From positions 1 through 64,000 of the forward strand of contig JAEKLF010000041.1 of NCBI GenBank assembly GCA_019509985.1: a stretch of 64,000 bases of DNA, in the 5' to 3' direction. The position numbers and the translations under genes are program-made. Below are positions 1 through 64,000 of this stretch, piece after piece. How positions within the stretch are numbered: position 1 is the stretch's first letter; each line of letters starts with the position of its first letter. The DNA is from Burkholderiales bacterium (GTDB taxonomy: Bacteria; Pseudomonadota; Gammaproteobacteria; Burkholderiales; Burkholderiaceae_C). The notes below the pieces were generated by a model. That model searched no databases, had not been told where the DNA came from, and was given only the letters and a program-made list of their open reading frames with translations.

Positions 1-755
1 CCCTCAGGCCGACCCAGCGTGACCTTGCGGCCGACCATGGATTCGGCCAACGCCTCCTCACTCCACGCGGCGATTTGACGAGTCTCAACCACCTGCCCCG
101 CCCGCATCACCGTGACGGCGCTGCACAGGCTCATCACTTCCTTGAGCTTGTGCGTGATGAGGATCAGCGTGGTGCCCAGTTGCTGCAGCTTGCGCAGCGT
201 GGCGAAGAGCTGGTCGGTCTCCTGCGGGGTCAGCACCGCGGTGGGCTCGTCCAGGATCAGGATCCTGGCGCCGCGGTACAGCGCCTTGAGGATTTCCAGC
301 CGTTGCAGTTCGCCCACGGGCAGTTCGGCCACGGTGGCGTCGAGTTGCACCGTCAGGCCGGTTTCCTGCATCAGCGCCTGCAGCTTGGCGCGCACCTTGG
401 CTTTGGAGGCGCTGAGGAAGAAGCCGCCCTCGGCTCCCAGCATGATGTTTTCCAGGCAGGTCAGCGTGTCGACCAGCATGAAGTGCTGGTGGACCATGCC
501 GATGCCCAGGGCGATCGCCTGCTGCGAGTTGGCGATGTGAACTTTCTGGCCGTTGACCTCGATGTGCCCGGAGTCAGCGTGGTAGTAGCCATACAGGATG
601 GCCATCAGCGTGCTCTTGCCGGCGCCGTTCTCGCCGACGAGGCCATGGACAGCGCCCGCGGCGACGTCGAACGACACCTCACGGTTGGCTTGCACGGCGC
701 CGAAGCGCTTGGAAATGCCCTGAAGGCGGACGGCTGGAATGGCTTGCTCTGGCAT
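1..755 (-). CDS. BMP-type ABC importer, ATP-binding protein (partial)
   Basis: Cytoplasmic ATPase of an inner-membrane importer, most likely for nucleosides or a related small solute. About 251 codons are visible before the gene leaves the window on the left. Reading from the ATG at 755, a Walker A motif GENGAGKS lies at residues 41-48, followed by the Q-loop region (GMVHQHFM), a degenerate signature (LPVGELQRLEI rather than LSGGQ), Walker B (ILILDEPTAVL) and an H-loop (LITHK). The altered signature is typical of the YufO/RbsA-like ATPases that serve BMP-family binding proteins. These are tandem-ATPase proteins of about 500 residues, so roughly half is seen. The binding-protein gene lies 80 bases upstream in the same direction; permease genes would be expected beyond the left edge. 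Confidence 0.9.
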   Translation of the reverse strand, partial: MPEQAIPAVRLQGISKRFGAVQANREVSFDVAAGAVHGLVGENGAGKSTLMAILYGYYHADSGHIEVNGQKVHIANSQQAIALGIGMVHQHFMLVDTLTCLENIMLGAEGGFFLSASKAKVRAKLQALMQETGLTVQLDATVAELPVGELQRLEILKALYRGARILILDEPTAVLTPQETDQLFATLRKLQQLGTTLILITHKLKEVMSLCSAVTVMRAGQVVETRQIAAWSEEALAESMVGRKVTLGRPE

Positions 756-786
756 GTCAGGGCGTGAACGCTCTCTAGTCAGTTGA

Positions 787-824
787 GGACGGAGCTGCCA
801 GCGGGTACGCCGGCAGTTCCGTCC
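787..824 (-). promoter_or_regulatory. Intercistronic stem-loop between binding protein and ATPase genes
   Basis: Bases 787-799 and 812-824 are inverted repeats matching at 12 of 13 positions, separated by a 12-base loop. The hairpin starts 10 bases past the stop codon of the binding-protein gene and ends 31 bases before the ATPase start. No T-run follows. Such hairpins often protect the upstream message or partly terminate it, so that more binding protein than ATPase is made; that role is inferred here. Confidence 0.5.
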
Positions 825-834
825 CGCAATGCCA

Positions 835-1809
835 TCAGAATTTGCAGGCGTTGTCGGCCATGTAGTCGGCCACCTTCACCTTGCCGGCAATGATGTCGGC
901 CTTGATGGCTTCGACCTTGGTCTTGAGGGCCGGGGTGATGAGCTTGGCGTTGTTCTCGTCGACAACGTAGTCCACGCCGCCTTCCTTCAGGCCCAGCACG
1001 CTGACGCCGGGCTTCCAGGCCTTCAGCACGTTGTAGACGGCCACGTCCACGTGCTTGACCATGGAGGTCAGCATGGTGCCGGGCTGGATGTGGTTCTGGT
1101 TGCTGTCCACGCCGATGGCGAGCTTGCCGGCGTCCTTGGCGGCCTGGTACACGCCCACGCCGGTGCCGCCGGCGGCGGCAAAGACGACGTCCGAACCCTT
1201 GGCGAACTGGCTCTTGGCCAGCTCACCGCCGCGGGTTGGGTCGTTCCAGGCGGTGGACGTGGTGCCCGTCATGTTGGAGAACACCTCGATCTTCGGGTTG
1301 GTCGCCTTGGCGCCCTGCTCGTAGCCGCACTGGAACTTGCGGATCAGCGGGATGTCCATGCCGCCGACGAAGCCGACCTTGTTGGTCTTGGTGACCAACG
1401 CCGCCATGGCGCCGACCAGGTAGCTGCCTTCGTGTTCCTTGAAGAGCAGGGACTGCACGTTGGGCAGGTCGACCTTGGCGTCGATGATGGCGAACAGGGT
1501 CTTGGGGAAGTCCTTGGCCACCTGCTGCAGGGCGGACGCCTGGGCGAAGCCGATGCTGATGATGGGGCTGGCGCCCCGCTCGGCCATGCGGCGGATGGCC
1601 TGCACACGCTGGGTGTCGTTGCTGATCTCGAACTCGAGGTAGGTCTTGCCGGTTTCCTTCTTCCACTGCTCGGCACCCTGGTAGCCGGCCTGGTTGAAGG
1701 ATTTGTCGAACTTGCCGCCCATGTCGAAGATCACCGCAGGCTGCTGGGCCTGGGCTGCGCCGCAGACGAGCATCAAGGCCAGGGAGAGTCGAGGCAGAGT
1801 GAACTTCAT
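835..1809 (-). CDS. BMP family ABC transporter substrate-binding protein
   Basis: Periplasmic binding protein of the basic membrane protein (BMP/PnrA-like) family, which captures nucleosides or similar ligands for an ABC importer. The start chosen is the ATG at 1809, because it gives a normal signal peptide of about 21 residues (hydrophobic LALMLVCGAAQA, cleavage before QQPAV). An upstream ATG at 1854 would add 15 residues ahead of it. The mature protein begins VIFDMGGKFDKSFNQAGYQG, the usual BMP opening, and continues with the two-lobed fold (GFVGGMDIPLI, AAGGTGVGVYQAA). Length, about 324 residues, is normal. It is first in a leftward operon with the ATPase. The ligand cannot be read from the sequence. 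Confidence 0.92.
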   Translation of the reverse strand: MKFTLPRLSLALMLVCGAAQAQQPAVIFDMGGKFDKSFNQAGYQGAEQWKKETGKTYLEFEISNDTQRVQAIRRMAERGASPIISIGFAQASALQQVAKDFPKTLFAIIDAKVDLPNVQSLLFKEHEGSYLVGAMAALVTKTNKVGFVGGMDIPLIRKFQCGYEQGAKATNPKIEVFSNMTGTTSTAWNDPTRGGELAKSQFAKGSDVVFAAAGGTGVGVYQAAKDAGKLAIGVDSNQNHIQPGTMLTSMVKHVDVAVYNVLKAWKPGVSVLGLKEGGVDYVVDENNAKLITPALKTKVEAIKADIIAGKVKVADYMADNACKF

Positions 1810-1898
1810 GGGATTGGCGTGGGCAAGGCGAAAGGGGCGCATTGTAGAAAACATCCCTCAAGTTTTACTGGGTAGGAAAATACGGATTCCCTCGCGGC

Positions 1899-3248
1899 TC
1901 AGTGGCCCCGGCTGTGGCGCAGCCGCCGGTGCGCCGCTCGAGCGTGGGGCAGCCAGCCGAGTGTCGCCCAACGCCGCCACATCAGGAGGCCGCGAATCCA
2001 TTCATCGGAGGCATAAGCAATCCACACGCCAACCAGGCCCCAACCCAGGTAAACCCCAAGGAACCAGCTGCCGCCCGCCAGCACGACGAGCATCGAGGCC
2101 GAGCCCACCATCACCGGGTAGCGCGCATCGCCTGTGGCGCGAAGCGCGTTGATGACGACGAGGTTGAAGCTGCGCCCCGGCTCGATCAGCACCGTCCACC
2201 ACAGCAGCGTGCAGCCCAGCGCGACGATGTCGGGGTCGGACGTGAAGCGCGTCAGCAGCCAGGGCCCCGCCAGCGCGAAGGAGGTCGACACGACCAGTGC
2301 CAGCACGATGCCCAGGGCCAGCGAGCGGCGCACCAGCCGGTGGGCCGCATGCAGCCTGCCCGCGCCGATCATGTGGCCGACCATGATCTCGACCGCGAAG
2401 CTGATGGCCAGGCTGAACATCAGGATCACGTACAGGAACTGCATCGTGTACGCGTGCGTCGCCAGCGCATGGGCGCCAAGCTGGGCGACGGCCGCCAGGC
2501 TGGTCATGAAGGCCAGGCGCCAGGAGATGTTCTCGGCCGCGCCAGGGATGCCGATGTGCAGCACGGTCGCCAGCGGCGCGCGCACCAGCCGCCACCAGTC
2601 GGCCGCGCGCAGGCGCAAGTCCAGCCGCCAACGCCACAGCAGGATGTGCAGCATCAACCCCAGGCCGCGCCCGCAGGTGCAGGCCAGCGCATAGCCCACC
2701 AGCCCCAGGCGTGGCATGGCCAGCAGGGCCACCACCAGCGTGACGACCTGGATGACGACGACGACGCCCAGCGCCTCGCGGCTGTGCAGGTGGGAGCGCA
2801 TGACGCTGGACATGTTGGCGTTCCAGGCGTCCAGAAGCAGCGCCGGCGCCAGGGCCTGCAGCAACACCCTGGCCAGTGGCGCGACCTCGGGCGGTGCGTT
2901 CACCAGCGTCAGCAACGGGCCGGCCGCCACCAGCGCCGCCACGGCGCCGGCCAGACCCAGCCAGCTGCTGGCGCCCACGACCGCACGGGCCACCGCGTCG
3001 GCCTGGTCGCGCCGGCCGGCGCCCAGCGCCTGGGTCACGGCCACGCTGACGCCGGCGCCAATGACGCGGAACAGCACGAACAGCGCGGCGAACACCTGGC
3101 TGGCCAAGCCGAATGCGGCGCCACTGTCATCCGACAGCCGGGCGGCCAGCGCGGTGCCGACGACACTGATGCCGATGCCGAGCAAAAGCTCCAGCAGCAT
3201 CGGCCAGGTCAGCGCAAAAAGACGGGGGCGAGGAAGCGCCGTCGTCAT
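1899..3248 (-). CDS. MATE family efflux transporter
   Basis: Inner-membrane multidrug and toxin extrusion antiporter of about 449 residues. It has around twelve hydrophobic segments in two similar halves; the first segment begins FALTWPMLLELLLGIGISVVG, and later halves carry the MATE-like GIPGAAENISWRLAF region. The ATG at 3248 is preferred over a GTG at 3260, which adds only four residues. It is divergent from acnA across 93 bases. Its product could export drugs or metabolites coupled to Na+ or H+; the substrate is not predictable. The short Arg/His-rich C-terminal tail is unremarkable. It lies 89 bases upstream of the BMP operon, same direction, with no evident link. Confidence 0.9.
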   Translation of the reverse strand: MTTALPRPRLFALTWPMLLELLLGIGISVVGTALAARLSDDSGAAFGLASQVFAALFVLFRVIGAGVSVAVTQALGAGRRDQADAVARAVVGASSWLGLAGAVAALVAAGPLLTLVNAPPEVAPLARVLLQALAPALLLDAWNANMSSVMRSHLHSREALGVVVVIQVVTLVVALLAMPRLGLVGYALACTCGRGLGLMLHILLWRWRLDLRLRAADWWRLVRAPLATVLHIGIPGAAENISWRLAFMTSLAAVAQLGAHALATHAYTMQFLYVILMFSLAISFAVEIMVGHMIGAGRLHAAHRLVRRSLALGIVLALVVSTSFALAGPWLLTRFTSDPDIVALGCTLLWWTVLIEPGRSFNLVVINALRATGDARYPVMVGSASMLVVLAGGSWFLGVYLGWGLVGVWIAYASDEWIRGLLMWRRWATLGWLPHARAAHRRLRHSRGH

Positions 3249-3341
3249 GGCCGACCCCACACAGGCCCGGCCCTAACGCTGCAGTTCACACAAGTCACAA
3301 CAAGCTCGCCAAAATGGCCCGCATCCTAAAGGAGCGTAACC

Positions 3342-6065
<2,724 letters not shown>

Positions 6066-6234
6066 GGAATGACGCCCCTCGCCCAGTCGCGCCCGCTGAA
6101 CGCGGGCGGGCCGGGTCGGTCTCCCGAGGGGACGGTGATGCCTGTCGGATCGACCGGCAAGCCCATCGCCAGCGCGGGCCTGCCTGGGAGCGGCCCGGCG
6201 CTGAACCCGAAAAACCAAGCCTTGCCTGCCTTGC

Positions 6235-7362
6235 ATGACACGCCTTCCGGGCCTCGACCTTCTGCGCAGCATCGCCATCGTCTGGGTGATGCTCTTCCAC
6301 TCCTTCCTCGTCGGCGGGCTGGGGCCCGGCTTCGCCTGGCTGTCGCGCTTCGGCTGGGCCGGGGTGGACATCTTCTTCGTGCTCAGCGGCTTCCTGATCG
6401 GCTCGCAGTTGCTGCGCACGATGCAGCGCGGCGAGCCGCTGGACCTGCGCGCCTTCTACTGGCGCCGGGCGTGGCGCATCCTGCCGGCCTTCGCCGTCGT
6501 GCTGGCGGTCTATGTGGCCTTCCCAGTGTTGCGCGAGGAACCGGGGCTGCAGGCGTGGTGGCAGTTCGCCACCTTCACGCTGAACCTGCTGATCGACTAC
6601 GGCCGCAACCAGGCCTTCTCACACACCTGGTCGCTGTGCGTGGAGGAGCACTTCTACCTGGTGTTCCCGCTGCTGGCCTGGTGGCTCACACGCCGCCTTT
6701 CGGCCACGCGCTTCGGGGGCCTTTGCGTGGGACTGGTGCTGTTGGGCATCGCGCTGCGCACCGGTGTCTGGCTGCATGACGACGCCACGCAGCCGCCGCG
6801 CAACTGGTACATCGAGGACATCTACTACCCCACCTGGATGCGGCTGGACGGCCTGCTGATGGGCGTCGTGCTGGCGGCGCTGAGCGTCTACCGGCCGGCG
6901 CTGTGGACGCGCCTGCAGGCACGCTCGACGCTGCTGATGTTCGGCGGCGTGGCCGCGGGGGCGCTGGCCTTCACGCTGTTTCGCGACCGCACCGGACTCG
7001 CCGCCAACGCGGTGGGCTGGCCGCTGCTGTCCTTTGGCTTCGGACTGCTGGTGCTGTCCGCCACGGCGCCGCGTGGCTGGCTGGGGCGCTGCGCCGTGCC
7101 GGGCGCGGACTGGCTCGCCGCGGCGTCGTACAGCCTCTATCTCAGCCACAAGCTCGTCATGCACGCGGTGCACGAATGGCTGCTGCCACTGCTGCCCCTG
7201 CAAGGGCTGGCAGTGTTTCCTATCTATGCGCTGGCCATCCTGCTCGTCGGTGCGGCGCTGCACCATCTCGTCGAGCGGCCTGGCTTGCACCTGCGAGACC
7301 GACTCGGCGAGCGCATGCGAGCGCCCCGCCGGGAGGCGGCCGCGCTCGGCACACAGGGCTAG
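6235..7362 (+). CDS. Acyltransferase 3 family membrane protein
   Basis: Integral-membrane O-acyltransferase (Acyltransferase_3, OafA/NodX-like) of 375 residues that would acylate a sugar or lipid-linked glycan. About ten hydrophobic segments follow the opening LDLLRSIAIVWVMLFHSF, which carries the family His near residue 18; the WAGVDIFFVLSGFLIG motif follows. A second active-site-like feature is HTWSLCVEEHFYL near residue 130. It lacks the periplasmic SGNH domain of longer relatives. It follows acnA by 169 bases, with no operon partner. Its TAG stop codon lies inside the outer inverted repeat of the palindromic element at 7359-7507. The acceptor is unknown. Confidence 0.88.
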   Translation: MTRLPGLDLLRSIAIVWVMLFHSFLVGGLGPGFAWLSRFGWAGVDIFFVLSGFLIGSQLLRTMQRGEPLDLRAFYWRRAWRILPAFAVVLAVYVAFPVLREEPGLQAWWQFATFTLNLLIDYGRNQAFSHTWSLCVEEHFYLVFPLLAWWLTRRLSATRFGGLCVGLVLLGIALRTGVWLHDDATQPPRNWYIEDIYYPTWMRLDGLLMGVVLAALSVYRPALWTRLQARSTLLMFGGVAAGALAFTLFRDRTGLAANAVGWPLLSFGFGLLVLSATAPRGWLGRCAVPGADWLAAASYSLYLSHKLVMHAVHEWLLPLLPLQGLAVFPIYALAILLVGAALHHLVERPGLHLRDRLGERMRAPRREAAALGTQG

Positions 7363-7507
7363 GGCCTGTTAACACTACGGCAGCGAGCCGCGAAGGCCAG
7401 CCGCCAGGGGCCAATCAAGGCGCAGCGCGCCGCCCGCATTGATATGCGGGCAAGCGATGCAACGCTGAGTGGCCCCTGGCGGCTGGCCTTCCCTTCGCAG
7501 GCCCTAG
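7359..7507. repeat. 149-bp nested palindromic element with 10-bp terminal inverted repeats
   Basis: The ends are perfect 10-base inverted repeats (CTAGGGCCTG at 7359-7368, its complement at 7498-7507). Inside lies a perfect 21-base inverted repeat (7393-7413 with 7470-7490), and within the 56-base loop a further 8-bp stem with a 4-base loop at 7432-7451. The element fills the space between two convergent genes, and its CTAG ends supply the TAG stop codon of both (7360-7362 forward, 7506-7504 reverse). It has no coding capacity. It resembles a miniature inverted-repeat or REP/BIME-like element; it could also act as a two-way terminator. No copy elsewhere in this window was noticed. Confidence 0.75.
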
Positions 7508-7857
7508 TCGAAGACGGGGATCAGATGCGGCCGCCCGGCCACCAGCGTCACGACGCGGCGCGGCAGGTAGCGCAAGGGCGTCGTCCCGCTGCGCATGGCG
7601 CGGTCGACGGCGGCGCGCGCAGCATCCAGCAACGCGGCCAGCAACGGCCGCTCGCCATGGCATTTGGAGCGCGGGATCACGAGGGCCAGATCGAGGCTGC
7701 GCGGTCCGTCGGACTCGGCTTGAACTTCGAGGCGCGCATTGACGACCAAGGTCAACGGCGTGCTCAGGCTGACGTCGAGGTCGGCATCGATGGCATCGTC
7801 TGCGCTCACGGGCAAAGGCTGAAGCGGGGGCAAGAAGGGACGCGGGTTCTGAGACAT
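7504..7857 (-). CDS. Hypothetical protein
   Basis: I do not recognise this 117-residue protein. The ATG at 7857 is preferred over a TTG nine bases upstream; an AGGA sits about ten bases before it. The sequence begins MSQNPRPFLPPLQPLP, then has an acidic stretch (DDAIDADLDV), a predicted beta-rich middle (STPLTLVVNARLEVQ) and a basic C-terminal part (RYLPRRVVTLVAGRPHLIPVFD). There is no signal peptide or membrane segment. The gene 79 bases upstream also starts MSQ and has the same direction, so the two may be co-transcribed. The stop codon lies in the palindromic element. The codon pattern looks coding and like its neighbours. Confidence 0.6.
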   Translation of the reverse strand: MSQNPRPFLPPLQPLPVSADDAIDADLDVSLSTPLTLVVNARLEVQAESDGPRSLDLALVIPRSKCHGERPLLAALLDAARAAVDRAMRSGTTPLRYLPRRVVTLVAGRPHLIPVFD

Positions 7858-7936
7858 AGGGCGCAATCCTGCAAGGCCGAAAAAACCGCCGCGGTCGGGC
7901 GCGCCGCCGCAAGGGCGTAGGACAAGGCCTATAAGT

Positions 7937-8224
7937 TCAGAGCCGCGCGGCCAGCGTCGGCACGTTGCGGACGATGGGCGCCGCGAACAGGCGGCCGATC
8001 AGCGTGCGGGCGAAGAAGTAGTCGTTGCGCAGCTTCTCGCCCAGCGCATCCAGGCCGACGCGGCCATGCGGATCGCAGGGAATGTCCAGGCCGGCGTCGC
8101 CGGCCGTCAGTGGCTCGAAATGCAACAGGTGCATCGATTCGGTTCGACCTTGTCCGGTCGGCGCGCCACCGAATGCATCGGGCATGTCCACGTGGGGCAC
8201 CGGGGCTCTGGGGAGCTGAGACAT
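7937..8224 (-). CDS. Hypothetical protein
   Basis: A small protein of 95 residues that I do not recognise. The start is set by a perfect GGAGGT Shine-Dalgarno at 8229-8234, four bases before the ATG at 8224. The N-terminal half is proline- and glycine-rich (MSQLPRAPVPHVDMPDAFGG). The C-terminal half reads LRNDYFFARTLIGRLFAAPIV and looks helical and amphipathic. No signal peptide is evident. The pairing with the next small MSQ-starting gene in the same direction suggests a two-gene unit. Function unknown. Confidence 0.6.
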   Translation of the reverse strand: MSQLPRAPVPHVDMPDAFGGAPTGQGRTESMHLLHFEPLTAGDAGLDIPCDPHGRVGLDALGEKLRNDYFFARTLIGRLFAAPIVRNVPTLAARL

Positions 8225-8369
8225 CGTGACCTCCATGAGAGAAACGACAGCATGAGGTCAATGTGCGCCCGGCGAGGGCCACCTGCTTGTAGGCCCGCGG
8301 GCTCACGGGCGGTGCCCGGCGTCGCGAGCGCTTGTAGGAGCGCGCCGGCAGACGCGCGGTCTTGCGGCG

Positions 8370-10052
<1,683 letters not shown>

Positions 10053-10060
10053 TCTGGGCC

Positions 10061-11035
10061 TCAGCTGGAGGGATAGACCAGGTCGAATCCCGACTGCACG
10101 GAGGCGATGTCAAGCCCCAAATGCGCGGCGGTGCGGATGTTGATGGCGGCCCGTGCCTGGCGCAACGGCAGCACGCCGGCAGCGCCCGACTTGGGGTTGG
10201 ACGCCAGGCGCAGAGCCGACGCCGCCAGCGAACGCCCGAGCTCATGGTTGTCCGGGTAGAGCGAGAACAGCGCGCCGCGCTTGACGTGGCCCAGATGGCT
10301 GGAGAACACGGCGATGTTGCGATTCCAGCCTTCTTTCAGCACCAGTGTGAGCACGACGTTGTCGTCCACCGTCGTGGGGTCCTGAGGCAGCCAGACGGCG
10401 TCGCGGGCCGGGTCGGCCGAGGCCAGCAGCTGGCTGTAGGCGCGCAGGGCTTCGGCCTGGTCCGCGGCTTCCTGGGCCAGCAGTTCCAGGCCTTCGGCGC
10501 GGGCTGCCTCGCGCGCCAGCTTCACCAGCCAGGCGTTCAGCTTGGGGTCGTAGACCAGATGCACGCGACGCGTGGCCGGCCGCAGCCGCTTGAGGCGGGT
10601 CAACAGCAAGGCCGGGTCCGGCGCCAGCGTGTGGACGGGGAAGCTGCGCGCTTCGGACTCCTGCACCGATACGACGCAGCCGACCAGCACGGCCAGCTCA
10701 TCGGCCAGCGCGGCGGCGATGCGCATGCCGCCGCGTCCCAGGCCGATCAGCACCTTGGCGTCGCGCTTGCGCACATCCTCGACGATCTGCGCGGGGTTGG
10801 CATTGCTGGCCATCGCGAATGCCGTCACCGCGCCACCCAGCTTCTCTTCGATGCCTTCGATGATGGTCGAGAAGACCTGGCGAAAGGGATCGCCCAGCTC
10901 CGGGTAGACGACCACCAGCGAGCGGCCGAGCTCGGCCGCGGATGCCGCACCCCCGGCCAGCGCCACGGCACCGCCCAGGGCCTGTCGCAACAAGGCGCGG
11001 CGCGTGGCGTGTGTGGAACAACCGGGCTCAGTCAA
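10061..11035 (-). CDS. ABC-type periplasmic substrate-binding protein (ABC_sub_bind)
   Basis: Secreted two-lobed binding protein of about 324 residues, related to the ABC_sub_bind (PF04392) family. A twin-arginine-like leader (TRRALLRQALGGAVALAGGAASAAEL) precedes LGRSLVVVYPELGDPFRQVF. The best start in frame is TTG at 11035, without a clear Shine-Dalgarno, so the start is uncertain. No permease or ATPase gene is nearby. Instead the gene is followed after eight bases by a membrane histidine kinase and is divergent from a TonB receptor. In such sets the binding protein is usually thought to present a ligand to the kinase sensor domain. The ligand is unknown. Confidence 0.82.
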   Translation of the reverse strand: MTEPGCSTHATRRALLRQALGGAVALAGGAASAAELGRSLVVVYPELGDPFRQVFSTIIEGIEEKLGGAVTAFAMASNANPAQIVEDVRKRDAKVLIGLGRGGMRIAAALADELAVLVGCVVSVQESEARSFPVHTLAPDPALLLTRLKRLRPATRRVHLVYDPKLNAWLVKLAREAARAEGLELLAQEAADQAEALRAYSQLLASADPARDAVWLPQDPTTVDDNVVLTLVLKEGWNRNIAVFSSHLGHVKRGALFSLYPDNHELGRSLAASALRLASNPKSGAAGVLPLRQARAAINIRTAAHLGLDIASVQSGFDLVYPSS

Positions 11036-11286
11036 GTGAATATGGCTGGATAGCAGTGCCGGAACGGGTGGGCGGCATTATGCAGACGGCTCCCTGCGCC
11101 GCGCTCCGTGGCGCCGACGCGTTGCCGGGCCTCGTCAGCGCCACGACCGCGCGCAAGCACTCGGCTGCTCGTCGCCCGTGCAGAGTTCACGAAACGTGTT
11201 GCGCATCCCTGACGCGGGCTCGCTTGGCTGCCACGTTGCCGACAGCACAATACGCGCCCACCACCATCCACTCGGAGAAGCTGGCG

Positions 11287-13398
11287 ATGCGACCTTTCTT
11301 TGGCTTGGTGTTACTCGGCAGCGTCTGCCTGGCGGCTGGGCCGTCGCTGGCCGTCGCCCAGACACCCAGCGAGGAAGAAGAGCTGGCCCAGGTCTACGGC
11401 GACAAGACCACCATCAGCATCGCCACCGGCACGGCCCAGACGCTGCGCCGCGCGCCCGCCGTCGCCACGGTCATCACGGCCCAGGACATCGCCAACATGG
11501 GCGCCGCCGACCTGGACGAGGTGCTGGAGACCGTGCCGGGCCTGCACGTCAGCCGCAGCAACGGCGCCTATTCGCCGCAGTACCTGATCCGCGGCGTGGC
11601 CAGTGATTTCAATCCCCAGGTGTTGATGCTGCAGAACGGCGTGCCGATGACGACGCTGTATGTCGGCAGCCGCGGCGTGATCTGGGGCGGCCTGCCGCTG
11701 CAGAACGTCGCTCGCATCGAGGTCATCCGCGGCCCGGGCTCGGCGCTGTACGGCGCCGATGCCTATTCCGGCGTCATCAACATCGTCACCAAGAGCGCGC
11801 AGGACGTGCAGGGCACGGAGCTGGGCCTGCGCGCCGGCTCGTTCAGCACCACGGATGCCTGGCTGCAGCACGGTGGCAAGCTGGGCGCGCTGGACCTAGC
11901 TGCCTTCCTGCGCGTGGGCCGCAGCGATGGCTTCAGGCGCATCGTCGAGTCGGACGCGCAGACCGGCCTGGACGCCGTCTTCGGCACCAAGGCCAGCATG
12001 GCGCCAGGGCCGGTCAACACCGGCTACCACGCCGTCGATGGCGGCCTGGAGCTGGGCTACGGCAAATGGCGGTTGCATGCCGGCTACAAGGACCGCCGTG
12101 ACGTGGGCACGGGCGCGGGCATCGCCGGTGCCCTCGACCCGGTAGGCCGCATGGGATCGCAGCGCGCCGAAGTCGACACCGGCGTCAACGACGTCGAGCT
12201 GGCGTCGGGCTGGCGGTTGAGCGCGAACGCCAGCTATCTGCACTACACGCAGAAGCTGTCGGTGCCCGTGCAACTGTTCCCGCCCGGCGCGTTTGGCGGT
12301 TCGTTCCCGAACGGCGTGTTCGGTTCGCCCAACACCTGGGAGCGGCAGGCGCGCCTGTCCACCGCCCTGACCTACAGCGGCTGGGCCGGCCACCAATGGC
12401 GCATTGGCCTGGGGCACGACGACCTGAACCTCTACCGCACGCGCGAGTTCCGCAACTTCAACGTCATCACGTCCGGGCCCCTCACCGGCGTGCCCGTGCC
12501 GACACCCGGCGGCCAGCTCATCGAGGCGCCGGTGGACGACTCCTTCCTGGCACCGCACCAGCGCCGCATCGACTACGCCTATGTCCAGGACGAGTGGAGC
12601 TTCGCGCGCGACTGGACGCTGACCGCCGGCGTGCGGCAGGACCGCTATTCCGACTTCGGCCACACCACCAACCCACGCGTCGCGCTGGTGTGGGACGCGA
12701 GCCTGGACCTCACCGCCAAGCTGCTCTACGGCAGCGCGTTCCGGGCGCCGTCCTTCAACGAGCAGTACGGCGTCAATCCGGTGGCCAGCGGCAATGCGAC
12801 GATCCGGCCCGAGACCATGCGCACCGTCGAAGCGGCGCTGCAATGGCATGCCAGCCGGGAGCTGCAGCTGAACTTCAATGTCTTCCGCTACGCGATGGGA
12901 GACATCATCAAGACCATCTCCAACCCGGCGCCCGCACCGGGTGCGACCTTCCGCAACGCCGGCTCGCAGCATGGCACCGGGGCCGAGGTCGAGTGGATCT
13001 GGGACGCGCGGCGCGACCTGCGCCTTGCCGGCAGCTATGCCTACCAGCGCTCCATTGACGAGCTCAACCGCACCGACGCTGGCTATGCGCCGCACCACCA
13101 CCTGAATGCGCGGCTGGACTGGTCGTTCGCGGGCGACGCCATGCTCAGCGGGCGCGTCAACCATGTGGGAGACCGTGTGCGCAGCTATGGCGATGCGCGG
13201 CCGGATCTGCACGGCTACACCACGCTGGACCTGACCCTCAGGACTGCCCTGGCCAAGACCGGCTGGGAGCTGTCGTTTGCCCTGTTGAACGCCTTCGACG
13301 CCGACGCGCGCGAGCCCAGCCTGCCCAGCGCCGGCATTGCCAACGACCTGCCGATGGCCGGGCGTGCGCTGTCGGTGCAGGCGAGTTATCGCTTCTGA
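11287..13398 (+). CDS. TonB-dependent outer-membrane receptor
   Basis: Outer-membrane active transporter of 703 residues for a siderophore, vitamin or similar ligand. A signal peptide (MRPFFGLVLLGSVCLAAGPSLAVAQ) is followed by the plug domain (VITAQDIANMGAADLDEVLE, then SRSNGAYSPQYLIRG and IEVIRGPGSALYGADAYSGVINIV) and a 22-strand-type barrel ending in aromatic Phe (SVQASYRF). The start at 11287 has GGAG nine bases upstream; earlier in-frame starts would put a long extension before the signal peptide. It is divergent from the binding protein and kinase, which may regulate it. Its 3' end overlaps the convergent gene at 13386 by 13 bases. Confidence 0.94.
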   Translation: MRPFFGLVLLGSVCLAAGPSLAVAQTPSEEEELAQVYGDKTTISIATGTAQTLRRAPAVATVITAQDIANMGAADLDEVLETVPGLHVSRSNGAYSPQYLIRGVASDFNPQVLMLQNGVPMTTLYVGSRGVIWGGLPLQNVARIEVIRGPGSALYGADAYSGVINIVTKSAQDVQGTELGLRAGSFSTTDAWLQHGGKLGALDLAAFLRVGRSDGFRRIVESDAQTGLDAVFGTKASMAPGPVNTGYHAVDGGLELGYGKWRLHAGYKDRRDVGTGAGIAGALDPVGRMGSQRAEVDTGVNDVELASGWRLSANASYLHYTQKLSVPVQLFPPGAFGGSFPNGVFGSPNTWERQARLSTALTYSGWAGHQWRIGLGHDDLNLYRTREFRNFNVITSGPLTGVPVPTPGGQLIEAPVDDSFLAPHQRRIDYAYVQDEWSFARDWTLTAGVRQDRYSDFGHTTNPRVALVWDASLDLTAKLLYGSAFRAPSFNEQYGVNPVASGNATIRPETMRTVEAALQWHASRELQLNFNVFRYAMGDIIKTISNPAPAPGATFRNAGSQHGTGAEVEWIWDARRDLRLAGSYAYQRSIDELNRTDAGYAPHHHLNARLDWSFAGDAMLSGRVNHVGDRVRSYGDARPDLHGYTTLDLTLRTALAKTGWELSFALLNAFDADAREPSLPSAGIANDLPMAGRALSVQASYRF

Positions 13399-14162
13399 GG
13401 CCACGGCCGCTTGGCCGTCCCTTCATAGGCGATGTGCTCGCAGGACAGCGGGAACAGCGCGCCCGCGGGACGCTCGGCCGCCTCGATGAAGCAGGGCGTC
13501 ATGCCGGCCAGCAGCATCGGCACCTGGAAGTGGTGGAACTCGGTGACCGACAGGCCCAGGTCGGCGGCCAGGCCAGCCGTGAACGCCGCGTAGTTCATCT
13601 TGAGGCGCGCGTCGCGTGCCACCAGCAGGCGCTCGACCTCGTGCGCCAACGCGAGATGCGGTCCGTCGGCCAGCCCCTGTTCGCGGGCGATGCCCAGCAG
13701 CCAGGGCAGGCGCTCGTCGGTCGAGTGGATGGGCCGGCCGTAGCCGTAGATGCGCCGTCGGGCCAGTTCCTGCTGCAGGATGTCCGCCAGTGCTTCGCCT
13801 GCGCGGACGCGGCGCTGCGCGCCGGTGAGGAAGTCGATGGCGCGCACGCAGGGGTGGCCGCCATAGACCGTCGCTTCCGACATGCCCAGTGCCGCCGACA
13901 GACCCAGCCCCGGCGTGCTGCGCGCACTGCCCGCCAGCGCGGCGACGCGGTTGTTCCACAGGCGCGCATCCGGGTAGCTGGTGCAGACCCACATCGCGTG
14001 CAGCAGCTTCAGGGCCGGCGCGTCGAAGCGCCGGCCGGTGATCGACAGCATGTAGAGCTCGACCCAGTCGGCGTGCCGCAGCTCCTCGTGCAGGTCATGG
14101 CCGAGGAAGACCGCGCGCGTGCCGACAAAGGCCTTGCCGGCGCGTGTTTGCAAAGGCTTCAT
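13386..14162 (-). CDS. Citrate synthase/citryl-CoA lyase-like protein 1
   Basis: A 258-residue protein that resembles the short citryl-CoA lyase branch of the citrate synthase superfamily, far shorter than true citrate synthase (about 430). Readable family-like parts are the helix region AALAGSARSTPGLGLSAALGMSEATVYGG followed by His in GGHPCVRAIDFL, and YGYGRPIHSTDERLP, which lines up with the GxGHxxxxxDPR active-site loop but has Arg where the catalytic His normally is. Start ATG at 14162 overlaps the stop of the upstream paralogue by four bases. It is last in a three-gene operon. Reaction unknown; C-C cleavage or formation on an acyl-CoA is the family expectation. Confidence 0.6.
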   Translation of the reverse strand: MKPLQTRAGKAFVGTRAVFLGHDLHEELRHADWVELYMLSITGRRFDAPALKLLHAMWVCTSYPDARLWNNRVAALAGSARSTPGLGLSAALGMSEATVYGGHPCVRAIDFLTGAQRRVRAGEALADILQQELARRRIYGYGRPIHSTDERLPWLLGIAREQGLADGPHLALAHEVERLLVARDARLKMNYAAFTAGLAADLGLSVTEFHHFQVPMLLAGMTPCFIEAAERPAGALFPLSCEHIAYEGTAKRPWPQKR

Positions 14163-14953
14163 ACAGCCACCGGTTCGGCAGGATCGTTCAACAGGTCCAG
14201 CTCGAAGAACGGGAACTGCTTGGGGCCGATGCCGCGCTGTTCCAGCGCATGCGCGGCGGCGCCGGGCAGGCGCAGCAGCAGGAAGAGCATTTCACCCTGC
14301 TCCGGCGTGAAGCCCAGGTCGGCGAGCGCGGCCGCGGCGACGCCCGTCATGGCCAGTGGCAGGCCGGTCACGGCCTCCAGGGCGGGCTGCTGGCTCGCGA
14401 GCCAGGCGCTGCGCTTGCTTTTCGGATTGCCGGCCAGGTGAACGAGCAACTGCCCGGCAAGCGGCGCCACATGGTCGGCATGCGCGTCGAAGCCCGGCGG
14501 GTGGTCGCAATCCGGCCAGATGCTGGCCACGCCGGCATCGGCCCGGCTGAGCGCCTGGGTCCACTGCGCCAGGTCGGTACCGCAGCGCTGCCAGAGTTGC
14601 ATCGCATGAAAGACCTCGCGCGCCCCGCCCTGCTGCCCCGCGCCGACGGCCAGCGCGGCCATCAGGCTGGCGGCCGCCGTGGAGCCCCCGGTGCCCGCGC
14701 ACATGGCGGCATGCACGGACGGGTCACGCGGCCCGGGGTTGGCCAGCGCCAGCGCGAGGTCCTCCAGCAAGGCGGCCTGCGCCGGCTCGGGCGCTTCACC
14801 ACGGAACAGCAGGAAGAGCATCTCGACAAAGCGGGCCTGTCCCAGCATCTCGCCGTAGACGTCATAGCCATGGCAATAGGTGGCGCGTGTGGCGAAGGCG
14901 TTGCCGGGCTCGGCCTCCTCCAGCCAGATGCGCGTGTGCACGCGCTGAGTCAT
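14159..14953 (-). CDS. Citrate synthase/citryl-CoA lyase-like protein 2
   Basis: A 264-residue paralogue-like partner of the next gene. It carries RATYCHGYDVYGEMLGQARF near the N-terminus and a glycine-rich helix region (CAGTGGSTAAASLMAALAVGAG). The position that holds the first catalytic His in citrate synthase (GPLHGxANxE) reads GQQGGAREVF here, so that His is missing by eye alignment. The GxGH loop region reads PPGFDAHADHVAPL, with histidines shifted. The ATG at 14953 overlaps the stop of the upstream ThDP enzyme (ATGA), and the stop overlaps the next start in the same way, so all three are translationally coupled. The two lyase-like proteins may form a hetero-oligomer; that is inference. 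Confidence 0.58.
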   Translation of the reverse strand: MTQRVHTRIWLEEAEPGNAFATRATYCHGYDVYGEMLGQARFVEMLFLLFRGEAPEPAQAALLEDLALALANPGPRDPSVHAAMCAGTGGSTAAASLMAALAVGAGQQGGAREVFHAMQLWQRCGTDLAQWTQALSRADAGVASIWPDCDHPPGFDAHADHVAPLAGQLLVHLAGNPKSKRSAWLASQQPALEAVTGLPLAMTGVAAAALADLGFTPEQGEMLFLLLRLPGAAAHALEQRGIGPKQFPFFELDLLNDPAEPVAV

Positions 14954-16794
14954 CGCGCCGTGCCCAGCGTCTTCATGCGCAGGTTCATCGGCGGCACTTC
15001 CTCGCCGTCGATGCGGATGTCCAGCAGCGTCGGCCCCTGGCGCGACAGCAGCGCGTCGAAGTCCAGCGCGTCCAGTTCCTGTGGCGAGCGGATCACGTGG
15101 CCCGGTATGCCCATGGCCTGCGCCATCGCGGCGAAATCGACCTTGGGCAGCTGGAAGCCGATGGGCTCGGCGCCGGCCAGGCGCTGGCCGTGCTTGACCA
15201 TGCCGAGTGCGCCGTCGTTGAGCACCACGTAAAGCACGGGCAGCCCGAGTTCGGCGGCCACGGTGATCTCCTGGCCGTTCATCAGGTAGCTGCCATCGCC
15301 CGTCAGGCAGACGACCGGGCAGCGGCGGTTCGCCAGCGCAATGCCGACCGCCGAGCCGATGGCCCAGCCCATGGGCGCAAAGTCCATCGTCACGCGCAGC
15401 CAGCTGGAGCTGCGCGTGCGCCTCTCCTGCCCGGCCGGCAGGTAGGCGCCGCCGGGCATGCGGCCGCTGCGCTTGTCGTGCGGCGCCAGGTAATGCACGG
15501 CCCAAGCCGCGCTGTTGCCGGCGTCGGCGACGAAGCGCGTCTGCGGCGGGCAGCGCTCGCCCAGCGTGGCGAGCAGGCGCTGCGGCTTCACCGGCGCGCT
15601 GTCGCTGCGCAAGGCCTGAGGGCTGTCGACCATGGCTTCGTAGGCCTGGCGTCCCACCTGTGGATGCAGGAAGGGCAGCAGCGTTGCCTCCTGCCCGTTG
15701 TTCGACGGCGCCAGCAGCGCGATCAGCTGCTCGCACACCGACTTGATGTGGCCACGCACATGCAGGCGCGCCATCGGCGAGCGCATCAGGTTCTCGTCGC
15801 TGTCGTCGACGTGGACGAGGCGGCTGTTCAACAGCGCCGTGGACCAGCCACCGCTGTTGAACTCGCCAAAGCCCGTGCCCAGCGCGATGACCAGATCAGG
15901 TTCGCTGGACAGCAGCTCGGCCGCGCTGGCGTGGCCGCCGAAGCCGAACACGCCGCGAAAGCGCGGATGGCGCGGATTGATGAAGCCCTTGCCGTCGGGC
16001 GTGGTGATGAAGCTGCCGTCGGTGCGCTGCACCAGCTGCATCAGGTCGTTGGCGGCATCGCCGCAGCCATCGCCGATCAGCCAGACGGGTTGCTTGGCCG
16101 AGAACAGCAGCCGGGCCAGTTGGCGCACGGCCGGCAGGTCGACCAGGGCCGGCGCGCGGCGCAGCAGGCCGGCGAAGTCGGGCGTCTCCATGTGCGCCGG
16201 CAGCGGCTCACGCAGGATGTCCACCGGGATGGACAGGTGGCTGGGGCCGCTGGGCGCGCGCTGCGCCTGCATCAGCGCGTTGAAGAGCTTGGTGGGCAGT
16301 TGCTCGGCGTGTGAGACCAGCGAGTTGTAGCGCGTGCAGGGGCGGAACATCGCCATCGTGTTGATGCCGGTGCAGCTCGACTCCTGCAGCGCGCCCTTGC
16401 CAAAGTTCTTGATCGGCGGCTGGCCGGTGATGACCAGCATGGGCACGTTGTTGTCGTAGGCGCAGGCCACGCCGGTGATGAGGTTGGTGGCGCCCGGCCC
16501 GGACGTGGCGATGCACACGCCCAGCTTGCCGGTTTCGCGGGCATAGCCGTCGGCCATGTAGGCGGCGCCCTGCTCGTTGCGGGCGACGACGGCTTGCGGG
16601 CCGCCGCGCCGGCCGCTGCGCGCCAGCGCGTTGTACAGCGGCTCGATGGCGCCACCGGGCACGCCGAAGACGTATTCGACGCCGAGTGCGGCAAGCGCGT
16701 CGACCAGCAGATCGGCTGCGTCGCGCACGGCAGGTTCACGCGCCGAGTCGGACGCCTCGGAATAGAACGGGGCGAGAGCAGTATTGGATTCCAC
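14950..16794 (-). CDS. Thiamine diphosphate-binding enzyme, acetolactate synthase-like
   Basis: Cytoplasmic ThDP-dependent enzyme of the acetolactate synthase/oxalyl-CoA decarboxylase superfamily, about 614 residues. Three domains are visible: the Pyr domain with the activating Glu (RNEQGAAYMADGYA) and SGPGATNLITGVACAY, a middle nucleotide-type domain, and the PP domain with GDGSYLMNGQEI and the Mg2+-binding GDG(S)...N motif. The start is uncertain: a GTG at 16794 begins VESNTALAPF just ahead of the conserved region, while a GTG at 16920 would add 42 poor-quality residues. It heads an operon with two citryl-CoA lyase-like genes, each overlapping by four bases, so it probably feeds them a 2-keto-acid-derived unit. 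It is not a clear IlvB, since no ilvN follows. Confidence 0.85.
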   Translation of the reverse strand: MESNTALAPFYSEASDSAREPAVRDAADLLVDALAALGVEYVFGVPGGAIEPLYNALARSGRRGGPQAVVARNEQGAAYMADGYARETGKLGVCIATSGPGATNLITGVACAYDNNVPMLVITGQPPIKNFGKGALQESSCTGINTMAMFRPCTRYNSLVSHAEQLPTKLFNALMQAQRAPSGPSHLSIPVDILREPLPAHMETPDFAGLLRRAPALVDLPAVRQLARLLFSAKQPVWLIGDGCGDAANDLMQLVQRTDGSFITTPDGKGFINPRHPRFRGVFGFGGHASAAELLSSEPDLVIALGTGFGEFNSGGWSTALLNSRLVHVDDSDENLMRSPMARLHVRGHIKSVCEQLIALLAPSNNGQEATLLPFLHPQVGRQAYEAMVDSPQALRSDSAPVKPQRLLATLGERCPPQTRFVADAGNSAAWAVHYLAPHDKRSGRMPGGAYLPAGQERRTRSSSWLRVTMDFAPMGWAIGSAVGIALANRRCPVVCLTGDGSYLMNGQEITVAAELGLPVLYVVLNDGALGMVKHGQRLAGAEPIGFQLPKVDFAAMAQAMGIPGHVIRSPQELDALDFDALLSRQGPTLLDIRIDGEEVPPMNLRMKTLGTAR

Positions 16795-17097
16795 GGTGCA
16801 GCAGCAAGCGATGAATGCCGCGCGACGGGCCAGCGCAGGCGCTGATGGAGCGCCTTCATTGTTTGTCCGCACGACATGGGGTCTGAACGAATTCCACCGA
16901 AGTGGATTCACGGCAGCCACCAGCTAACTTGCCGATGGCTTGACTCCCCCCTGCGTGCGCTTCGAGCCCCTCCCAGGACCCCGCTACATCTGATGCCTGC
17001 GCGTGAATACGTTTTCGCAACCGCGCAATGGCCGCAACTGTATCCAGTTGCAACAATCGCGCATCCCCGCGAATGCGGGCGGCAGAACGTCACAGGG
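16795..17097. other. 303-base non-coding gap with small hairpins
   Basis: This stretch lies upstream of the ThDP operon and downstream of the M28 peptidase, both leftward. It would hold the operon promoter. Two small perfect hairpins are present: 17034-17040 with 17045-17051 (7 bp, TATC loop), and 17066-17070 with 17075-17079 (5 bp, GAAT loop), both just past the peptidase stop and possibly its terminator. No convincing gene is seen on either strand. Confidence 0.4.
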
Positions 17098-18336
17098 TCA
17101 GGGCTTGACCCTCGCACCCGTAAGTTGCGCGACAGCTGCGAGCGTTGTCTGGGCGGCGTTGAGGCCCAGCAGGAAGTCCTTGTCCGAGTAGTTCACGAAC
17201 AGATCCGTCGGCTGGTGCCAGTGCGGGTTCCAGCCAGCACCGATCTGCTGCCCACGCTCGTTCTCCCGCAACGAGATCGCTGGCACCTCGTCCATGAAGG
17301 GTGTGGAGTCGGTGTTGGTCATGTGAAAGCCCACCGCAGCCGGATAGTTCATCGCGTACTTGTCGTTGGCCGCGCGGAAGTGCCAGGCCAGTTTGGCCGC
17401 GGCGTCCGCGTGCCTGGACATGCCCTGGTACTCGATGTTCACGTCGGCCTCAGCGCGCTGCTCCTGGGGCGCCGTGTAGACGGGCTGGCCCTTGGCGTCC
17501 AGCACCGGCTTGCCGGCGGCATCCAGTTTGGGGACCGGCATGCCGTGATCGAACATCATCATGTCGTGCTGGATCATGCCCAGCCACTTCGGCTCGGGGT
17601 AACGCCCCGACCCCTTGGGCGACTCGACGCCCTGCAAGGCCTTGCGCTGCTCGACGTAGGCATAGGCGCCGTTCAGGCCGGTCTCCTCGTTGTTCCACAG
17701 CACGAAGCGGATGGAGCGCTCCGTCGTCACGCCGGGCATGCTGAAGATGCGCGCCAGCTCCATGACGAGGGCCGTGCCCGAGCCGTCGTCGTTGGCCGCT
17801 TCGCCCCAGCCGATGCCGTCCATGTGCGCGCCAACGATGTACATCTCGTCCGGCCGCGTGCTGCCGACCTTGGTGCAATAGACGTTCTCGCGCAGCGACG
17901 TGCCCTCGGGCGTGGGCTCGGCATCCAGCTGGCGCAGGCGCTCGTCAGGCTGGGCCATGGCGTCGATGTTCACGCCGATGGGCGCGCGCTTGCCGAACAG
18001 CGTGCTGCCGCCCTGCCCCGCCGGGCCGCCGGCCAGTGCCGGGCGCGGCGCGGCCGGGCTGCGCCTGGCGGGTTCGGTGAATTGGTACTGCAGCCGCTCG
18101 GTGTTCGTGCAGCCGTAGGACTTCAGCTGCGCCTCGATCCAGTCCAGCGCCGCCCGGTTACGCGCCGTGCCCTGGCGGCGGTCGCCAAACTGGGTCAGGC
18201 CCTTGATCGTGGCCTTGTACTTCTCGAGGTCCAGATGCCTGACGAGGACGGCGACGGGATCGACGGCATCCTGCGCGCAGACGGCGCTCGCCGCACAGGC
18301 CGCGACGAGAGCGGCGATTGCATTCTTGACGGCCAT
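17098..18336 (-). CDS. M28 family metallopeptidase, secreted
   Basis: Periplasmic or secreted zinc aminopeptidase-like enzyme of 412 residues. The ATG at 18336 gives a signal peptide (MAVKNAIAALVAACAASAVCAQ); an earlier in-frame start would place nine polar residues before it. The two-zinc M28 site is visible as GAHMDGIGWGEAANDDGSG (His, then Asp), the NNEETGLNGAYAYVEQ region (catalytic Glu-Glu), a later Asp, and the distal His-free NTDSTPFMDEVP segment, where His is expected but Asp/Thr are seen, so the last ligand is uncertain. It probably trims N-terminal residues of peptides. It stands alone, divergent from the DUF1326 gene. Confidence 0.85.
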   Translation of the reverse strand: MAVKNAIAALVAACAASAVCAQDAVDPVAVLVRHLDLEKYKATIKGLTQFGDRRQGTARNRAALDWIEAQLKSYGCTNTERLQYQFTEPARRSPAAPRPALAGGPAGQGGSTLFGKRAPIGVNIDAMAQPDERLRQLDAEPTPEGTSLRENVYCTKVGSTRPDEMYIVGAHMDGIGWGEAANDDGSGTALVMELARIFSMPGVTTERSIRFVLWNNEETGLNGAYAYVEQRKALQGVESPKGSGRYPEPKWLGMIQHDMMMFDHGMPVPKLDAAGKPVLDAKGQPVYTAPQEQRAEADVNIEYQGMSRHADAAAKLAWHFRAANDKYAMNYPAAVGFHMTNTDSTPFMDEVPAISLRENERGQQIGAGWNPHWHQPTDLFVNYSDKDFLLGLNAAQTTLAAVAQLTGARVKP

Positions 18337-18704
18337 GGCTCGCTCGCAAAGTGAAGGCGGCACATCCTAGCGACGCCGCGCCACCTTCACTGCGCCATCG
18401 CCACCGCCGCCAGCAGCCTGACCGGGCGCATCGGTGGAAGGTCTTCATCGAGCGCCAGGAGCTGGTGCGCCTGCTGCCTCTGTGGACGTCTATCCGCCGC
18501 GCCGCCAGCCGCCGATGCGCGTGCAGGTCATGCCGGACCTGCTCACCCAGCAGATCCAGGCGCTGTAGCGGTCGGAATCGGGCAAGCCGAACGCTCGCGC
18601 GACCGAACTGGACTCGCCCAGGCGCGGGGCGTACGATGATTTTTCGCCTTGCCGGCCGAGCCGCGGCGACAAGTTCATTGTGTTTGGCTTTGACGGAGAG
18701 TCAT
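18337..18704. other. 368-base divergent intergenic region
   Basis: Between the leftward M28 peptidase and the rightward DUF1326 gene. It must hold both promoters. The middle part (about 18456-18568) looks like decayed coding sequence, described separately. Bases 18640-18660 are locally T-rich and could belong to a promoter for the DUF1326 gene. No intact gene is seen. Confidence 0.4.
18456..18568 (+). pseudogene. Possible frameshifted 3' remnant of a LysR-type regulator gene
   Basis: In one frame bases 18456-18482 read QELVRLLPL. After a shift of frame, 18482-18568 read VDVYPPRRQPPMRVQVMPDL and on to a TAG stop at 18566. The combination ELVRLLP followed by VYPPRR resembles the C-terminal end of the LysR substrate domain (typically RLVRLLPDW, then VYPPRRHLP). 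Only about 37 codons remain and no N-terminal DNA-binding domain is present. The resemblance is by eye and short, so this is a weak call; ordinary intergenic sequence is the alternative. Confidence 0.25.
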
Positions 18705-19307
18705 ATGAGCTATCACTTGGAAGGTCGTCTGCTCGAGGTGTGCAACTGCAATGTGCTGTGCCCCTGCTGGATCGGCGAGGACCCCGACAACGGCACCTGC
18801 GACACCATCGTCGCCTGGCGCATCGACCAGGGCGTCATCGACGGCATCGACGTCAGCGGCAACACCATCGCGGCCGTGGCCCATGTGCCTGGCAACATCC
18901 TGCAAGGCAACTGGACCGCCGCGATCTTTGTCGACGACCAGGCCTCGGCGGCGCAGGAAGCGGCGTTGCTCAAGGTCTACACGGGCCAGGCGGGTGGGCC
19001 GGTCGCCGATCTCGCCGCGCTCATCGGTACGGTGGTTTCCGTCGAGCGGGCGCCGATCAAGTTCACCGTGGAAGACGGCAAGGGCATCCTCGAGATCGGC
19101 ACCAACTACTACGCCGAACTGGAGCCCTATCGCGGCGCGATGGGCGGGCTGACCACCCTGTCCGACACCGTGTTTTCGACAGTGCCGGGAGCGCCGGTGT
19201 TTGTCGGCAAGGCACCGACCTATCGATCCAAGAACCCGGCCCTGGGCATCGACCTCGACATCAAGAACCACAACGCGCTGCAGAGCACCTTCGTCTTCGA
19301 CGCATGA
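18705..19307 (+). CDS. DUF1326 domain protein
   Basis: Soluble protein of 200 residues in the DUF1326 family, function not established. It has no signal peptide. The N-terminus carries a cysteine cluster, LLEVCNCNVLCPCW (Cys spaced CxCxxxCxC), which looks like a metal site; the family conserves it. The rest is beta-rich. The ATG at 18705 has GGAGAG four bases upstream. It overlaps the DUF2182 gene by four bases (ATGA); DUF1326 and DUF2182 genes commonly travel as a pair, and COG5486 (DUF2182) was named as a predicted metal-binding membrane protein. A joint role in handling a metal is likely but unproven. Confidence 0.88.
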   Translation: MSYHLEGRLLEVCNCNVLCPCWIGEDPDNGTCDTIVAWRIDQGVIDGIDVSGNTIAAVAHVPGNILQGNWTAAIFVDDQASAAQEAALLKVYTGQAGGPVADLAALIGTVVSVERAPIKFTVEDGKGILEIGTNYYAELEPYRGAMGGLTTLSDTVFSTVPGAPVFVGKAPTYRSKNPALGIDLDIKNHNALQSTFVFDA

Positions 19308-20131
19308 GCGCCGCTGGCGGCGCCGTACCGGCGCGCCCGCCAGCCGGCGACTCCCGTCATCGTCGCGTCTTCCTCGCGGTCATGGGCGCACTGGCCGTGC
19401 TGGCCTGGCTGGCACTGTGGGCCTGGGCGCGCAGCCCCTACGGACGCTATCTCGACCACGGCGACTGGACGGCCTCGGGGCCGGCTGCCTTCGTGTGCCG
19501 GGCCATTCCCGGCGGCAATGTGATCGTGCCCGCACTGTTCTACACCGTCGCGTGGATCCTGATGACCACGGCCATGATGCTGCCGACCACCCTGCCCCTG
19601 TTCAACGCCTTCGACCGCCTGACGGCACGGCGGGCGGACCACCGCCGCCTTCTGTTGCTGCTGGGCCTGGGTTATATGGCGGCGTGGGGCGGCTTCGGGC
19701 TGGCGGCCCACGTGCTGCACGCCGGGCTGCTGTCACTGCTCAACAGGCTGCCCCTGCTGGCCTGGCATGGCTGGCTGATCGGCACGGCCATCATCGCCCT
19801 GGCCGGGGCCTTCCAGTTCAGCCACCTCAAGCACCGTTGCCTGGAAAAGTGCCGCACCCCCTTGAGCTTCGTCATGGAGCATTGGCGCGGCCACGCCGAA
19901 GCTCGCCATGCCTTCGCCCTTGGCGCCCACCACGGCCTGTTCTGCGTCGGCTGCTGCTGGGCGCTGATGCTGCTGATGTTCGCCCTGGGCACCGGGAGCC
20001 TCGGCTGGATGCTGCTGCTGGCCGGCGTGATGGCCGTCGAGAAGAATGTCCGCTGGGGCCACAGGCTGAGTACGCCGCTCGGCGTTGCGCTGCTGTCCTG
20101 GGCGGGGGTGCTGGTGGCCAGCCATGTCTGA
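19304..20131 (+). CDS. DUF2182 predicted metal-binding membrane protein
   Basis: Polytopic inner-membrane protein of 275 residues with about six to seven hydrophobic segments. Conserved family motifs are MTTAMMLPTTLPL, a Cys/His stretch HLKHRCLEKCRTP and GAHHGLFCVGCCWALM, all on or near membrane faces and suited to binding a metal. It is translationally coupled to the DUF1326 gene and its end overlaps the next gene by eight bases, so all three form one unit. No experimental function is known to me. Metal export, insertion or storage with the DUF1326 partner is the reasonable guess. Confidence 0.88.
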   Translation: MSAAGGAVPARPPAGDSRHRRVFLAVMGALAVLAWLALWAWARSPYGRYLDHGDWTASGPAAFVCRAIPGGNVIVPALFYTVAWILMTTAMMLPTTLPLFNAFDRLTARRADHRRLLLLLGLGYMAAWGGFGLAAHVLHAGLLSLLNRLPLLAWHGWLIGTAIIALAGAFQFSHLKHRCLEKCRTPLSFVMEHWRGHAEARHAFALGAHHGLFCVGCCWALMLLMFALGTGSLGWMLLLAGVMAVEKNVRWGHRLSTPLGVALLSWAGVLVASHV

Positions 20132-21005
20132 GTCGCGCACCGGCCTGCTGAAGACCCTCGCTCTCACCGCGATGGCGATGCTGGCCTTTGCGGCGAATTC
20201 GCTGCTGTGCCGGCTCGCGCTGCGCCAGGAACTCATCGATCCGGCCAGCTTCGGCAGCATCAGGCTGGTCGCCGGTGCCTTCACGCTCGCGGCCATCGTG
20301 CGGCTCAGGCCAGGTCCGGGCGCCGCGGCGCACGTCGATTGGCGCGCCGCGGCCATGCTGTTCGCCTATGTCGCCTGCTTCTCCTTCGCCTACGTCAGCC
20401 TGTCCGCAGGCACCGGCGCGTTGATCCTGTTCGGCGCGGTTCAGGTGACGATGTTCAGCGCGGGCCTGCGCTCGGGCGAAACGTTCAGGCCGCTGGCCTG
20501 GTTCGGCCTCGCGCTGGCGGTCGCGGGGCTGGTCTATCTGGTGTCGCCCGGCGTCGCCGCACCGCCCTTCCTCGGCGCCATCATGATGGCGATGGCGGGC
20601 CTGGCCTGGGGCGCGTACTCGCTGCGTGGCCGCGGCGTGGGCGATCCGCTGGCCGCGACGGCCGGCAACTTCCTGCGCGCCACGCCGTTCGCGTTGCTGG
20701 TGAGCCTGCTGCTCGCCCGTCAGGCGCATGCAGATGCAAGCGGCGTCGCACTGGCCGTCGCCTCGGGCGCCGTCACGTCGGGTGTCGGCTATGTCATCTG
20801 GTATGCGGCACTGCGCGGCCTGACCGCCCTGCGTGCCGCGACCGTGCAGTTGTCCGTGCCGTTGATTGCTGCCTTGGGCGGCGTGGCGCTGCTGTCGGAG
20901 GCTGTCACGCCGCGCCTGCTGGCCGCGTCGGCGGCCATCCTGGGGGGCATTGCGCTCGTGCTGACCAGCAAGTCGCGCAACACAGGCCCGCCGCGCTCGG
21001 GATGA
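20124..21005 (+). CDS. EamA/DMT family transporter
   Basis: Inner-membrane drug/metabolite transporter-superfamily protein of 293 residues with ten predicted helices in two EamA repeats (first AMAMLAFAANSLLCRLAL; second LGAIMMAMAGLAWGAYSLRGRG). The ATG at 20124 lies inside the last codons of the DUF2182 gene (eight-base overlap). An earlier in-frame start at 20085 would add 13 residues and is less likely. EamA proteins export amino acids, purines or other small metabolites. Whether it shares a job with the metal-binding pair, or merely their transcript, cannot be told. Confidence 0.9.
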   Translation: MSESRTGLLKTLALTAMAMLAFAANSLLCRLALRQELIDPASFGSIRLVAGAFTLAAIVRLRPGPGAAAHVDWRAAAMLFAYVACFSFAYVSLSAGTGALILFGAVQVTMFSAGLRSGETFRPLAWFGLALAVAGLVYLVSPGVAAPPFLGAIMMAMAGLAWGAYSLRGRGVGDPLAATAGNFLRATPFALLVSLLLARQAHADASGVALAVASGAVTSGVGYVIWYAALRGLTALRAATVQLSVPLIAALGGVALLSEAVTPRLLAASAAILGGIALVLTSKSRNTGPPRSG

Positions 21006-21038
21006 GCGCTCGGCCCCCCCTGCATTTACGATCCACGC

Positions 21039-21434
21039 ATGAAGCAAGCGCAGCACGAATACCTCGTCGTATCGCGTGGGCAGTGGGACGAACGGGCCAC
21101 CCGCGAGGACGTCCAGCACGCGATCGATCAGTTCTACCTCTGGTACGAGGGCCATCTCGCCTCGGGGCGCATGAAGCCCGGCAGCCGGCTGGCGCCCGAA
21201 GGCAAGTGCGTCGCCCACCGGGTGGTCACCGATGGCCCCTTCACGGAAACCAAGGAGCTCGTCGGCGGCTACTGGTTCATCGTCGCCGCGAGCCTGGAGG
21301 AAGCGGCCGAGATCGCCTCGCACAACCCCTGCCTGGCCTTCGGCCTGACACTGGAAATCCGCCCGCTCGTCGCCGAGCGAGCACGGGCAACAGACATCAC
21401 CAACGAGACGCCGCCCGAATGGCGCCAGCGTTGA
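21039..21434 (+). CDS. YCII-domain (DGPF) protein
   Basis: Small cytoplasmic protein of 131 residues with a YCII-related ferredoxin-like fold. The hallmark DGPF motif is present in VTDGPFTETKELVGGYWF. Such DGPF proteins are typically encoded next to ECF42 sigma factors. No ECF42 gene is here: the nearest sigma gene is an ECF41 member 1 kb to the right on the other strand. The gene follows EamA by 33 bases in the same direction and may be co-transcribed. Catalytic role unknown. Confidence 0.88.
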   Translation: MKQAQHEYLVVSRGQWDERATREDVQHAIDQFYLWYEGHLASGRMKPGSRLAPEGKCVAHRVVTDGPFTETKELVGGYWFIVAASLEEAAEIASHNPCLAFGLTLEIRPLVAERARATDITNETPPEWRQR

Positions 21435-21580
21435 GGCCGGGCCAGGACCTCACTGGCCGCCCAGGTCGGGCGTGACGAAACCCACGTCTTCAACGGCTGC
21501 ATCGCGCTGTCGCGCGCGAAGCTCGCGGAAGCGGTGTTTTTCAGCAGCGCTTCGCCGGCAGCGCTTTTATCTTCGCCGGC

Positions 21581-21913
21581 ATGACATCCGCTCACCGCCG
21601 GCCACAGCACCTGCCCAGCTTCGGCCCACGCCGCATCACCTGCGAGCAAGGCTCCACCCGGCTGGTCATCGATGAACTCTATCCCTGCGAGGAGCGGCCG
21701 CTGCAGGCCGACCTGACGCTGCTGGAGCGCTTCTCGGCCCTGATGGCCGCCCAGGGTTGGCCCGCCCATGTGTCGCGGATGGCCTACGACCGCATCTATG
21801 CCGGCGAACGCTTCGGCTTCGCCGAGCGCGTCGGCCGGGGCGAGCTGCCGGCGCTGGCGCAGCAGCTCATCCAGTGCTGGCGCGCCACCCGGATCCAGCC
21901 GGCCGCACGCTGA
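21581..21913 (+). CDS. Hypothetical protein
   Basis: A 110-residue protein that I do not recognise. It reads as a compact soluble domain with no signal peptide: ITCEQGSTRLVIDELYPCEE, then an alpha-helical part (LLERFSALMAAQGWPAHVSRMAYDRIYAG) and a C-terminal helix. Codon pattern looks coding. It converges on the AhpD-like gene, with 13 bases between stops. The 146-base gap before it holds no other gene. Confidence 0.6.
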   Translation: MTSAHRRPQHLPSFGPRRITCEQGSTRLVIDELYPCEERPLQADLTLLERFSALMAAQGWPAHVSRMAYDRIYAGERFGFAERVGRGELPALAQQLIQCWRATRIQPAAR

Positions 21914-21926
21914 GGCGCGGCAAGCT

Positions 21927-22406
21927 TCAGCTCAGGCCGGCCTTGTCCAGCCCGAACATCTTGTCCTGCGAGCCCGGCACGTTGCGGAAGGCCACGTTCA
22001 TGCGGTTCCATCCGTTGATGGCCGCGACGCGCCAGGTCAGCTCCGATACCTCGGCCTCGCTGAACTGCTCGCGCACCTCGGCATAGACCGCGTCGGAGAT
22101 GCCCTCGGGCGCGATGCGCGTCAGCGCCTCGGTCCAGGCCAGCGCGGCGCGTTCCTTGGGCGTGAACAGCGGCGACTCGCGCCAGATGGCCACGTGATGC
22201 AGGCGCAGTTCGCGCTCGCCGTGGATCTTGGCCTGCTTGACGTGCATGTCCAGGCAGAAGGCGCAGCCGTTGAGCTGCGACGCGCGGATGTCGACCAGCA
22301 GGGACAGCGCCTCGTCCATGCGGAAGGCCATGCTGAAGTCGAGGTACTTCTTGAAGAGATCGCCGGAGAGGCGGGAGTAGTCCAGGCGTGGGTGCTGCGT
22401 GCTCAT
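21927..22406 (-). CDS. AhpD-like carboxymuconolactone decarboxylase family protein
   Basis: Soluble all-helical protein of 159 residues. The redox-type CxxC motif of the alkylhydroperoxidase-like branch is intact: SQLNGCAFCLDMHVKQAK, with a histidine three residues after the second Cys. That suggests peroxidase or thiol-linked activity rather than lactone decarboxylation. An AAGGA Shine-Dalgarno lies about ten bases before the ATG at 22406. The neighbouring ECF41 sigma factor gene is upstream on the same strand; carboxymuconolactone decarboxylase-family genes are classic targets and neighbours of ECF41 sigma factors, so this is probably its regulated partner. Confidence 0.92.
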   Translation of the reverse strand: MSTQHPRLDYSRLSGDLFKKYLDFSMAFRMDEALSLLVDIRASQLNGCAFCLDMHVKQAKIHGERELRLHHVAIWRESPLFTPKERAALAWTEALTRIAPEGISDAVYAEVREQFSEAEVSELTWRVAAINGWNRMNVAFRNVPGSQDKMFGLDKAGLS

Positions 22407-22488
22407 GATGAATGTCCTTGGGGCTGATGTGGACCGGCGGAATCGCTGGCCTCATCCTCAAGACGGGGCAGCCCCGCGCGTTGTGACA

Positions 22489-23427
22489 TCACACCCGCTG
22501 GCGTTGCTCGATGGCGCGCAGCTTGTCCGGGTTGCGCTGGATGTAGAGCGCGCCGACCTGGCCCGGCGCCTGAGCTGGCGCGAGGGCGATGGTCTGCACC
22601 AGGCGCCCGCCGGCCTGGTCGTCGACGATCAGCAGCCCCGGCAGTCCGTTGACCGTCGCCGGCACCAGCCGCCAGTGGGCGCTGGTGGGCAGCTGCGCGA
22701 AGCCGATGAAGGTGCGCGCGATGCGGTCCTTGCCATGCAGCGGACGCGGCACCGCGCTGACTTTGCCGCCGCCGTCCGCCATCAGCACGGCGTCTTCGCT
22801 CAACAACCTGGCCAGACCCGTCACGTCGTGGCTGCGCACGGCGTCCATGAAAGCAGCGACAAGACGCTCGCCCTCCTCCTTGGCCACCTCGCGGCGGGCG
22901 TAGTCGGCCTTGACGTTCTTGCGCGCGCGGCTGATGAGCTGCCGGCAGGTGGCCTCGCTGCGGTCGAGGTGGCGGGCGATCTCGTCGTAGTCCAGGTCGA
23001 ACACGTCATGCAGCAGGAAGGCCGCGCGCTCCAGTGGCGACAGGCGCTCCAGCGCCAGCATGAAGGCGATGGACACGTCCTGAGCGAACTCGGCCTGCTT
23101 CTCGGGGCCGGGTGCCCAGCCGAACAGCGCCTCGTCTTCCAGCATGGGCTCGGGCAGCCAGACGCCGACGTAGTGCTCACGCTGCACCGCTGCCGAGCGC
23201 AGCTTGTCCAGGCATAGATTGGTCACCAGCCGCGACAGGAAGGCCCCCTCGTGCTGGACGGTGGCCTCGTCCACCTCGGCCCAGCGCAGCCAGGCCTCCT
23301 GCACGATGTCCTCGGCTTCGGCGCGCGAGCCGAGCATGCGGTAGGCCAGCGCGCGCAGGCGGCGGGCATGGTCGCGGTCGAAGCTGCGCGCTCGCACTGC
23401 GGGAGAGGCGTCGGTGTCGTCGGTCAT
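22489..23427 (-). CDS. ECF41-type RNA polymerase sigma factor (SigJ-like)
   Basis: Sigma-70 family protein of 312 residues. Region 2 is near the start (LAYRMLGSRAEAEDIVQEAWLRW), region 4 follows (LSPLERAAFLLHDVFDLDYDEIARHL), and a SnoaL-like C-terminal extension of about 100 residues completes it. The marker motifs of ECF41 are all visible: WLPEP in the linker, DGGGK in the extension and NPDKL near the C-terminus. In this group the extension itself controls sigma activity in place of a separate anti-sigma factor. It lies just upstream of the AhpD-like gene, the expected target. The start is the ATG at 23427; a longer in-frame start is possible but adds atypical sequence. Confidence 0.93.
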   Translation of the reverse strand: MTDDTDASPAVRARSFDRDHARRLRALAYRMLGSRAEAEDIVQEAWLRWAEVDEATVQHEGAFLSRLVTNLCLDKLRSAAVQREHYVGVWLPEPMLEDEALFGWAPGPEKQAEFAQDVSIAFMLALERLSPLERAAFLLHDVFDLDYDEIARHLDRSEATCRQLISRARKNVKADYARREVAKEEGERLVAAFMDAVRSHDVTGLARLLSEDAVLMADGGGKVSAVPRPLHGKDRIARTFIGFAQLPTSAHWRLVPATVNGLPGLLIVDDQAGGRLVQTIALAPAQAPGQVGALYIQRNPDKLRAIEQRQRV

Positions 23428-23528
23428 GGGGCGGGTTCCGGGTTTGCTGGTGACGAGCACCAGACGAAACAGGCCCACAGTTTGTGACATGCGCCGCGGT
23501 CGTGCGGGAAGGCACCCCCGCGACACCG

Positions 23529-24221
23529 TCAGTCCTTGAGCCCGCGCATCCAGACCTTGTTGGCCGCCTCGAACATCGCCCGACCTTCGAACACCGCCGG
23601 CACGCTGGCGAGCGCCAGCCAGTCCAGCGTGTCGTGATGGCTGCCCGGGATCAGATCCACCGAGCGCTCGGCGACCAGCCAGGCGTGCAGCTTGGCGTAC
23701 AGCTCGGGATGCTGCTCGCGCGTCCAGGCCAGGCCGACGAGGTCGCCATAGCCTTCCTCGCGGCGCGTCGAGCGCATCTCGAGCCAGGCCCGCTGCAGAT
23801 CGGGCGTCAGCGCGGCCGGCACCTTGGCCGCAACGAAGCCGGCCGGCACGCTGGTCCAGGCGCCGTCGAGGTAGCGGCGGCAATGGCCCAGCTCATGCGC
23901 GGCCATCAGCTCCAGCGTCGCGTTGAGCACAGCAGGCTCGATCGCGTCGAACTGGCGCTGGCCTTCCGGGTTGCCTCGCATCGACAGCACCAGCTTGCAA
24001 CGGCCATCGACGAAGCCGAGCGCCATCGGCGCGTTGCCCGGTGCGTCCTGCGGCTGCACGACGAGGTCCAGCGGCAGCGACAGCACATCGCGCGCATGGA
24101 CGACGACGGGCCAGATGCCCTGCAGCCAACGCGTTTCGAGCGGGGTCAGGTCGGCGGCTTGAGCGGTCTGCGTCAGCGCGCCGGACAGCAGGGCAACAAG
24201 GGTGAACAGGTAACGCAGCAC
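23529..24221 (-). CDS. Secreted putative HExxH metallopeptidase, unknown family
   Basis: A 230-residue protein with a clear signal peptide (MLRYLFTLVALLSGALTQTAQAAD). The start is a GTG at 24221 with AGGAG eight bases upstream. Near residue 110 it has MAAHELGHCRRYLDG, an HExxH zinc-protease signature with a Cys directly after it. Downstream (RSTRREEGYGDLVGLAW) there is a Glu/Asp-rich stretch that could supply a third ligand. Cysteines are few. I do not recognise the family. It lies 101 bases upstream-side of the ECF41 gene, same strand, with no evident operon. Confidence 0.7.
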   Translation of the reverse strand: MLRYLFTLVALLSGALTQTAQAADLTPLETRWLQGIWPVVVHARDVLSLPLDLVVQPQDAPGNAPMALGFVDGRCKLVLSMRGNPEGQRQFDAIEPAVLNATLELMAAHELGHCRRYLDGAWTSVPAGFVAAKVPAALTPDLQRAWLEMRSTRREEGYGDLVGLAWTREQHPELYAKLHAWLVAERSVDLIPGSHHDTLDWLALASVPAVFEGRAMFEAANKVWMRGLKD

Positions 24222-24482
24222 GGCAAACTCTCCTGTTCACAGCATCGGCCTGAAACAGGCGATTCCTGACGGCACACCGGCGGCCTTGTGTGAACTATGC
24301 AGATCAAACCGGCTCGGAATCGCGGGCCGGCGCGAGCAGGCGGGACCGTCCGGCTCCGCAAGCGGGCCGAGTTCACGCCAGTCAAGCCGGAACAGGACCG
24401 GCATACCCGGCCAGATGCGCGGTTATCCCGTGAGCAAGCCCTGCAAGATGGCCGCAACGCATTGGCTCGACAGGGGTGCCCG

Positions 24483-25076
24483 GTGGTTTCTATCGTCAAC
24501 ACGTCGCTGCTCAGCTATCTGACCGCCCAGGGGTCCGACGGCTCGACGACCAGCGGCCAGGCCACCAGTGCCCAGCAGCCCGGCAATGCCGGCGCCGTCT
24601 CCGTGTCCCCGGCGGCGCTGCAGCGCGCCGCCGCAGCCACCAAGACCGCCGCTGCCGGCCGCACGCTCGAGGCTTCCCAGAAATCGCTGGCCAACGACCT
24701 GCGTGCAGCCATGGGCAAGGCGGGCGTCAAGCTGAGCGGCAGCGTCGAGTTCTCCATCAAGAGCGACGGTAGCGTGGACATCAAGGCCTCCGACGCGGAC
24801 AAGGCCGCCACGCAGGCCTTCCTGCGCGCGGACACCAGCCAGCCCGGTTTCGCCAGCCGCATTGCGACCCAGGCGCGCGACGCGCTCAAGCTCTCGTCGA
24901 CCATCCAGCAAAGCGCCGCCATCTCGCAGGCAGCCAGGCTCGCCAAGACCTCGAGCGGCGTGATCTCGCTGTACACCTCGCTGATGCAGCAGGCGGGCAC
25001 GGCAGGTGTCGCCTTCACGGTCTCGGCCAGCTCGAGTTCGCTGACCTACCCCGGCTCGCTCACGGCCAAGGCCTGA
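24483..25076 (+). CDS. Hypothetical Ala/Ser-rich protein
   Basis: A 197-residue protein of unknown function. The GTG at 24483 is chosen because AGGGG lies seven bases upstream; longer in-frame starts as far as 24297 add Arg-rich, unlikely sequence. It begins MVSIVNTSLLSYL, then is low-complexity, rich in Ala, Ser, Thr and Gln, with coiled-coil-like helices (SPAALQRAAAATKTAAAG). There is no Sec signal peptide, no cysteine and no transmembrane helix. The composition is reminiscent of flagellar or structural proteins but no family is evident. It precedes the FtsH-like gene by 192 bases. Confidence 0.6.
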   Translation: MVSIVNTSLLSYLTAQGSDGSTTSGQATSAQQPGNAGAVSVSPAALQRAAAATKTAAAGRTLEASQKSLANDLRAAMGKAGVKLSGSVEFSIKSDGSVDIKASDADKAATQAFLRADTSQPGFASRIATQARDALKLSSTIQQSAAISQAARLAKTSSGVISLYTSLMQQAGTAGVAFTVSASSSSLTYPGSLTAKA

Positions 25077-25268
25077 GCCGCGCGGCGGTCACGACGCCTG
25101 CCAACTGGGCAATATTTCTCGCCCCGGCTTCTTGTTACCGGCCTGGCCCGCGGTATGGCTCGCAAGCCTCGATAACGCACGCATGGCGCGACGCCCGGGC
25201 CGCTAGTCTTGACGCAGTCGGGCGCAGGCCCTGACGCCTCAACCCCACGGACTACCGCCGCCGACATC

Positions 25269-27155
25269 ATGGACAGTGCCAGCAAGACGCCCACGCCCGG
25301 GTTCCGCCAGAAGCTCATCATCGCCGCCGTCGCCATCGCCGCCGTGGCGGGCTACATCGGCCTGTCGACGCTGCGAGAGCGCGCGGCCGACGAGATGCAG
25401 GCGCGCAAGAACACCACGGCCCTGACCTTCGAGCGCTCGCCCGAGCAGTGGCTGGCCCACCCGCGCGAGGCCTCTGAATTCGAACGCGCCCTGCAGGCCG
25501 GCGAAGTCGCGGCGGTCGGCGTCAACGGCTACCTCGTGCTCTACACCGATCGCAGCGGCCACCAGTTCAGCACGCGCCTCATCGACTGCGGCTTCAACTG
25601 CAAGAACGAGATCGGCTCGCGCCTGGGCGAGCTGAGCCTGGCCCAGGGCTTTGCGCTGACCGACGTCGACGTGGACCCGCGCACCAGCAGCCAGCGCCTC
25701 AACCAGTCGCTGGACAAGGCCGCGGGCATGCTGGCGCCGCTGGTGTCCATGCTGCTCGTTGTCGGCCTGCTGATGTACTTCCACATGCGCGGCACGCTGG
25801 GCGGGCGCACCCGCCTGGCCGAGAAGCCCAAGACCCGTTTCAACGACGTCATCGGCGCCGACGAGGCCAAGAAGGCCCTGCGCCGCGTGGCCGCCTTCAT
25901 GAAGGACCCGAAGCAATACGCCGAAGTAGGCGCCAAGGCGCCGCGCGGCGTGCTGCTCGACGGCCCGCCGGGCACCGGCAAGACCCTGCTGGCCAAGGCG
26001 CTGGCCGGCGAATGCGGCGCCAGCTTCATCAGCGTGGACGGCTCCTACTTCAGCTCCATGTTCTACGGCGCCGGCATCAGCAAGGTGAAGGAGCTGTTCA
26101 AGAAGGCCCGCGAGTCGGCGCCCTGCATCATCTTCATCGACGAGATCGATGGCATCGGCCGGCGCAGCAACGGCAAGGAAGCGGCCGGCGGCGGCGAGCA
26201 GGAGCAGAACCGCATCATCAACCGGCTGCTGGTCGAGATGGACGGCTTCTCGTCACTGGAGAACGTCGTCGTCATCGGAGCCACCAACCATGTCGACAAC
26301 GTCGACGAGGCCATGCGCCGCCCGGGTCGCTTCGACCTGGTGGTGCGCACCTCCCTGCCCACGGTGCCCGAGCGCGAGCAGCTGTTCGGGCTCTACCTGA
26401 ACAAGGTCAAGGCCGCGACCGGCATGGACACCGCGTCCATCGCCCGCACGGCGGCCGGCATGTCGCCGGCGGACATCGCCAACTGCGTGAACCGCGCCGC
26501 CGCCTACGCGGCCGAGGCCGGCGAGACCCAGGTCAGCCAGGAGCGCGTCTACCAGTCGCTGGAGACCCACCAGCTCGGCGGCGAGGTCACCAACACCAAG
26601 GACATCATCACGCCCGAGACGCTGCGCCGCGTTGCCTTCCACGAGTCGGGCCATGCGCTGGTGGCGCACCTGCTGGACGCCGGCAGCGTCGAACGCGTCA
26701 GCATCGAGCCGCGCGGCCCGGCGCTGGGCGTGACCTATGTGACCCGCGCCAACGAGGAGCCGCTGTACGGCGAGCGCGAGCTGCGTTCGCGCCTGGCCAT
26801 GATGCTGGCTGGCCGCGAGGCCGAGCTGATCGCCTTCGGCAATGCCTCGTCCGGCGCGGCCGACGACCTCAAGCGCGCCTCGGAGCTGGCCACCAACATG
26901 GTCGGCTCCATGGGATTCGGCAAGACCTTCGGCCTGCTCAGCATGGCCGGCGTGCCGCGCGAGCTGATCGGGCCCGACGTGCAGAAGTCCCTGCTCGACG
27001 AAGCCCGCCAGCTGCTGGAGAGCGCCCAGGCCGAATGCCGGCGCGTGCTGGAGGACAAGCAGGACCGCCTGCATTCCCTTGCCGAGATGCTGCTTGGTGC
27101 GGAAACCGTCAGCGGCGCGCCGCTGAAGCGGGTGCTGTCCGGCGAACCGGCCTGA
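25269..27155 (+). CDS. FtsH-like membrane-bound AAA+ zinc metalloprotease paralogue
   Basis: Inner-membrane ATP-dependent protease of 628 residues. Order: a transmembrane segment near residues 12-32, a periplasmic region, a second segment near 155-175, the AAA+ module with Walker A GPPGTGKT at 232-239, Walker B (IIFIDEID), the SRH (RRPGRFDLV), then the M41 peptidase with HESGH at 458-462 and a downstream Asp (SSGAADDLKRASEL). The pore-loop reads MFYGAG, unlike MFVGVG in canonical FtsH. Tight FtsH neighbours (rlmE, folP) are absent, so this is probably a second, specialised copy. The periplasmic part holds two Cys (LIDCGFNCKNEIG), also unusual. ATG at 25269 was preferred to an upstream start at 25209. 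Confidence 0.9.
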   Translation: MDSASKTPTPGFRQKLIIAAVAIAAVAGYIGLSTLRERAADEMQARKNTTALTFERSPEQWLAHPREASEFERALQAGEVAAVGVNGYLVLYTDRSGHQFSTRLIDCGFNCKNEIGSRLGELSLAQGFALTDVDVDPRTSSQRLNQSLDKAAGMLAPLVSMLLVVGLLMYFHMRGTLGGRTRLAEKPKTRFNDVIGADEAKKALRRVAAFMKDPKQYAEVGAKAPRGVLLDGPPGTGKTLLAKALAGECGASFISVDGSYFSSMFYGAGISKVKELFKKARESAPCIIFIDEIDGIGRRSNGKEAAGGGEQEQNRIINRLLVEMDGFSSLENVVVIGATNHVDNVDEAMRRPGRFDLVVRTSLPTVPEREQLFGLYLNKVKAATGMDTASIARTAAGMSPADIANCVNRAAAYAAEAGETQVSQERVYQSLETHQLGGEVTNTKDIITPETLRRVAFHESGHALVAHLLDAGSVERVSIEPRGPALGVTYVTRANEEPLYGERELRSRLAMMLAGREAELIAFGNASSGAADDLKRASELATNMVGSMGFGKTFGLLSMAGVPRELIGPDVQKSLLDEARQLLESAQAECRRVLEDKQDRLHSLAEMLLGAETVSGAPLKRVLSGEPA

Positions 27156-27161
27156 GCGTCC

Positions 27162-27716
27162 TCAGGGGCAGCGCACGAAGACGCCCTGCACGGTGCACGT
27201 GCCGCGCGGCCCGATGACGTTCGGACCGACACGGATCAGCGTGGAACCGTCACTGCCCAGGCAAGTCGCCGCATTGCAGTTGCTCAGCGTGATCGGCGCA
27301 TCGAAGCGCGGCATCGGCACGTTGATGGGCGGCAGGGCCGGCGAGCGGGCACGGGGAACCGCGGCCACGGACTGAGGCGGCGCGGGGGCCACCCAGGTGT
27401 GCTGAGACGGTGACGGCGACGTGGTCATCCCGCCCAGGCAGGCCTTGGCCACGCGCAGGCGCAAGGGCTGCAGGCGCGCGGTGACCGCGCGCTCACGGTC
27501 CTGATCGGCCGCCGCCGCTGACGAGGCGGCAGCCGAGTCCGCCAGTGCATCTTCCGCTTGGTCCAATGCCTGCAGCGCCGTGCGGCAGGCGGGCGACCGG
27601 GGCAGTTCCTCGGCCAGTGCCGCCACCATGCCGGCCATGCAGGCCAACAGCACCAGTGCGCCCCTGCACAGGCCGAAAACCCGGCTGTGAGGCGATGGGG
27701 TCGAACGCGTGTTCAT
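27162..27716 (-). CDS. Hypothetical secreted protein
   Basis: A 184-residue protein that I do not recognise. An N-terminal hydrophobic segment (GALVLLACMAGMVAALAEELP) suggests export. Next comes an Ala/Asp-rich helical part (ALDQAEDALADSAAASS), a Pro-rich linker and a short C-terminal domain with four cysteines (LSNCNAATCLGSDGST ... GTCTVQGVFVRCP). The stop codon lies seven bases from the stop of the convergent FtsH-like gene. The ATG at 27716 is the first with a plausible signal segment. Confidence 0.6.
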   Translation of the reverse strand: MNTRSTPSPHSRVFGLCRGALVLLACMAGMVAALAEELPRSPACRTALQALDQAEDALADSAAASSAAAADQDRERAVTARLQPLRLRVAKACLGGMTTSPSPSQHTWVAPAPPQSVAAVPRARSPALPPINVPMPRFDAPITLSNCNAATCLGSDGSTLIRVGPNVIGPRGTCTVQGVFVRCP

Positions 27717-27772
27717 GGTCCAGATATCTTGCGCCAACTTCCCCTGCCGCGCTGTAGGCCTTGGCCTATCGC

Positions 27773-29350
27773 TCAGGTCCGACGCAGCCGGGGCAGCACC
27801 ACCAGCGCCGCGAATCCGAGTGCGCCGGCCAGCGCGTAGCCGAGCGCGCCGCCCGGCTGCGCGTCGCCGCTCAGTCCCAGCAGGTCAAGTCCGGCCAGGC
27901 CCGTCTTCTGCAGCCCAAGGTAGAGCGCAAACAGGAACAAGGCCAGGAAGCTGCGCGAACCCTGGGTCAGCCGCCCCAGCAGCGCGGCGGCCGCGCTGAA
28001 GAAGAGCAGGCCAGCCGTGCCGGCGAGTGCACGCGCCGGCTCGTCGGCCCACCAGCGCCCCAGGCCCGGCAGACTGAGCAGCAGGCCCAGGCCAAAGGCG
28101 GCCAGACCCTGGCGCCAGCTGCGCTCCCAGGCGCCGCCCGGCACCGCGCAGGCCAGGGCCAGTGTGCCGCTCTGCAGGTCGCGTGAACTGACGTCGGCCA
28201 CCGCCACGCCCCAGCCACCGAGCAGCACGGCCAGCAGTGCAGGCAGTTGCTCCACCGGCACGACGGCGGACGCGACCGCGCAGACCAGCATCACCAGCGC
28301 GAGCAGCGGCTGGCTGAGCAGCACCAGGCTCACGTCCGCCAGCCAGCGCCCGGGCAGACCTGGGAGCCAGGCCGCCGCACGCATCAGCATGCGCAACACG
28401 CCGAGCAGCGGCCACATCAGCGGATGCAGCAGCCATTGCAGCGCCGCCACCAGGCGCCAGCGGGCATTGCGGCTGCGCAGCTTCACGAGATCCGGCGCAT
28501 AGCGGTGAAAGCGCAGCACCGCGGGCACCAGAGGCAGCAGCGCCAGCATCATCGACCCCATGCGCAGCGCCACCAGCTCGTGGCTCCACAGGCCTTCGGG
28601 CATGTGCAGCAGGGGCAGCGCGGCATCGAACGGCCCGCCGCCGACGCTGATGCTGCTGACATCCAGCAAGCGGCTCAGCGCCACCAGCATGGGCGACGCG
28701 CCGACGATATCGAACACCTGCCAGCCGCTCAGGCGCACGGTGCCCTGCTCCAGCATGACTGGCATGAAGGCGAACTGCGCCACCCAGAACAGCCAGTACA
28801 GCGCATCGCCGCGCTTGCCCATCAGCGGCGCCCAGGCATCGGCCAGCACGGCCAGGCTGGCGCACAGCATCAGGCCCGGCGCCAGGCCGAGCACCAGCAT
28901 CTGCAGATAGGGCAGCGGCTGCAGCGGCCCTTCGCCGCGCACGAGTTGCAGCACCCAGATCGTCAGCATCAGCACCGTGCCCAGCGACATCAGGAAGCAG
29001 AAGGCGCCCAGCCAGCGCGCGCCGAGCAGCTGCGCGTTGCTCACCGGCGTGGCGGCCAGTACGGCGGCGGTGCCGCAGCGCAGGTCCTCCTGGCTGCGAC
29101 CGCGGGCGAGATAGAAGCCCGCCAGGCCGAAAAGCATGGACGCGATCAGGCCGGTGGCGAAGGCCAGCGCCTGGCTGTCGTAGACGAAGCGCTGCTTGTG
29201 CGTGACCATCATGGCCATGCCGGTCTTCGGGTCCAGCACCATCAGCCAGCTCACGGCCACCACGGCCAGCAGGATGACGAGGCTGCTGATGCGCCGGCTG
29301 CGCAGCCGCCACTCGTTGAGCACCAGGGCCCGGTAAACGACGGCGCTCAC
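27773..29350 (-). CDS. ABC transporter permease, large membrane subunit
   Basis: Polytopic inner-membrane protein of 525 residues with about twelve hydrophobic segments. It begins with the GTG at 29350, which overlaps the stop of the ATPase gene by four bases (GTGA), so the two are coupled. N-terminal RALVLNEWRLRSRR is typical of ABC-2 type export permeases (multidrug, lipid or antibiotic exporters); the repeated half-permease pattern suggests both halves are fused. Substrate not predictable. Confidence 0.8.
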   Translation of the reverse strand: MSAVVYRALVLNEWRLRSRRISSLVILLAVVAVSWLMVLDPKTGMAMMVTHKQRFVYDSQALAFATGLIASMLFGLAGFYLARGRSQEDLRCGTAAVLAATPVSNAQLLGARWLGAFCFLMSLGTVLMLTIWVLQLVRGEGPLQPLPYLQMLVLGLAPGLMLCASLAVLADAWAPLMGKRGDALYWLFWVAQFAFMPVMLEQGTVRLSGWQVFDIVGASPMLVALSRLLDVSSISVGGGPFDAALPLLHMPEGLWSHELVALRMGSMMLALLPLVPAVLRFHRYAPDLVKLRSRNARWRLVAALQWLLHPLMWPLLGVLRMLMRAAAWLPGLPGRWLADVSLVLLSQPLLALVMLVCAVASAVVPVEQLPALLAVLLGGWGVAVADVSSRDLQSGTLALACAVPGGAWERSWRQGLAAFGLGLLLSLPGLGRWWADEPARALAGTAGLLFFSAAAALLGRLTQGSRSFLALFLFALYLGLQKTGLAGLDLLGLSGDAQPGGALGYALAGALGFAALVVLPRLRRT

Positions 29351-30213
29351 GCCGCCACCTGCGCATCGGCATAGCGTTCGGTCATCAAGGCCTCCTCCAG
29401 GCTGGCGTGGGCCGGCTCGGCGCCGGCGCAAGGGGGCGACGGGTGGGCCATGCGCACCTGCACGCGCGCGCCCTGGGGCTGGGCCTGCAGCACCTGCACC
29501 TGGCCGCGCAGCGCCTCGTAGGCCGCGGGCGCGAGCAAGGCCGTCCAGACCTTGCCCGCGGCGCGCGCCAGCACGGCATCCGGCGTCTCGAAGGCCACGA
29601 GGCGCCCCTGGCGCAGGATGGCCAGGTGCGAGGCCATGTTCTCCACGTCCGAGACGATGTGGGTCGACACGATGACGAGGCGCTTGCGCCCGAGGTCGCC
29701 CAGCAGGTGGCGAAAGCGCAGCCGCTCCTCGGGGTCCAGGCCCGCCGTGGGCTCGTCGACGATGAGCACGTCGGGGTCGTTCAGCAACGCCTGCGCGATG
29801 CCCAGGCGCTGCCGCATGCCGCCCGAGAAGCCGGCGGCCGGGCGGTGAGCCTGCTCGTGCAGGTTCACCAGTTCCAGCAGCTCGTGCAGGCGGCGCGCAT
29901 CGCGCACGCCCTTCAGCGCGGCGAAGTACTGCAGGAACTCCAGCGCCGTGAGGTGCGGGTAGACGCCGAAATCCTGCGGCAGATAGCCCAGGCGCTGGCG
30001 CATCAGCTCGGGCCTGGCGACGATGTCCTGGCCTTCGAGCAGGATGCGCCCGCTGCTGGGCCTCGTCAGCGTGGCCAGCATCTGCATCAGCGTGCTCTTG
30101 CCCGCGCCGTTGTGGCCAATGAGGCCGACGACGCCGGGCCTGAGTTCGAGCGAGATCCCGTCCACGGCGTTGAGCTTGCCGAAGGTTTTGACGACGTTCT
30201 GGATCTGCAGCAT
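29347..30213 (-). CDS. ABC transporter ATP-binding protein
   Basis: Exporter-type ABC ATPase of 288 residues. Walker A GHNGAGKS is near residues 33-40, Q-loop LPQDFG, signature FSGGMRQRLGIAQALL, Walker B VLIVDEPTAGLDP, H-loop STHIV. GAGGAG lies seven bases upstream of the ATG at 30213, and the stop overlaps the permease start by four bases. Together with the permease it forms a complete exporter, CcmA/NatA-like in sequence. The C-terminal 60 residues are the variable regulatory part. It is divergent from the solute-binding protein gene, across 136 bases. Confidence 0.93.
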   Translation of the reverse strand: MLQIQNVVKTFGKLNAVDGISLELRPGVVGLIGHNGAGKSTLMQMLATLTRPSSGRILLEGQDIVARPELMRQRLGYLPQDFGVYPHLTALEFLQYFAALKGVRDARRLHELLELVNLHEQAHRPAAGFSGGMRQRLGIAQALLNDPDVLIVDEPTAGLDPEERLRFRHLLGDLGRKRLVIVSTHIVSDVENMASHLAILRQGRLVAFETPDAVLARAAGKVWTALLAPAAYEALRGQVQVLQAQPQGARVQVRMAHPSPPCAGAEPAHASLEEALMTERYADAQVAA

Positions 30214-30349
30214 TGGCCACTCCTCGTATGCGAATGGGCGCAGCCTAGGGACGGCGCACACGGCTTCCAACGGCCGTGCGACGGACCGTCGAGCCCGCGG
30301 CGCAGGCCGGCAAAAGCGCGGCTTGGCCCGGCGGCACATCGCGGCGAAG

Positions 30350-31198
30350 ATGCGCGGCACCGTGCCCTTCTCGCCCATCGCCTGCCTGAGCCGCGCCGCA
30401 CTGCTGCGTGCGATGCTGGCCGCCTGCATTGCCACTCTGCCGTCCTGTGCCGCCATGACGCCACCGCCCGCCGAAGCCATCGCCGACCTCGCGCCCACCG
30501 GGTGGCTGCGCGCCGTCATCAACCTGGGCAACCCCATCCTGGCCCGGCGCGACGCCGCCTCCGGCCAGGCCGCGTGCGTGTCCGTGGATCTGGCGCGCGA
30601 GCTGGCGCGGCGCCTGGGCGTCGACGTGGACCTGCTGGTCGTCGCGTCCGCCGGCGAGTCTGTCGATGCGCTGGCCACGGGCCGCGTGGACGTGGGCTTC
30701 TTTGCCATCGACCCCGCGCGGGCCGCGACCACAGCCTACTCGGCGGCCTACGTGCAGATCGAAGGTGCCTATCTCGTGCGCAACGAGTCGCCGCTGCATG
30801 CCAACGACGAAGTGGACCGGCCCGGCACGCGCGTGGCGGTCGGCGCGCGCAGTGCCTACGACCTCTACCTGGCGCGCGAACTCAAGGCGGCCACCATCGC
30901 CCGCGCGCCGACCTCGCCCGAGGTCGTGGACTTCTTCGTGGCCGAGCGCCTGGACGTGGCGGCGGGCGTGAAGCAGCAGCTGGAGGCCGACGCCAAGCGC
31001 CTGCCTGGCCTGCGCCTGCTGCCCGGGCGCTTCATGGTCATCCAGCAGGCCATGGGCATGGCCAGGGGCAAGGCCGCGGGCGCGCGCTTCCTGGCCGCCT
31101 TCGTCGAAGAGGCCAAGGCCTCCGGCTTCGTGGCGGGCGCGCTGCAGCGACATCACATCAACGGCGCCACGGTCGCGCCGGCCGCGGCAGCGCCTTAG
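30350..31198 (+). CDS. Periplasmic solute-binding protein (SBP_bac_3), orphan
   Basis: A 282-residue extracellular solute-binding protein of family 3 (amino-acid type). A hydrophobic leader ends ATLPSCAAM, which may be a lipobox-like Cys or a signal peptidase I site. The binding fold shows GWLRAVINLGNPILARRDA, the SVDLAREL hinge and VDALATGRVDVGFFAID. The start ATG at 30350 has only a weak Shine-Dalgarno. No polar-amino-acid permease or ATPase is near; the adjacent ABC genes are export-type and divergent. It may serve a distant importer or act as a sensor. Confidence 0.82.
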   Translation: MRGTVPFSPIACLSRAALLRAMLAACIATLPSCAAMTPPPAEAIADLAPTGWLRAVINLGNPILARRDAASGQAACVSVDLARELARRLGVDVDLLVVASAGESVDALATGRVDVGFFAIDPARAATTAYSAAYVQIEGAYLVRNESPLHANDEVDRPGTRVAVGARSAYDLYLARELKAATIARAPTSPEVVDFFVAERLDVAAGVKQQLEADAKRLPGLRLLPGRFMVIQQAMGMARGKAAGARFLAAFVEEAKASGFVAGALQRHHINGATVAPAAAAP

Positions 31199-31205
31199 CC
31201 CGAGC

Positions 31206-31904
31206 TCACTCGATGACGCCGAACAAGGGCCCCAGCTCCCTCAGGTGATCGTTGCGCTCCAGGCGGGGCGAATACAGGCTGGACACGAAACCGTCGAGAT
31301 ACAGCGCGTCCTTGCAGTGCAGCTCGTCGCGGAAGAAGCTGGCGAACTCGTGGAAGGTGACGGGCCGCTCGCTGATGACGAACAGCGCCTGCGAGCCGAG
31401 CGCACAGACGCCGTTGCGGATGTAGCGCGACGCAGACGACGGCCGGAACGCCGGGTTGATCTCGCCGTTCTTCAACAGCATCGGCCCTGACTGCGTGGCG
31501 TGGCGCACGCCGTCGCGCAACTGCGCGTAGTCCGCCGCGTCGACGACCTGCGGACCCTTGGCCGAGATCAGGAACACGCCGTTGGGCTTCAGGAAGAAGT
31601 TGCCTTCGCCGCTGGCCAGGTTCAGCGGCGCGAGCTCGCGGCCGTCGATGACCAGCAGGCCCACCGGACCGGCGTTCGCGTGGAACATGCCGGCGTTCAT
31701 GCCGAAGACGAGTTGCTGGTCCTGGGTCTTCAGCCATGCGGCCAGCCGGTCCAGTCGCCGCAGCGCCCGGCCCCGGTCGTCCTGCCAGAAGAGGCGCAGT
31801 TTCTGGGTCGAGACGTCGACCCGCACGACCGTGAAGAGGCCGTCGCCGGCCCGGCAAGCCAGGCTGGCGAGGCCGAGCAGCAGGGCCAGCAAAGCCCGGT
31901 GCAT
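31206..31904 (-). CDS. Phosphodiester glycosidase family protein (NAGPA/DUF2233)
   Basis: Secreted protein of 232 residues with a signal peptide (MHRALLALLLGLASLACRAG). The phosphodiester glycosidase domain (as in the human uncovering enzyme and bacterial YihX-adjacent DUF2233 proteins) is marked by NAGMFHANAGPVGLLVIDG, FFLKPNGVFLI, GPMLLKNGEIN and DALYLDGFVSSLY. Such enzymes cleave sugar-phosphodiester caps; in bacteria the substrate is unsettled. Stop at 31206; its ATG overlaps the stop of the upstream DUF3820 gene by one base. Confidence 0.85.
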   Translation of the reverse strand: MHRALLALLLGLASLACRAGDGLFTVVRVDVSTQKLRLFWQDDRGRALRRLDRLAAWLKTQDQQLVFGMNAGMFHANAGPVGLLVIDGRELAPLNLASGEGNFFLKPNGVFLISAKGPQVVDAADYAQLRDGVRHATQSGPMLLKNGEINPAFRPSSASRYIRNGVCALGSQALFVISERPVTFHEFASFFRDELHCKDALYLDGFVSSLYSPRLERNDHLRELGPLFGVIE

Positions 31905-32122
31905 CAGCGCGCCCCGCCGCGCAAGGGCCGCAGCAACTCACGCAGCCCGTTGTGATCCATCTCCTGCATCAGCGCCAGCAGCCGGCCGATCTCGCTCTTG
32001 GGAAAGCCTTCGCGAGCGAACCAGTTCAGATAATTGCCGGGCAGGTCGGCAATGACGGTGCCCTTGTGCTTGCCGAAGGGCATCTCGGTGGTCACGAGCT
32101 TGATCAGGTCATCCGGTTGCAT
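31904..32122 (-). CDS. DUF3820 small protein
   Basis: A 72-residue cytoplasmic protein with the DUF3820 signature MPFGKHKGTVIADLPGNYLNWF. The ATG at 32122 begins MQPDDLIK, the usual opening. It overlaps the phosphodiester glycosidase gene by one base (TGATG), so the pair is coupled. DUF3820 proteins have been called quorum-sensing-regulated virulence factors in Pseudomonas annotations; the molecular role is not established. Confidence 0.85.
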   Translation of the reverse strand: MQPDDLIKLVTTEMPFGKHKGTVIADLPGNYLNWFAREGFPKSEIGRLLALMQEMDHNGLRELLRPLRGGAR

Positions 32123-32213
32123 CGGCCCAGTGTGCCAGCGCCGCGCCTGAATGAAGCGAGCCCGGCGGACTCCTGCCGTTGCTGGGCGACGGCAATCTGC
32201 ATCGCCGACCAAC

Positions 32214-33296
32214 TCAAACCCTCGCAGTCAATCCATTCGTCTTGGCCAGCGAGCGCAATGAATCCTTGAGCTTCTCGCAGTACGGCGTCAAAAGGGCAAC
32301 GGCGCCAAATACGATCAACGTGACCGCCAGCACATACGTGGCCCCCGCTTTGTCCAGCGGCAATAGCGCCGCGATGAAGCACAGCATTGGGTAGTGGAGG
32401 AGATACAAAGGAAAGGTCAGGCGTCCGATCCAGCGCGCGAAACGTTCAAACGCCGATGGAATTTTTTCCACGCAGGCCAGGGCCATTTGCGCTCCAACCA
32501 GATGGATTCCAAAGGCAGCGGCCGCGAAATAGTCATTCAGCAGCGGCCGCTGGTAATTCCCGCGCCCGAACTCCAGCGGTATGGGAAGCTGTGGCAGTCG
32601 CCAGACGACAAACGGATAGATCGCCAGCATCGCGCCGCCAATACCGAGCAAGAACAAGCCCAGCCCCAAGTTCTTGCGCCACCGCCGACCCAGCATGTAC
32701 AGCGCAAACCCGCCCCACCAAAGTGGCATCAGCAGGGTGATCGTTGTCCCGGCCAGCACCAAGACGACTATGGCTATGGGCGCCGAAACAAAGGTCGGAG
32801 CGAAGAGGATGAAGCCCGCCAACAGGTAGTAGGTCGCCTCGAAACTCAGGGACCACCAGGGCCCGTTGCTTCCGGGTGAGATGCCACCGAAATTGAAGGC
32901 ATGCCATTCGTTGATCATCAGCATCGAAGGCACGTACCCGGACCAACTTGGCGGCTTCAAGAGCACGCGTTTGCTGGCATAAAAATCCGGCGCCAGCATG
33001 GCCCCCAGGCCGTCCAGGACAAGGGTGACCACAACGGCAATCAACGCGACGGAATACAGGCGCGAAAAGCGGCTTGCCGCGTAGCTCCGCCAGTCACGTT
33101 CCCGCGTTGCCACCACGTGGGCGATGACGTACCCGGACAGCACGAAGAAGATTGCGACAGCAGCATCGCCAAACTGCCCCAAATACCAGGCCGCCGAGCC
33201 TTCAGTGAAGGGCGTGGATAAAAGATGGGCCAGGAACACCGCCGCCGCAGCCATGAAACGAACGACATCGAGATAAACGGACAGCGAGCGGGTCAT
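32214..33296 (-). CDS. Acyltransferase 3 family membrane protein (lower GC)
   Basis: Membrane O-acyltransferase of 360 residues with about ten hydrophobic segments. Family motifs: YLDVVRFMAAAAVFLAH with the active-site His, and GDAAVAIFFVLSGYVIAH. NGPWWSLSFEATYYLLAGF and LYLLHYPMLCF are further family features. Base composition is visibly less GC-rich than the flanks and third positions are more often A or T, which suggests a more recent arrival. It is the third acyltransferase-3 gene in this window (with 6235 and 55541). No sugar-synthesis gene is next to it. It lies 91 bases upstream of DUF3820. Confidence 0.88.
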   Translation of the reverse strand: MTRSLSVYLDVVRFMAAAAVFLAHLLSTPFTEGSAAWYLGQFGDAAVAIFFVLSGYVIAHVVATRERDWRSYAASRFSRLYSVALIAVVVTLVLDGLGAMLAPDFYASKRVLLKPPSWSGYVPSMLMINEWHAFNFGGISPGSNGPWWSLSFEATYYLLAGFILFAPTFVSAPIAIVVLVLAGTTITLLMPLWWGGFALYMLGRRWRKNLGLGLFLLGIGGAMLAIYPFVVWRLPQLPIPLEFGRGNYQRPLLNDYFAAAAFGIHLVGAQMALACVEKIPSAFERFARWIGRLTFPLYLLHYPMLCFIAALLPLDKAGATYVLAVTLIVFGAVALLTPYCEKLKDSLRSLAKTNGLTARV

Positions 33297-33431
33297 GCAA
33301 TAGGCATTGATTCAGAGTTCCACGAACCCTTCGGTGGGTCAAGAACGGAGATGGAAGCGGCGGCATGGTAGCGCCCGATCTCTCGGCACGGGGGGCGCAT
33401 CGCCATCTTGGGCGGGGCCGATGGAGGATCG

Positions 33432-34118
33432 TCAGGTCCTAAGCCGATAACCCACGCCGGCCTCGGTCACCAGCCATTGCGGGCGGTTGGCATCGACCTC
33501 GATCTTCTTGCGCAGATTGGCCATGTGCACGCGCACGTAGTGCACATCCTCGCCGTGGCCCGGGCCCCAGACGGCCTTGAGCAGATGCTGATGCGTCAGC
33601 ACGCGGCCCGGGGCATTGGTCAGTTCCTGCAGCAGGCGGTATTCGATGGGCGTCAGGTGCAGCTCCTCGCCGGCGCGCGTGACGGTGCGCAGCGAGCGGT
33701 CCACGGCCACGTCGCCGAAGCGGAACACCGGGTCGGCCGAACCACTGGCGCCGCCGTGGCGGCGCAGCTGCACGCGCACGCGGGCCAGCAGCTCGGACAC
33801 GCCGAAGGGCTTGACCAGGTAGTCATCGGCGCCAGCGTCCAGCGCCTGCACCTTGCGCTCCTCGCCCTCACGCGCCGACAGCACGAGGATGGGCGCCTGC
33901 GACCAGCCGCGGAACTCGCGGATGAAATCCAGGCCGTCGCCGTCTGGCAGGCCCAGATCCAGCACGACCAGCTCGGGCCGGCGCGTGGCCGAGTCGATCA
34001 GGCCGCGCTGCAGCGTGGCGGCCTCGAAGACCTCCAGGCCCTCGCTCTCCAGCGCCATGCGCACGAAACGGCGGATCTCCGGCTCGTCCTCGATCATCAA
34101 CACGCGTGCGGCGCCCAC
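33432..34118 (-). CDS. kdpE: KdpE response regulator
   Basis: Cytoplasmic OmpR/PhoB-type response regulator of 228 residues that activates the kdp operon. Receiver: acidic pair near residues 10-12 (IEDEPEIRRF), phospho-acceptor Asp54 (VVLDLGLPDGDGLDF), conserved Lys in YLVKPFG. Winged-helix DNA-binding domain: LTPIEYRLLQELTNAPGRVLTHQHLL and the VRVHMANLRKKIE recognition helix. The start is taken as GTG at 34118, 14 bases past the kdpD stop. Without that start a GTG a few codons later is the alternative. It is the last gene of the operon. Confidence 0.95.
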   Translation of the reverse strand: MGAARVLMIEDEPEIRRFVRMALESEGLEVFEAATLQRGLIDSATRRPELVVLDLGLPDGDGLDFIREFRGWSQAPILVLSAREGEERKVQALDAGADDYLVKPFGVSELLARVRVQLRRHGGASGSADPVFRFGDVAVDRSLRTVTRAGEELHLTPIEYRLLQELTNAPGRVLTHQHLLKAVWGPGHGEDVHYVRVHMANLRKKIEVDANRPQWLVTEAGVGYRLRT

Positions 34119-34131
34119 CCTCGGTTTCTCC

Positions 34132-36801
34132 CTATTCCGGTGGCTCGCCCAAAGGCAGTTCAACGCGAACGCAGGCGCCGCCGGTCGGCACATTGTGGGC
34201 GCTGATGCGTCCGCCATGCGCCTCGACGATGGCCTTGCAGATGGCCAGGCCCAGGCCGACGCCGGGCGTGGCGCTCTCGCGGTCGCCGCGCTCGAATTTG
34301 TCGAAGAGCTTTTCCTCGCGACCGGCCGGGAAACCGGGGCCTGAGTCGCTGACGTCGATCTCGACCTGCCGCCCCGCCGCGCGCGCCGCCACACGGATGG
34401 GGCCGCCCGGCGGCGTGTACTTGACGGCGTTCTCCAGCAGGTTGACGAGCACACGCTCGATCAGCACCGCGTCCAGCTCCACCAGCGGCAGCTCGGCCGG
34501 CAGATCCACGGCCACCTCGCGCCCGGCTAGCACCTCGTCCAGGCTGGCGAGCGCGCTGCCCACCACCTCCTGCAGCGGCAGCCAGTGGCGGTTGAGCTGC
34601 ACGGCACCGGACTGCAGCCGCGCCATGTCCAGCAGGTTGGCCACCAGCGCGCTCATGCGCAGCGCGGAGCGGCGCATCGCGTCGGCCACGTCGGCTTGCG
34701 GCGCGTTCAGCGGCGTGAGCTTGAGCGCATCGGCCAGGCCGACGAGGGCGGCCAGCGGCGTGCGCAGGTCGTGCGAGATGGCCGTCAGCAGCGAGTTGCG
34801 CAGGCGCTCGCTCTCGATCTGCAATGTGCTCTGCTGCGCGACCTCGATGTAGTGGATGCGCTCCAGCGAGATGGCCAGCAGCGCCGCGCAGGTGTCCAGC
34901 AGCTCACGGGCCTCGGGCGACCAGCGCCGGCCGGTCCCTTCCACGGCCAGCACGCCGCGCAGGCGCATCGGCGCGGTCAGCGGCAGCATCAGGCAGGGGC
35001 TCGCAGGCAGGGTGTCTGTGCCCTGCCCTGCTGCCTGGGCATGGTCGAAGGCCCATTGGGCGACGCCGAGATCGGGCTGGGCACTGGCGCCAGGCAACAC
35101 GGTCAGCACCTCGTGGCCGGGCGCGTTGCCCAGCGGTGGCGCCAGCACGGCGGATGCGACGCCGAATTCCGCGCGCAGGAAGCGCGTGCCGATCTCGGCG
35201 ACCTGCTCGGGCACCAGCGCCGCGCCCAGGTCGCGCGACATCGCGTAGAGCCCGCGCACGCGGCGCTCGCGCTCCCGGGCGGCGCGCGCCTGCGCCTGCA
35301 GCCCGGCCGCGAGCTGGCCGACGACGAGGCCCACCAGCAGCAGCACGCCGAAGGTGACGAGGTATTGCGCGTCACCCACGGCGAAGGACCAGCGTGGCTC
35401 GACGAAGACGAAGTCAAAGGCCGCCACCCCCAACAACGCCGTCAACGCGGCCGGCGCGCGGCCGAACCACAGCGCGACGCCGACGACGTTGAGCAGGTAG
35501 AGCATCGCGATGTTGGTAGGCGCGATGAAGCTCAGCAACAGCTGGGCGATCAAGGTCGTCAGCGCGACGCCAGCCAGCGACGCCGCATAGCCGCGCAGCG
35601 TGTGCGACGCGATCAGGCCGGGCGGCACCGGCGGGCCGGGCTCGCTCGCACGCATCGTCGTCGGCAACGCGACCTGCAGCACGTCCATCTCGTCAGCCAG
35701 GTGGTTCAGCGCCTCGGCCAGCGTGGGCCGGCCGGGCCAGCGCCAGGCGCGCTCACGGCGGCCGACGACGAGGCGGGCCAGGTTGTGCTCGCGCGCATAG
35801 CCCACCAGCGCGCGGGCCACCTCGGGCGCCGACAGCTCGGCCGTGCGCGCGCCCAGGCTCTGCGCCAGCTCCAGCGTGCGCTGCACGCGCTGGCGCGCCG
35901 CCTCGCTCAACCCGTGTGCCGTCTGCACGTGCACGGCATGCCAGTCCAGCCCGAGCTGCTGGGCCAGGCGCGCGGCGCTGCGCACGACCTTGTCGCTGGC
36001 CGCGCCCGGTCCGACACAGGCGAGCAGCGACTCGCGGTTGGGCCACACCGTGCCGGCGCTGTGCTCGCGCCGGTAGGCCTGCATCTGGTCGTCCACGCGG
36101 TCGGCCGTGCGGCGCAGCGCCAGCTCGCGCAACGCCAGCAGGTTGCCCTTGCGGAAGAAGTTCCTGGCCGCGCGCTCGGCCTGCTGCGGCAGGTAGACCT
36201 TGCCTTCCTTGAGCCGCTGCAGCAGCTCGTCGGGCGGCAGGTCGACGACGACGACCTCGTCGGCATCGTCAAAAACCCTGTCGGGCAGCGTCTCCCAGAC
36301 GCGGATGCCGGTGATGCCGCCGACGACGTCGTTCAGGCTTTCCAGGTGCTGCACGTTCAGCGTCGTCCAGACCTCCACGCCTGCCTCGCGCAGTTCCTGC
36401 GCGTCCTGCCAGCGCTTGGCGTGGCGTGAGCCGGGGGCGTTGCTGTGGGCCAGTTCATCCAGCAGCAGCACGCCGCCGGGCTGCTCGCGGCTCCAGGCCA
36501 GGGCTGCATCGAGGTCGAACTCGCGCAACGTCTGGCCCCGGTGGGCCACGTCCTTCAGCGCCAGCCGCGGCAGGTCGCGGGCTATTGTCTCGGTGTCGGC
36601 GCGGCCATGGGTCTCGACGACGCCGACGCGCACCGCCCTGCCCTGCAGCTGCGCAGCGTGGGCGGCGGCCAACATCGCGAAGGTCTTGCCGACACCGGCG
36701 TTGGCGCCGAAGAAGATCTTCAGCCGGCCACGCCGTGCCGCCGCATCGTCGCGCTGCAGCCGCGCCAGCAGCGCGTCAGGGTCGGGCCGGGCGTCGGTCA
36801 C
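34132..36801 (-). CDS. kdpD: KdpD osmosensitive K+ sensor histidine kinase
   Basis: Inner-membrane sensor kinase of 889 residues that responds to K+ limitation or turgor and controls KdpE. Order: N-terminal KdpD domain with Walker A-like GANAGVGKT, Usp-like domain, a four-helix membrane block (about residues 440-540), GAF-like region, HisKA with His677 (ISHDLRTPLAALVG), HATPase_c with DSGPGF and GLGLAI boxes. The start chosen is GTG at 36801 (VTDARPDPDALLARLQRDD); an earlier start at 36900 adds a less family-like stretch. It is separated from kdpC by corA. Confidence 0.95.
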   Translation of the reverse strand: MTDARPDPDALLARLQRDDAAARRGRLKIFFGANAGVGKTFAMLAAAHAAQLQGRAVRVGVVETHGRADTETIARDLPRLALKDVAHRGQTLREFDLDAALAWSREQPGGVLLLDELAHSNAPGSRHAKRWQDAQELREAGVEVWTTLNVQHLESLNDVVGGITGIRVWETLPDRVFDDADEVVVVDLPPDELLQRLKEGKVYLPQQAERAARNFFRKGNLLALRELALRRTADRVDDQMQAYRREHSAGTVWPNRESLLACVGPGAASDKVVRSAARLAQQLGLDWHAVHVQTAHGLSEAARQRVQRTLELAQSLGARTAELSAPEVARALVGYAREHNLARLVVGRRERAWRWPGRPTLAEALNHLADEMDVLQVALPTTMRASEPGPPVPPGLIASHTLRGYAASLAGVALTTLIAQLLLSFIAPTNIAMLYLLNVVGVALWFGRAPAALTALLGVAAFDFVFVEPRWSFAVGDAQYLVTFGVLLLVGLVVGQLAAGLQAQARAARERERRVRGLYAMSRDLGAALVPEQVAEIGTRFLRAEFGVASAVLAPPLGNAPGHEVLTVLPGASAQPDLGVAQWAFDHAQAAGQGTDTLPASPCLMLPLTAPMRLRGVLAVEGTGRRWSPEARELLDTCAALLAISLERIHYIEVAQQSTLQIESERLRNSLLTAISHDLRTPLAALVGLADALKLTPLNAPQADVADAMRRSALRMSALVANLLDMARLQSGAVQLNRHWLPLQEVVGSALASLDEVLAGREVAVDLPAELPLVELDAVLIERVLVNLLENAVKYTPPGGPIRVAARAAGRQVEIDVSDSGPGFPAGREEKLFDKFERGDRESATPGVGLGLAICKAIVEAHGGRISAHNVPTGGACVRVELPLGEPPE

Positions 36802-36872
36802 AACCCGGATCCGGCAGTTGGGTGCGCCCGAGGGGCTGACGAGGCGGGTCGCAGGCAAGGCGCGATGACGCC

Positions 36873-36888
36873 GTGGGCTCGCGCCCAC
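36873..36888 (-). promoter_or_regulatory. Small hairpin between corA and kdpD
   Basis: GTGGGC at 36873-36878 and GCCCAC at 36883-36888 form a 6-bp stem with a 4-base loop in the 157-base gap between corA (stop at 36959) and kdpD. It could be a weak attenuator or mRNA-stability element; a T-run is absent and the function is inferred. Confidence 0.3.
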
Positions 36889-36958
36889 AAGGAGGAGCAA
36901 CGCCGCCGGCGGCCAGCAGCGCCAGCCCGGCGGGCGTGCCCGACTGGTGGGTCTGGGT

Positions 36959-37930
36959 TCATAGCCACTTCAAGCGCTTGAAGCGCCAGTAGAGCGCGCT
37001 GCTGACGAGCACGATGGCGCCCAGTGCCATCGGGTAGCCGAAGCTCCACTTCAGCTCGGGCATGGTCTCGAAGTTCATGCCCCAGATGCCGGCCAGCGCG
37101 GTGGAGGCGGCAAAGATGGCGGCCCAGGCCGCCAGGCGCTTGGTGACCAGCGACTCATCGATGGTGACCAGCGTCAGGTTGACCTGCGTCGCTGCGATGA
37201 TGGTTTCACGGGCCGCATCGATGCTGGCCTGGATGCGCAGCAGGTGGTCATAGACATCGCGGAAATAGTCCTGCAAGGCCTTGCAGACGACCGGCACGCG
37301 GCCGCCATGCAGCTTGGCCGTCACCTCCAGCAGCGGCGTGACGGCATGGCGCAGCGTGGCCAGGCGCTGCTTCAACGCGAACAGTCGCTGCACGACGGAC
37401 TGGCGGTCCTGGTGGGGCTGGAACATGGTCTCTTCGAGCTGCTCCAGCTCGGCCTCGACCGCATCGATGAGCGGAAAGTAGCGGTCCACGACCGCGTCCA
37501 TCAACGCATAGAAGACGAAGCCCGGCCCCTGGCGCAGCAGATGCGGCTCGCGCTCGGCACGCCCGCGCACACCGAGGAAGCCCTGCTGGCTGTTGTGCCG
37601 CACCGAGACGATGAAGCGCGGCCCGACGAAGACATGCACCTCGCCCACCTGCAGGTCGCCCTCGGGCCCGGCTTCGAGCAGGTGCATCGCGGCGAACAGC
37701 ATGTCGCCGTACTCCTCCACCTTGGGCCGCTGATGGCCCTTGCGCGCGTCCTCGACGGCCAGCGGCGGCAGGTTGAGCTCGCGTTGCAGCAAATTCAGCT
37801 CGTCATCGCCCGGGTCGCGCAGCGCGATCCACACGAAGCCGGACTGGCGCTCCAGCGCCTCGGACACGCCTTCCAGCCCAGGCTCGGCCACGATGCGGCC
37901 ATCGTCGTACACGGCACTGTTGATCAGCAT
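36959..37930 (-). CDS. corA: CorA family Mg2+/Co2+ transporter
   Basis: Inner-membrane divalent-cation channel of 323 residues. A long cytoplasmic domain (coiled coils around DAVEAELEQLEETMFQPHQD) is followed by two C-terminal membrane helices; the ion-selectivity motif GMN appears in AGIWGMNFETMPELKW, and the protein ends RFKRLKWL. It lies between kdpC and kdpD, same strand, 41 bases after kdpC. That is not the usual kdp order, and it places Mg2+ or other cation uptake in the same transcription unit as the K+ pump and its regulators. Confidence 0.94.
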   Translation of the reverse strand: MLINSAVYDDGRIVAEPGLEGVSEALERQSGFVWIALRDPGDDELNLLQRELNLPPLAVEDARKGHQRPKVEEYGDMLFAAMHLLEAGPEGDLQVGEVHVFVGPRFIVSVRHNSQQGFLGVRGRAEREPHLLRQGPGFVFYALMDAVVDRYFPLIDAVEAELEQLEETMFQPHQDRQSVVQRLFALKQRLATLRHAVTPLLEVTAKLHGGRVPVVCKALQDYFRDVYDHLLRIQASIDAARETIIAATQVNLTLVTIDESLVTKRLAAWAAIFAASTALAGIWGMNFETMPELKWSFGYPMALGAIVLVSSALYWRFKRLKWL

Positions 37931-37971
37931 GGCTCTCTGCGCGAAGTCATCGTGCAGTCATCCTCGCATGC

Positions 37972-38547
37972 CTACCGCGGGAGGGCGTCCAGCGCGAGAT
38001 TGAGGGCCAGCACGTTCACGCGCGGTTCGCCAACGAAGCCCAGCCAGCGGCCTTCGGTGTGCTGCTCCACGAGGGCCTGCACGCGCTCGACCGGCAGGCC
38101 TCGCACGCGGGCGATGCGGGCGAGCTGGTAGTCGGCTGCGGCGCGGCTGATGTGCGGATCCAGCCCGCTGGCCGAGGTCGTCACGAGGTCGACGGGCACG
38201 GCCGCCTGGTTGCCCGGGTCGGCCGCGCGCAAGGCCTCGACGCGAGCCTTGACCGCGACGGTCAGGGCCGGTGCCGTCGGCGCGAGGTTGGAGCCGCCCG
38301 AGTTGGCCGCGTTGTAGGGCATGGGGCCGGTGGCCGACGGGCGGCTCCAGAAGTGGCCGGGGTCGGTGAAGGTCTGGCCGATCAGCTCGGAGCCGACGGG
38401 TTTGCCGTCCTTGGCGACGAGGCTGCCGTTGGCCGCGTGAGGGAACACGGTCTGCGCGACGCCGGTGACGACGAGCGGATAGGCAATGCCGGTGATGAGG
38501 CTGAACAGCACAAAGAGCGTCAGCGCGGGGCGGAGCTGGGTATTCAT
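37972..38547 (-). CDS. kdpC: KdpC, potassium-transporting ATPase subunit C
   Basis: Single-span inner-membrane subunit of the KdpFABC high-affinity K+ pump, 191 residues. An N-terminal transmembrane helix ([21 protein letters not shown]) leads into the periplasmic domain with [15 protein letters not shown] and NSGGSN motifs. It starts five bases after kdpB ends, so the two are coupled. It is followed by corA. Confidence 0.97.
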
Positions 38548-38552
38548 GGCGT

Positions 38553-40688
38553 TCAGACCAGGTGAAAGGCGACGAGCAGCAGGTCGATGGCCTTGATGCC
38601 GATGAAGGGCACGATGACGCCGCCCAAGCCGTAGACCAGCAGGTTGCGGCGCAGCAGGGCCGCGGCGCCGATGGCGCGGTAGCGCACGCCCTTCAGGGCC
38701 AGCGGGATCAGCACGACGATGATCAGTGCATTGAAGATGACCGCGCTCAGGATGGCCGAGTTGGGGCTGGCCAGGCGCATGACGTTCAGCGCGGCCAGTT
38801 GCGGATAGGTCGACACGAAGGCGGCCGGCAGCACGGCGAAGTACTTGGCCAGGTCGTTGGCGATGCTGAAGGTCGTCAGCGAGCCGCGGGTCATCAGCAT
38901 CTGCTTGCCGGTCTCGACGACCTCGATGAGCTTGGTCGGGTTGCTGTCCAGGTCGACCATGTTGCCGGCCTCTTTCGCAGCCTGCGTGCCGGTGTTCATC
39001 GCGACGGCCACGTCGGCCTGGGCCAGCGCGGGCGCGTCGTTGGTGCCGTCGCCCGTCATGGCCACGAGACGGCCCTGGGCCTGGTGCTCGCGGATCAGCG
39101 TCAGCTTGGCTTCGGGCGTGGCCTCGGCGAGAAAATCATCCACGCCGGCCTCGGCGGCAATGGCGGCGGCCGTCAGTCGGTTGTCGCCGGTGACCATGAT
39201 CGTCTTGATGCCCATGCGGCGCAGCTGGGCGAAGCGCTCCTTGATGCCGGGCTTGACGATGTCCTTGAGCTCGACGACGCCCAGCACCTGGGCATTGTCG
39301 GCGACGACCAGCGGCGTGCTGCCGCGGCGACCGGCCTCGTCCACCTTGGCCTGCACGCTGGCGGACCAGCGGCCGCCCAGCGCCTCGACGTGCGCACGCA
39401 CCGCGCTTCCGGCGCCCTTGCGGATCTGGCGCGCGCCAAGGTCGACACCGCTCATGCGCGTCTGCGCCGTGAAGGGCACGAAGAGGCTCTGCTCCATCGC
39501 CGCTGGCTTTGCGTCGAACTTGCGGTCGGCCAGCGCGACGATGCTTCGGCCTTCGGGCGTCTCGTCGGCGATCGAGGCCAGACGTGCCGCCTCGGCCAGC
39601 TGGGCTTCGCTGGCACCGTCCACGGGCCAGAAGGCATCGGCCTGGCGATTGCCCAGCGTGATGGTGCCGGTCTTGTCCAGCAACAGCACATCGACGTCAC
39701 CGGCCGCCTCGACGGCACGGCCCGAGGTGGCGATGACGTTGGCCTGCAGCATGCGGCTCATGCCGGCCACGCCGACGGCCGACAGCAGACCGGCGATGGT
39801 GGTCGGGATCAGGCAGACGAGCAGCGCGACGAGCACGACAAGGCTGACCGGCCGGCCAGCGCCCGCCACGGCCACGCTGAACTGCGAGAACGGCAGCAAC
39901 GTGGCGCAGACGCCCAGGAACACCAGGGTCAGCGCGACCAGCAGGATGGTCAGCGCGATCTCGTTGGGTGTGCGCTTGCGTTGCGCGCCCTCGACCATCG
40001 CGATCATGCGGTCGACGAAGGTCTCGCCCGGGTTCACGGCCACGCGGGCGACGACCCAGTCGGACAGCACACGGGTGCCGCCGGTCAGCGCCGAGAAGTC
40101 GCCGCCGCTCTCGCGGATGACGGGGGCCGATTCGCCGGTGATGGCGCTTTCGTCCACCGACGCGACACCCTCGATGACCTCGGCGTCCGCCGGGACGACA
40201 TCGCCGGCCACGATCAGCACGACCTCGCCCTTGCGCAGCGTGCCCGCCTCGCGCGGATGCCATTGCAGGGACTCGCGCGCGACACCGGGCTTCCAGCCTT
40301 CGGCGACCTTGGCCCAGGTTTCCTTCTTGAGCCCGCGCAGCGACGCGGCCTGCGCTTTGCTGCGGCCCTCGGCCAGCGCCTCGGCGAAGTTGGCGAACAG
40401 CACGGTGAACCACAGCCACACGGTCACCGCGACGACGAAGCCGTTGGGTTGGGCGATGGACAGCGCCGTCGTCAGCAGGCTGCCCAGGTAGACGACGAAC
40501 ATCACCGGGTTGCGCAGTTGCGTGCGCGGATCCAGCTTGCGCAAGGCGTCGACCAGGGCCGAACGGGTCAGCGCCGGGTCGAGCAGGGAAAAACCAGCGC
40601 GGGTCTCAAGAGAGCGACGGGCCGCTCCCGAGCTCTCTTGACCCCCTTGGGGGGCCTGGCGTGCAGCGACAGGTTTGGGGGCGTTCAT
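38553..40688 (-). CDS. kdpB: KdpB, P-type ATPase subunit
   Basis: Catalytic P-type ATPase subunit of the Kdp pump, 711 residues. The phospho-acceptor Asp338 is in [18 protein letters not shown]-like actuator motif [22 protein letters not shown] and [12 protein letters not shown] hinge motifs are all present, with about seven membrane helices. The N-terminus carries an extra, basic 40-residue stretch. The ATG at 40688 overlaps the kdpA stop by four bases. Confidence 0.98.
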
Positions 40689-42484
40689 GACTGTGCGCTC
40701 CAGAGGATCAATTGCTCGACGACCGGCCCCAAGGCCAGCGCCGGCACATAGTTCAGAAGACCGACCAGCAGCACGACGCCGATCAGCAGCACGATGAAGA
40801 GCGGGCCATGCGTGGGCAGCGTGCCCTCGCCGGGGGCCAGGCGCTTCTTGGCCGCCAGTGAGCCGGCCATGGCCAGCACCGGCACGATGACGCCGAAGCG
40901 GCCGATCCACATGACCAAGGCCAGCAGCAGGTTGTAGAAGGGCGTGTTGGCCGACAGGCCGGCAAAGGCGCTACCGTTGTTGTTGCCGGCCGACGAGAGT
41001 GCGTACAGCACCTCACTGAAGCCATGCGCGCCCGGGGCAGCGATGCCGGCCTTGCCCGGCTCCATGACGACCGCGATCGCCGTGCCGATCAGCACCGCCA
41101 GTGGCGTCAGCAGGATGGCCAGCGACACCATCTTCATGTCAAACGCCGCGATCTTCTTGCCCATGTACTCGGGCGTGCGGCCGATCATCAGGCCGGCGAC
41201 GAAGACGGCCAGGATGGCGAACACCAGCATGCCGTACAGGCCCGCGCCGACACCGCCGAAGACGACCTCGCCGAGCTGCATCATGACCATCGGTACAAGG
41301 CCGCCAACCGGTGTGAAGCTGTCGTGCATCGCATTGACGGCGCCGCAGCTGGCGGCCGTCGTGATGACGGCGAACAGCGACGAGGCTGCGATGCCGAAGC
41401 GCGCCTCCTTGCCTTCCATGTTGCCGCCCGGCTGCGTGGCGCTGGCCGTGGCATCCACACCCAGCGAAGCTAGACGCGGGTTGCCGGCCTGCTCGGCCGC
41501 AGTCGCGACGACGACCGCGACGACGAACATCGCCGTCATCGCGCCCAGCAAGGCCCAGCCCTGCCGCATGTCGCCCACTTGGCGGCCCAGCACGAAGCAC
41601 AGCGCCGCCGGGATCAGGAAGATGGACAGCATCTGCAGCGCATTGGTCGCCGCCGAGGGGTTCTCGAAGGGATGGGCCGAGTTCGCGTTGAAGAAGCCAC
41701 CACCGTTGGTGCCCAGCATCTTGATGGCCAGCTGCGACGCGACGGGGCCCAGCGCGATGCTCTGGCTCTGGGCGCTCTTGTCTTGCATGACGGGTTGACC
41801 CTCCGCGCCCTTCAGTGGCTGACCGGCGGCGTCGACCTTGGGCTCCTGCCAGCTTTGCGCTTCGATGGTTGTCACGTCCTGGTAGGGCTTGAGCGTCTGC
41901 ACGACGCCCATGCCGGCCAGCACGAGCGCAAACACGAAGGACAGTGGCAGCAGCACCCACAGCGTGGCGCGAGTCAGGTCCGCCCAGACATTGCCGATGG
42001 CCTGGGCACTGTGGCGGGCGAAGCCGCGCACCAGCGCGATGACGACAGCGATGCCGGTGGCGGCGGACAGGAAGTTCTGTACCGTCAGCGCGAGCATCTG
42101 CGTCAGGTAGCTCATCGTTGTCTCGCCGCCATAGCCCTGCCAGTTCGTGTTGGTGACGAAGCTGACGGCGGTATTGAAAGCCGAATCCGGTGTCACAGCG
42201 CCCATGCCCTGGGGGTTAAGCGGCAGGTACTGCTGCAGTCGCTGCAGCGCATAGACGGCCACGACGCCGAGGGCATTGAAGATCAGCAGGCCAAGGGCAT
42301 AGCGCAGCCAGCCCTGCTCGGCGTCGGCATCGACGCCAGCCAACTTCAGCAGGCCACGCTCGGCGCGGCGCAGCCAGCCGATGCGGCCTTCCATCGCGGC
42401 GTGAATCCAGCGAGCCAGCGGCCAGGCCAGCGCGAGCAGCACGACGAGGAAAGCGATCAACTGCATCCAGGCGGAGGCACTCAT
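40685..42484 (-). CDS. kdpA: KdpA, K+-translocating subunit
   Basis: Inner-membrane K+ channel-like subunit of 599 residues, ten membrane helices. The four pore-loop repeats include [15 protein letters not shown] and [19 protein letters not shown], with [11 protein letters not shown] later. It is coupled to kdpF (ATGA, 42481-42484) and to kdpB. Normal length for KdpA (about 560-600). Confidence 0.98.
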
Positions 42485-42573
42485 GACAAGTCCTCCGGAA
42501 ACAGCAGCGCCCAGAACAGATAGCCGATCAACCCGACGATGAGCACAGCCGCGGCGAGTTCGAAGCCGGTCAT
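42481..42573 (-). CDS. kdpF: KdpF small membrane subunit
   Basis: A 30-residue single-helix peptide, [20 protein letters not shown] and then [10 protein letters not shown], the usual KdpF size and C-terminal FPE motif. It stabilises the KdpABC complex. Its ATG overlaps the stop of the preceding 31-residue ORF (ATGA), and its own stop overlaps kdpA, so all are translated as a chain. Confidence 0.93.
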
Positions 42574-42665
42574 GACTTCCGCCTTGCCAGGCGTTCGCAG
42601 CCCCAGGCCGCGAGCCCGGTCAACAGCGCGAGAGCCGCGCCCAGACCCAGAAAAACGATGTCCAT
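42570..42665 (-). CDS. Small membrane peptide ahead of kdpF (31 aa)
   Basis: An unannotated-looking ORF of 31 residues, starting [20 protein letters not shown] and ending [11 protein letters not shown]. It has one hydrophobic helix and a basic C-terminus. A very strong Shine-Dalgarno GGAGGTGTC abuts the ATG at 42665, while kdpF itself has no such site and overlaps this stop by four bases. It therefore likely drives translation of kdpF and heads the kdp operon. It may be a second KdpF-like subunit or a short regulatory peptide. It is too short for routine gene calling. Confidence 0.6.
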
Positions 42666-42736
42666 GACACCTCCATAACGATGGAAGTGATTCTGAAAAT
42701 CTCGCCCTCAAAGCCTCGACAAGATCGAAGCGAGGG

Positions 42737-42756
42737 GCATCAAGAAAGCATCAAGA
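42737..42756 (-). promoter_or_regulatory. Direct repeat, possible KdpE operator
   Basis: GCATCAAGA occurs at 42737-42745 and again at 42748-42756 (TCTTGATGC on the operon strand), spaced 11 bases centre to centre, one helical turn. OmpR-family regulators such as KdpE bind such tandem direct repeats. The repeats lie about 72 bases upstream of the first kdp-operon start codon and overlap the end of ribE. Binding by KdpE is inferred, not shown. Confidence 0.4.
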
Positions 42757-43455
42757 TTTGGGCAGCGCGAGCTGAGTGAGGTCGATGCCGCGCTCCTTGG
42801 CGATGGCTTCGAGCACCGGCAGCAGCGGCCCCAGCTTCTCGTCCAGCGCGTCGCGCACCGTGTCGACGACGACCTGGGTGCTGCGTTCGATCTCGATGTG
42901 CGCGCCGTCACCCACCACCTTGTCGGCGAAGGTGGTCATGCGCAGCGTTTCGGGGATGAGCCAGACCTCGAACCAGCCCGAGCCGTCGCGCTCGCGCTGG
43001 GCTTCTGCCACAGTGAGGCTGCAGCCGTTGACGGCGATGTAGCCCTTGGCGAAGACATAGCGCATCCACGGCGCAGGCAGCGCGAAGCGGATGACGCGGT
43101 TGTTGTCCGGCGTGCGGATCTCGGCGATGCGGGCCGACACGTCGACATGGCCGGACAGCGGGTGGCCGCCGATCTCGGCGCCGTCCCTAGCGGCGCGCTC
43201 GACGTTCAGACCCGAGCCGACGCTCAAGGCCCCCAGCGTCGTCAGCTTCAGCGTCTGCGCCATCACGTCGAACAGCGCCAGGTCGGGCGACGGCCGTTCG
43301 GTGACAGTCAGGCAGACGCCGTCGCAGGACACGCTGGCGCCGATGGCCAGCTCGTCGTCGAAGCCGGCCGGCAGCTTCAACGCCAAGGTGTGCAGGCCCT
43401 CGCGGGCCGAGATGGATTCGACGCGGGCGACGCCTTGGACGATGCCGGTGAACAT
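42751..43455 (-). CDS. ribE: Riboflavin synthase
   Basis: Cytoplasmic enzyme that dismutates two lumazine molecules to riboflavin, 234 residues. It has two lumazine-binding repeats: [15 protein letters not shown] with SVSCDGVCLTV in the first and GHPLSGHVDVSARI with VNGCSLTVAE in the second. The N-terminal MFTGIVQ is diagnostic. Start overlaps the stop of the ArsC-family gene by one base. It is not in a rib operon here, which is common in Burkholderiales. Confidence 0.97.
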   Translation of the reverse strand: MFTGIVQGVARVESISAREGLHTLALKLPAGFDDELAIGASVSCDGVCLTVTERPSPDLALFDVMAQTLKLTTLGALSVGSGLNVERAARDGAEIGGHPLSGHVDVSARIAEIRTPDNNRVIRFALPAPWMRYVFAKGYIAVNGCSLTVAEAQRERDGSGWFEVWLIPETLRMTTFADKVVGDGAHIEIERSTQVVVDTVRDALDEKLGPLLPVLEAIAKERGIDLTQLALPKS

Positions 43456-43811
43456 CAGAGGGTCTCCTTCTTCGCAGCAAACGCATCGGGCGTGAAGCCC
43501 AGCGTCAGGCTGCCGTCTGCCCAGCGCACGACCGGGCGTTTGATGACGCTGGGCTCGGCCAGCATCAGCGCGATGGCGGCCGCATCGTCGACGACGCCGG
43601 CCTTGGTCGCGTCATCGAGCTTGCGCCAGGTATTGCCGGAGCGATTCACGAGCTTGTCGCGCCCGAAGGCCTTCAGCCAGGCCGGCAGCAGGTCGTCGGG
43701 TACGCCCTGCTTCTTGAAGTCATGGAAGGCGACGTCCAAGCCCTGTTCGGCCAGCCAGGCACGGGCCTTCTTGACGGTGTCGCAGTTGGGGATGCCATAG
43801 ACGGTGATCAT
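43455..43811 (-). CDS. ArsC/Spx family reductase (YffB-like)
   Basis: Thioredoxin-fold protein of 118 residues. The N-terminal motif [20 protein letters not shown] has the single redox Cys typical of the YffB/Spx-like ArsC family; [11 protein letters not shown] near the C-terminus is a second family feature. It is not a true arsenate reductase on context: no ars genes are near. ATG at 43811 is preferred to a start nine bases upstream. It is coupled to ribE by a one-base overlap and divergent from aat. Confidence 0.9.
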
Positions 43812-43834
43812 GGGCGCCAACTTACCATGTCGGC

Positions 43835-44566
43835 ATGATCGACTGGCTCGACGAGGCCTCCCTCGACTTCCCGCCCAGCCATCGGGCGCTCGGCCCCGAC
43901 ACCGACGCGCCCGGCCTGCTCGCCGCCGGCGGCACGCTGACGCCCGAGCGCCTGGAAGCCGCCTACCGGCGCGGCATCTTCCCCTGGTATGGCCCCGGCC
44001 AGCCGCCGCTGTGGTGGGCGCCGGACCCGCGCATGGTGCTGCAGACGGCGAACTTCAGGCTGTCGCGCTCGCTGCGCAAGACGGTGCAACGCTTTGCCTC
44101 CACGGCCGGTTGCGAGATCCGCATCGACCATGACCGCGCCGCCGTGCTGCGCGCCTGCGCCAGCGCGCCTCGCGAGGGCCAGAGCGGCACGTGGATCGTG
44201 CCCGAGCTGCAGGCGGCCTACCTGGCGTGGCCAGCCATGCACAGCGTCGAGACCTGGATGGACGGCGAGCTGGTCGGGGGCCTGTACGGCGTCAACCTCG
44301 GGCGCATGTTCTACGGCGAATCCATGTTCATGCGCCGCACCGATGCGTCCAAGATCGCGCTGGCCGCGCTGGTCTGCCTGTGCCGGGAGTTCGGCATCCC
44401 GTGGATCGACTGCCAGCAGAACACCGGGCACCTGGCCTCGCTGGGCGCTGCGGAAGTGTCGCGAAACGTGTTCGAAGCCCATCTCGCCACCTATGTGGGT
44501 GCACCCACGCCCGGGCCCTGGACCTATCATTCGAATCACTGGCACAGGCTTCTGACCTCGACGTGA
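43835..44566 (+). CDS. aat: Leucyl/phenylalanyl-tRNA-protein transferase
   Basis: Cytoplasmic aminoacyl-transferase of the bacterial N-end rule pathway, 243 residues. It adds Leu or Phe to N-terminal Lys or Arg, marking proteins for ClpAP. Family motifs: the N-terminal FPPS-like segment, [16 protein letters not shown], the [15 protein letters not shown] core and [16 protein letters not shown]. Length is typical. It overlaps bpt by four bases, giving a two-gene N-degron unit. Confidence 0.97.
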
Positions 44567-45294
44567 CCCACCCCCAAGAACTGCCCCTCGCGCAGATCCA
44601 GTTCTACGCCACGGCCGCCTACCCGTGCAGCTACGTGTCGGGCCGCCAGGCGCGCTCCCAGGTCGCCACGCCCAGCCACCTCATCCACGCCGACGCCTAC
44701 TCCAACCTGGTCGCCGCAGGCTTTCGGCGCAGCGGCCTGTTCACCTACCGCCCCTACTGCGATCAATGCCGCGCCTGCATTGCGCTGCGCGTGCCGGTCG
44801 GCCGCTTCCAGCCCACCCGCAGTCAGGCGCGCGCGCTGAAGCGCCACCGCCACCTGCAGGCCAAGGTGATGCGCCTGGGCTACTCGCCGGAGCATTACGC
44901 CCTCTACCTGCGCTACCAGGCCGGCCGCCACTCCGGCGGCGGCATGGACCACGACAGCGTCGACCAGTACACGCAGTTCCTGCTGCAGTCGCGCATCAAC
45001 TCCCGCCTCGTCGAGTTCCGCGAACCCCTGCCTGACGGCAGCGCACCGCTGCGCATGGTGTCCATCCTCGACATCCTCAGCGACGGCCTGTCGGCGGTCT
45101 ACACCTTCTATGACCCCGACGTGCCCGGCAGCTTCGGCACCTATGGCGTGATGTGGCAGATCCAGCAGGCACGCGAGCTCAAGCTCAGCCACCTCTACCT
45201 GGGCTACTGGATCGAGGAGAGTCCCAAGATGGCCTACAAGGCCGGCTTCAGGCCGCACCAGATCCTGAAGAACGGCGTCTGGGAAGACGCCTGA
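44563..45294 (+). CDS. bpt: Bpt leucyltransferase (ATE-like)
   Basis: Aminoacyl-transferase of 243 residues that adds Leu to N-terminal Asp or Glu in the bacterial N-degron pathway. It begins with GTG at 44563, overlapping aat by four bases. The ATE-family Cys cluster is present: [39 protein letters not shown] is the conserved catalytic-region segment. The two enzymes together cover basic and acidic secondary destabilising residues. Confidence 0.95.
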
Positions 45295-45313
45295 GCACAG
45301 GGCTCGACCGAGC

Positions 45314-46249
45314 TCAGCTCAGCACGCGCTTCACCAACGCCTTCGTCGCCGCCGGCCACAGCTTCAGCCGCCAGGGGCGCTGACGCAGCACGTCGGCATA
45401 ACTGGCCCAGGCCACCGCCGGATCACCAGAGGCCAGGTGGTCGTAACCGAACTGGATGGCGAGGCGGTCGAGATGGTCCTGCATGACGCGCCGGTCCATG
45501 GCCGTGCCGGCCTTGGGATCGGTCAGGCCCCAGCGCTTCAGCGCCTGCTCAATCACCACACGCTCATAGTTCACCGGCCGGGCCTTGCGTGACACCGAAC
45601 CCGGCACCACGCGGTAGTAGGCACCGATGCAATCGAGCTGGTCGACCTTGGCCTCGCGCGACGCACGCAGCCAGAAGTCGTAGTCGTCGCCGTTGAAGAG
45701 GTTCACGTCGAAGCCGCCGAGCTTGTCGATCAGGCTGCGCCGCATCATCACCGTGGTGGTCAGCAGATGGCACTCCAGCAGCAGCTTGGTGTACATCCAG
45801 CCGGAGCGATCGGCCACCACCGCGTTGCCCACGACGGGCGCCGGGCTGACCGCAGGGATGCGGAAGACGCCATCAGCATCCGCCGGCCAGACGAACCAGC
45901 GGGTGAACACGGTGCTGACGTCCGCATGCGCGCACAGGTGGGCCACCTGGGCCGACAGCTTGGTCGGCAGCCAGATGTCGTCGGCATCGAGAAATGCAAC
46001 GAACTCGCCACGCACGGCCGCGAGGCCCGCGTTGCGAGCCCGCGGCGGGCCGGCGTTGGCCTGGTCGACCACGCGGATGCGATCACCGTAGCCACGCAGC
46101 ACGTCCAGCGTGTTGTCCTTGGAGCCGTCGTTGACGACGATGACCTCGACGTGCGGATAGTCCTGCGCCAGCACGCTGTCGACCGCCTCGGCCACATAGG
46201 CCGCGGCGTTGTAGGCCGGGATGATGACCGAGACGAGGCCGGCCTCCAT
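45314..46249 (-). CDS. Glycosyltransferase family 2 protein
   Basis: GT-A fold glycosyltransferase of about 311 residues, likely acting on a lipid-linked sugar at the inner-membrane face. Motifs: VSVIIPAYNAAAYVAEAVDS, VNDGSKDNTLDVL, and the DxD-type FLDADDIWLP. ATG at 46249 is chosen; a TTG at 46270 that overlaps the upstream stop is an alternative with seven more residues. It is the last gene of the leftward arm of the exopolysaccharide locus. Confidence 0.92.
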   Translation of the reverse strand: MEAGLVSVIIPAYNAAAYVAEAVDSVLAQDYPHVEVIVVNDGSKDNTLDVLRGYGDRIRVVDQANAGPPRARNAGLAAVRGEFVAFLDADDIWLPTKLSAQVAHLCAHADVSTVFTRWFVWPADADGVFRIPAVSPAPVVGNAVVADRSGWMYTKLLLECHLLTTTVMMRRSLIDKLGGFDVNLFNGDDYDFWLRASREAKVDQLDCIGAYYRVVPGSVSRKARPVNYERVVIEQALKRWGLTDPKAGTAMDRRVMQDHLDRLAIQFGYDHLASGDPAVAWASYADVLRQRPWRLKLWPAATKALVKRVLS

Positions 46250-46266
46250 CGGCTCGGCGTCCGATG

Positions 46267-47253
<987 letters not shown>

Positions 47254-47333
47254 CTTTTCAAGTCCTGTTCGCGAAAGGCCCGTCGAGCGTAGCCATGGGG
47301 AAAAGAGGCGCGGATTCTAGGTGCGCAGGTCGT

Positions 47334-48596
47334 TCAGACCAGCACCTCGACGCAGGGGGGGTGCCCGAGAAATCCCTCGGGGCTGGCGCTGCGGCCATAG
47401 GCGCCGCTCTGGTAGACGACCGCCAGGTCGCCGATCTCGCCTCGGGCCATGTCCATGCGGTCGGCCAGCAGGTCCAGCGGCGTGCACAACGGGCCGACGA
47501 CGCTGGCGGCCTCGGTGGCGGATTCGCTGCGACCTTGCGGCTCGACTGAGGCCGGATAGTTCTTGCGCAGTACCTGGCCGAAGTTGCCGGAGGCCGACAG
47601 GTGATGGTGCAGGCCGCCATCCGCCACCAGGAAGACCTGGCCGCGCGAGACCTTGCGGTCGACGATGCGACTGACGTAGACACCGGCCTCGCCGACGAGG
47701 TAGCGACCCAGCTCGATGACGAGCTTGGCCTGTGGCAGATCGGTCTGGGCGCGCGCCTGCAGCGCGGCGAGGTTGTCGGCAATGGGCGCCAGGCCCAGTC
47801 GCGCCTCGCCCGGGAAGTACGGAATGCCGAAACCGCCGCCCAGGTTCAGGAATCTGACCGGAGCCGGTGCGGACTCGGCCAGGCGCAGCGCCAGCTCGTA
47901 GCTCTTGAGCTGAGCCTCGCAAATCGCCTCGGCCTTCAGGTTCTGCGAGCCGGCGAACAGGTGAAAGCCCTCGAAGGCAACGCCGTCGCCCGCCAGCCGG
48001 CCCACCTCGGCCAGCACCTCGGGCAGGCTTTCGGCGTCGATGCCGAACTGCTTGGGGCCGCCGCTCATGCGCATGCCCGAGCCTTTCAGCTCGAAGTCGG
48101 GGTTCACGCGCAGCGCCACGCGGGCCGGTCGGCCCAGGCGCTGCGAAGCGCGCGCCAGCGGCGCGAGTTCCCGTGCCGACTCGACATTGACGAGCACGCC
48201 GGCCGCGACCGCCTGGCCCAGCTCGATGTCGCGCTTGCCGGGGCCGGCGAAGCTGATCTCGTGCACATCGGCGCCGGCGTTCAACGCCACCTGCAGCTCG
48301 CCCGCCGAGGCCACGTCGATGCCGTCCACCAGGCCGGCCATCAGCCCGACCAGGGCCGGCATCGGGTTGGCCTTCATCGCGTAGTGCAGCTCGATGCCCC
48401 GCGGCAGCGCCGCGCGCAGCTCGGCCACGCGGGTTCTCAGCAGGCCGCGGTCGTAGGCGTAGAACGGCGTCTGCCCGACGCGCTCAGCCAGCACCGACAG
48501 GCGTTGTCCGCCGACCAGCAGCTCACCGTTCGCGTCGCGAGGAAAGAGCACGGGCGCATGCTCGAGGGCACGCTTCGGAGTCGGGGAGTCAGTCAT
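47334..48596 (-). CDS. PLP-dependent decarboxylase, exosortase A system-associated
   Basis: Fold-type III PLP decarboxylase of 420 residues, related to diaminopimelate/ornithine decarboxylases. The PLP-binding Lys is in ELHYAMKANPMP; GGGFGIPYFPGE is the glycine loop and SGAYGRSASPEGFLGH the C-terminal active-site part. It is the branch linked to the XrtA system. It follows the acyl-CoA ligase gene by six bases. The amino acid it decarboxylates, and how the product is used in glycan assembly, are unknown. Confidence 0.93.
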   Translation of the reverse strand: MTDSPTPKRALEHAPVLFPRDANGELLVGGQRLSVLAERVGQTPFYAYDRGLLRTRVAELRAALPRGIELHYAMKANPMPALVGLMAGLVDGIDVASAGELQVALNAGADVHEISFAGPGKRDIELGQAVAAGVLVNVESARELAPLARASQRLGRPARVALRVNPDFELKGSGMRMSGGPKQFGIDAESLPEVLAEVGRLAGDGVAFEGFHLFAGSQNLKAEAICEAQLKSYELALRLAESAPAPVRFLNLGGGFGIPYFPGEARLGLAPIADNLAALQARAQTDLPQAKLVIELGRYLVGEAGVYVSRIVDRKVSRGQVFLVADGGLHHHLSASGNFGQVLRKNYPASVEPQGRSESATEAASVVGPLCTPLDLLADRMDMARGEIGDLAVVYQSGAYGRSASPEGFLGHPPCVEVLV

Positions 48597-48602
48597 GCAG
48601 GG

Positions 48603-50192
48603 TCATGCGGTTTGGCGTTCGACCCAGTCGGTCGATAGCGTCTTGCGGTCGATCTTGCCGTTGGGGTTGCGCGGCAGCGGGCCCGTGCGGGCGTCGATGC
48701 CGTGCGGCACCATGTAGGCCGGCATGCGGGCCTTGCAGGCAGCGGTCAGCGCGGCCAGGTCGAGTTCGCTGACGCCCTCGGGTGGCGTCGCGATGACCTG
48801 GATGGCCTGGCCCAGGGCGTCGTGATAGACACCGAAGGCCACGCACTCGCCCACCAGCCCCGTCGCGTACAGAACCTCCTCAACCTCGGTCGGACTGACC
48901 CGGTAGCCCGAGGTCTTCATCATTTCGTCGCGGCGGCCGACGAAGTACAGAAATCCTTCGGCGTCGCGCTTGACGGTGTCACCGGAGAACACGGCGAATT
49001 CCGGCAGCTGCAGACCGCCCTCGCGGCCACCCACGCCGACCGGCAACGGCTTGTAGCGCTCGGCCGTCTTCTCGGCGTCGTTCCAGTAGCCCAGGCCGAC
49101 GAGAGCGCCGCGGTGCACCAGCTCGCCCGGCTCGTCCGGCGCGCATTCGCTGCCGTCCTCGCGCAGCACGAGGATCTCGGCGTTCGGGATCGCCTTGCCG
49201 ATGGAATCCGGACGGCGGTCCACCTCGGCGGGCGGCAGGTAGGTCGAGCGGAAGGCCTCGGTCAGGCCATACATCAGGAAGGGCTTGGCCGACGGCGCCT
49301 TGGCCCGCAGCAGGTCCAGCGTCGCCCGCGGCATGCGCCCGCCGGTGTTGGCGAAATAGCGCAGGTGGGCGTCGATGGCGGCCGGCCATTCGAGCTGGGT
49401 CAGCTGGATGTAGAGCGGCGGCACGGCGGTCAGGCCGGTGACCTTCTCGCGCTCCATGGCCTTGAGCACGTCCTTGGGCAGCAGATAGTTCAGCAGCACG
49501 ACGCGCGCGCCACTGTGGAAGGCCGTCGTCAGCTGGCTGAAGCCGGCATCGAACGACAGCGGCAGCGCGGCCAGCAGCGTGTCGCTGGCGCGGTTGTCCA
49601 GGTAGCTCGCCACGCTCTTGCCGCCGGCCACCATGTTGCGGTGGGACAGCACGACGCCCTTGGGCCGGCCTGTCGAACCCGAGGTGTAGAGAATGGCTGT
49701 CATGTCGGTGTCGATGACGCGGTGGCCGGCGCGGGCCGGCGCGGCCAGCAGCGCGGCCCAGTCATGCACGGGCACTGGGGCCGAGCCGGCGCCACTGGTC
49801 AGCACGACATGGCGCAGCGACGGGCATTGCGTCAACACCTCGCCCAGCTGCGCCAGGCGTTCGGGCGACGTGACGAGCACGCGCACGTCGCAGTCGCGCA
49901 GGATGAAGCCGACCTGCTCGGGCTTGAGCAGTGGGTTCAGCGGCACGAAGACGCCGCCGGCGGCCGGCGCGCCAAAGCTGGCGACGACGGTCTCGAAGCG
50001 CTTTTCCAGGTAGATCGCGACCCGCTCGCCACGGCCCAGTCCCAGGGCCATCAAGCCGCTCGCAAAGCCGCGCACGGCGGCATCCAGTTCGCCATAGCTC
50101 AACGTCGCCGCGCCATGGGTCAGGGCCGAGGCGTCGGGCGTGCGCTCGGCGGCAACGGCCACCAACTCGTTCAGCAGCGTGGATTCGGGCAT
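48603..50192 (-). CDS. Acyl-CoA ligase (AMP-forming), exosortase A system-associated
   Basis: ANL-superfamily adenylating enzyme of 529 residues. It starts with ATG at 50192 (MPESTLLNELVAVAAERTP). The AMP motif ILYTSGSTGRPKGVVLSHR and the catalytic Lys region LPRNPNGKIDRKTL are intact. It heads the leftward arm. With the acyl carrier protein gene across the divergent promoter, it most plausibly loads an acyl or aminoacyl group onto that carrier, by analogy with DltA/DltC; this is inference. Confidence 0.93.
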   Translation of the reverse strand: MPESTLLNELVAVAAERTPDASALTHGAATLSYGELDAAVRGFASGLMALGLGRGERVAIYLEKRFETVVASFGAPAAGGVFVPLNPLLKPEQVGFILRDCDVRVLVTSPERLAQLGEVLTQCPSLRHVVLTSGAGSAPVPVHDWAALLAAPARAGHRVIDTDMTAILYTSGSTGRPKGVVLSHRNMVAGGKSVASYLDNRASDTLLAALPLSFDAGFSQLTTAFHSGARVVLLNYLLPKDVLKAMEREKVTGLTAVPPLYIQLTQLEWPAAIDAHLRYFANTGGRMPRATLDLLRAKAPSAKPFLMYGLTEAFRSTYLPPAEVDRRPDSIGKAIPNAEILVLREDGSECAPDEPGELVHRGALVGLGYWNDAEKTAERYKPLPVGVGGREGGLQLPEFAVFSGDTVKRDAEGFLYFVGRRDEMMKTSGYRVSPTEVEEVLYATGLVGECVAFGVYHDALGQAIQVIATPPEGVSELDLAALTAACKARMPAYMVPHGIDARTGPLPRNPNGKIDRKTLSTDWVERQTA

Positions 50193-50322
50193 GGGCGCAG
50201 GTCGGGTCAGAGTGAGCGGGCTTTTTGCGCGTGGGTCGAGGACCGTGGGGCTGGTCGCGCACAACGATCTCTTGCGCGGCATCGGGTCACGCGCAAACAG
50301 CCGTTAAAAAAGTATCGCACGC

Positions 50323-50364
50323 GCCCCCGGGGCCGAGGGGTGGCCGCCCCCGGGGCCGAGGGGT
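50323..50364. promoter_or_regulatory. 19-bp direct repeat in the divergent EPS promoter
   Basis: A 19-base sequence GCCCCCGGGGCCGAGGGGT occurs twice without mismatch, at 50323-50341 and 50346-50364, with a 23-base period. It sits in the 217-base region between the divergent acyl-CoA ligase and acyl carrier protein genes, about 50-90 bases before the ACP start. It could be an operator for the regulator of both arms, or a simple local duplication. Confidence 0.5.
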
Positions 50365-50409
50365 CGGCGGGCTAAACTGCGCGGCTGCATTTTTGGACGC
50401 TAGACCCCA

Positions 50410-50667
50410 ATGGACAACGCCCAGGTGCTCAGCCATGTGCTGAGGCTTCTCGACGACGTGCTGAGCCTGAACGGCCGCGCCCAGACCTTCACTCGCGACA
50501 CCGCCCTGCTCGGCGCCCTGCCCGAGCTGGACTCGATGGCCGTGGTGAGCCTGATCACCGCGCTGGAGGAACAGCTCGGCCTGGTCGTCGACGATGACGA
50601 CATCGACGGCGACACCTTTGCCACCGTGGGCTCGCTGGCGGACTTCGTCGCCGCCCGCCTCGGTTGA
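50410..50667 (+). CDS. Acyl carrier protein, exosortase A system-associated
   Basis: A small carrier protein of 85 residues. The phosphopantetheine Ser42 lies in PELDSMAVVSL; helices II and III (ALEEQLGLVVDDDDIDGD) are normal. It is not the housekeeping AcpP. It begins the rightward arm, where its stop overlaps the TTG start of hydrolase 2. Its cargo is unknown but is probably activated by the divergent ligase. Confidence 0.92.
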   Translation: MDNAQVLSHVLRLLDDVLSLNGRAQTFTRDTALLGALPELDSMAVVSLITALEEQLGLVVDDDDIDGDTFATVGSLADFVAARLG

Positions 50668-51467
50668 CCCCTCACGCCGACGTCTTCTTCCTGCCCGCCG
50701 CCGGCGGCGAGCAGCGGCTTTGCCTGTTCCATGCGCCTGTGGGCGCGCCGCGCAGCCGCGTGCTCTACCTGCACCCGTTCGCCGAAGAGATGAACAAGTC
50801 GCGCCGCATGGCCGCCCTGGCCTGCCGCGCGCTGGCCGAGGCCGGGCATGCCGTGCTGCAGGTCGACTTGCGTGGCTGCGGCGATTCGTCGGCCGACTTT
50901 GGCGACGCGTCCTGGGCCGACTGGCAGGCCGATGCCCGCCTTGGCCTGGCCTGGCTGGACGCCCATGTCACTGATGCACCTGTGTGGCTCTGGGGCTTGC
51001 GCGCCGGCGCACTGCTGGCCGCCGCCGACTGGGGCCGCCCCGTGAACTACCTTTTCTGGCAGCCGATGACCAACGGCAAGCTCGCGCTGCAGCAGTTCCT
51101 GCGCCTGAAGCTCGCCGCCGAGATGGCCAGCGGTGCGAGCAAGGGGCTGATGGATGCGATGAAGACCGAACTGGCCGCCGGCCGCCCGGTCGAGATCGCC
51201 GGCTACCGCCTGAGCGCCAATCTGGCCTCGGGCCTCGACGCAGCCAGGCTGGCGCCCAGCGGCGTGCCGGGTCGCGTGGAGTGGCTGGAACTCAGCACTC
51301 GCGAGGACGCCGTGCTGACGTCCGTCAGCGAACAGGCCATCAAGTCATGGCAGGACGCCGGTTGGGCCGTGCGCCCGCAGATCGTGCCGGGCCCCGGCTT
51401 CTGGGCAACCAGCGAGATCGAACTCGCGCCGGCCCTCATCGCCCGCACGGTGGAGGCGCTGTCGTGA
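50664..51467 (+). CDS. Hydrolase 2, exosortase A system-associated
   Basis: Alpha/beta-hydrolase-like protein of 267 residues. It starts with TTG at 50664, overlapping the ACP stop by four bases. The fold is readable (VLYLHPFAEEMNKSRRM, QVDLRGCGDS, LWGLRAGALLAA), but the nucleophile elbow GLRAG has Arg where Ser or Cys is expected, a trait of this family. It may therefore be non-hydrolytic or structural. It stays next to hydrolase 1 in the XrtA-associated gene set. Confidence 0.88.
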   Translation: MTPHADVFFLPAAGGEQRLCLFHAPVGAPRSRVLYLHPFAEEMNKSRRMAALACRALAEAGHAVLQVDLRGCGDSSADFGDASWADWQADARLGLAWLDAHVTDAPVWLWGLRAGALLAAADWGRPVNYLFWQPMTNGKLALQQFLRLKLAAEMASGASKGLMDAMKTELAAGRPVEIAGYRLSANLASGLDAARLAPSGVPGRVEWLELSTREDAVLTSVSEQAIKSWQDAGWAVRPQIVPGPGFWATSEIELAPALIARTVEALS

Positions 51468-52309
51468 AGGAGTCGGTGCTGAAATTCAGCTGCGAGGGTG
51501 ACCCGCTGGTTGGCATCCTGGCCGAGCCCGCGCGCGGCATGCTGGCCGAGGTTGGCGTCGTCATCGTCGTCGGTGGCCCGCAGTACCGCGCCGGCAGTCA
51601 CCGCCAATTCACGCTGCTGGCCCGTCATCTGGCCGAGAACGGCTTCGCGGTGCTGCGCTTCGACTACCGCAGCATGGGTGACAGCGCCGGGGACGCGCGC
51701 GACTTCCTCGCCGTGGACGCTGACATCGGCGCGGCCATCGATGCGCTGCTGGCCGCGCGCCCAGGGCTCAGGCGGGTGGTGCTGTGGGGGCTGTGCGATG
51801 CGGCGTCGGCCGCCCTGCTCTACCTCGAACAAAAGCCCGACCCTCGGGTCGTGGGGCTGGCCCTGGCCAATCCGTGGGTCCGGTCCGCCGCTTCCCTCGC
51901 CCGCACCCACGTCAAGCACTACTACGGCCAACGCCTGCTGCAAGCGGAGTTCTGGCTCAAGCTGCTCCGCGGCGGTGTCGGACTTGGCGCCGTGAAGGGC
52001 CTCCTGCGCACGATCAAGGCCAGCCGCGGGACGGCACCCGACAACCGCAGCTTCCAGCAACGCATGGCTGTCGGATGGCGACAAACGCCCATGCCCATCC
52101 TGCTGATGCTCAGTGGCGACGACTACACTGCCAAGGAGTTTTTGGATCATGCATCCGGGTCGCCAGAGTGGACGGGCTTGCTCAGCGAGCGCCAAGTCTC
52201 GCGGATCGATTTTCCGGGCGCGGACCACACGTTTTCGGACGGCATTCAGGCGGAATGCCTATCGACCACCACTCACCGCTGGCTGCACGACATCGCATCA
52301 TCCCCATGA
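51464..52309 (+). CDS. Hydrolase 1, exosortase A system-associated
   Basis: Alpha/beta-hydrolase of 281 residues, GTG start at 51464 overlapping the previous stop by four bases. The nucleophile elbow reads LWGLCDAASAALLY, with Cys as in dienelactone-hydrolase-like enzymes; the His is in PGADHTFSDG near the C-terminus. VVIVVGGPQYRAGSHRQF and LRFDYRSMGDSAGD are other family features. It may release or edit an acyl group held on the nearby ACP. Confidence 0.9.
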   Translation: MKESVLKFSCEGDPLVGILAEPARGMLAEVGVVIVVGGPQYRAGSHRQFTLLARHLAENGFAVLRFDYRSMGDSAGDARDFLAVDADIGAAIDALLAARPGLRRVVLWGLCDAASAALLYLEQKPDPRVVGLALANPWVRSAASLARTHVKHYYGQRLLQAEFWLKLLRGGVGLGAVKGLLRTIKASRGTAPDNRSFQQRMAVGWRQTPMPILLMLSGDDYTAKEFLDHASGSPEWTGLLSERQVSRIDFPGADHTFSDGIQAECLSTTTHRWLHDIASSP

Positions 52310-52989
52310 AGCAGCTCCGCTTTCCCCTGACGTTGTGTCGCTTGCTCACGGTGACCGCCGTGACGGTGGCCGCCTCATCCGCGCACGCCCAGGTCATTCA
52401 GCCCTGCGGCTCCCTTGAGAACAACTACGGCCCCTACGACTACCGCGGTCGCGAAGGGAGCAAGCGCATCGTCGAGGTCAACCATTTCGACTCCGGTGTG
52501 GAGACCCTGACGAAGCGGATGACCGGCCCCTTTGGCGGCGACATCGCCTACACGCTCCGTGCCTTCCCGAACCACTATCGCGCGCTCGTCACCTTGGAAC
52601 GACTGGCTGAGAAGGAGAAGGCCGACCCGCCCGACGGCGCCCACTATTCGGTGGAGTGCTTCTACGACCGCGCTCTGCGCTTCGTCCCCGACGACCATCT
52701 CGTGCGGCTGCTCTACGCGAACTACCTCGTCAAGCGCAGCCGCCGCGACGACGCGCTGAAGCAGATCGAATACGTGGCGCGCACCGAAAGCGACAACCCG
52801 CTCGCTCAGCTCAACGTGGCACGTCTGTACCTCGACATGAAGGAGTACGACCTGGCCCTGGCCACGGTACATCACCTCATGTCGCTGGGCTATGACCGGC
52901 CGGATCTGCGTGACCGCCTGATCGCGGCTGGGCGCTGGGTGGAACCCGCGGCTGCGGCGGCAAGCGCGCCGGCCAGTGGTGCCCGATAG
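52306..52989 (+). CDS. Secreted TPR-like protein
   Basis: A 227-residue protein with a signal peptide (LTLCRLLTVTAVTVAASSAHAQ). Residues about 90-200 form helical repeat units with TPR character (CFYDRALRFVPDDHLVRLLY, LAQLNVARLYLDMKEYDLAL). Two Cys are present. The ATG overlaps the hydrolase 1 stop by four bases, so it belongs to the same operon. It probably scaffolds polysaccharide export or assembly in the periplasm; that is inference. Confidence 0.78.
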   Translation: MKQLRFPLTLCRLLTVTAVTVAASSAHAQVIQPCGSLENNYGPYDYRGREGSKRIVEVNHFDSGVETLTKRMTGPFGGDIAYTLRAFPNHYRALVTLERLAEKEKADPPDGAHYSVECFYDRALRFVPDDHLVRLLYANYLVKRSRRDDALKQIEYVARTESDNPLAQLNVARLYLDMKEYDLALATVHHLMSLGYDRPDLRDRLIAAGRWVEPAAAAASAPASGAR

Positions 52990-54582
52990 ATGCTGGACGG
53001 CGATGACCCATCTCACGACATCCCGCCACGCCGGCTCAGAGGCCCAGTGAGCACCGGCCCGCACGCTGAGAAGCAGCCCCCTGCCACGAGCGCTAGCACC
53101 GCCGAGTCCCGGGGCAGTCTCGGGCGCCAGATCGCACTGAGCGGCCTGACACTGGTGCTGCTGCGCCTGTCGGTGAGGCTGATCGGGCTGGTCAGCATCG
53201 TGCTGCTCTTCCGTATCCTGGCGCCGGAAGACTTCGGCCTGGTTGCCACCGCGATGATCGTCGTCGGCTTCGTCGAGATCTTCGCGGAGTTCGGATTTGA
53301 CCAGGCACTCCTGCGGCATCCCAACGCGACGGAACAGGAATACCACACCACCTGGACCTTGAATACGCTGCGCGGGCTGAGTGTCTGCGCGGTGCTGATG
53401 CTCGGCGCACCACTGGCCGCGAAGCTGCTGGACGACCCGCGGCTGCTGCCCATCCTGTTGACCCTGGCCTTCGTACCCTTGCTAGATGGCGTGGCCAGCA
53501 CCGGCGTCATCGAGTTCGCGCGCAACCTCGACTTCCAGAAGGAATTCAAGCTCAAGGTCGGGCAGAAGCTGATTTCCTTCGCGGTCACGCTGACGGCAGC
53601 GCTCACGCTGCGCAATTACTGGGCGCTCGTGATCGGCACGCTGGCCGGGCGGCTGGCTGGCGTCGTGATGAGCTATGCGATGCATCCGTTCCGCCCCCGA
53701 CCCAGCCTGCACGGCGCCGGCGAGGTACTGCGCTTCTCGTCATGGCAGCTCGCCAACAGCATCGTGCTCTACCTGGGCAATCAGACGGACAAGATTGCGA
53801 CGCAGAAGCTGTTCAGCGCCAGCGCCGTGGGCATCCTGCGCGTGGCCGAGGAGGTCAGCTCCATGGTCATGGAGTTCGTCTGGCCCATCGAACGGGCCCT
53901 CGTTGCCGGCTACACCAAGCTCATCGGGCAGCAGGAGGAACTGCGCCGCACCGTGCTGAGCGCGGTGGGCTGCATTGCTGCGGTCGGCGTGCCGCTGAGT
54001 GTGGCGCTCGCCGCGCTGGCCGACCCGGCCGTGCGGCTCATCCTGGGAGAAAAGGGCGTACCGGCCATCCCGTTCGTCCAGGCCTTCGCCATCCATGGCG
54101 CGCTGCGCTCGACGATGTCCGGCATCTTTCCGCTGTTCCTGACCATCGGGCGGCCGCGGATCAACACGTTCGCCACCTTCCTGTCCGTCGCGGTGCGGCT
54201 GGCTTCGCTGCTGGTGCTGTTCCCGCTGCTGGGCGTGATCTCGGCCCCCTACTGCCTGGCCTTGGGCACGATGTGCAGCTGGATCTATGTCTGGAGTCAT
54301 TTGAACCGCAGCCTGAGCCTGGGCTGGCCGGCGGTGCTGCGCATCCTGGGACGGCCGACCGTCTGCAGCCTGCTGCTGCTGGGCGTCGGCCTCGGCGTGC
54401 AGGCGGCCCTGCCGGGCTTGGGGCCGATCGCCATGCTCGCGGTCGCCGTGCCTGCATGCGTTCTGACCTACGTCGGCAGCACCTTGCTGCTCTGGCGGCT
54501 GGCCGGCTCGCCAGCAGGCCCAGAGGCGGTCTTCCTCCACTGGCTCCGCCAGCGACGGGCGCCGCTGCCCAGCCGGGCGTGA
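52990..54582 (+). CDS. Polysaccharide flippase (Wzx/MATE-like)
   Basis: Inner-membrane polysaccharide biosynthesis protein of 530 residues with about 12-14 membrane segments; it would flip lipid-linked repeat units to the periplasm. The first segment follows a polar tail (SGLTLVLLRLSVRLIGLVSI), with FRILAPEDFGLVATAMIVVG next, as in RfbX/Wzx. The ATG at 52990 directly follows the previous stop. A GTG at 53047 would trim the unusually long N-terminal tail. It is the only flippase in the locus; no Wzy polymerase is obvious in the window. Confidence 0.9.
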   Translation: MLDGDDPSHDIPPRRLRGPVSTGPHAEKQPPATSASTAESRGSLGRQIALSGLTLVLLRLSVRLIGLVSIVLLFRILAPEDFGLVATAMIVVGFVEIFAEFGFDQALLRHPNATEQEYHTTWTLNTLRGLSVCAVLMLGAPLAAKLLDDPRLLPILLTLAFVPLLDGVASTGVIEFARNLDFQKEFKLKVGQKLISFAVTLTAALTLRNYWALVIGTLAGRLAGVVMSYAMHPFRPRPSLHGAGEVLRFSSWQLANSIVLYLGNQTDKIATQKLFSASAVGILRVAEEVSSMVMEFVWPIERALVAGYTKLIGQQEELRRTVLSAVGCIAAVGVPLSVALAALADPAVRLILGEKGVPAIPFVQAFAIHGALRSTMSGIFPLFLTIGRPRINTFATFLSVAVRLASLLVLFPLLGVISAPYCLALGTMCSWIYVWSHLNRSLSLGWPAVLRILGRPTVCSLLLLGVGLGVQAALPGLGPIAMLAVAVPACVLTYVGSTLLLWRLAGSPAGPEAVFLHWLRQRRAPLPSRA

Positions 54583-54593
54583 AGGCGATATCC

Positions 54594-55544
54594 ATGCGAG
54601 CACATGTCATCCCCATCGGCAATCTGGCCAACCAGATGCTCCAGCTGGTGTTTCTCGAGCGCCTGAAACAACGGCTGCCCGAGCTCGAGATCGGCGGGGT
54701 CGATCTGCCGTTGTGGCAGGTTCGCCGGGACTTCTCCGCGGGTCATCCCACGCCGCGGCTGCGCTTGTACGGCCAGTTCGTCGACGTCGACCGGCTGTGC
54801 AGCCTGATGCAGCGGGGCTGGGTGCGGGACTTCGAGTTCGCGGCGCTCGGGTTCAGGATGGAAAACTTCCTGCCGCGGGAGCAGGTGAATGCGCTGTTCC
54901 CGCCACGGGTGCCGGTGCTGGAGCGGTTCGCCGACGACGAGCTTCTCATCAACGTGCGTGGCGCCGAAATCCTGGGTGACGTGCACCAGGACTACGGCCC
55001 CATGCCCATCGGCTACCTCAAGCAACTGACCGATGCGACCGGGCTGCGGCCGGTGCTGATGGGCCAGATCGGCCAGGACTGGTACTCGGATGCCCTGCGC
55101 CAGGCATTCCCAGGCTGCCGCGTGATCGAAAGCCGCGGCATCCTGGAGGACTTCGAGATCATCCGCCATGCCCGCCACATCGCGATGAGCCTGAGCACCT
55201 TCTCGTGGATCGCCAGTTGGCTGTCCGAGGCCAGCACGATCCACATGCCGCTGATCGGCATCTTCAATCCGCTGCAGCGTCCCGAGATCAACCTGCTGCC
55301 GGTCGATGACCCGCGGTACCGGTTCTACGACTTCGGCGTGCGCCGCTGGGTCGCCACGCCCAAGCAGGTCCGGGCGTTGCAGGAACCGGGCGAGTGGCCA
55401 GCCCTGCCCGCGAGCGCCGTGGCCGAGCGGATCCGCGGGGCACAGCAGCTATGGAGCGCCCAGCAGGCACGCTACCGACGCCGTCTCGGCGTCGCGGCGA
55501 TCCTTCACCGCCTGGGCTGGCGACGCAGGGTCGGCATCTCATGA
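54594..55544 (+). CDS. GT11-like (alpha-1,2-fucosyltransferase-like) protein
   Basis: A 316-residue protein that resembles the GT11 group of glycosyltransferases. N-terminal IPIGNLANQMLQLVFLERL matches the GLGNQMFQYA pattern, and SLSTFSWIASWLSEA matches the SNSTFSWWGAWL pattern of that family. It lacks membrane helices. Fucose supply genes are absent here, so the donor is uncertain. It follows the flippase by 11 bases and overlaps the acyltransferase by four. Confidence 0.7.
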   Translation: MRAHVIPIGNLANQMLQLVFLERLKQRLPELEIGGVDLPLWQVRRDFSAGHPTPRLRLYGQFVDVDRLCSLMQRGWVRDFEFAALGFRMENFLPREQVNALFPPRVPVLERFADDELLINVRGAEILGDVHQDYGPMPIGYLKQLTDATGLRPVLMGQIGQDWYSDALRQAFPGCRVIESRGILEDFEIIRHARHIAMSLSTFSWIASWLSEASTIHMPLIGIFNPLQRPEINLLPVDDPRYRFYDFGVRRWVATPKQVRALQEPGEWPALPASAVAERIRGAQQLWSAQQARYRRRLGVAAILHRLGWRRRVGIS

Positions 55545-56560
55545 CGAGCCGCCGCTGGACCGAATGGTTCCTCCCGGAGGGCCAGGCTGCGAGAGACGCC
55601 TCCATTGACACCGCGCGAGCGCTGTTGATGCTCTACGTCGTGGGCTATCTCCACCTCGGCGGCTATATCGGGAACGGCGAGTCGCATGTCGGCTGGTGGA
55701 GTGCCGCCCTGACGCAATTGGTGCTGGGCAGCTTCACCTTCCTGTCCGGTTTCCTGATCGCCGGCCGCCCGTTGCGCGGCGGGCTGGGGGACGTGCTCGG
55801 CTTCTACCGGCGGCGCCTGCTGCGGATCTATCCCTTGTTCCTGCTGTCCCTGGCCGGATTCGTCGCGCTGGGCCTGACGTACTGGGTGACGGCTGCCAAG
55901 TCCGCCCTCGGCCTGAGCATGTTCTGGCTTTCGCCGCCGATGACGCTCTGGTATGTCGTCATGCTGTTGGTGTGTTTCGTGCTGGCTCCCCTGCTGTTGA
56001 TCGGCAGTTGGGCCAGGACCGCCTTGACCAGCGTCGCGCTGCTCGCCTTGATGGCGCTCTGGCACACGGCCGTCACGCCCATGGATCTGCGCATGGCCAC
56101 CCAGTTCGCGGCCTTTGCCAGCGGCGTGCTCTTTGCGCGCGGTGGGTGGCGCACGCAAGTTCGGTCCGCCGCCTTCTACCTCGCGACCGCCGCGGCCGTC
56201 ATCCTTCAACTGTCGACAGCCAGACAGGACGAGGCCATCACTGCGTGGACGGCGGTGCCGGCCGTCTGCCTTGTGCCGATCTTGCTGCTGGCCGGCTTCG
56301 ACGCCCTGGCCCAGCCCTGGATGAAGAGCCGCTGGGTGCGCTTCCTGAGCCATGCAAGCTTTTGCGCGTATCTCTTCCACCGCATCGTCTACGCCCTGCT
56401 GGAACGCGCCGTGCAGCCGCACGACGCCCTGCTGCACTGGCTGTGGCTGCTGGGCGTGGGACTGCCCATGGTCCTCGCGGTTTCGGCCTTCATCCAGACG
56501 GCCTACGACGATCTGCTGCAGCACGGCATGCCCGCCTTGTCCAAGTTTGCCCGCTCATGA
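55541..56560 (+). CDS. Acyltransferase 3 family membrane protein (EPS locus)
   Basis: Integral-membrane acyltransferase of 339 residues with about ten hydrophobic segments, which would O-acylate the polysaccharide. IDTARALLMLYVVGYLHLGG is the N-terminal helix with the family His, and FTFLSGFLIAGRP follows. LSHASFCAYLFHRIVYAL matches the family C-terminal helix. Both ends overlap neighbours by four bases. Confidence 0.88.
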   Translation: MTSRRWTEWFLPEGQAARDASIDTARALLMLYVVGYLHLGGYIGNGESHVGWWSAALTQLVLGSFTFLSGFLIAGRPLRGGLGDVLGFYRRRLLRIYPLFLLSLAGFVALGLTYWVTAAKSALGLSMFWLSPPMTLWYVVMLLVCFVLAPLLLIGSWARTALTSVALLALMALWHTAVTPMDLRMATQFAAFASGVLFARGGWRTQVRSAAFYLATAAAVILQLSTARQDEAITAWTAVPAVCLVPILLLAGFDALAQPWMKSRWVRFLSHASFCAYLFHRIVYALLERAVQPHDALLHWLWLLGVGLPMVLAVSAFIQTAYDDLLQHGMPALSKFARS

Positions 56561-57615
56561 AAATTGCCGTCCTGTCCTACCCCATGCTGTTCCAGAGCCG
56601 TGGGGGGCTGTCGATGAAGGTCAAGCGGACGGTGGCGGCCCTGCGCGAGGTCGGCCATGACGCTCACCTGTTCGACGCCAACAACGACCTGCTGCGCGAC
56701 TACGACCTGGTGCATGTCTTCGCGGGCTACAACGGCAATCACCGCATCATCGAGCAGGCCAAGCGCGACGGCCTGCCGGTCGTGCTTTCGACGATCCTGA
56801 ACCCGCCGTTCAGCGCCAGCCAGGGTCGCAAAGCCCGGCTGCTGAGCCGCCTGGTCGGCAAGCTCACGGGCTATGAGGTCACCACGAGCTACTGGCAGCT
56901 GCGCACCTCGATCCAGCTGGCCGACCAGCTCGTCGTGCTCGGCAACGCCGAAGGCCGCATGCTGACCGAAGCCTTCGAGGCCGACCCCGCCAAGGTCAAC
57001 GTCGTGCACAACGGCATCGCGCAGGAGTTCTTCGCGGCCGACCCCGCCGAGTTCCTTGCCCGCTACCCCCAGGTTCGCCAGCCCTTCGTGCTGCACACCG
57101 GCCTGATCGGCGACGTGAAGAACCAGCTCGGGCTGGCCCGTGCAATGGCCGGCAGCGGCGTGCAGGTGGTGCTGGTGGGCTACGCGGGCGAGGACGTGTC
57201 GGACTACCTGCGGCAGTGCCTGGCCGCATCGCCGGACGTGATCCACCTCGGCGAGCTCGCCCATGGCAGCCTGATCGCGTCGGCCTGCGCCGCGGCGTCC
57301 ATGGTAGCCATCCCGAGTCGGCACGAAGGCATGCCGAACTCCATCCTCGAGGGCCTGGCTGCGGACCGCCCGGTCGTGCTGACCGACAACCACGTGATGG
57401 ACCTCGACCTGCCCACCGATGTGGCCGTCGAGGTCCAGGCCGATGACCTCGCCGGCATCCGCCGCGCGGTGGACGGTTTCCTGGCCTCGCCGCCGCCGCC
57501 GGGGCGTGCGCGCTCCGTGGTCAGCCACATGAGCTGGAACGCGGTGGCAAGGCGCCTGAGCGACGTGTACGACAAGGCCGTCGCGGCCAACCGTTCGTCG
57601 GGCGGCAGCAGATGA
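56557..57615 (+). CDS. Glycosyltransferase family 4-like (GT-B) protein
   Basis: Retaining GT-B glycosyltransferase of 352 residues. The donor-site EX7E motif is in SRHEGMPNSILEGLAADRPVV. The N-terminal half is the acceptor side (MKIAVLSYPMLFQSRGG). It overlaps the flanking genes by four bases on each side. It adds a sugar to the lipid-linked repeat; the sugar is unknown. Confidence 0.92.
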   Translation: MKIAVLSYPMLFQSRGGLSMKVKRTVAALREVGHDAHLFDANNDLLRDYDLVHVFAGYNGNHRIIEQAKRDGLPVVLSTILNPPFSASQGRKARLLSRLVGKLTGYEVTTSYWQLRTSIQLADQLVVLGNAEGRMLTEAFEADPAKVNVVHNGIAQEFFAADPAEFLARYPQVRQPFVLHTGLIGDVKNQLGLARAMAGSGVQVVLVGYAGEDVSDYLRQCLAASPDVIHLGELAHGSLIASACAAASMVAIPSRHEGMPNSILEGLAADRPVVLTDNHVMDLDLPTDVAVEVQADDLAGIRRAVDGFLASPPPPGRARSVVSHMSWNAVARRLSDVYDKAVAANRSSGGSR

Positions 57616-58718
57616 CGCCCGTCACCGCGACCGTCGACGTCTTCGCGCATGTGCGCGAGCTGCCGGCCGACGCCCAGGCCTTGATGGCCCGGGCCGAGCA
57701 GCAGCATGTGGAGTTCGGTGTCGACTGGTATGCGAACCTGATCGATGCCGTCTTCGCCGGCGAGCCGGCGCAGCAGGTCCGCATCCATGTGCTGCGCCAG
57801 GCCGGGCGGGTCCTGGCGGTGCTGCCCACGATGGCCCGCAAGGGGACGTCGGACCGTGAGGTCAGCGCCCTGTCCAACTTCTACACGGCCATCTACTCGC
57901 CGGCCGTGGAAGAGGGGGTCACGGCAAAGGACCTCCTGCCTTTGGCACGCGCCCTTCGACAGGCCGGTGCCGGGGCACCGACCTATCGCTTTTCGCCCAT
58001 GGACCCGGCCTCGCGCGAGTTCGACCTGCTGCGCGACGCGCTCGGCCTCGCGGGCCTCAAGGTGCACAGCTACTTCGCCTTCGGCAACTGGTTTGAGCCG
58101 GTTCGCCTGAACTGGGCCGACTATCTGAAAGAGCGCAGCGGGCAGGTGCGCAGCACCATCAAGCGCAATGCCAAGAAGTTTGCCGCCGAAGGTGGGCATA
58201 TCGAGATCGTGCGCGGCGGCGACCGTCTGGAGGGGGGCATTGCCGCCTACCAGGCCGTCTATGCGCAAAGCTGGAAGGTCCCCGAGCCCTACCCCGAGTT
58301 CGTGCCGGGGCTGATCCGGCTGTGCGCGCGGCGCGGCTGGCTCCGACTGGGCGTGGCCCGGGTCAAGGAGCAGCCGGTTGCCGCGCAGATCTGGATCGTG
58401 GCCCATGGGCGTGCCGACATCTACAAGCTCGCCTATGACGAGGAGTACAAGGCGCTTGCGCCGGGGACCTTGCTGACCGCGGCTCTCATGGAAGAGGCGC
58501 TGGATGTCGACGGCGTGCGCGAGATCGACTACCTGATCGGCGACGACCCGTACAAGGCCACCTGGATGAGCCAGCGTCGCGAACGCTTGGGCCTCATCGC
58601 CTACGACCCGCTGACGCTGCGTGGCCTGATCGGCCTGGTCCGCCAGACCTTGGGCGACTATCGGCGGCGCCTGCGTGCAGCGGCGGCGCCCCGCCCCGAC
58701 AATTTGCCCCGAACCTAA
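57612..58718 (+). CDS. GNAT/FemAB-like acyltransferase (BcsL/CelD type)
   Basis: A 368-residue soluble protein of the Acetyltransf_6 (FemAB-like) group common in exopolysaccharide and cellulose loci. The conserved part is QVRSTIKRNAKKFAAEGGHI and the acetyl-CoA or aminoacyl-tRNA binding-like region GRADIYKLAYDEEYKALAPG with IDYLIGDDPYKATWM. It could transfer an acyl or aminoacyl group onto the glycan. Overlaps the GT-B gene by four bases; a 13-base gap follows. Confidence 0.88.
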   Translation: MTPVTATVDVFAHVRELPADAQALMARAEQQHVEFGVDWYANLIDAVFAGEPAQQVRIHVLRQAGRVLAVLPTMARKGTSDREVSALSNFYTAIYSPAVEEGVTAKDLLPLARALRQAGAGAPTYRFSPMDPASREFDLLRDALGLAGLKVHSYFAFGNWFEPVRLNWADYLKERSGQVRSTIKRNAKKFAAEGGHIEIVRGGDRLEGGIAAYQAVYAQSWKVPEPYPEFVPGLIRLCARRGWLRLGVARVKEQPVAAQIWIVAHGRADIYKLAYDEEYKALAPGTLLTAALMEEALDVDGVREIDYLIGDDPYKATWMSQRRERLGLIAYDPLTLRGLIGLVRQTLGDYRRRLRAAAAPRPDNLPRT

Positions 58719-58731
58719 TCCGCCACCTTCG

Positions 58732-60402
58732 ATGCACGCCCAAGACTTGCCGCCCGACACCCCCTTTGCCTCGGGGACCGCACGCTTCCCTGCGCCGGCC
58801 GCCAACGCCCTCGCGGCCTGGCAGCAAGCCTATTCGGCCCGCGGCGTGAGCTGCGCGGCCGACGTGGACGGCGAGTTCTCGGTGGCTCTGAACCTGCCCG
58901 GTGGCGGGCACTACCTGGCCGTCGACCGCTTCGCTGTCCACAGCCTCTGCTACGCCGTGCGCGACGGCCAGTTGCACTACGCCACGCGCGCTGACGTGCT
59001 GGCTCGGCAGTTGGGCCTGCGGGAGATCGATACCCAGGCCGTCTTCGACTACCTCTTTCACCATTCCATCCCGTCGCCGCGCACCATCTACGCCGGCATC
59101 CACCGCCTGCCGCCGGCCCACTACGTGCTGTTCGAGAACGGCCGTCTGACCGTGGCACCGTATTGGGTCCCACGCTTCGACGAGATGGCCAAGCCGGATT
59201 TCGAGACCTTGCGCGATGAATTTCGCGGCATCTTGCGAACAGCGGTGAAAGAACGCCTCGCCAGCGACGGACAGACCGCGTGCTTCCTGAGCGGCGGCAC
59301 CGACAGTTCCACCGTCTGCGGCTTGCTGCGCGAGGCTACTGGCCGGCCGCCGGCCAGCTATTCCATCGGCTTCGAGGCCGAGGGCTACGACGAGATGGCC
59401 TACGCACGCATCGCGGCCAAGGCCTATGGGGCCGACCACCACGAGTACTACGTGACACCGGCCGACCTCGTGAAGGCCATCCCGGATGTCGCCGGCCACT
59501 ACGACCAGCCCTTCGGCAACTCCTCGGCCGTGCCGGCCTTCTACTGCGCAAGCCGTGCGCGGGCCGATGGCTACACCCGCATCCTCGCCGGCGACGGCGG
59601 CGACGAGCTGTTCGGCGGCAACACGCGCTACGCCAAGGAACGGGTGTTCCACGTCTACAGCCAGATTCCTTCGCCCGTGCGCGCGGGCGTGCTGCACCCG
59701 CTATTCATGAACCCGGTGACGGGCAATATCCCGCTGCTCAAGAAGGGTACGAGCTATATCCGTCAAGCCCGCGTGCCCATGCCGGACCGCATGCAGAGCT
59801 ACAACCTGCTGGACAGGCTGGGCCTGAGCGAGGTGTTCACGCCAGCCTTCCTGGCCGCGGTGGATGTGAACGGCCCGCGCCAGCACCAGCGCGCCACGTG
59901 GGCCCAAGGGCCGCACGATGCCAGCCTGGTCAACCAGATGCTGGCCTTTGACTGGCGCTACACGCTGGCCGAGAACGACCTGCCCAAGGTCGTGGGCACC
60001 ACGGGTCTGGCCGGCATCGACGTCGGCTTCCCGCTGCTGGACACCCGGCTGCTCGACTTTTCGCTGAAGCTGCCAACCAGCTACAAGCTCAAGGGCCTGA
60101 AGCTGCGCTGGTTCTTCAAGGAAGCGCTGCGCGGCTTCCTGCCCGACGAGATCCTGACCAAGAAGAAGCACGGCTTCGGCCTGCCCTTCGGCCCCTGGGC
60201 CGTCAAGGACGCGGCGCTGAACGCGTTGGCTGCCGAGTCACTGCGGGGCATCGCCGCGCGCGGGCTGGTGCGCGGCGAGTTCATTGACAGCCTGCTCACG
60301 CACCGGCTCAAGGAGCATGCCGGCTATTACGGCGAGATGGTCTGGATCCTGATGATGCTGGAGCAGTGGCTGCGCCGGCATGCGCCTGACTGGCGCGTTT
60401 GA
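58732..60402 (+). CDS. Asparagine synthase-like amidotransferase lacking Cys1
   Basis: A 556-residue member of the asparagine synthetase B/amidotransferase family, XrtA-associated type. The C-terminal synthetase domain is intact, with the PPi loop CFLSGGTDSSTV and DGGDELFGGNTRYA. The N-terminal glutaminase domain is abbreviated and starts MHAQDLPPDTPFASG, with no MCGI start: the Cys1 nucleophile is absent, so it should not use glutamine itself. It may take ammonia, or act on another amine to amidate a sugar or uronic acid. It ends the rightward arm, before a strong terminator. Confidence 0.88.
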   Translation: MHAQDLPPDTPFASGTARFPAPAANALAAWQQAYSARGVSCAADVDGEFSVALNLPGGGHYLAVDRFAVHSLCYAVRDGQLHYATRADVLARQLGLREIDTQAVFDYLFHHSIPSPRTIYAGIHRLPPAHYVLFENGRLTVAPYWVPRFDEMAKPDFETLRDEFRGILRTAVKERLASDGQTACFLSGGTDSSTVCGLLREATGRPPASYSIGFEAEGYDEMAYARIAAKAYGADHHEYYVTPADLVKAIPDVAGHYDQPFGNSSAVPAFYCASRARADGYTRILAGDGGDELFGGNTRYAKERVFHVYSQIPSPVRAGVLHPLFMNPVTGNIPLLKKGTSYIRQARVPMPDRMQSYNLLDRLGLSEVFTPAFLAAVDVNGPRQHQRATWAQGPHDASLVNQMLAFDWRYTLAENDLPKVVGTTGLAGIDVGFPLLDTRLLDFSLKLPTSYKLKGLKLRWFFKEALRGFLPDEILTKKKHGFGLPFGPWAVKDAALNALAAESLRGIAARGLVRGEFIDSLLTHRLKEHAGYYGEMVWILMMLEQWLRRHAPDWRV

Positions 60403-60477
60403 ACCTGTCACCAGGACAGGGAATCACGAGTCAAGGTGTATCGCGCCCCGGCAGAACCGGTTGGAGTCAGAGACAAC

Positions 60478-60518
60478 GAAAGAGGCCCGTGCCAGCACTG
60501 CCGGCACGGGCCTCTTTC
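60478..60518. terminator. Strong bidirectional terminator hairpin
   Basis: Perfect 16-bp inverted repeat, 60478-60493 with 60503-60518, around a 9-base loop. The stem starts GAAAG and ends CTTTC, so a U-tract forms on either strand. It lies between two convergent units, the exopolysaccharide operon on the left and the Ig-repeat gene on the right, and probably ends both. Confidence 0.85.
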
Positions 60519-60623
60519 TGACACTGCCATTCCTTCGAACGCCGACGGACGTTCCTCGAATCAGGAGTGCAGCTCAGCGACGCCGCCGTCAGTGAAGCGC
60601 AGCGGCGGTGCTGGCAGCCATGG

Positions 60624-63600
60624 TCACTGATTCGGCAGCGTGTAGTAGCAGGCTTTGAGCTTCAGGGGCGCCGGGTCGGCACCGAAGAAAGAGTTGGTGC
60701 AGGGAATGCTGCCCGAGAGATTGCGCTTGACGATGAAGGAGCCACTGGCCCCGTAGGACACATCGGTCACCGTGCCCGCGGGCAGCACGCAGGTGCCGTT
60801 CTCGTTGCCACAGAGGACCATGTTGGCACCCGTGGTAATGGAGACGGCGACCGCGGCACTCGTGGTCTGTGCGCCGAGGTTGTCGGTGGCGCGCGCGGTG
60901 AAGCTGTGGGAGCCGAGGGTGGCGATCCAGGACAGGCTGTAGGGCGAGGCGGTCGTGACGCCGAGCGCGGTGGCTCCATCGAAGAACTCGACCTTGGTCA
61001 CGGTGCCGTCGCTGTCGGAGGCCGCAGCAGAGAGCGTGACGCTGGCGCCGGCGCTGTAGCTGCCGCTGGCCGTCGGCGAGGTCATCGCCACCGTGGGCGC
61101 CTGGTTGTTGCCCTGGTTGACCAGCGTGTAGTAGCAGGACTTGAGCTTGCCGGGCGCGGGGTCGCCACCGAAGTACGAGTTCGTGCAGGGCACATTGCCC
61201 GTGAGGTTGCGCTTGACGGCGAACAGCCCTTCGGCACCGTAGGAAACGTCAGCCACGCCGCCGGAGGGCAGCGCGCATGTGCCGTTCTCATTGGCGCAGA
61301 GGACGACATTGGCACCCGTGGTGATGGAGACGGCGACCGGGGTGCTGGTGGTCTGGGCGCCGAGGTTGTCCGTGGCGCGGGCAGTGAAGCTGTGGGAGCC
61401 GAGCGTGCCGATCCAGGACGCGCTGTACGGCGCAGCCGTTGCCACGCCCAGGGAGGTCGCGCCGTCGAAGAACTCGACCTTGGCAATCGTGCCGTCACTG
61501 TCCGAGGCAGCGGCCGAGAGCGTGATGGCGGAGCCGGCGCTGTAGCTGCCACTCGCCGTCGGCGAGGTCAGCGCCACCGTGGGGGCCATGTTGTTGCCCT
61601 GGTTGACCAGCGTGTAGTAGCAGGACTTGAGTTTGTTGGGCGCCGGATCGCCGCCGAAGTACGAGTTGGTGCAGGGCACGTTGCCCGTGAGGCCGCGCTT
61701 GACGGCGAACTGGCCGCTGGCTCCGTAGGAAACGTCGGCCACGGCGCCTGCGGGCAGCGCGCAGGTGGCGTTCTCGACGGCACAGAGGATGCCATCGGCG
61801 CCGCTGCCGATCGTGATGCTGACGGGAGCGCTGGTGGTCTGCGCACCGAGGTTGTCGGTGGCCTGCGCGGTGAAGGTGTGGGAGCCCAGCGTCGCAACCC
61901 ACGACAGCCCGTAGGGCGCGCTGGTGGCCACGCCCAGCGAGGCCGTGCCGTCGAAGAACTCGACCTTGGCGATGCTGCCGTCACTGTCGGAAGCGGTTGC
62001 CGACATCGTCACGGCAGAGCCGGCGCTGTAGCTGCCGCTGGCCGTCGGTGAGGTCAGCACCACCGTCGGGGGCGTGTTGCCTCCCTGGCTGAGCGGCGTG
62101 TAGTAGCAGGACTTGAGCTTGTTGGGCGCCGGGTCGGCACCGAAGTACTGGTTGGTGCAGGGAATGTTGCCCGTCAGGTTGCGCTTGACGGCAAACAGGC
62201 CGCCGGCACCGTAGGACACGTCGGCCAAGGTGCCCGAGGGCAGCACGCAGGTGCCGTTCTCGGTGGCACAAAGGATGACGTTGGAGCCGGTCGTGATCGA
62301 GACGGCGACCGCGGCGCTGGTGGTCTGCGCGCCGAGGTTGTCGGTGGCACGGGCGGTGAAAGTGTGGGAGCCGAGCGTCGCGATCCAGGACAGGCTGTAG
62401 GGCGCGCTCGTGACCACGCCCAGCGAGGTCGTGCCATCGAAGAATTCGACCTTGGCAATGGTGCCGTCACTGTCGGCGACCGTCGCCGAGAGCGTGACGC
62501 TGTTACCGGCGCCGTAGCTGTCATTGGCCGTCGGCGACGTCAACACCACCGTGGGGGAGGCGTTGCTGCTCTGGGTCGTGATGGCGTAGTAGCAGGCCTT
62601 GAGCTTGCCCGGCGCGGGGTCGCCGCCGAAGAACGAGCTGGTGCAAGGAATGGTGCCGGTGAGGTTGCGCTTGACCGAGAACGTGGCGTTGCCGTAATAG
62701 ACATCCGCCGTGGCGCCCGCCGGCAGCACGCAGTTGGAGCCTTCCGACACGCAGAACGTGGTCAAGCCGATCCAGACCGTGACGGCGGCGGAGGTTGTCT
62801 GCTTGCCCTGGTTGTCGGTGGCGCGGGCGGCCAGCGTGTGCGGGCCTGATGTCGGCGTCCAGTCCAGCGCATAGGGTGCAGCGGCGATGCTGCCCAGCAC
62901 GGTGGCACCGTCAAGGAATTCCACCTTCGCCACGCTGCCGTCAGGGTCCGACGCCGCGGCCGTCAGCGTGATGGTGGCGTTCGTCGCGAAGACGTCGCTG
63001 GTCGAAGGCCATGTCAGCTGGACGAGCGGCGCCTGGTTGGTCACCGGAACGACCGCGTAGAAACAGCTCTTGGGTTGTCCGGGCGCGGGATCGGTGCCGA
63101 ACACCGTGTTGGAACAGAGCACGCTGCCGGTCACGCCGCGCTTGACCGAATAGAAGCCATTGGCGCCGAAGTAGACGTCCACGATGGCGCCCGCGGCGAA
63201 CGTGCAGGTGCCGTTCTCTGCCGCACAGGGCAGGACGGCCGAGCCGTCGTAGGAAGCCGCGATGGCCACTGCGGCACTGGCACCCAGCGCGCCGCGGTTG
63301 TCGGTGGCGAGCGCCGTCAGACGGTGCGGCCCCGGCGTCGCCGTCCAGTTGATGGCAAAGGGTGCCGCAGTCGCGGTGCCGAGAGAGGTCAGGCCATCGA
63401 AGAACTCGACCTTGGCGACACTGCCGTCCGCATCGACAGCCTGGGCCGCCAGCGCGACCTGGCCGCCAACGGTGAACAAGGCGCCGTTGGCCGGCGAGGT
63501 CAGGCTGACGGTCGGGAGCTGGTTGTTGGGCTGCCCGCCCGGCAGTACCGGCGGCTTGTAGAACCAGACGCCTGCATCGCCGATCCCGCTGTTGTACTCG

Positions 63601-64000
63601 TCCAGCGCCACGTAGGCACCGAGCTGCTTGACGTACTTCCACTTCCCGAAGACGCCGGTCACGAAATGTCCGGTCGGCTGAGCCAGCGTCTGGCTCTTGA
63701 CCGTCTTGGCATGCCACTGCTTGAGCAGATTGCCGGCAGCGTCGGTCTCGGCACGGAACACGTAGACGGTGCCGCCGTCGGTGCCGTCCCAGGCGACATA
63801 CTGGTCGAGGATTTCGTCGTAGTCCAGGCCCGCACCCAGGGCCAGCGACAAGGCAGAGCCGTCTTCCTTGACCAGGTCGACGCCGACTTCAAGCACGATG
63901 GAAGACGACGATGCCCCGGTCAGCTTCCAGATCAGCAAGTCGTTCGCGTACTCCGGATGACCGGTTGTTCGCACGAACAGGTTGCGGGCCGTATCGATGG
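60624..64000 (-). CDS. Large multi-modular Ig-like/four-Cys repeat protein (partial)
   Basis: At least 1125 residues are visible; the frame stays open to the right edge with no start that can be trusted, so the N-terminus, where a signal peptide would be, is outside the window. The first 150 visible residues form a non-repeat domain (VYVFRAETDAAGNLLKQWHA). Six tandem modules follow. Each has an Ig-like part (PTVVLTSPTA, DSDGTIAKVEFFDG, ARATDNLGAQTTSAAV) and a 60-residue part with four Cys (CATENGTCVLP, IPCTN, FGADPAPNKLKSCYY). The latter resembles lectin- or CBM-like Cys modules of secreted carbohydrate-active proteins. Surface adhesion or glycan binding is the likely role. It converges on the exopolysaccharide locus. 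Confidence 0.82.
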   Translation of the reverse strand, partial: IDTARNLFVRTTGHPEYANDLLIWKLTGASSSSIVLEVGVDLVKEDGSALSLALGAGLDYDEILDQYVAWDGTDGGTVYVFRAETDAAGNLLKQWHAKTVKSQTLAQPTGHFVTGVFGKWKYVKQLGAYVALDEYNSGIGDAGVWFYKPPVLPGGQPNNQLPTVSLTSPANGALFTVGGQVALAAQAVDADGSVAKVEFFDGLTSLGTATAAPFAINWTATPGPHRLTALATDNRGALGASAAVAIAASYDGSAVLPCAAENGTCTFAAGAIVDVYFGANGFYSVKRGVTGSVLCSNTVFGTDPAPGQPKSCFYAVVPVTNQAPLVQLTWPSTSDVFATNATITLTAAASDPDGSVAKVEFLDGATVLGSIAAAPYALDWTPTSGPHTLAARATDNQGKQTTSAAVTVWIGLTTFCVSEGSNCVLPAGATADVYYGNATFSVKRNLTGTIPCTSSFFGGDPAPGKLKACYYAITTQSSNASPTVVLTSPTANDSYGAGNSVTLSATVADSDGTIAKVEFFDGTTSLGVVTSAPYSLSWIATLGSHTFTARATDNLGAQTTSAAVAVSITTGSNVILCATENGTCVLPSGTLADVSYGAGGLFAVKRNLTGNIPCTNQYFGADPAPNKLKSCYYTPLSQGGNTPPTVVLTSPTASGSYSAGSAVTMSATASDSDGSIAKVEFFDGTASLGVATSAPYGLSWVATLGSHTFTAQATDNLGAQTTSAPVSITIGSGADGILCAVENATCALPAGAVADVSYGASGQFAVKRGLTGNVPCTNSYFGGDPAPNKLKSCYYTLVNQGNNMAPTVALTSPTASGSYSAGSAITLSAAASDSDGTIAKVEFFDGATSLGVATAAPYSASWIGTLGSHSFTARATDNLGAQTTSTPVAVSITTGANVVLCANENGTCALPSGGVADVSYGAEGLFAVKRNLTGNVPCTNSYFGGDPAPGKLKSCYYTLVNQGNNQAPTVAMTSPTASGSYSAGASVTLSAAASDSDGTVTKVEFFDGATALGVTTASPYSLSWIATLGSHSFTARATDNLGAQTTSAAVAVSITTGANMVLCGNENGTCVLPAGTVTDVSYGASGSFIVKRNLSGSIPCTNSFFGADPAPLKLKACYYTLPNQ
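60630..63526 (-). repeat. Six tandem modules; four with a 486-bp period
   Basis: The sequence GCCGTCGG(C/T)GA(G/C) recurs at 61069, 61555, 62041 and 62527, exactly 486 bases (162 codons) apart, and long flanking stretches match closely at DNA level. Two further, more diverged modules lie toward the right (spacing near 474 bases, by eye). The four near-identical copies suggest recent duplication inside the gene. Confidence 0.85.

Follow-up and report, generated by a model that had tools for sequence, protein, structure and literature searches.

KdpFABC is a model P-type ATPase, and the structural work known to us (PMC12629597 is one example by its title) was conducted on the Escherichia coli complex. 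CydX, TorE/NapE and further small accessory proteins such as AcrZ and MgtS are very small, have one helix each, and are encoded next to a large membrane complex. The gene described here, which we refer to as U, encodes a protein of this kind; we know of no sequence relation between U and any of the four. U differs from them in its putative partner, a P-type ATPase complex for which one small subunit is already known. PMC6134056 discusses TorE (TorE/NapE) and CydX as small proteins of membrane complexes and describes KdpF as dispensable in vivo in E. coli. Like U, KdpF (PF09604, TIGR02115) is a protein of ∼30 residues with one membrane helix, encoded in the kdp operon, which is a likeness of kind and not of family membership.

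A kdpZ is present in Alicyclobacillus, and in the 1997 paper on the kdp genes of Clostridium acetobutylicum Z and Y are reportedly small hydrophobic peptides. KdpZ (orfZ) of C. acetobutylicum is, like U, the first of two (reportedly small) ORFs directly before kdpA and, judged by gene arrangement alone, it is the closest named precedent for U. The U-kdpF arrangement is the same as Z-Y, and KdpZ may therefore have its proteobacterial counterpart in U. The C. acetobutylicum order Z-Y-A-B-C, in a single transcript kdpZYABCXDE made under K+ limitation, is mentioned in a paper on M. smegmatis (PMC5401905). Beyond this mention, the U family is undescribed in the accessible parts of the open-licence papers searched, including PMC8552747, PMC6375644, PMC6488665, and PMC5716572, and likewise in those of PMC10903887, PMC11364881, PMC6134056, and PMC4101177; the main text of PMC10117765 contains neither "kdp" nor "potassium." Tiny accessory subunits of membrane complexes are a known kind; within the open-licence literature and the models searched, U is nowhere described as a widespread family.

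U at the head of the kdp operon

The window (the whole stretch of 64,000 nucleotides that was analyzed) carries on its minus strand, in this order, a ribE-like gene, U, kdpF, kdpA, kdpB, kdpC, a CorA-family gene, and kdpD. As the preliminary description had reported, U (42570..42665, minus strand) is an ORF of 31 codons from its ATG at the operon head, and its TGA shares 4 nt (ATGA) with the ATG of kdpF (42481..42573; PF09604 E=3.7e-6, TIGR02115 E=1.5e-7). In turn, kdpF overlaps kdpA (40685..42484) by 4 nt, and kdpA overlaps kdpB (38553..40688, with the start taken at the ATG at 40688) by 4 nt (ATGA). Further downstream, and likewise on the minus strand, are kdpC (37972..38547) and the sensor kinase gene kdpD (34132..36900, the longest ORF), with the CorA-family Mg2+ transporter-like gene (36959-37930; PF01544 E=1.1e-55) between them; the ribE-like gene, which encodes lumazine-binding domains, lies upstream of U at 42751-43455. 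The Shine-Dalgarno (SD) sequence of U, GGAGGT at 42669..42674 on the minus strand, gave the strongest duplex with the canonical anti-SD among the five kdp starts tested, at -13.1 kcal/mol compared with -9.5 for kdpA, -6.9 for kdpF, -5.6 for kdpB, and -2.7 for kdpC, in agreement with the earlier claim that it is the strongest of the operon; random 22-mers reached -11.4 kcal/mol at the 1% level. The U profile described below matches the window's U at E=2.5e-10, and from the sequence we infer that U is translated.

The protein encoded by U is acidic at its N end, hydrophobic in the middle, and basic at its C end. The single membrane helix that had been claimed for it was recovered both from hydropathy, with a best 19-residue Kyte-Doolittle mean of 2.13, and from an AlphaFold2 prediction (27-row alignment), in which U is a single helix over residues 2-30 with a mean pLDDT of 90.9. 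Because the N end is acidic and the C end is basic, the layout suggests an orientation with the N terminus out and the C terminus in; the C end is more positively charged than the N end in 146 of the 158 U members identified below. Among these 158 members, where the position is occupied, the conserved residues of the N-terminal half are D2 (93%), F/Y/W at position 5 (84%), and F/L at position 12 (87%), and those of the C-terminal half are C23 (65%), E/D24 (53%), R/K25 (75%), and L26 (91%), giving the consensus M-D-x-x-[FYW]-L ... [GA]-C-[ED]-[RK]-L; past residue 26, the tail is variable and often basic. Two loci (L010 and L013) carry a 58-residue form of U upstream of kdpF, with the same helix and an inserted Pro/Gly-rich tail.

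The window's U was matched by no KdpF model (PF09604, TIGR02115). When 50 U members were run against the models, with curated cut-offs compared for the first member only, a single member weakly matched a KdpF model (NF011326, E=0.021), and PF09604 and TIGR02115 gave nothing at E<=0.1. Further, alignment of the U profile with the KdpF profiles of the same loci by hhalign gave a probability of 7.0% over 9 columns, and therefore U is not a recognizable KdpF copy; the conserved residues of the two proteins also differ. The same 50 members gave no convincing family (best Pfam E=0.0077, best NCBIfam E=0.02), and the U profile had no match below E=1 among PDB sequences. A GDT1 match of the window's U (E=0.02, 15.7 bits compared with a cut-off of 27) was taken as chance. 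A U-like ORF is present in eight plasmid records with gene annotation (in three of them it was called by eye), and none of the eight lists it as a gene, the PLSDB gene tables being incomplete.

Distribution and conservation of U

The regions upstream of kdpA were taken from 30 loci of relatives, 80 phylum-wide (Pseudomonadota) loci, and 80 loci on named genome contigs; this last set holds the 80 top-scoring loci out of a larger total and is therefore biased to close relatives. The phylum set comprises 80 of 91 kdpA genomes: G000, G042, and the fragmented G144 were left out before looking, as were eight same-genus genomes (G180, G114, G277, G201, G207, G169, G255, and G304). L001-L003 are outside the counts, as are the second kdp copies of G012 and G019, which lay outside the fetched loci; L007 and L114, apparently one record, were both counted, and L156 (96 nt upstream) and L030 (a run of N), in which U could scarcely have been detected, were scored as lacking it. 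G012 and G019, from the same genus, each have two kdp loci, each with its own U.

The cut-off for U was the top control score, 13.3 bits, obtained with Markov-resampled DNA; the antisense-strand control reached 6.5 bits. An iterated U profile, trained on these same loci, scored above 13.3 bits in 150 of 190 kdp loci, corresponding to 27/30 relatives, 47/80 phylum loci, and 76/80 of the best 80 named contigs, and eight further ORFs in the right place (6.8-12.7 bits) were added by eye to give 158/190. With cross-trained profiles, U was found in 47/80 phylum loci (45 were checked and are the same ORF), 27/30 relatives, and 71/80 of the best 80 named contigs. The preliminary description had named absence of the peptide from close relatives as the finding that would count against it, and the kdp loci of 27 of the 30 relatives carry U. 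Below the cut-off were 33 of the 80 phylum loci, or 26 after the by-eye additions, of which nine belong to family f32, nine to f35, three to f34, and five are single loci; hence 18 of the 26 come from two gammaproteobacterial families, which from their KdpF sequences we read as Pseudomonas-like (f32) and enterobacteria-like (f35). A Pseudomonas sp. TH31 record (L122), with a KdpA 70% identical to that of the window, carries U. In E. coli K-12, no U was found: the best U score in 15 frames was 0.8 bits, and KdpF was detected at 20.3. Because E. coli K-12 and many phylum loci have no U, Kdp works without it.

Among 18 plasmid loci (L194-L211), eight carry U by profile (>13.3 bits; L195, L197, L198, L201, L203, L208, L209, and L210), from Rhizobium, Azospirillum, Acidithiobacillus, Burkholderia, Bacillus badius, Subdoligranulum, and two Deinococcus species. 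In three more (L196, L202, and L211, from Sinorhizobium medicae, Listeria innocua, and Roseateles sp. XES5), U was called by eye only, with profile scores of at most 4.0 or not listed. The remaining seven, from Halobacterium, Picosynechococcus, Staphylococcus, Niallia, Lactiplantibacillus, Enterococcus, and Ideonella, are without U. U thus lies ahead of kdpF in some Bacillota plasmids, by profile in Bacillus badius and Subdoligranulum and by eye in Listeria innocua.

Whole-genome searches were conducted with a profile of 50 U members, some of them drawn from the searched genomes. In 60 relatives, with up to 136 candidates scored per genome, there were 29 matches in 27 genomes at E<=4.4e-5, all within ∼200 nt upstream of kdpA, and the next match was at E=0.0086; U was present in 27 of 30 kdpA-bearing relatives compared with 0 of 30 kdpA-less relatives (none at E<0.001). 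Similarly, in 249 Pseudomonadota, with at most 32 candidates scored per genome, 52 matches were obtained in 51 genomes at E<=0.001; for 50 of these, in 49 genomes, a kdpA follows within 500 nt. Of the other two, one (G167) is on a contig that ends just past U-kdpF, and the other (G252), the sole match with no kdp gene nearby, is part of a frame of 611 codons. Given this limit of 32 candidates, and because U genes known from the loci were missed (for example, those of G247, G228, and G141), the specificity figure of the 249-genome search is not exhaustive, and weak copies elsewhere may have escaped it. In the genomes searched, U sequences occur in kdp loci and not elsewhere, a genomic association with the pump genes as strict as would be expected of an accessory subunit.

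Selection on U was measured as pN/pS in the window's genus, initially in 15 of 18 loci (L010, L013, and L017 being left out, the first two for their 58-codon form of U), with L017 added later. For nine 31-codon sequences, window included, pN/pS was 0.357, and for six 35-codon sequences it was 0.366; adding the more diverged L017 to the 31-codon group raised it to 0.426, and removing the two codons that touch kdpF from this larger set gave 0.397. In the two groups, and with L017 added, 0 of 300 column shuffles were as low. The positive control, kdpF, gave 0.254 in the 31-codon group and 0.316 in the 35-codon group, and three pseudo-frames in the 48 nt upstream of U gave 0.84-1.04 and 0.87-1.00, respectively. 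Because the pN/pS of U is low compared with values near 1 upstream, the peptide is conserved more than the DNA, whereas the sequence of a leader peptide would be free to vary. At the level of predicted protein sequence, the conservation of U is shown from the genus to a large part of the Pseudomonadota loci sampled, and related sequences occur on plasmids of Bacillota and Deinococcota.

Gene order and leader signals

Over the 158 loci with U, exactly 4 nt of overlap with kdpF was found in 99, a 1-nt overlap in 14, and a U ending 0-25 nt before kdpF in 37; in L123 and L058, U stops 86 nt and 92 nt before kdpF, respectively. KdpF is also present in 156 of the 158; L164 and, by eye, L108 carry U with no kdpF visible to the profile. 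The order is kdpF-U-kdpA in four loci (L029, L102, L106, and L208; L102 and L106 are from one genus, and the U of L106 was called by eye), and in plasmids of D. radiodurans and D. ficus it is kdpB-U-kdpF-kdpA-kdpC, with U inside the gene cluster. A leader would be expected to precede the genes it regulates wherever it occurs, and these four loci and two Deinococcus plasmids do not have U in that position. Consistent with this, the proposal that U is a leader coupling K+ signals to translation found no support as its main role. L208 is the second kdp locus of Burkholderia stagnalis plas1, and its KdpA shares 51% identity with the Bacillus badius protein, which suggests transfer between distant groups.

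The preliminary description had also held that kdpF translation depends on U, and this was not confirmed. The claim rests on the weak kdpF SD of this one genome, whereas GGAGG or AGGAGG precedes kdpF in 15 of the 18 genus loci, the window being among the three exceptions. Further, an Ideonella dechloratans plasmid (L194, 740-1010) has a genus-like leader, with repeats, a hairpin, and a U-like SD, directly before kdpF, and U itself is gone, an apparent natural loss. The order changes, the kdpF SDs, and the Ideonella loss are what would be expected if U acts in trans as a protein and its translation is linked to that of its neighbors only as a convenience; given the 4-nt overlap in 99 of 158 loci, U-kdpF coupling of this sort is plausible.

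In the window, two TCTTGATGC direct repeats 11 bp apart (42737..42756, minus strand) overlap the stop codon of the ribE-like gene; TCTTGAT-type direct repeats 11 bp apart are common to the genus leaders and plausibly represent a candidate KdpE (OmpR-type) box. Nearer to U, a predicted hairpin of 9 bp with a CGTT loop (42668..42689, minus strand) holds the U SD in its 3' arm, with a z of -2.61 for a 51-nt stretch (6 of 200 shuffles were as stable). A hairpin over the U SD recurs in most genus leaders, L017 being without it, and folding at the 18 genus U starts gave a mean z of -1.72, with 14 of 18 below -1.5, compared with -0.64 at kdpF and -0.48 at kdpA; at the 140 other U starts, the mean z was -0.78, with 37 below -1.5. 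When the SD half was held fixed in 99 representative loci, U starts gave a mean z of -0.45 (se 0.13; 15/99 at p<=0.05), and the same method gave 0.00 for kdpF starts (5/98 at p<=0.05) and -0.04 for kdpA starts (4/44). In these 99 loci, pairing of the U SD region was about that of shuffles (6.23 versus 5.92 bases), and SD pairing in the genus was about that elsewhere (0.58 versus 0.57). None of five pairs of the SD hairpin was compensatory among 16 distinct genus leaders, Rfam gave no match at E<=1 in 42300-42900, and a sigma-70 scan of 42600-42850 found no promoter. A terminator-like site over the U start (42671-42657) was taken as chance, shuffles averaging 0.4. The recurring genus hairpin may leave room for translational control. 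In Caulobacter, kdp is under post-transcriptional control, with possible Rho attenuation near kdpF, according to PMC8552747.

Possible roles of U

U appears to be a genuine gene, conserved widely, whose product is a membrane protein with one helix. From its genomic association, we consider it probable that U acts on KdpFABC beside KdpF, either as a second accessory subunit with a single helix or as a regulator closely tied to the complex. U would bind KdpA/KdpB (or KdpF) in the membrane, its helix packing on the membrane part of the complex so as to stabilize or tune the pump, and the 4-nt overlap with kdpF would help to balance synthesis of the small subunits. By analogy, U likely works similarly to KdpF in stabilizing or tuning the pump and, because KdpF, the model small subunit, is dispensable in vivo in E. 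coli, it may have only a mild role. The preliminary description had offered either a second small subunit or a leader, and it is the subunit half that gained support, from conservation, from selection at the protein level, and from confinement to kdp as far as searched; the leader half did not.

Much the same distribution, and the shared operon, would be seen if U were instead a membrane peptide with a regulatory action on KdpD or on some other membrane partner, made from the operon and feeding back on signaling without being part of the pump. MgrB and PhoQ exemplify such a pairing of membrane peptide and sensor kinase. The abstract of PMC3618439 presents such kinase-interacting membrane peptides as an emerging class. 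However, the reordered loci, compared for the positions of U, kdpF, and kdpA, keep U adjoining kdpF or kdpA, and we regard a regulator of KdpD as unlikely. That U is a duplicated and diverged KdpF is very unlikely: the two are of equal size, have a single helix each, and are encoded by neighboring genes, but the profile-profile probability, the differing conserved residues, and the KdpF-model searches given above (1 weak match among 50 members) argue against this reading.

U could also be a leader ORF only, whose translation opens the SD hairpin and feeds kdpF by termination-reinitiation, its amino acid sequence being irrelevant. The strong U SD within a predicted hairpin, the prevalence of the 4-nt overlap, the weak kdpF SD of this genome, and the folding at U starts in excess of shuffles, not seen at kdpF or kdpA starts, would all be expected of such a leader. 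They are set against a pN/pS of 0.36-0.43, kdpF SDs that are good in most of the genus, U genes ending 86 and 92 nt short of kdpF, and a hairpin with no compensatory pairs and an SD region paired about as in shuffles. With U placed after kdpF in four loci and behind kdpB, ahead of kdpF, in the two Deinococcus plasmids, a pure leader is highly improbable. Small hydrophobic peptides are often toxin-like or tune membrane potential, and U might similarly be a stand-alone K+-stress membrane peptide that merely shares the promoter; however, in the 60 relatives and the 249 genomes (at most 32 candidates each in the latter), no U was found away from kdp except for the match within a long frame, and we give this explanation hardly any credence.

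A broader version of the accessory-subunit reading, which we put forward tentatively, is that in many Proteobacteria and some Bacillota and Deinococcota, Kdp is a five-subunit KdpUFABC, in which a fifth, single-helix subunit regulates or stabilizes the P-type ATPase and to which, in the window's genus, hairpin gating may add. Such a subunit would have been missed because E. coli is without U and annotation skips it. If U is a subunit, the textbook E. coli complex would be a reduced form, and the role of the small Kdp helices could be tested by comparing U-plus with U-minus pumps. Further, the U profile could join annotation libraries, the present Pfam and NCBIfam models having missed the 50 members tested.

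Other small reading frames were seen within plasmid kdp loci. The Acidithiobacillus ferrooxidans plasmid (L201, 746-886) has, in addition to U and KdpF, an extra 46-residue hydrophobic ORF, annotated as hypothetical, between kdpF and kdpA, and the annotation of Rhizobium johnstonii pRL11 (L195) places a small hypothetical ORF of 51 aa at 2579-2734, between kdpA and kdpB.
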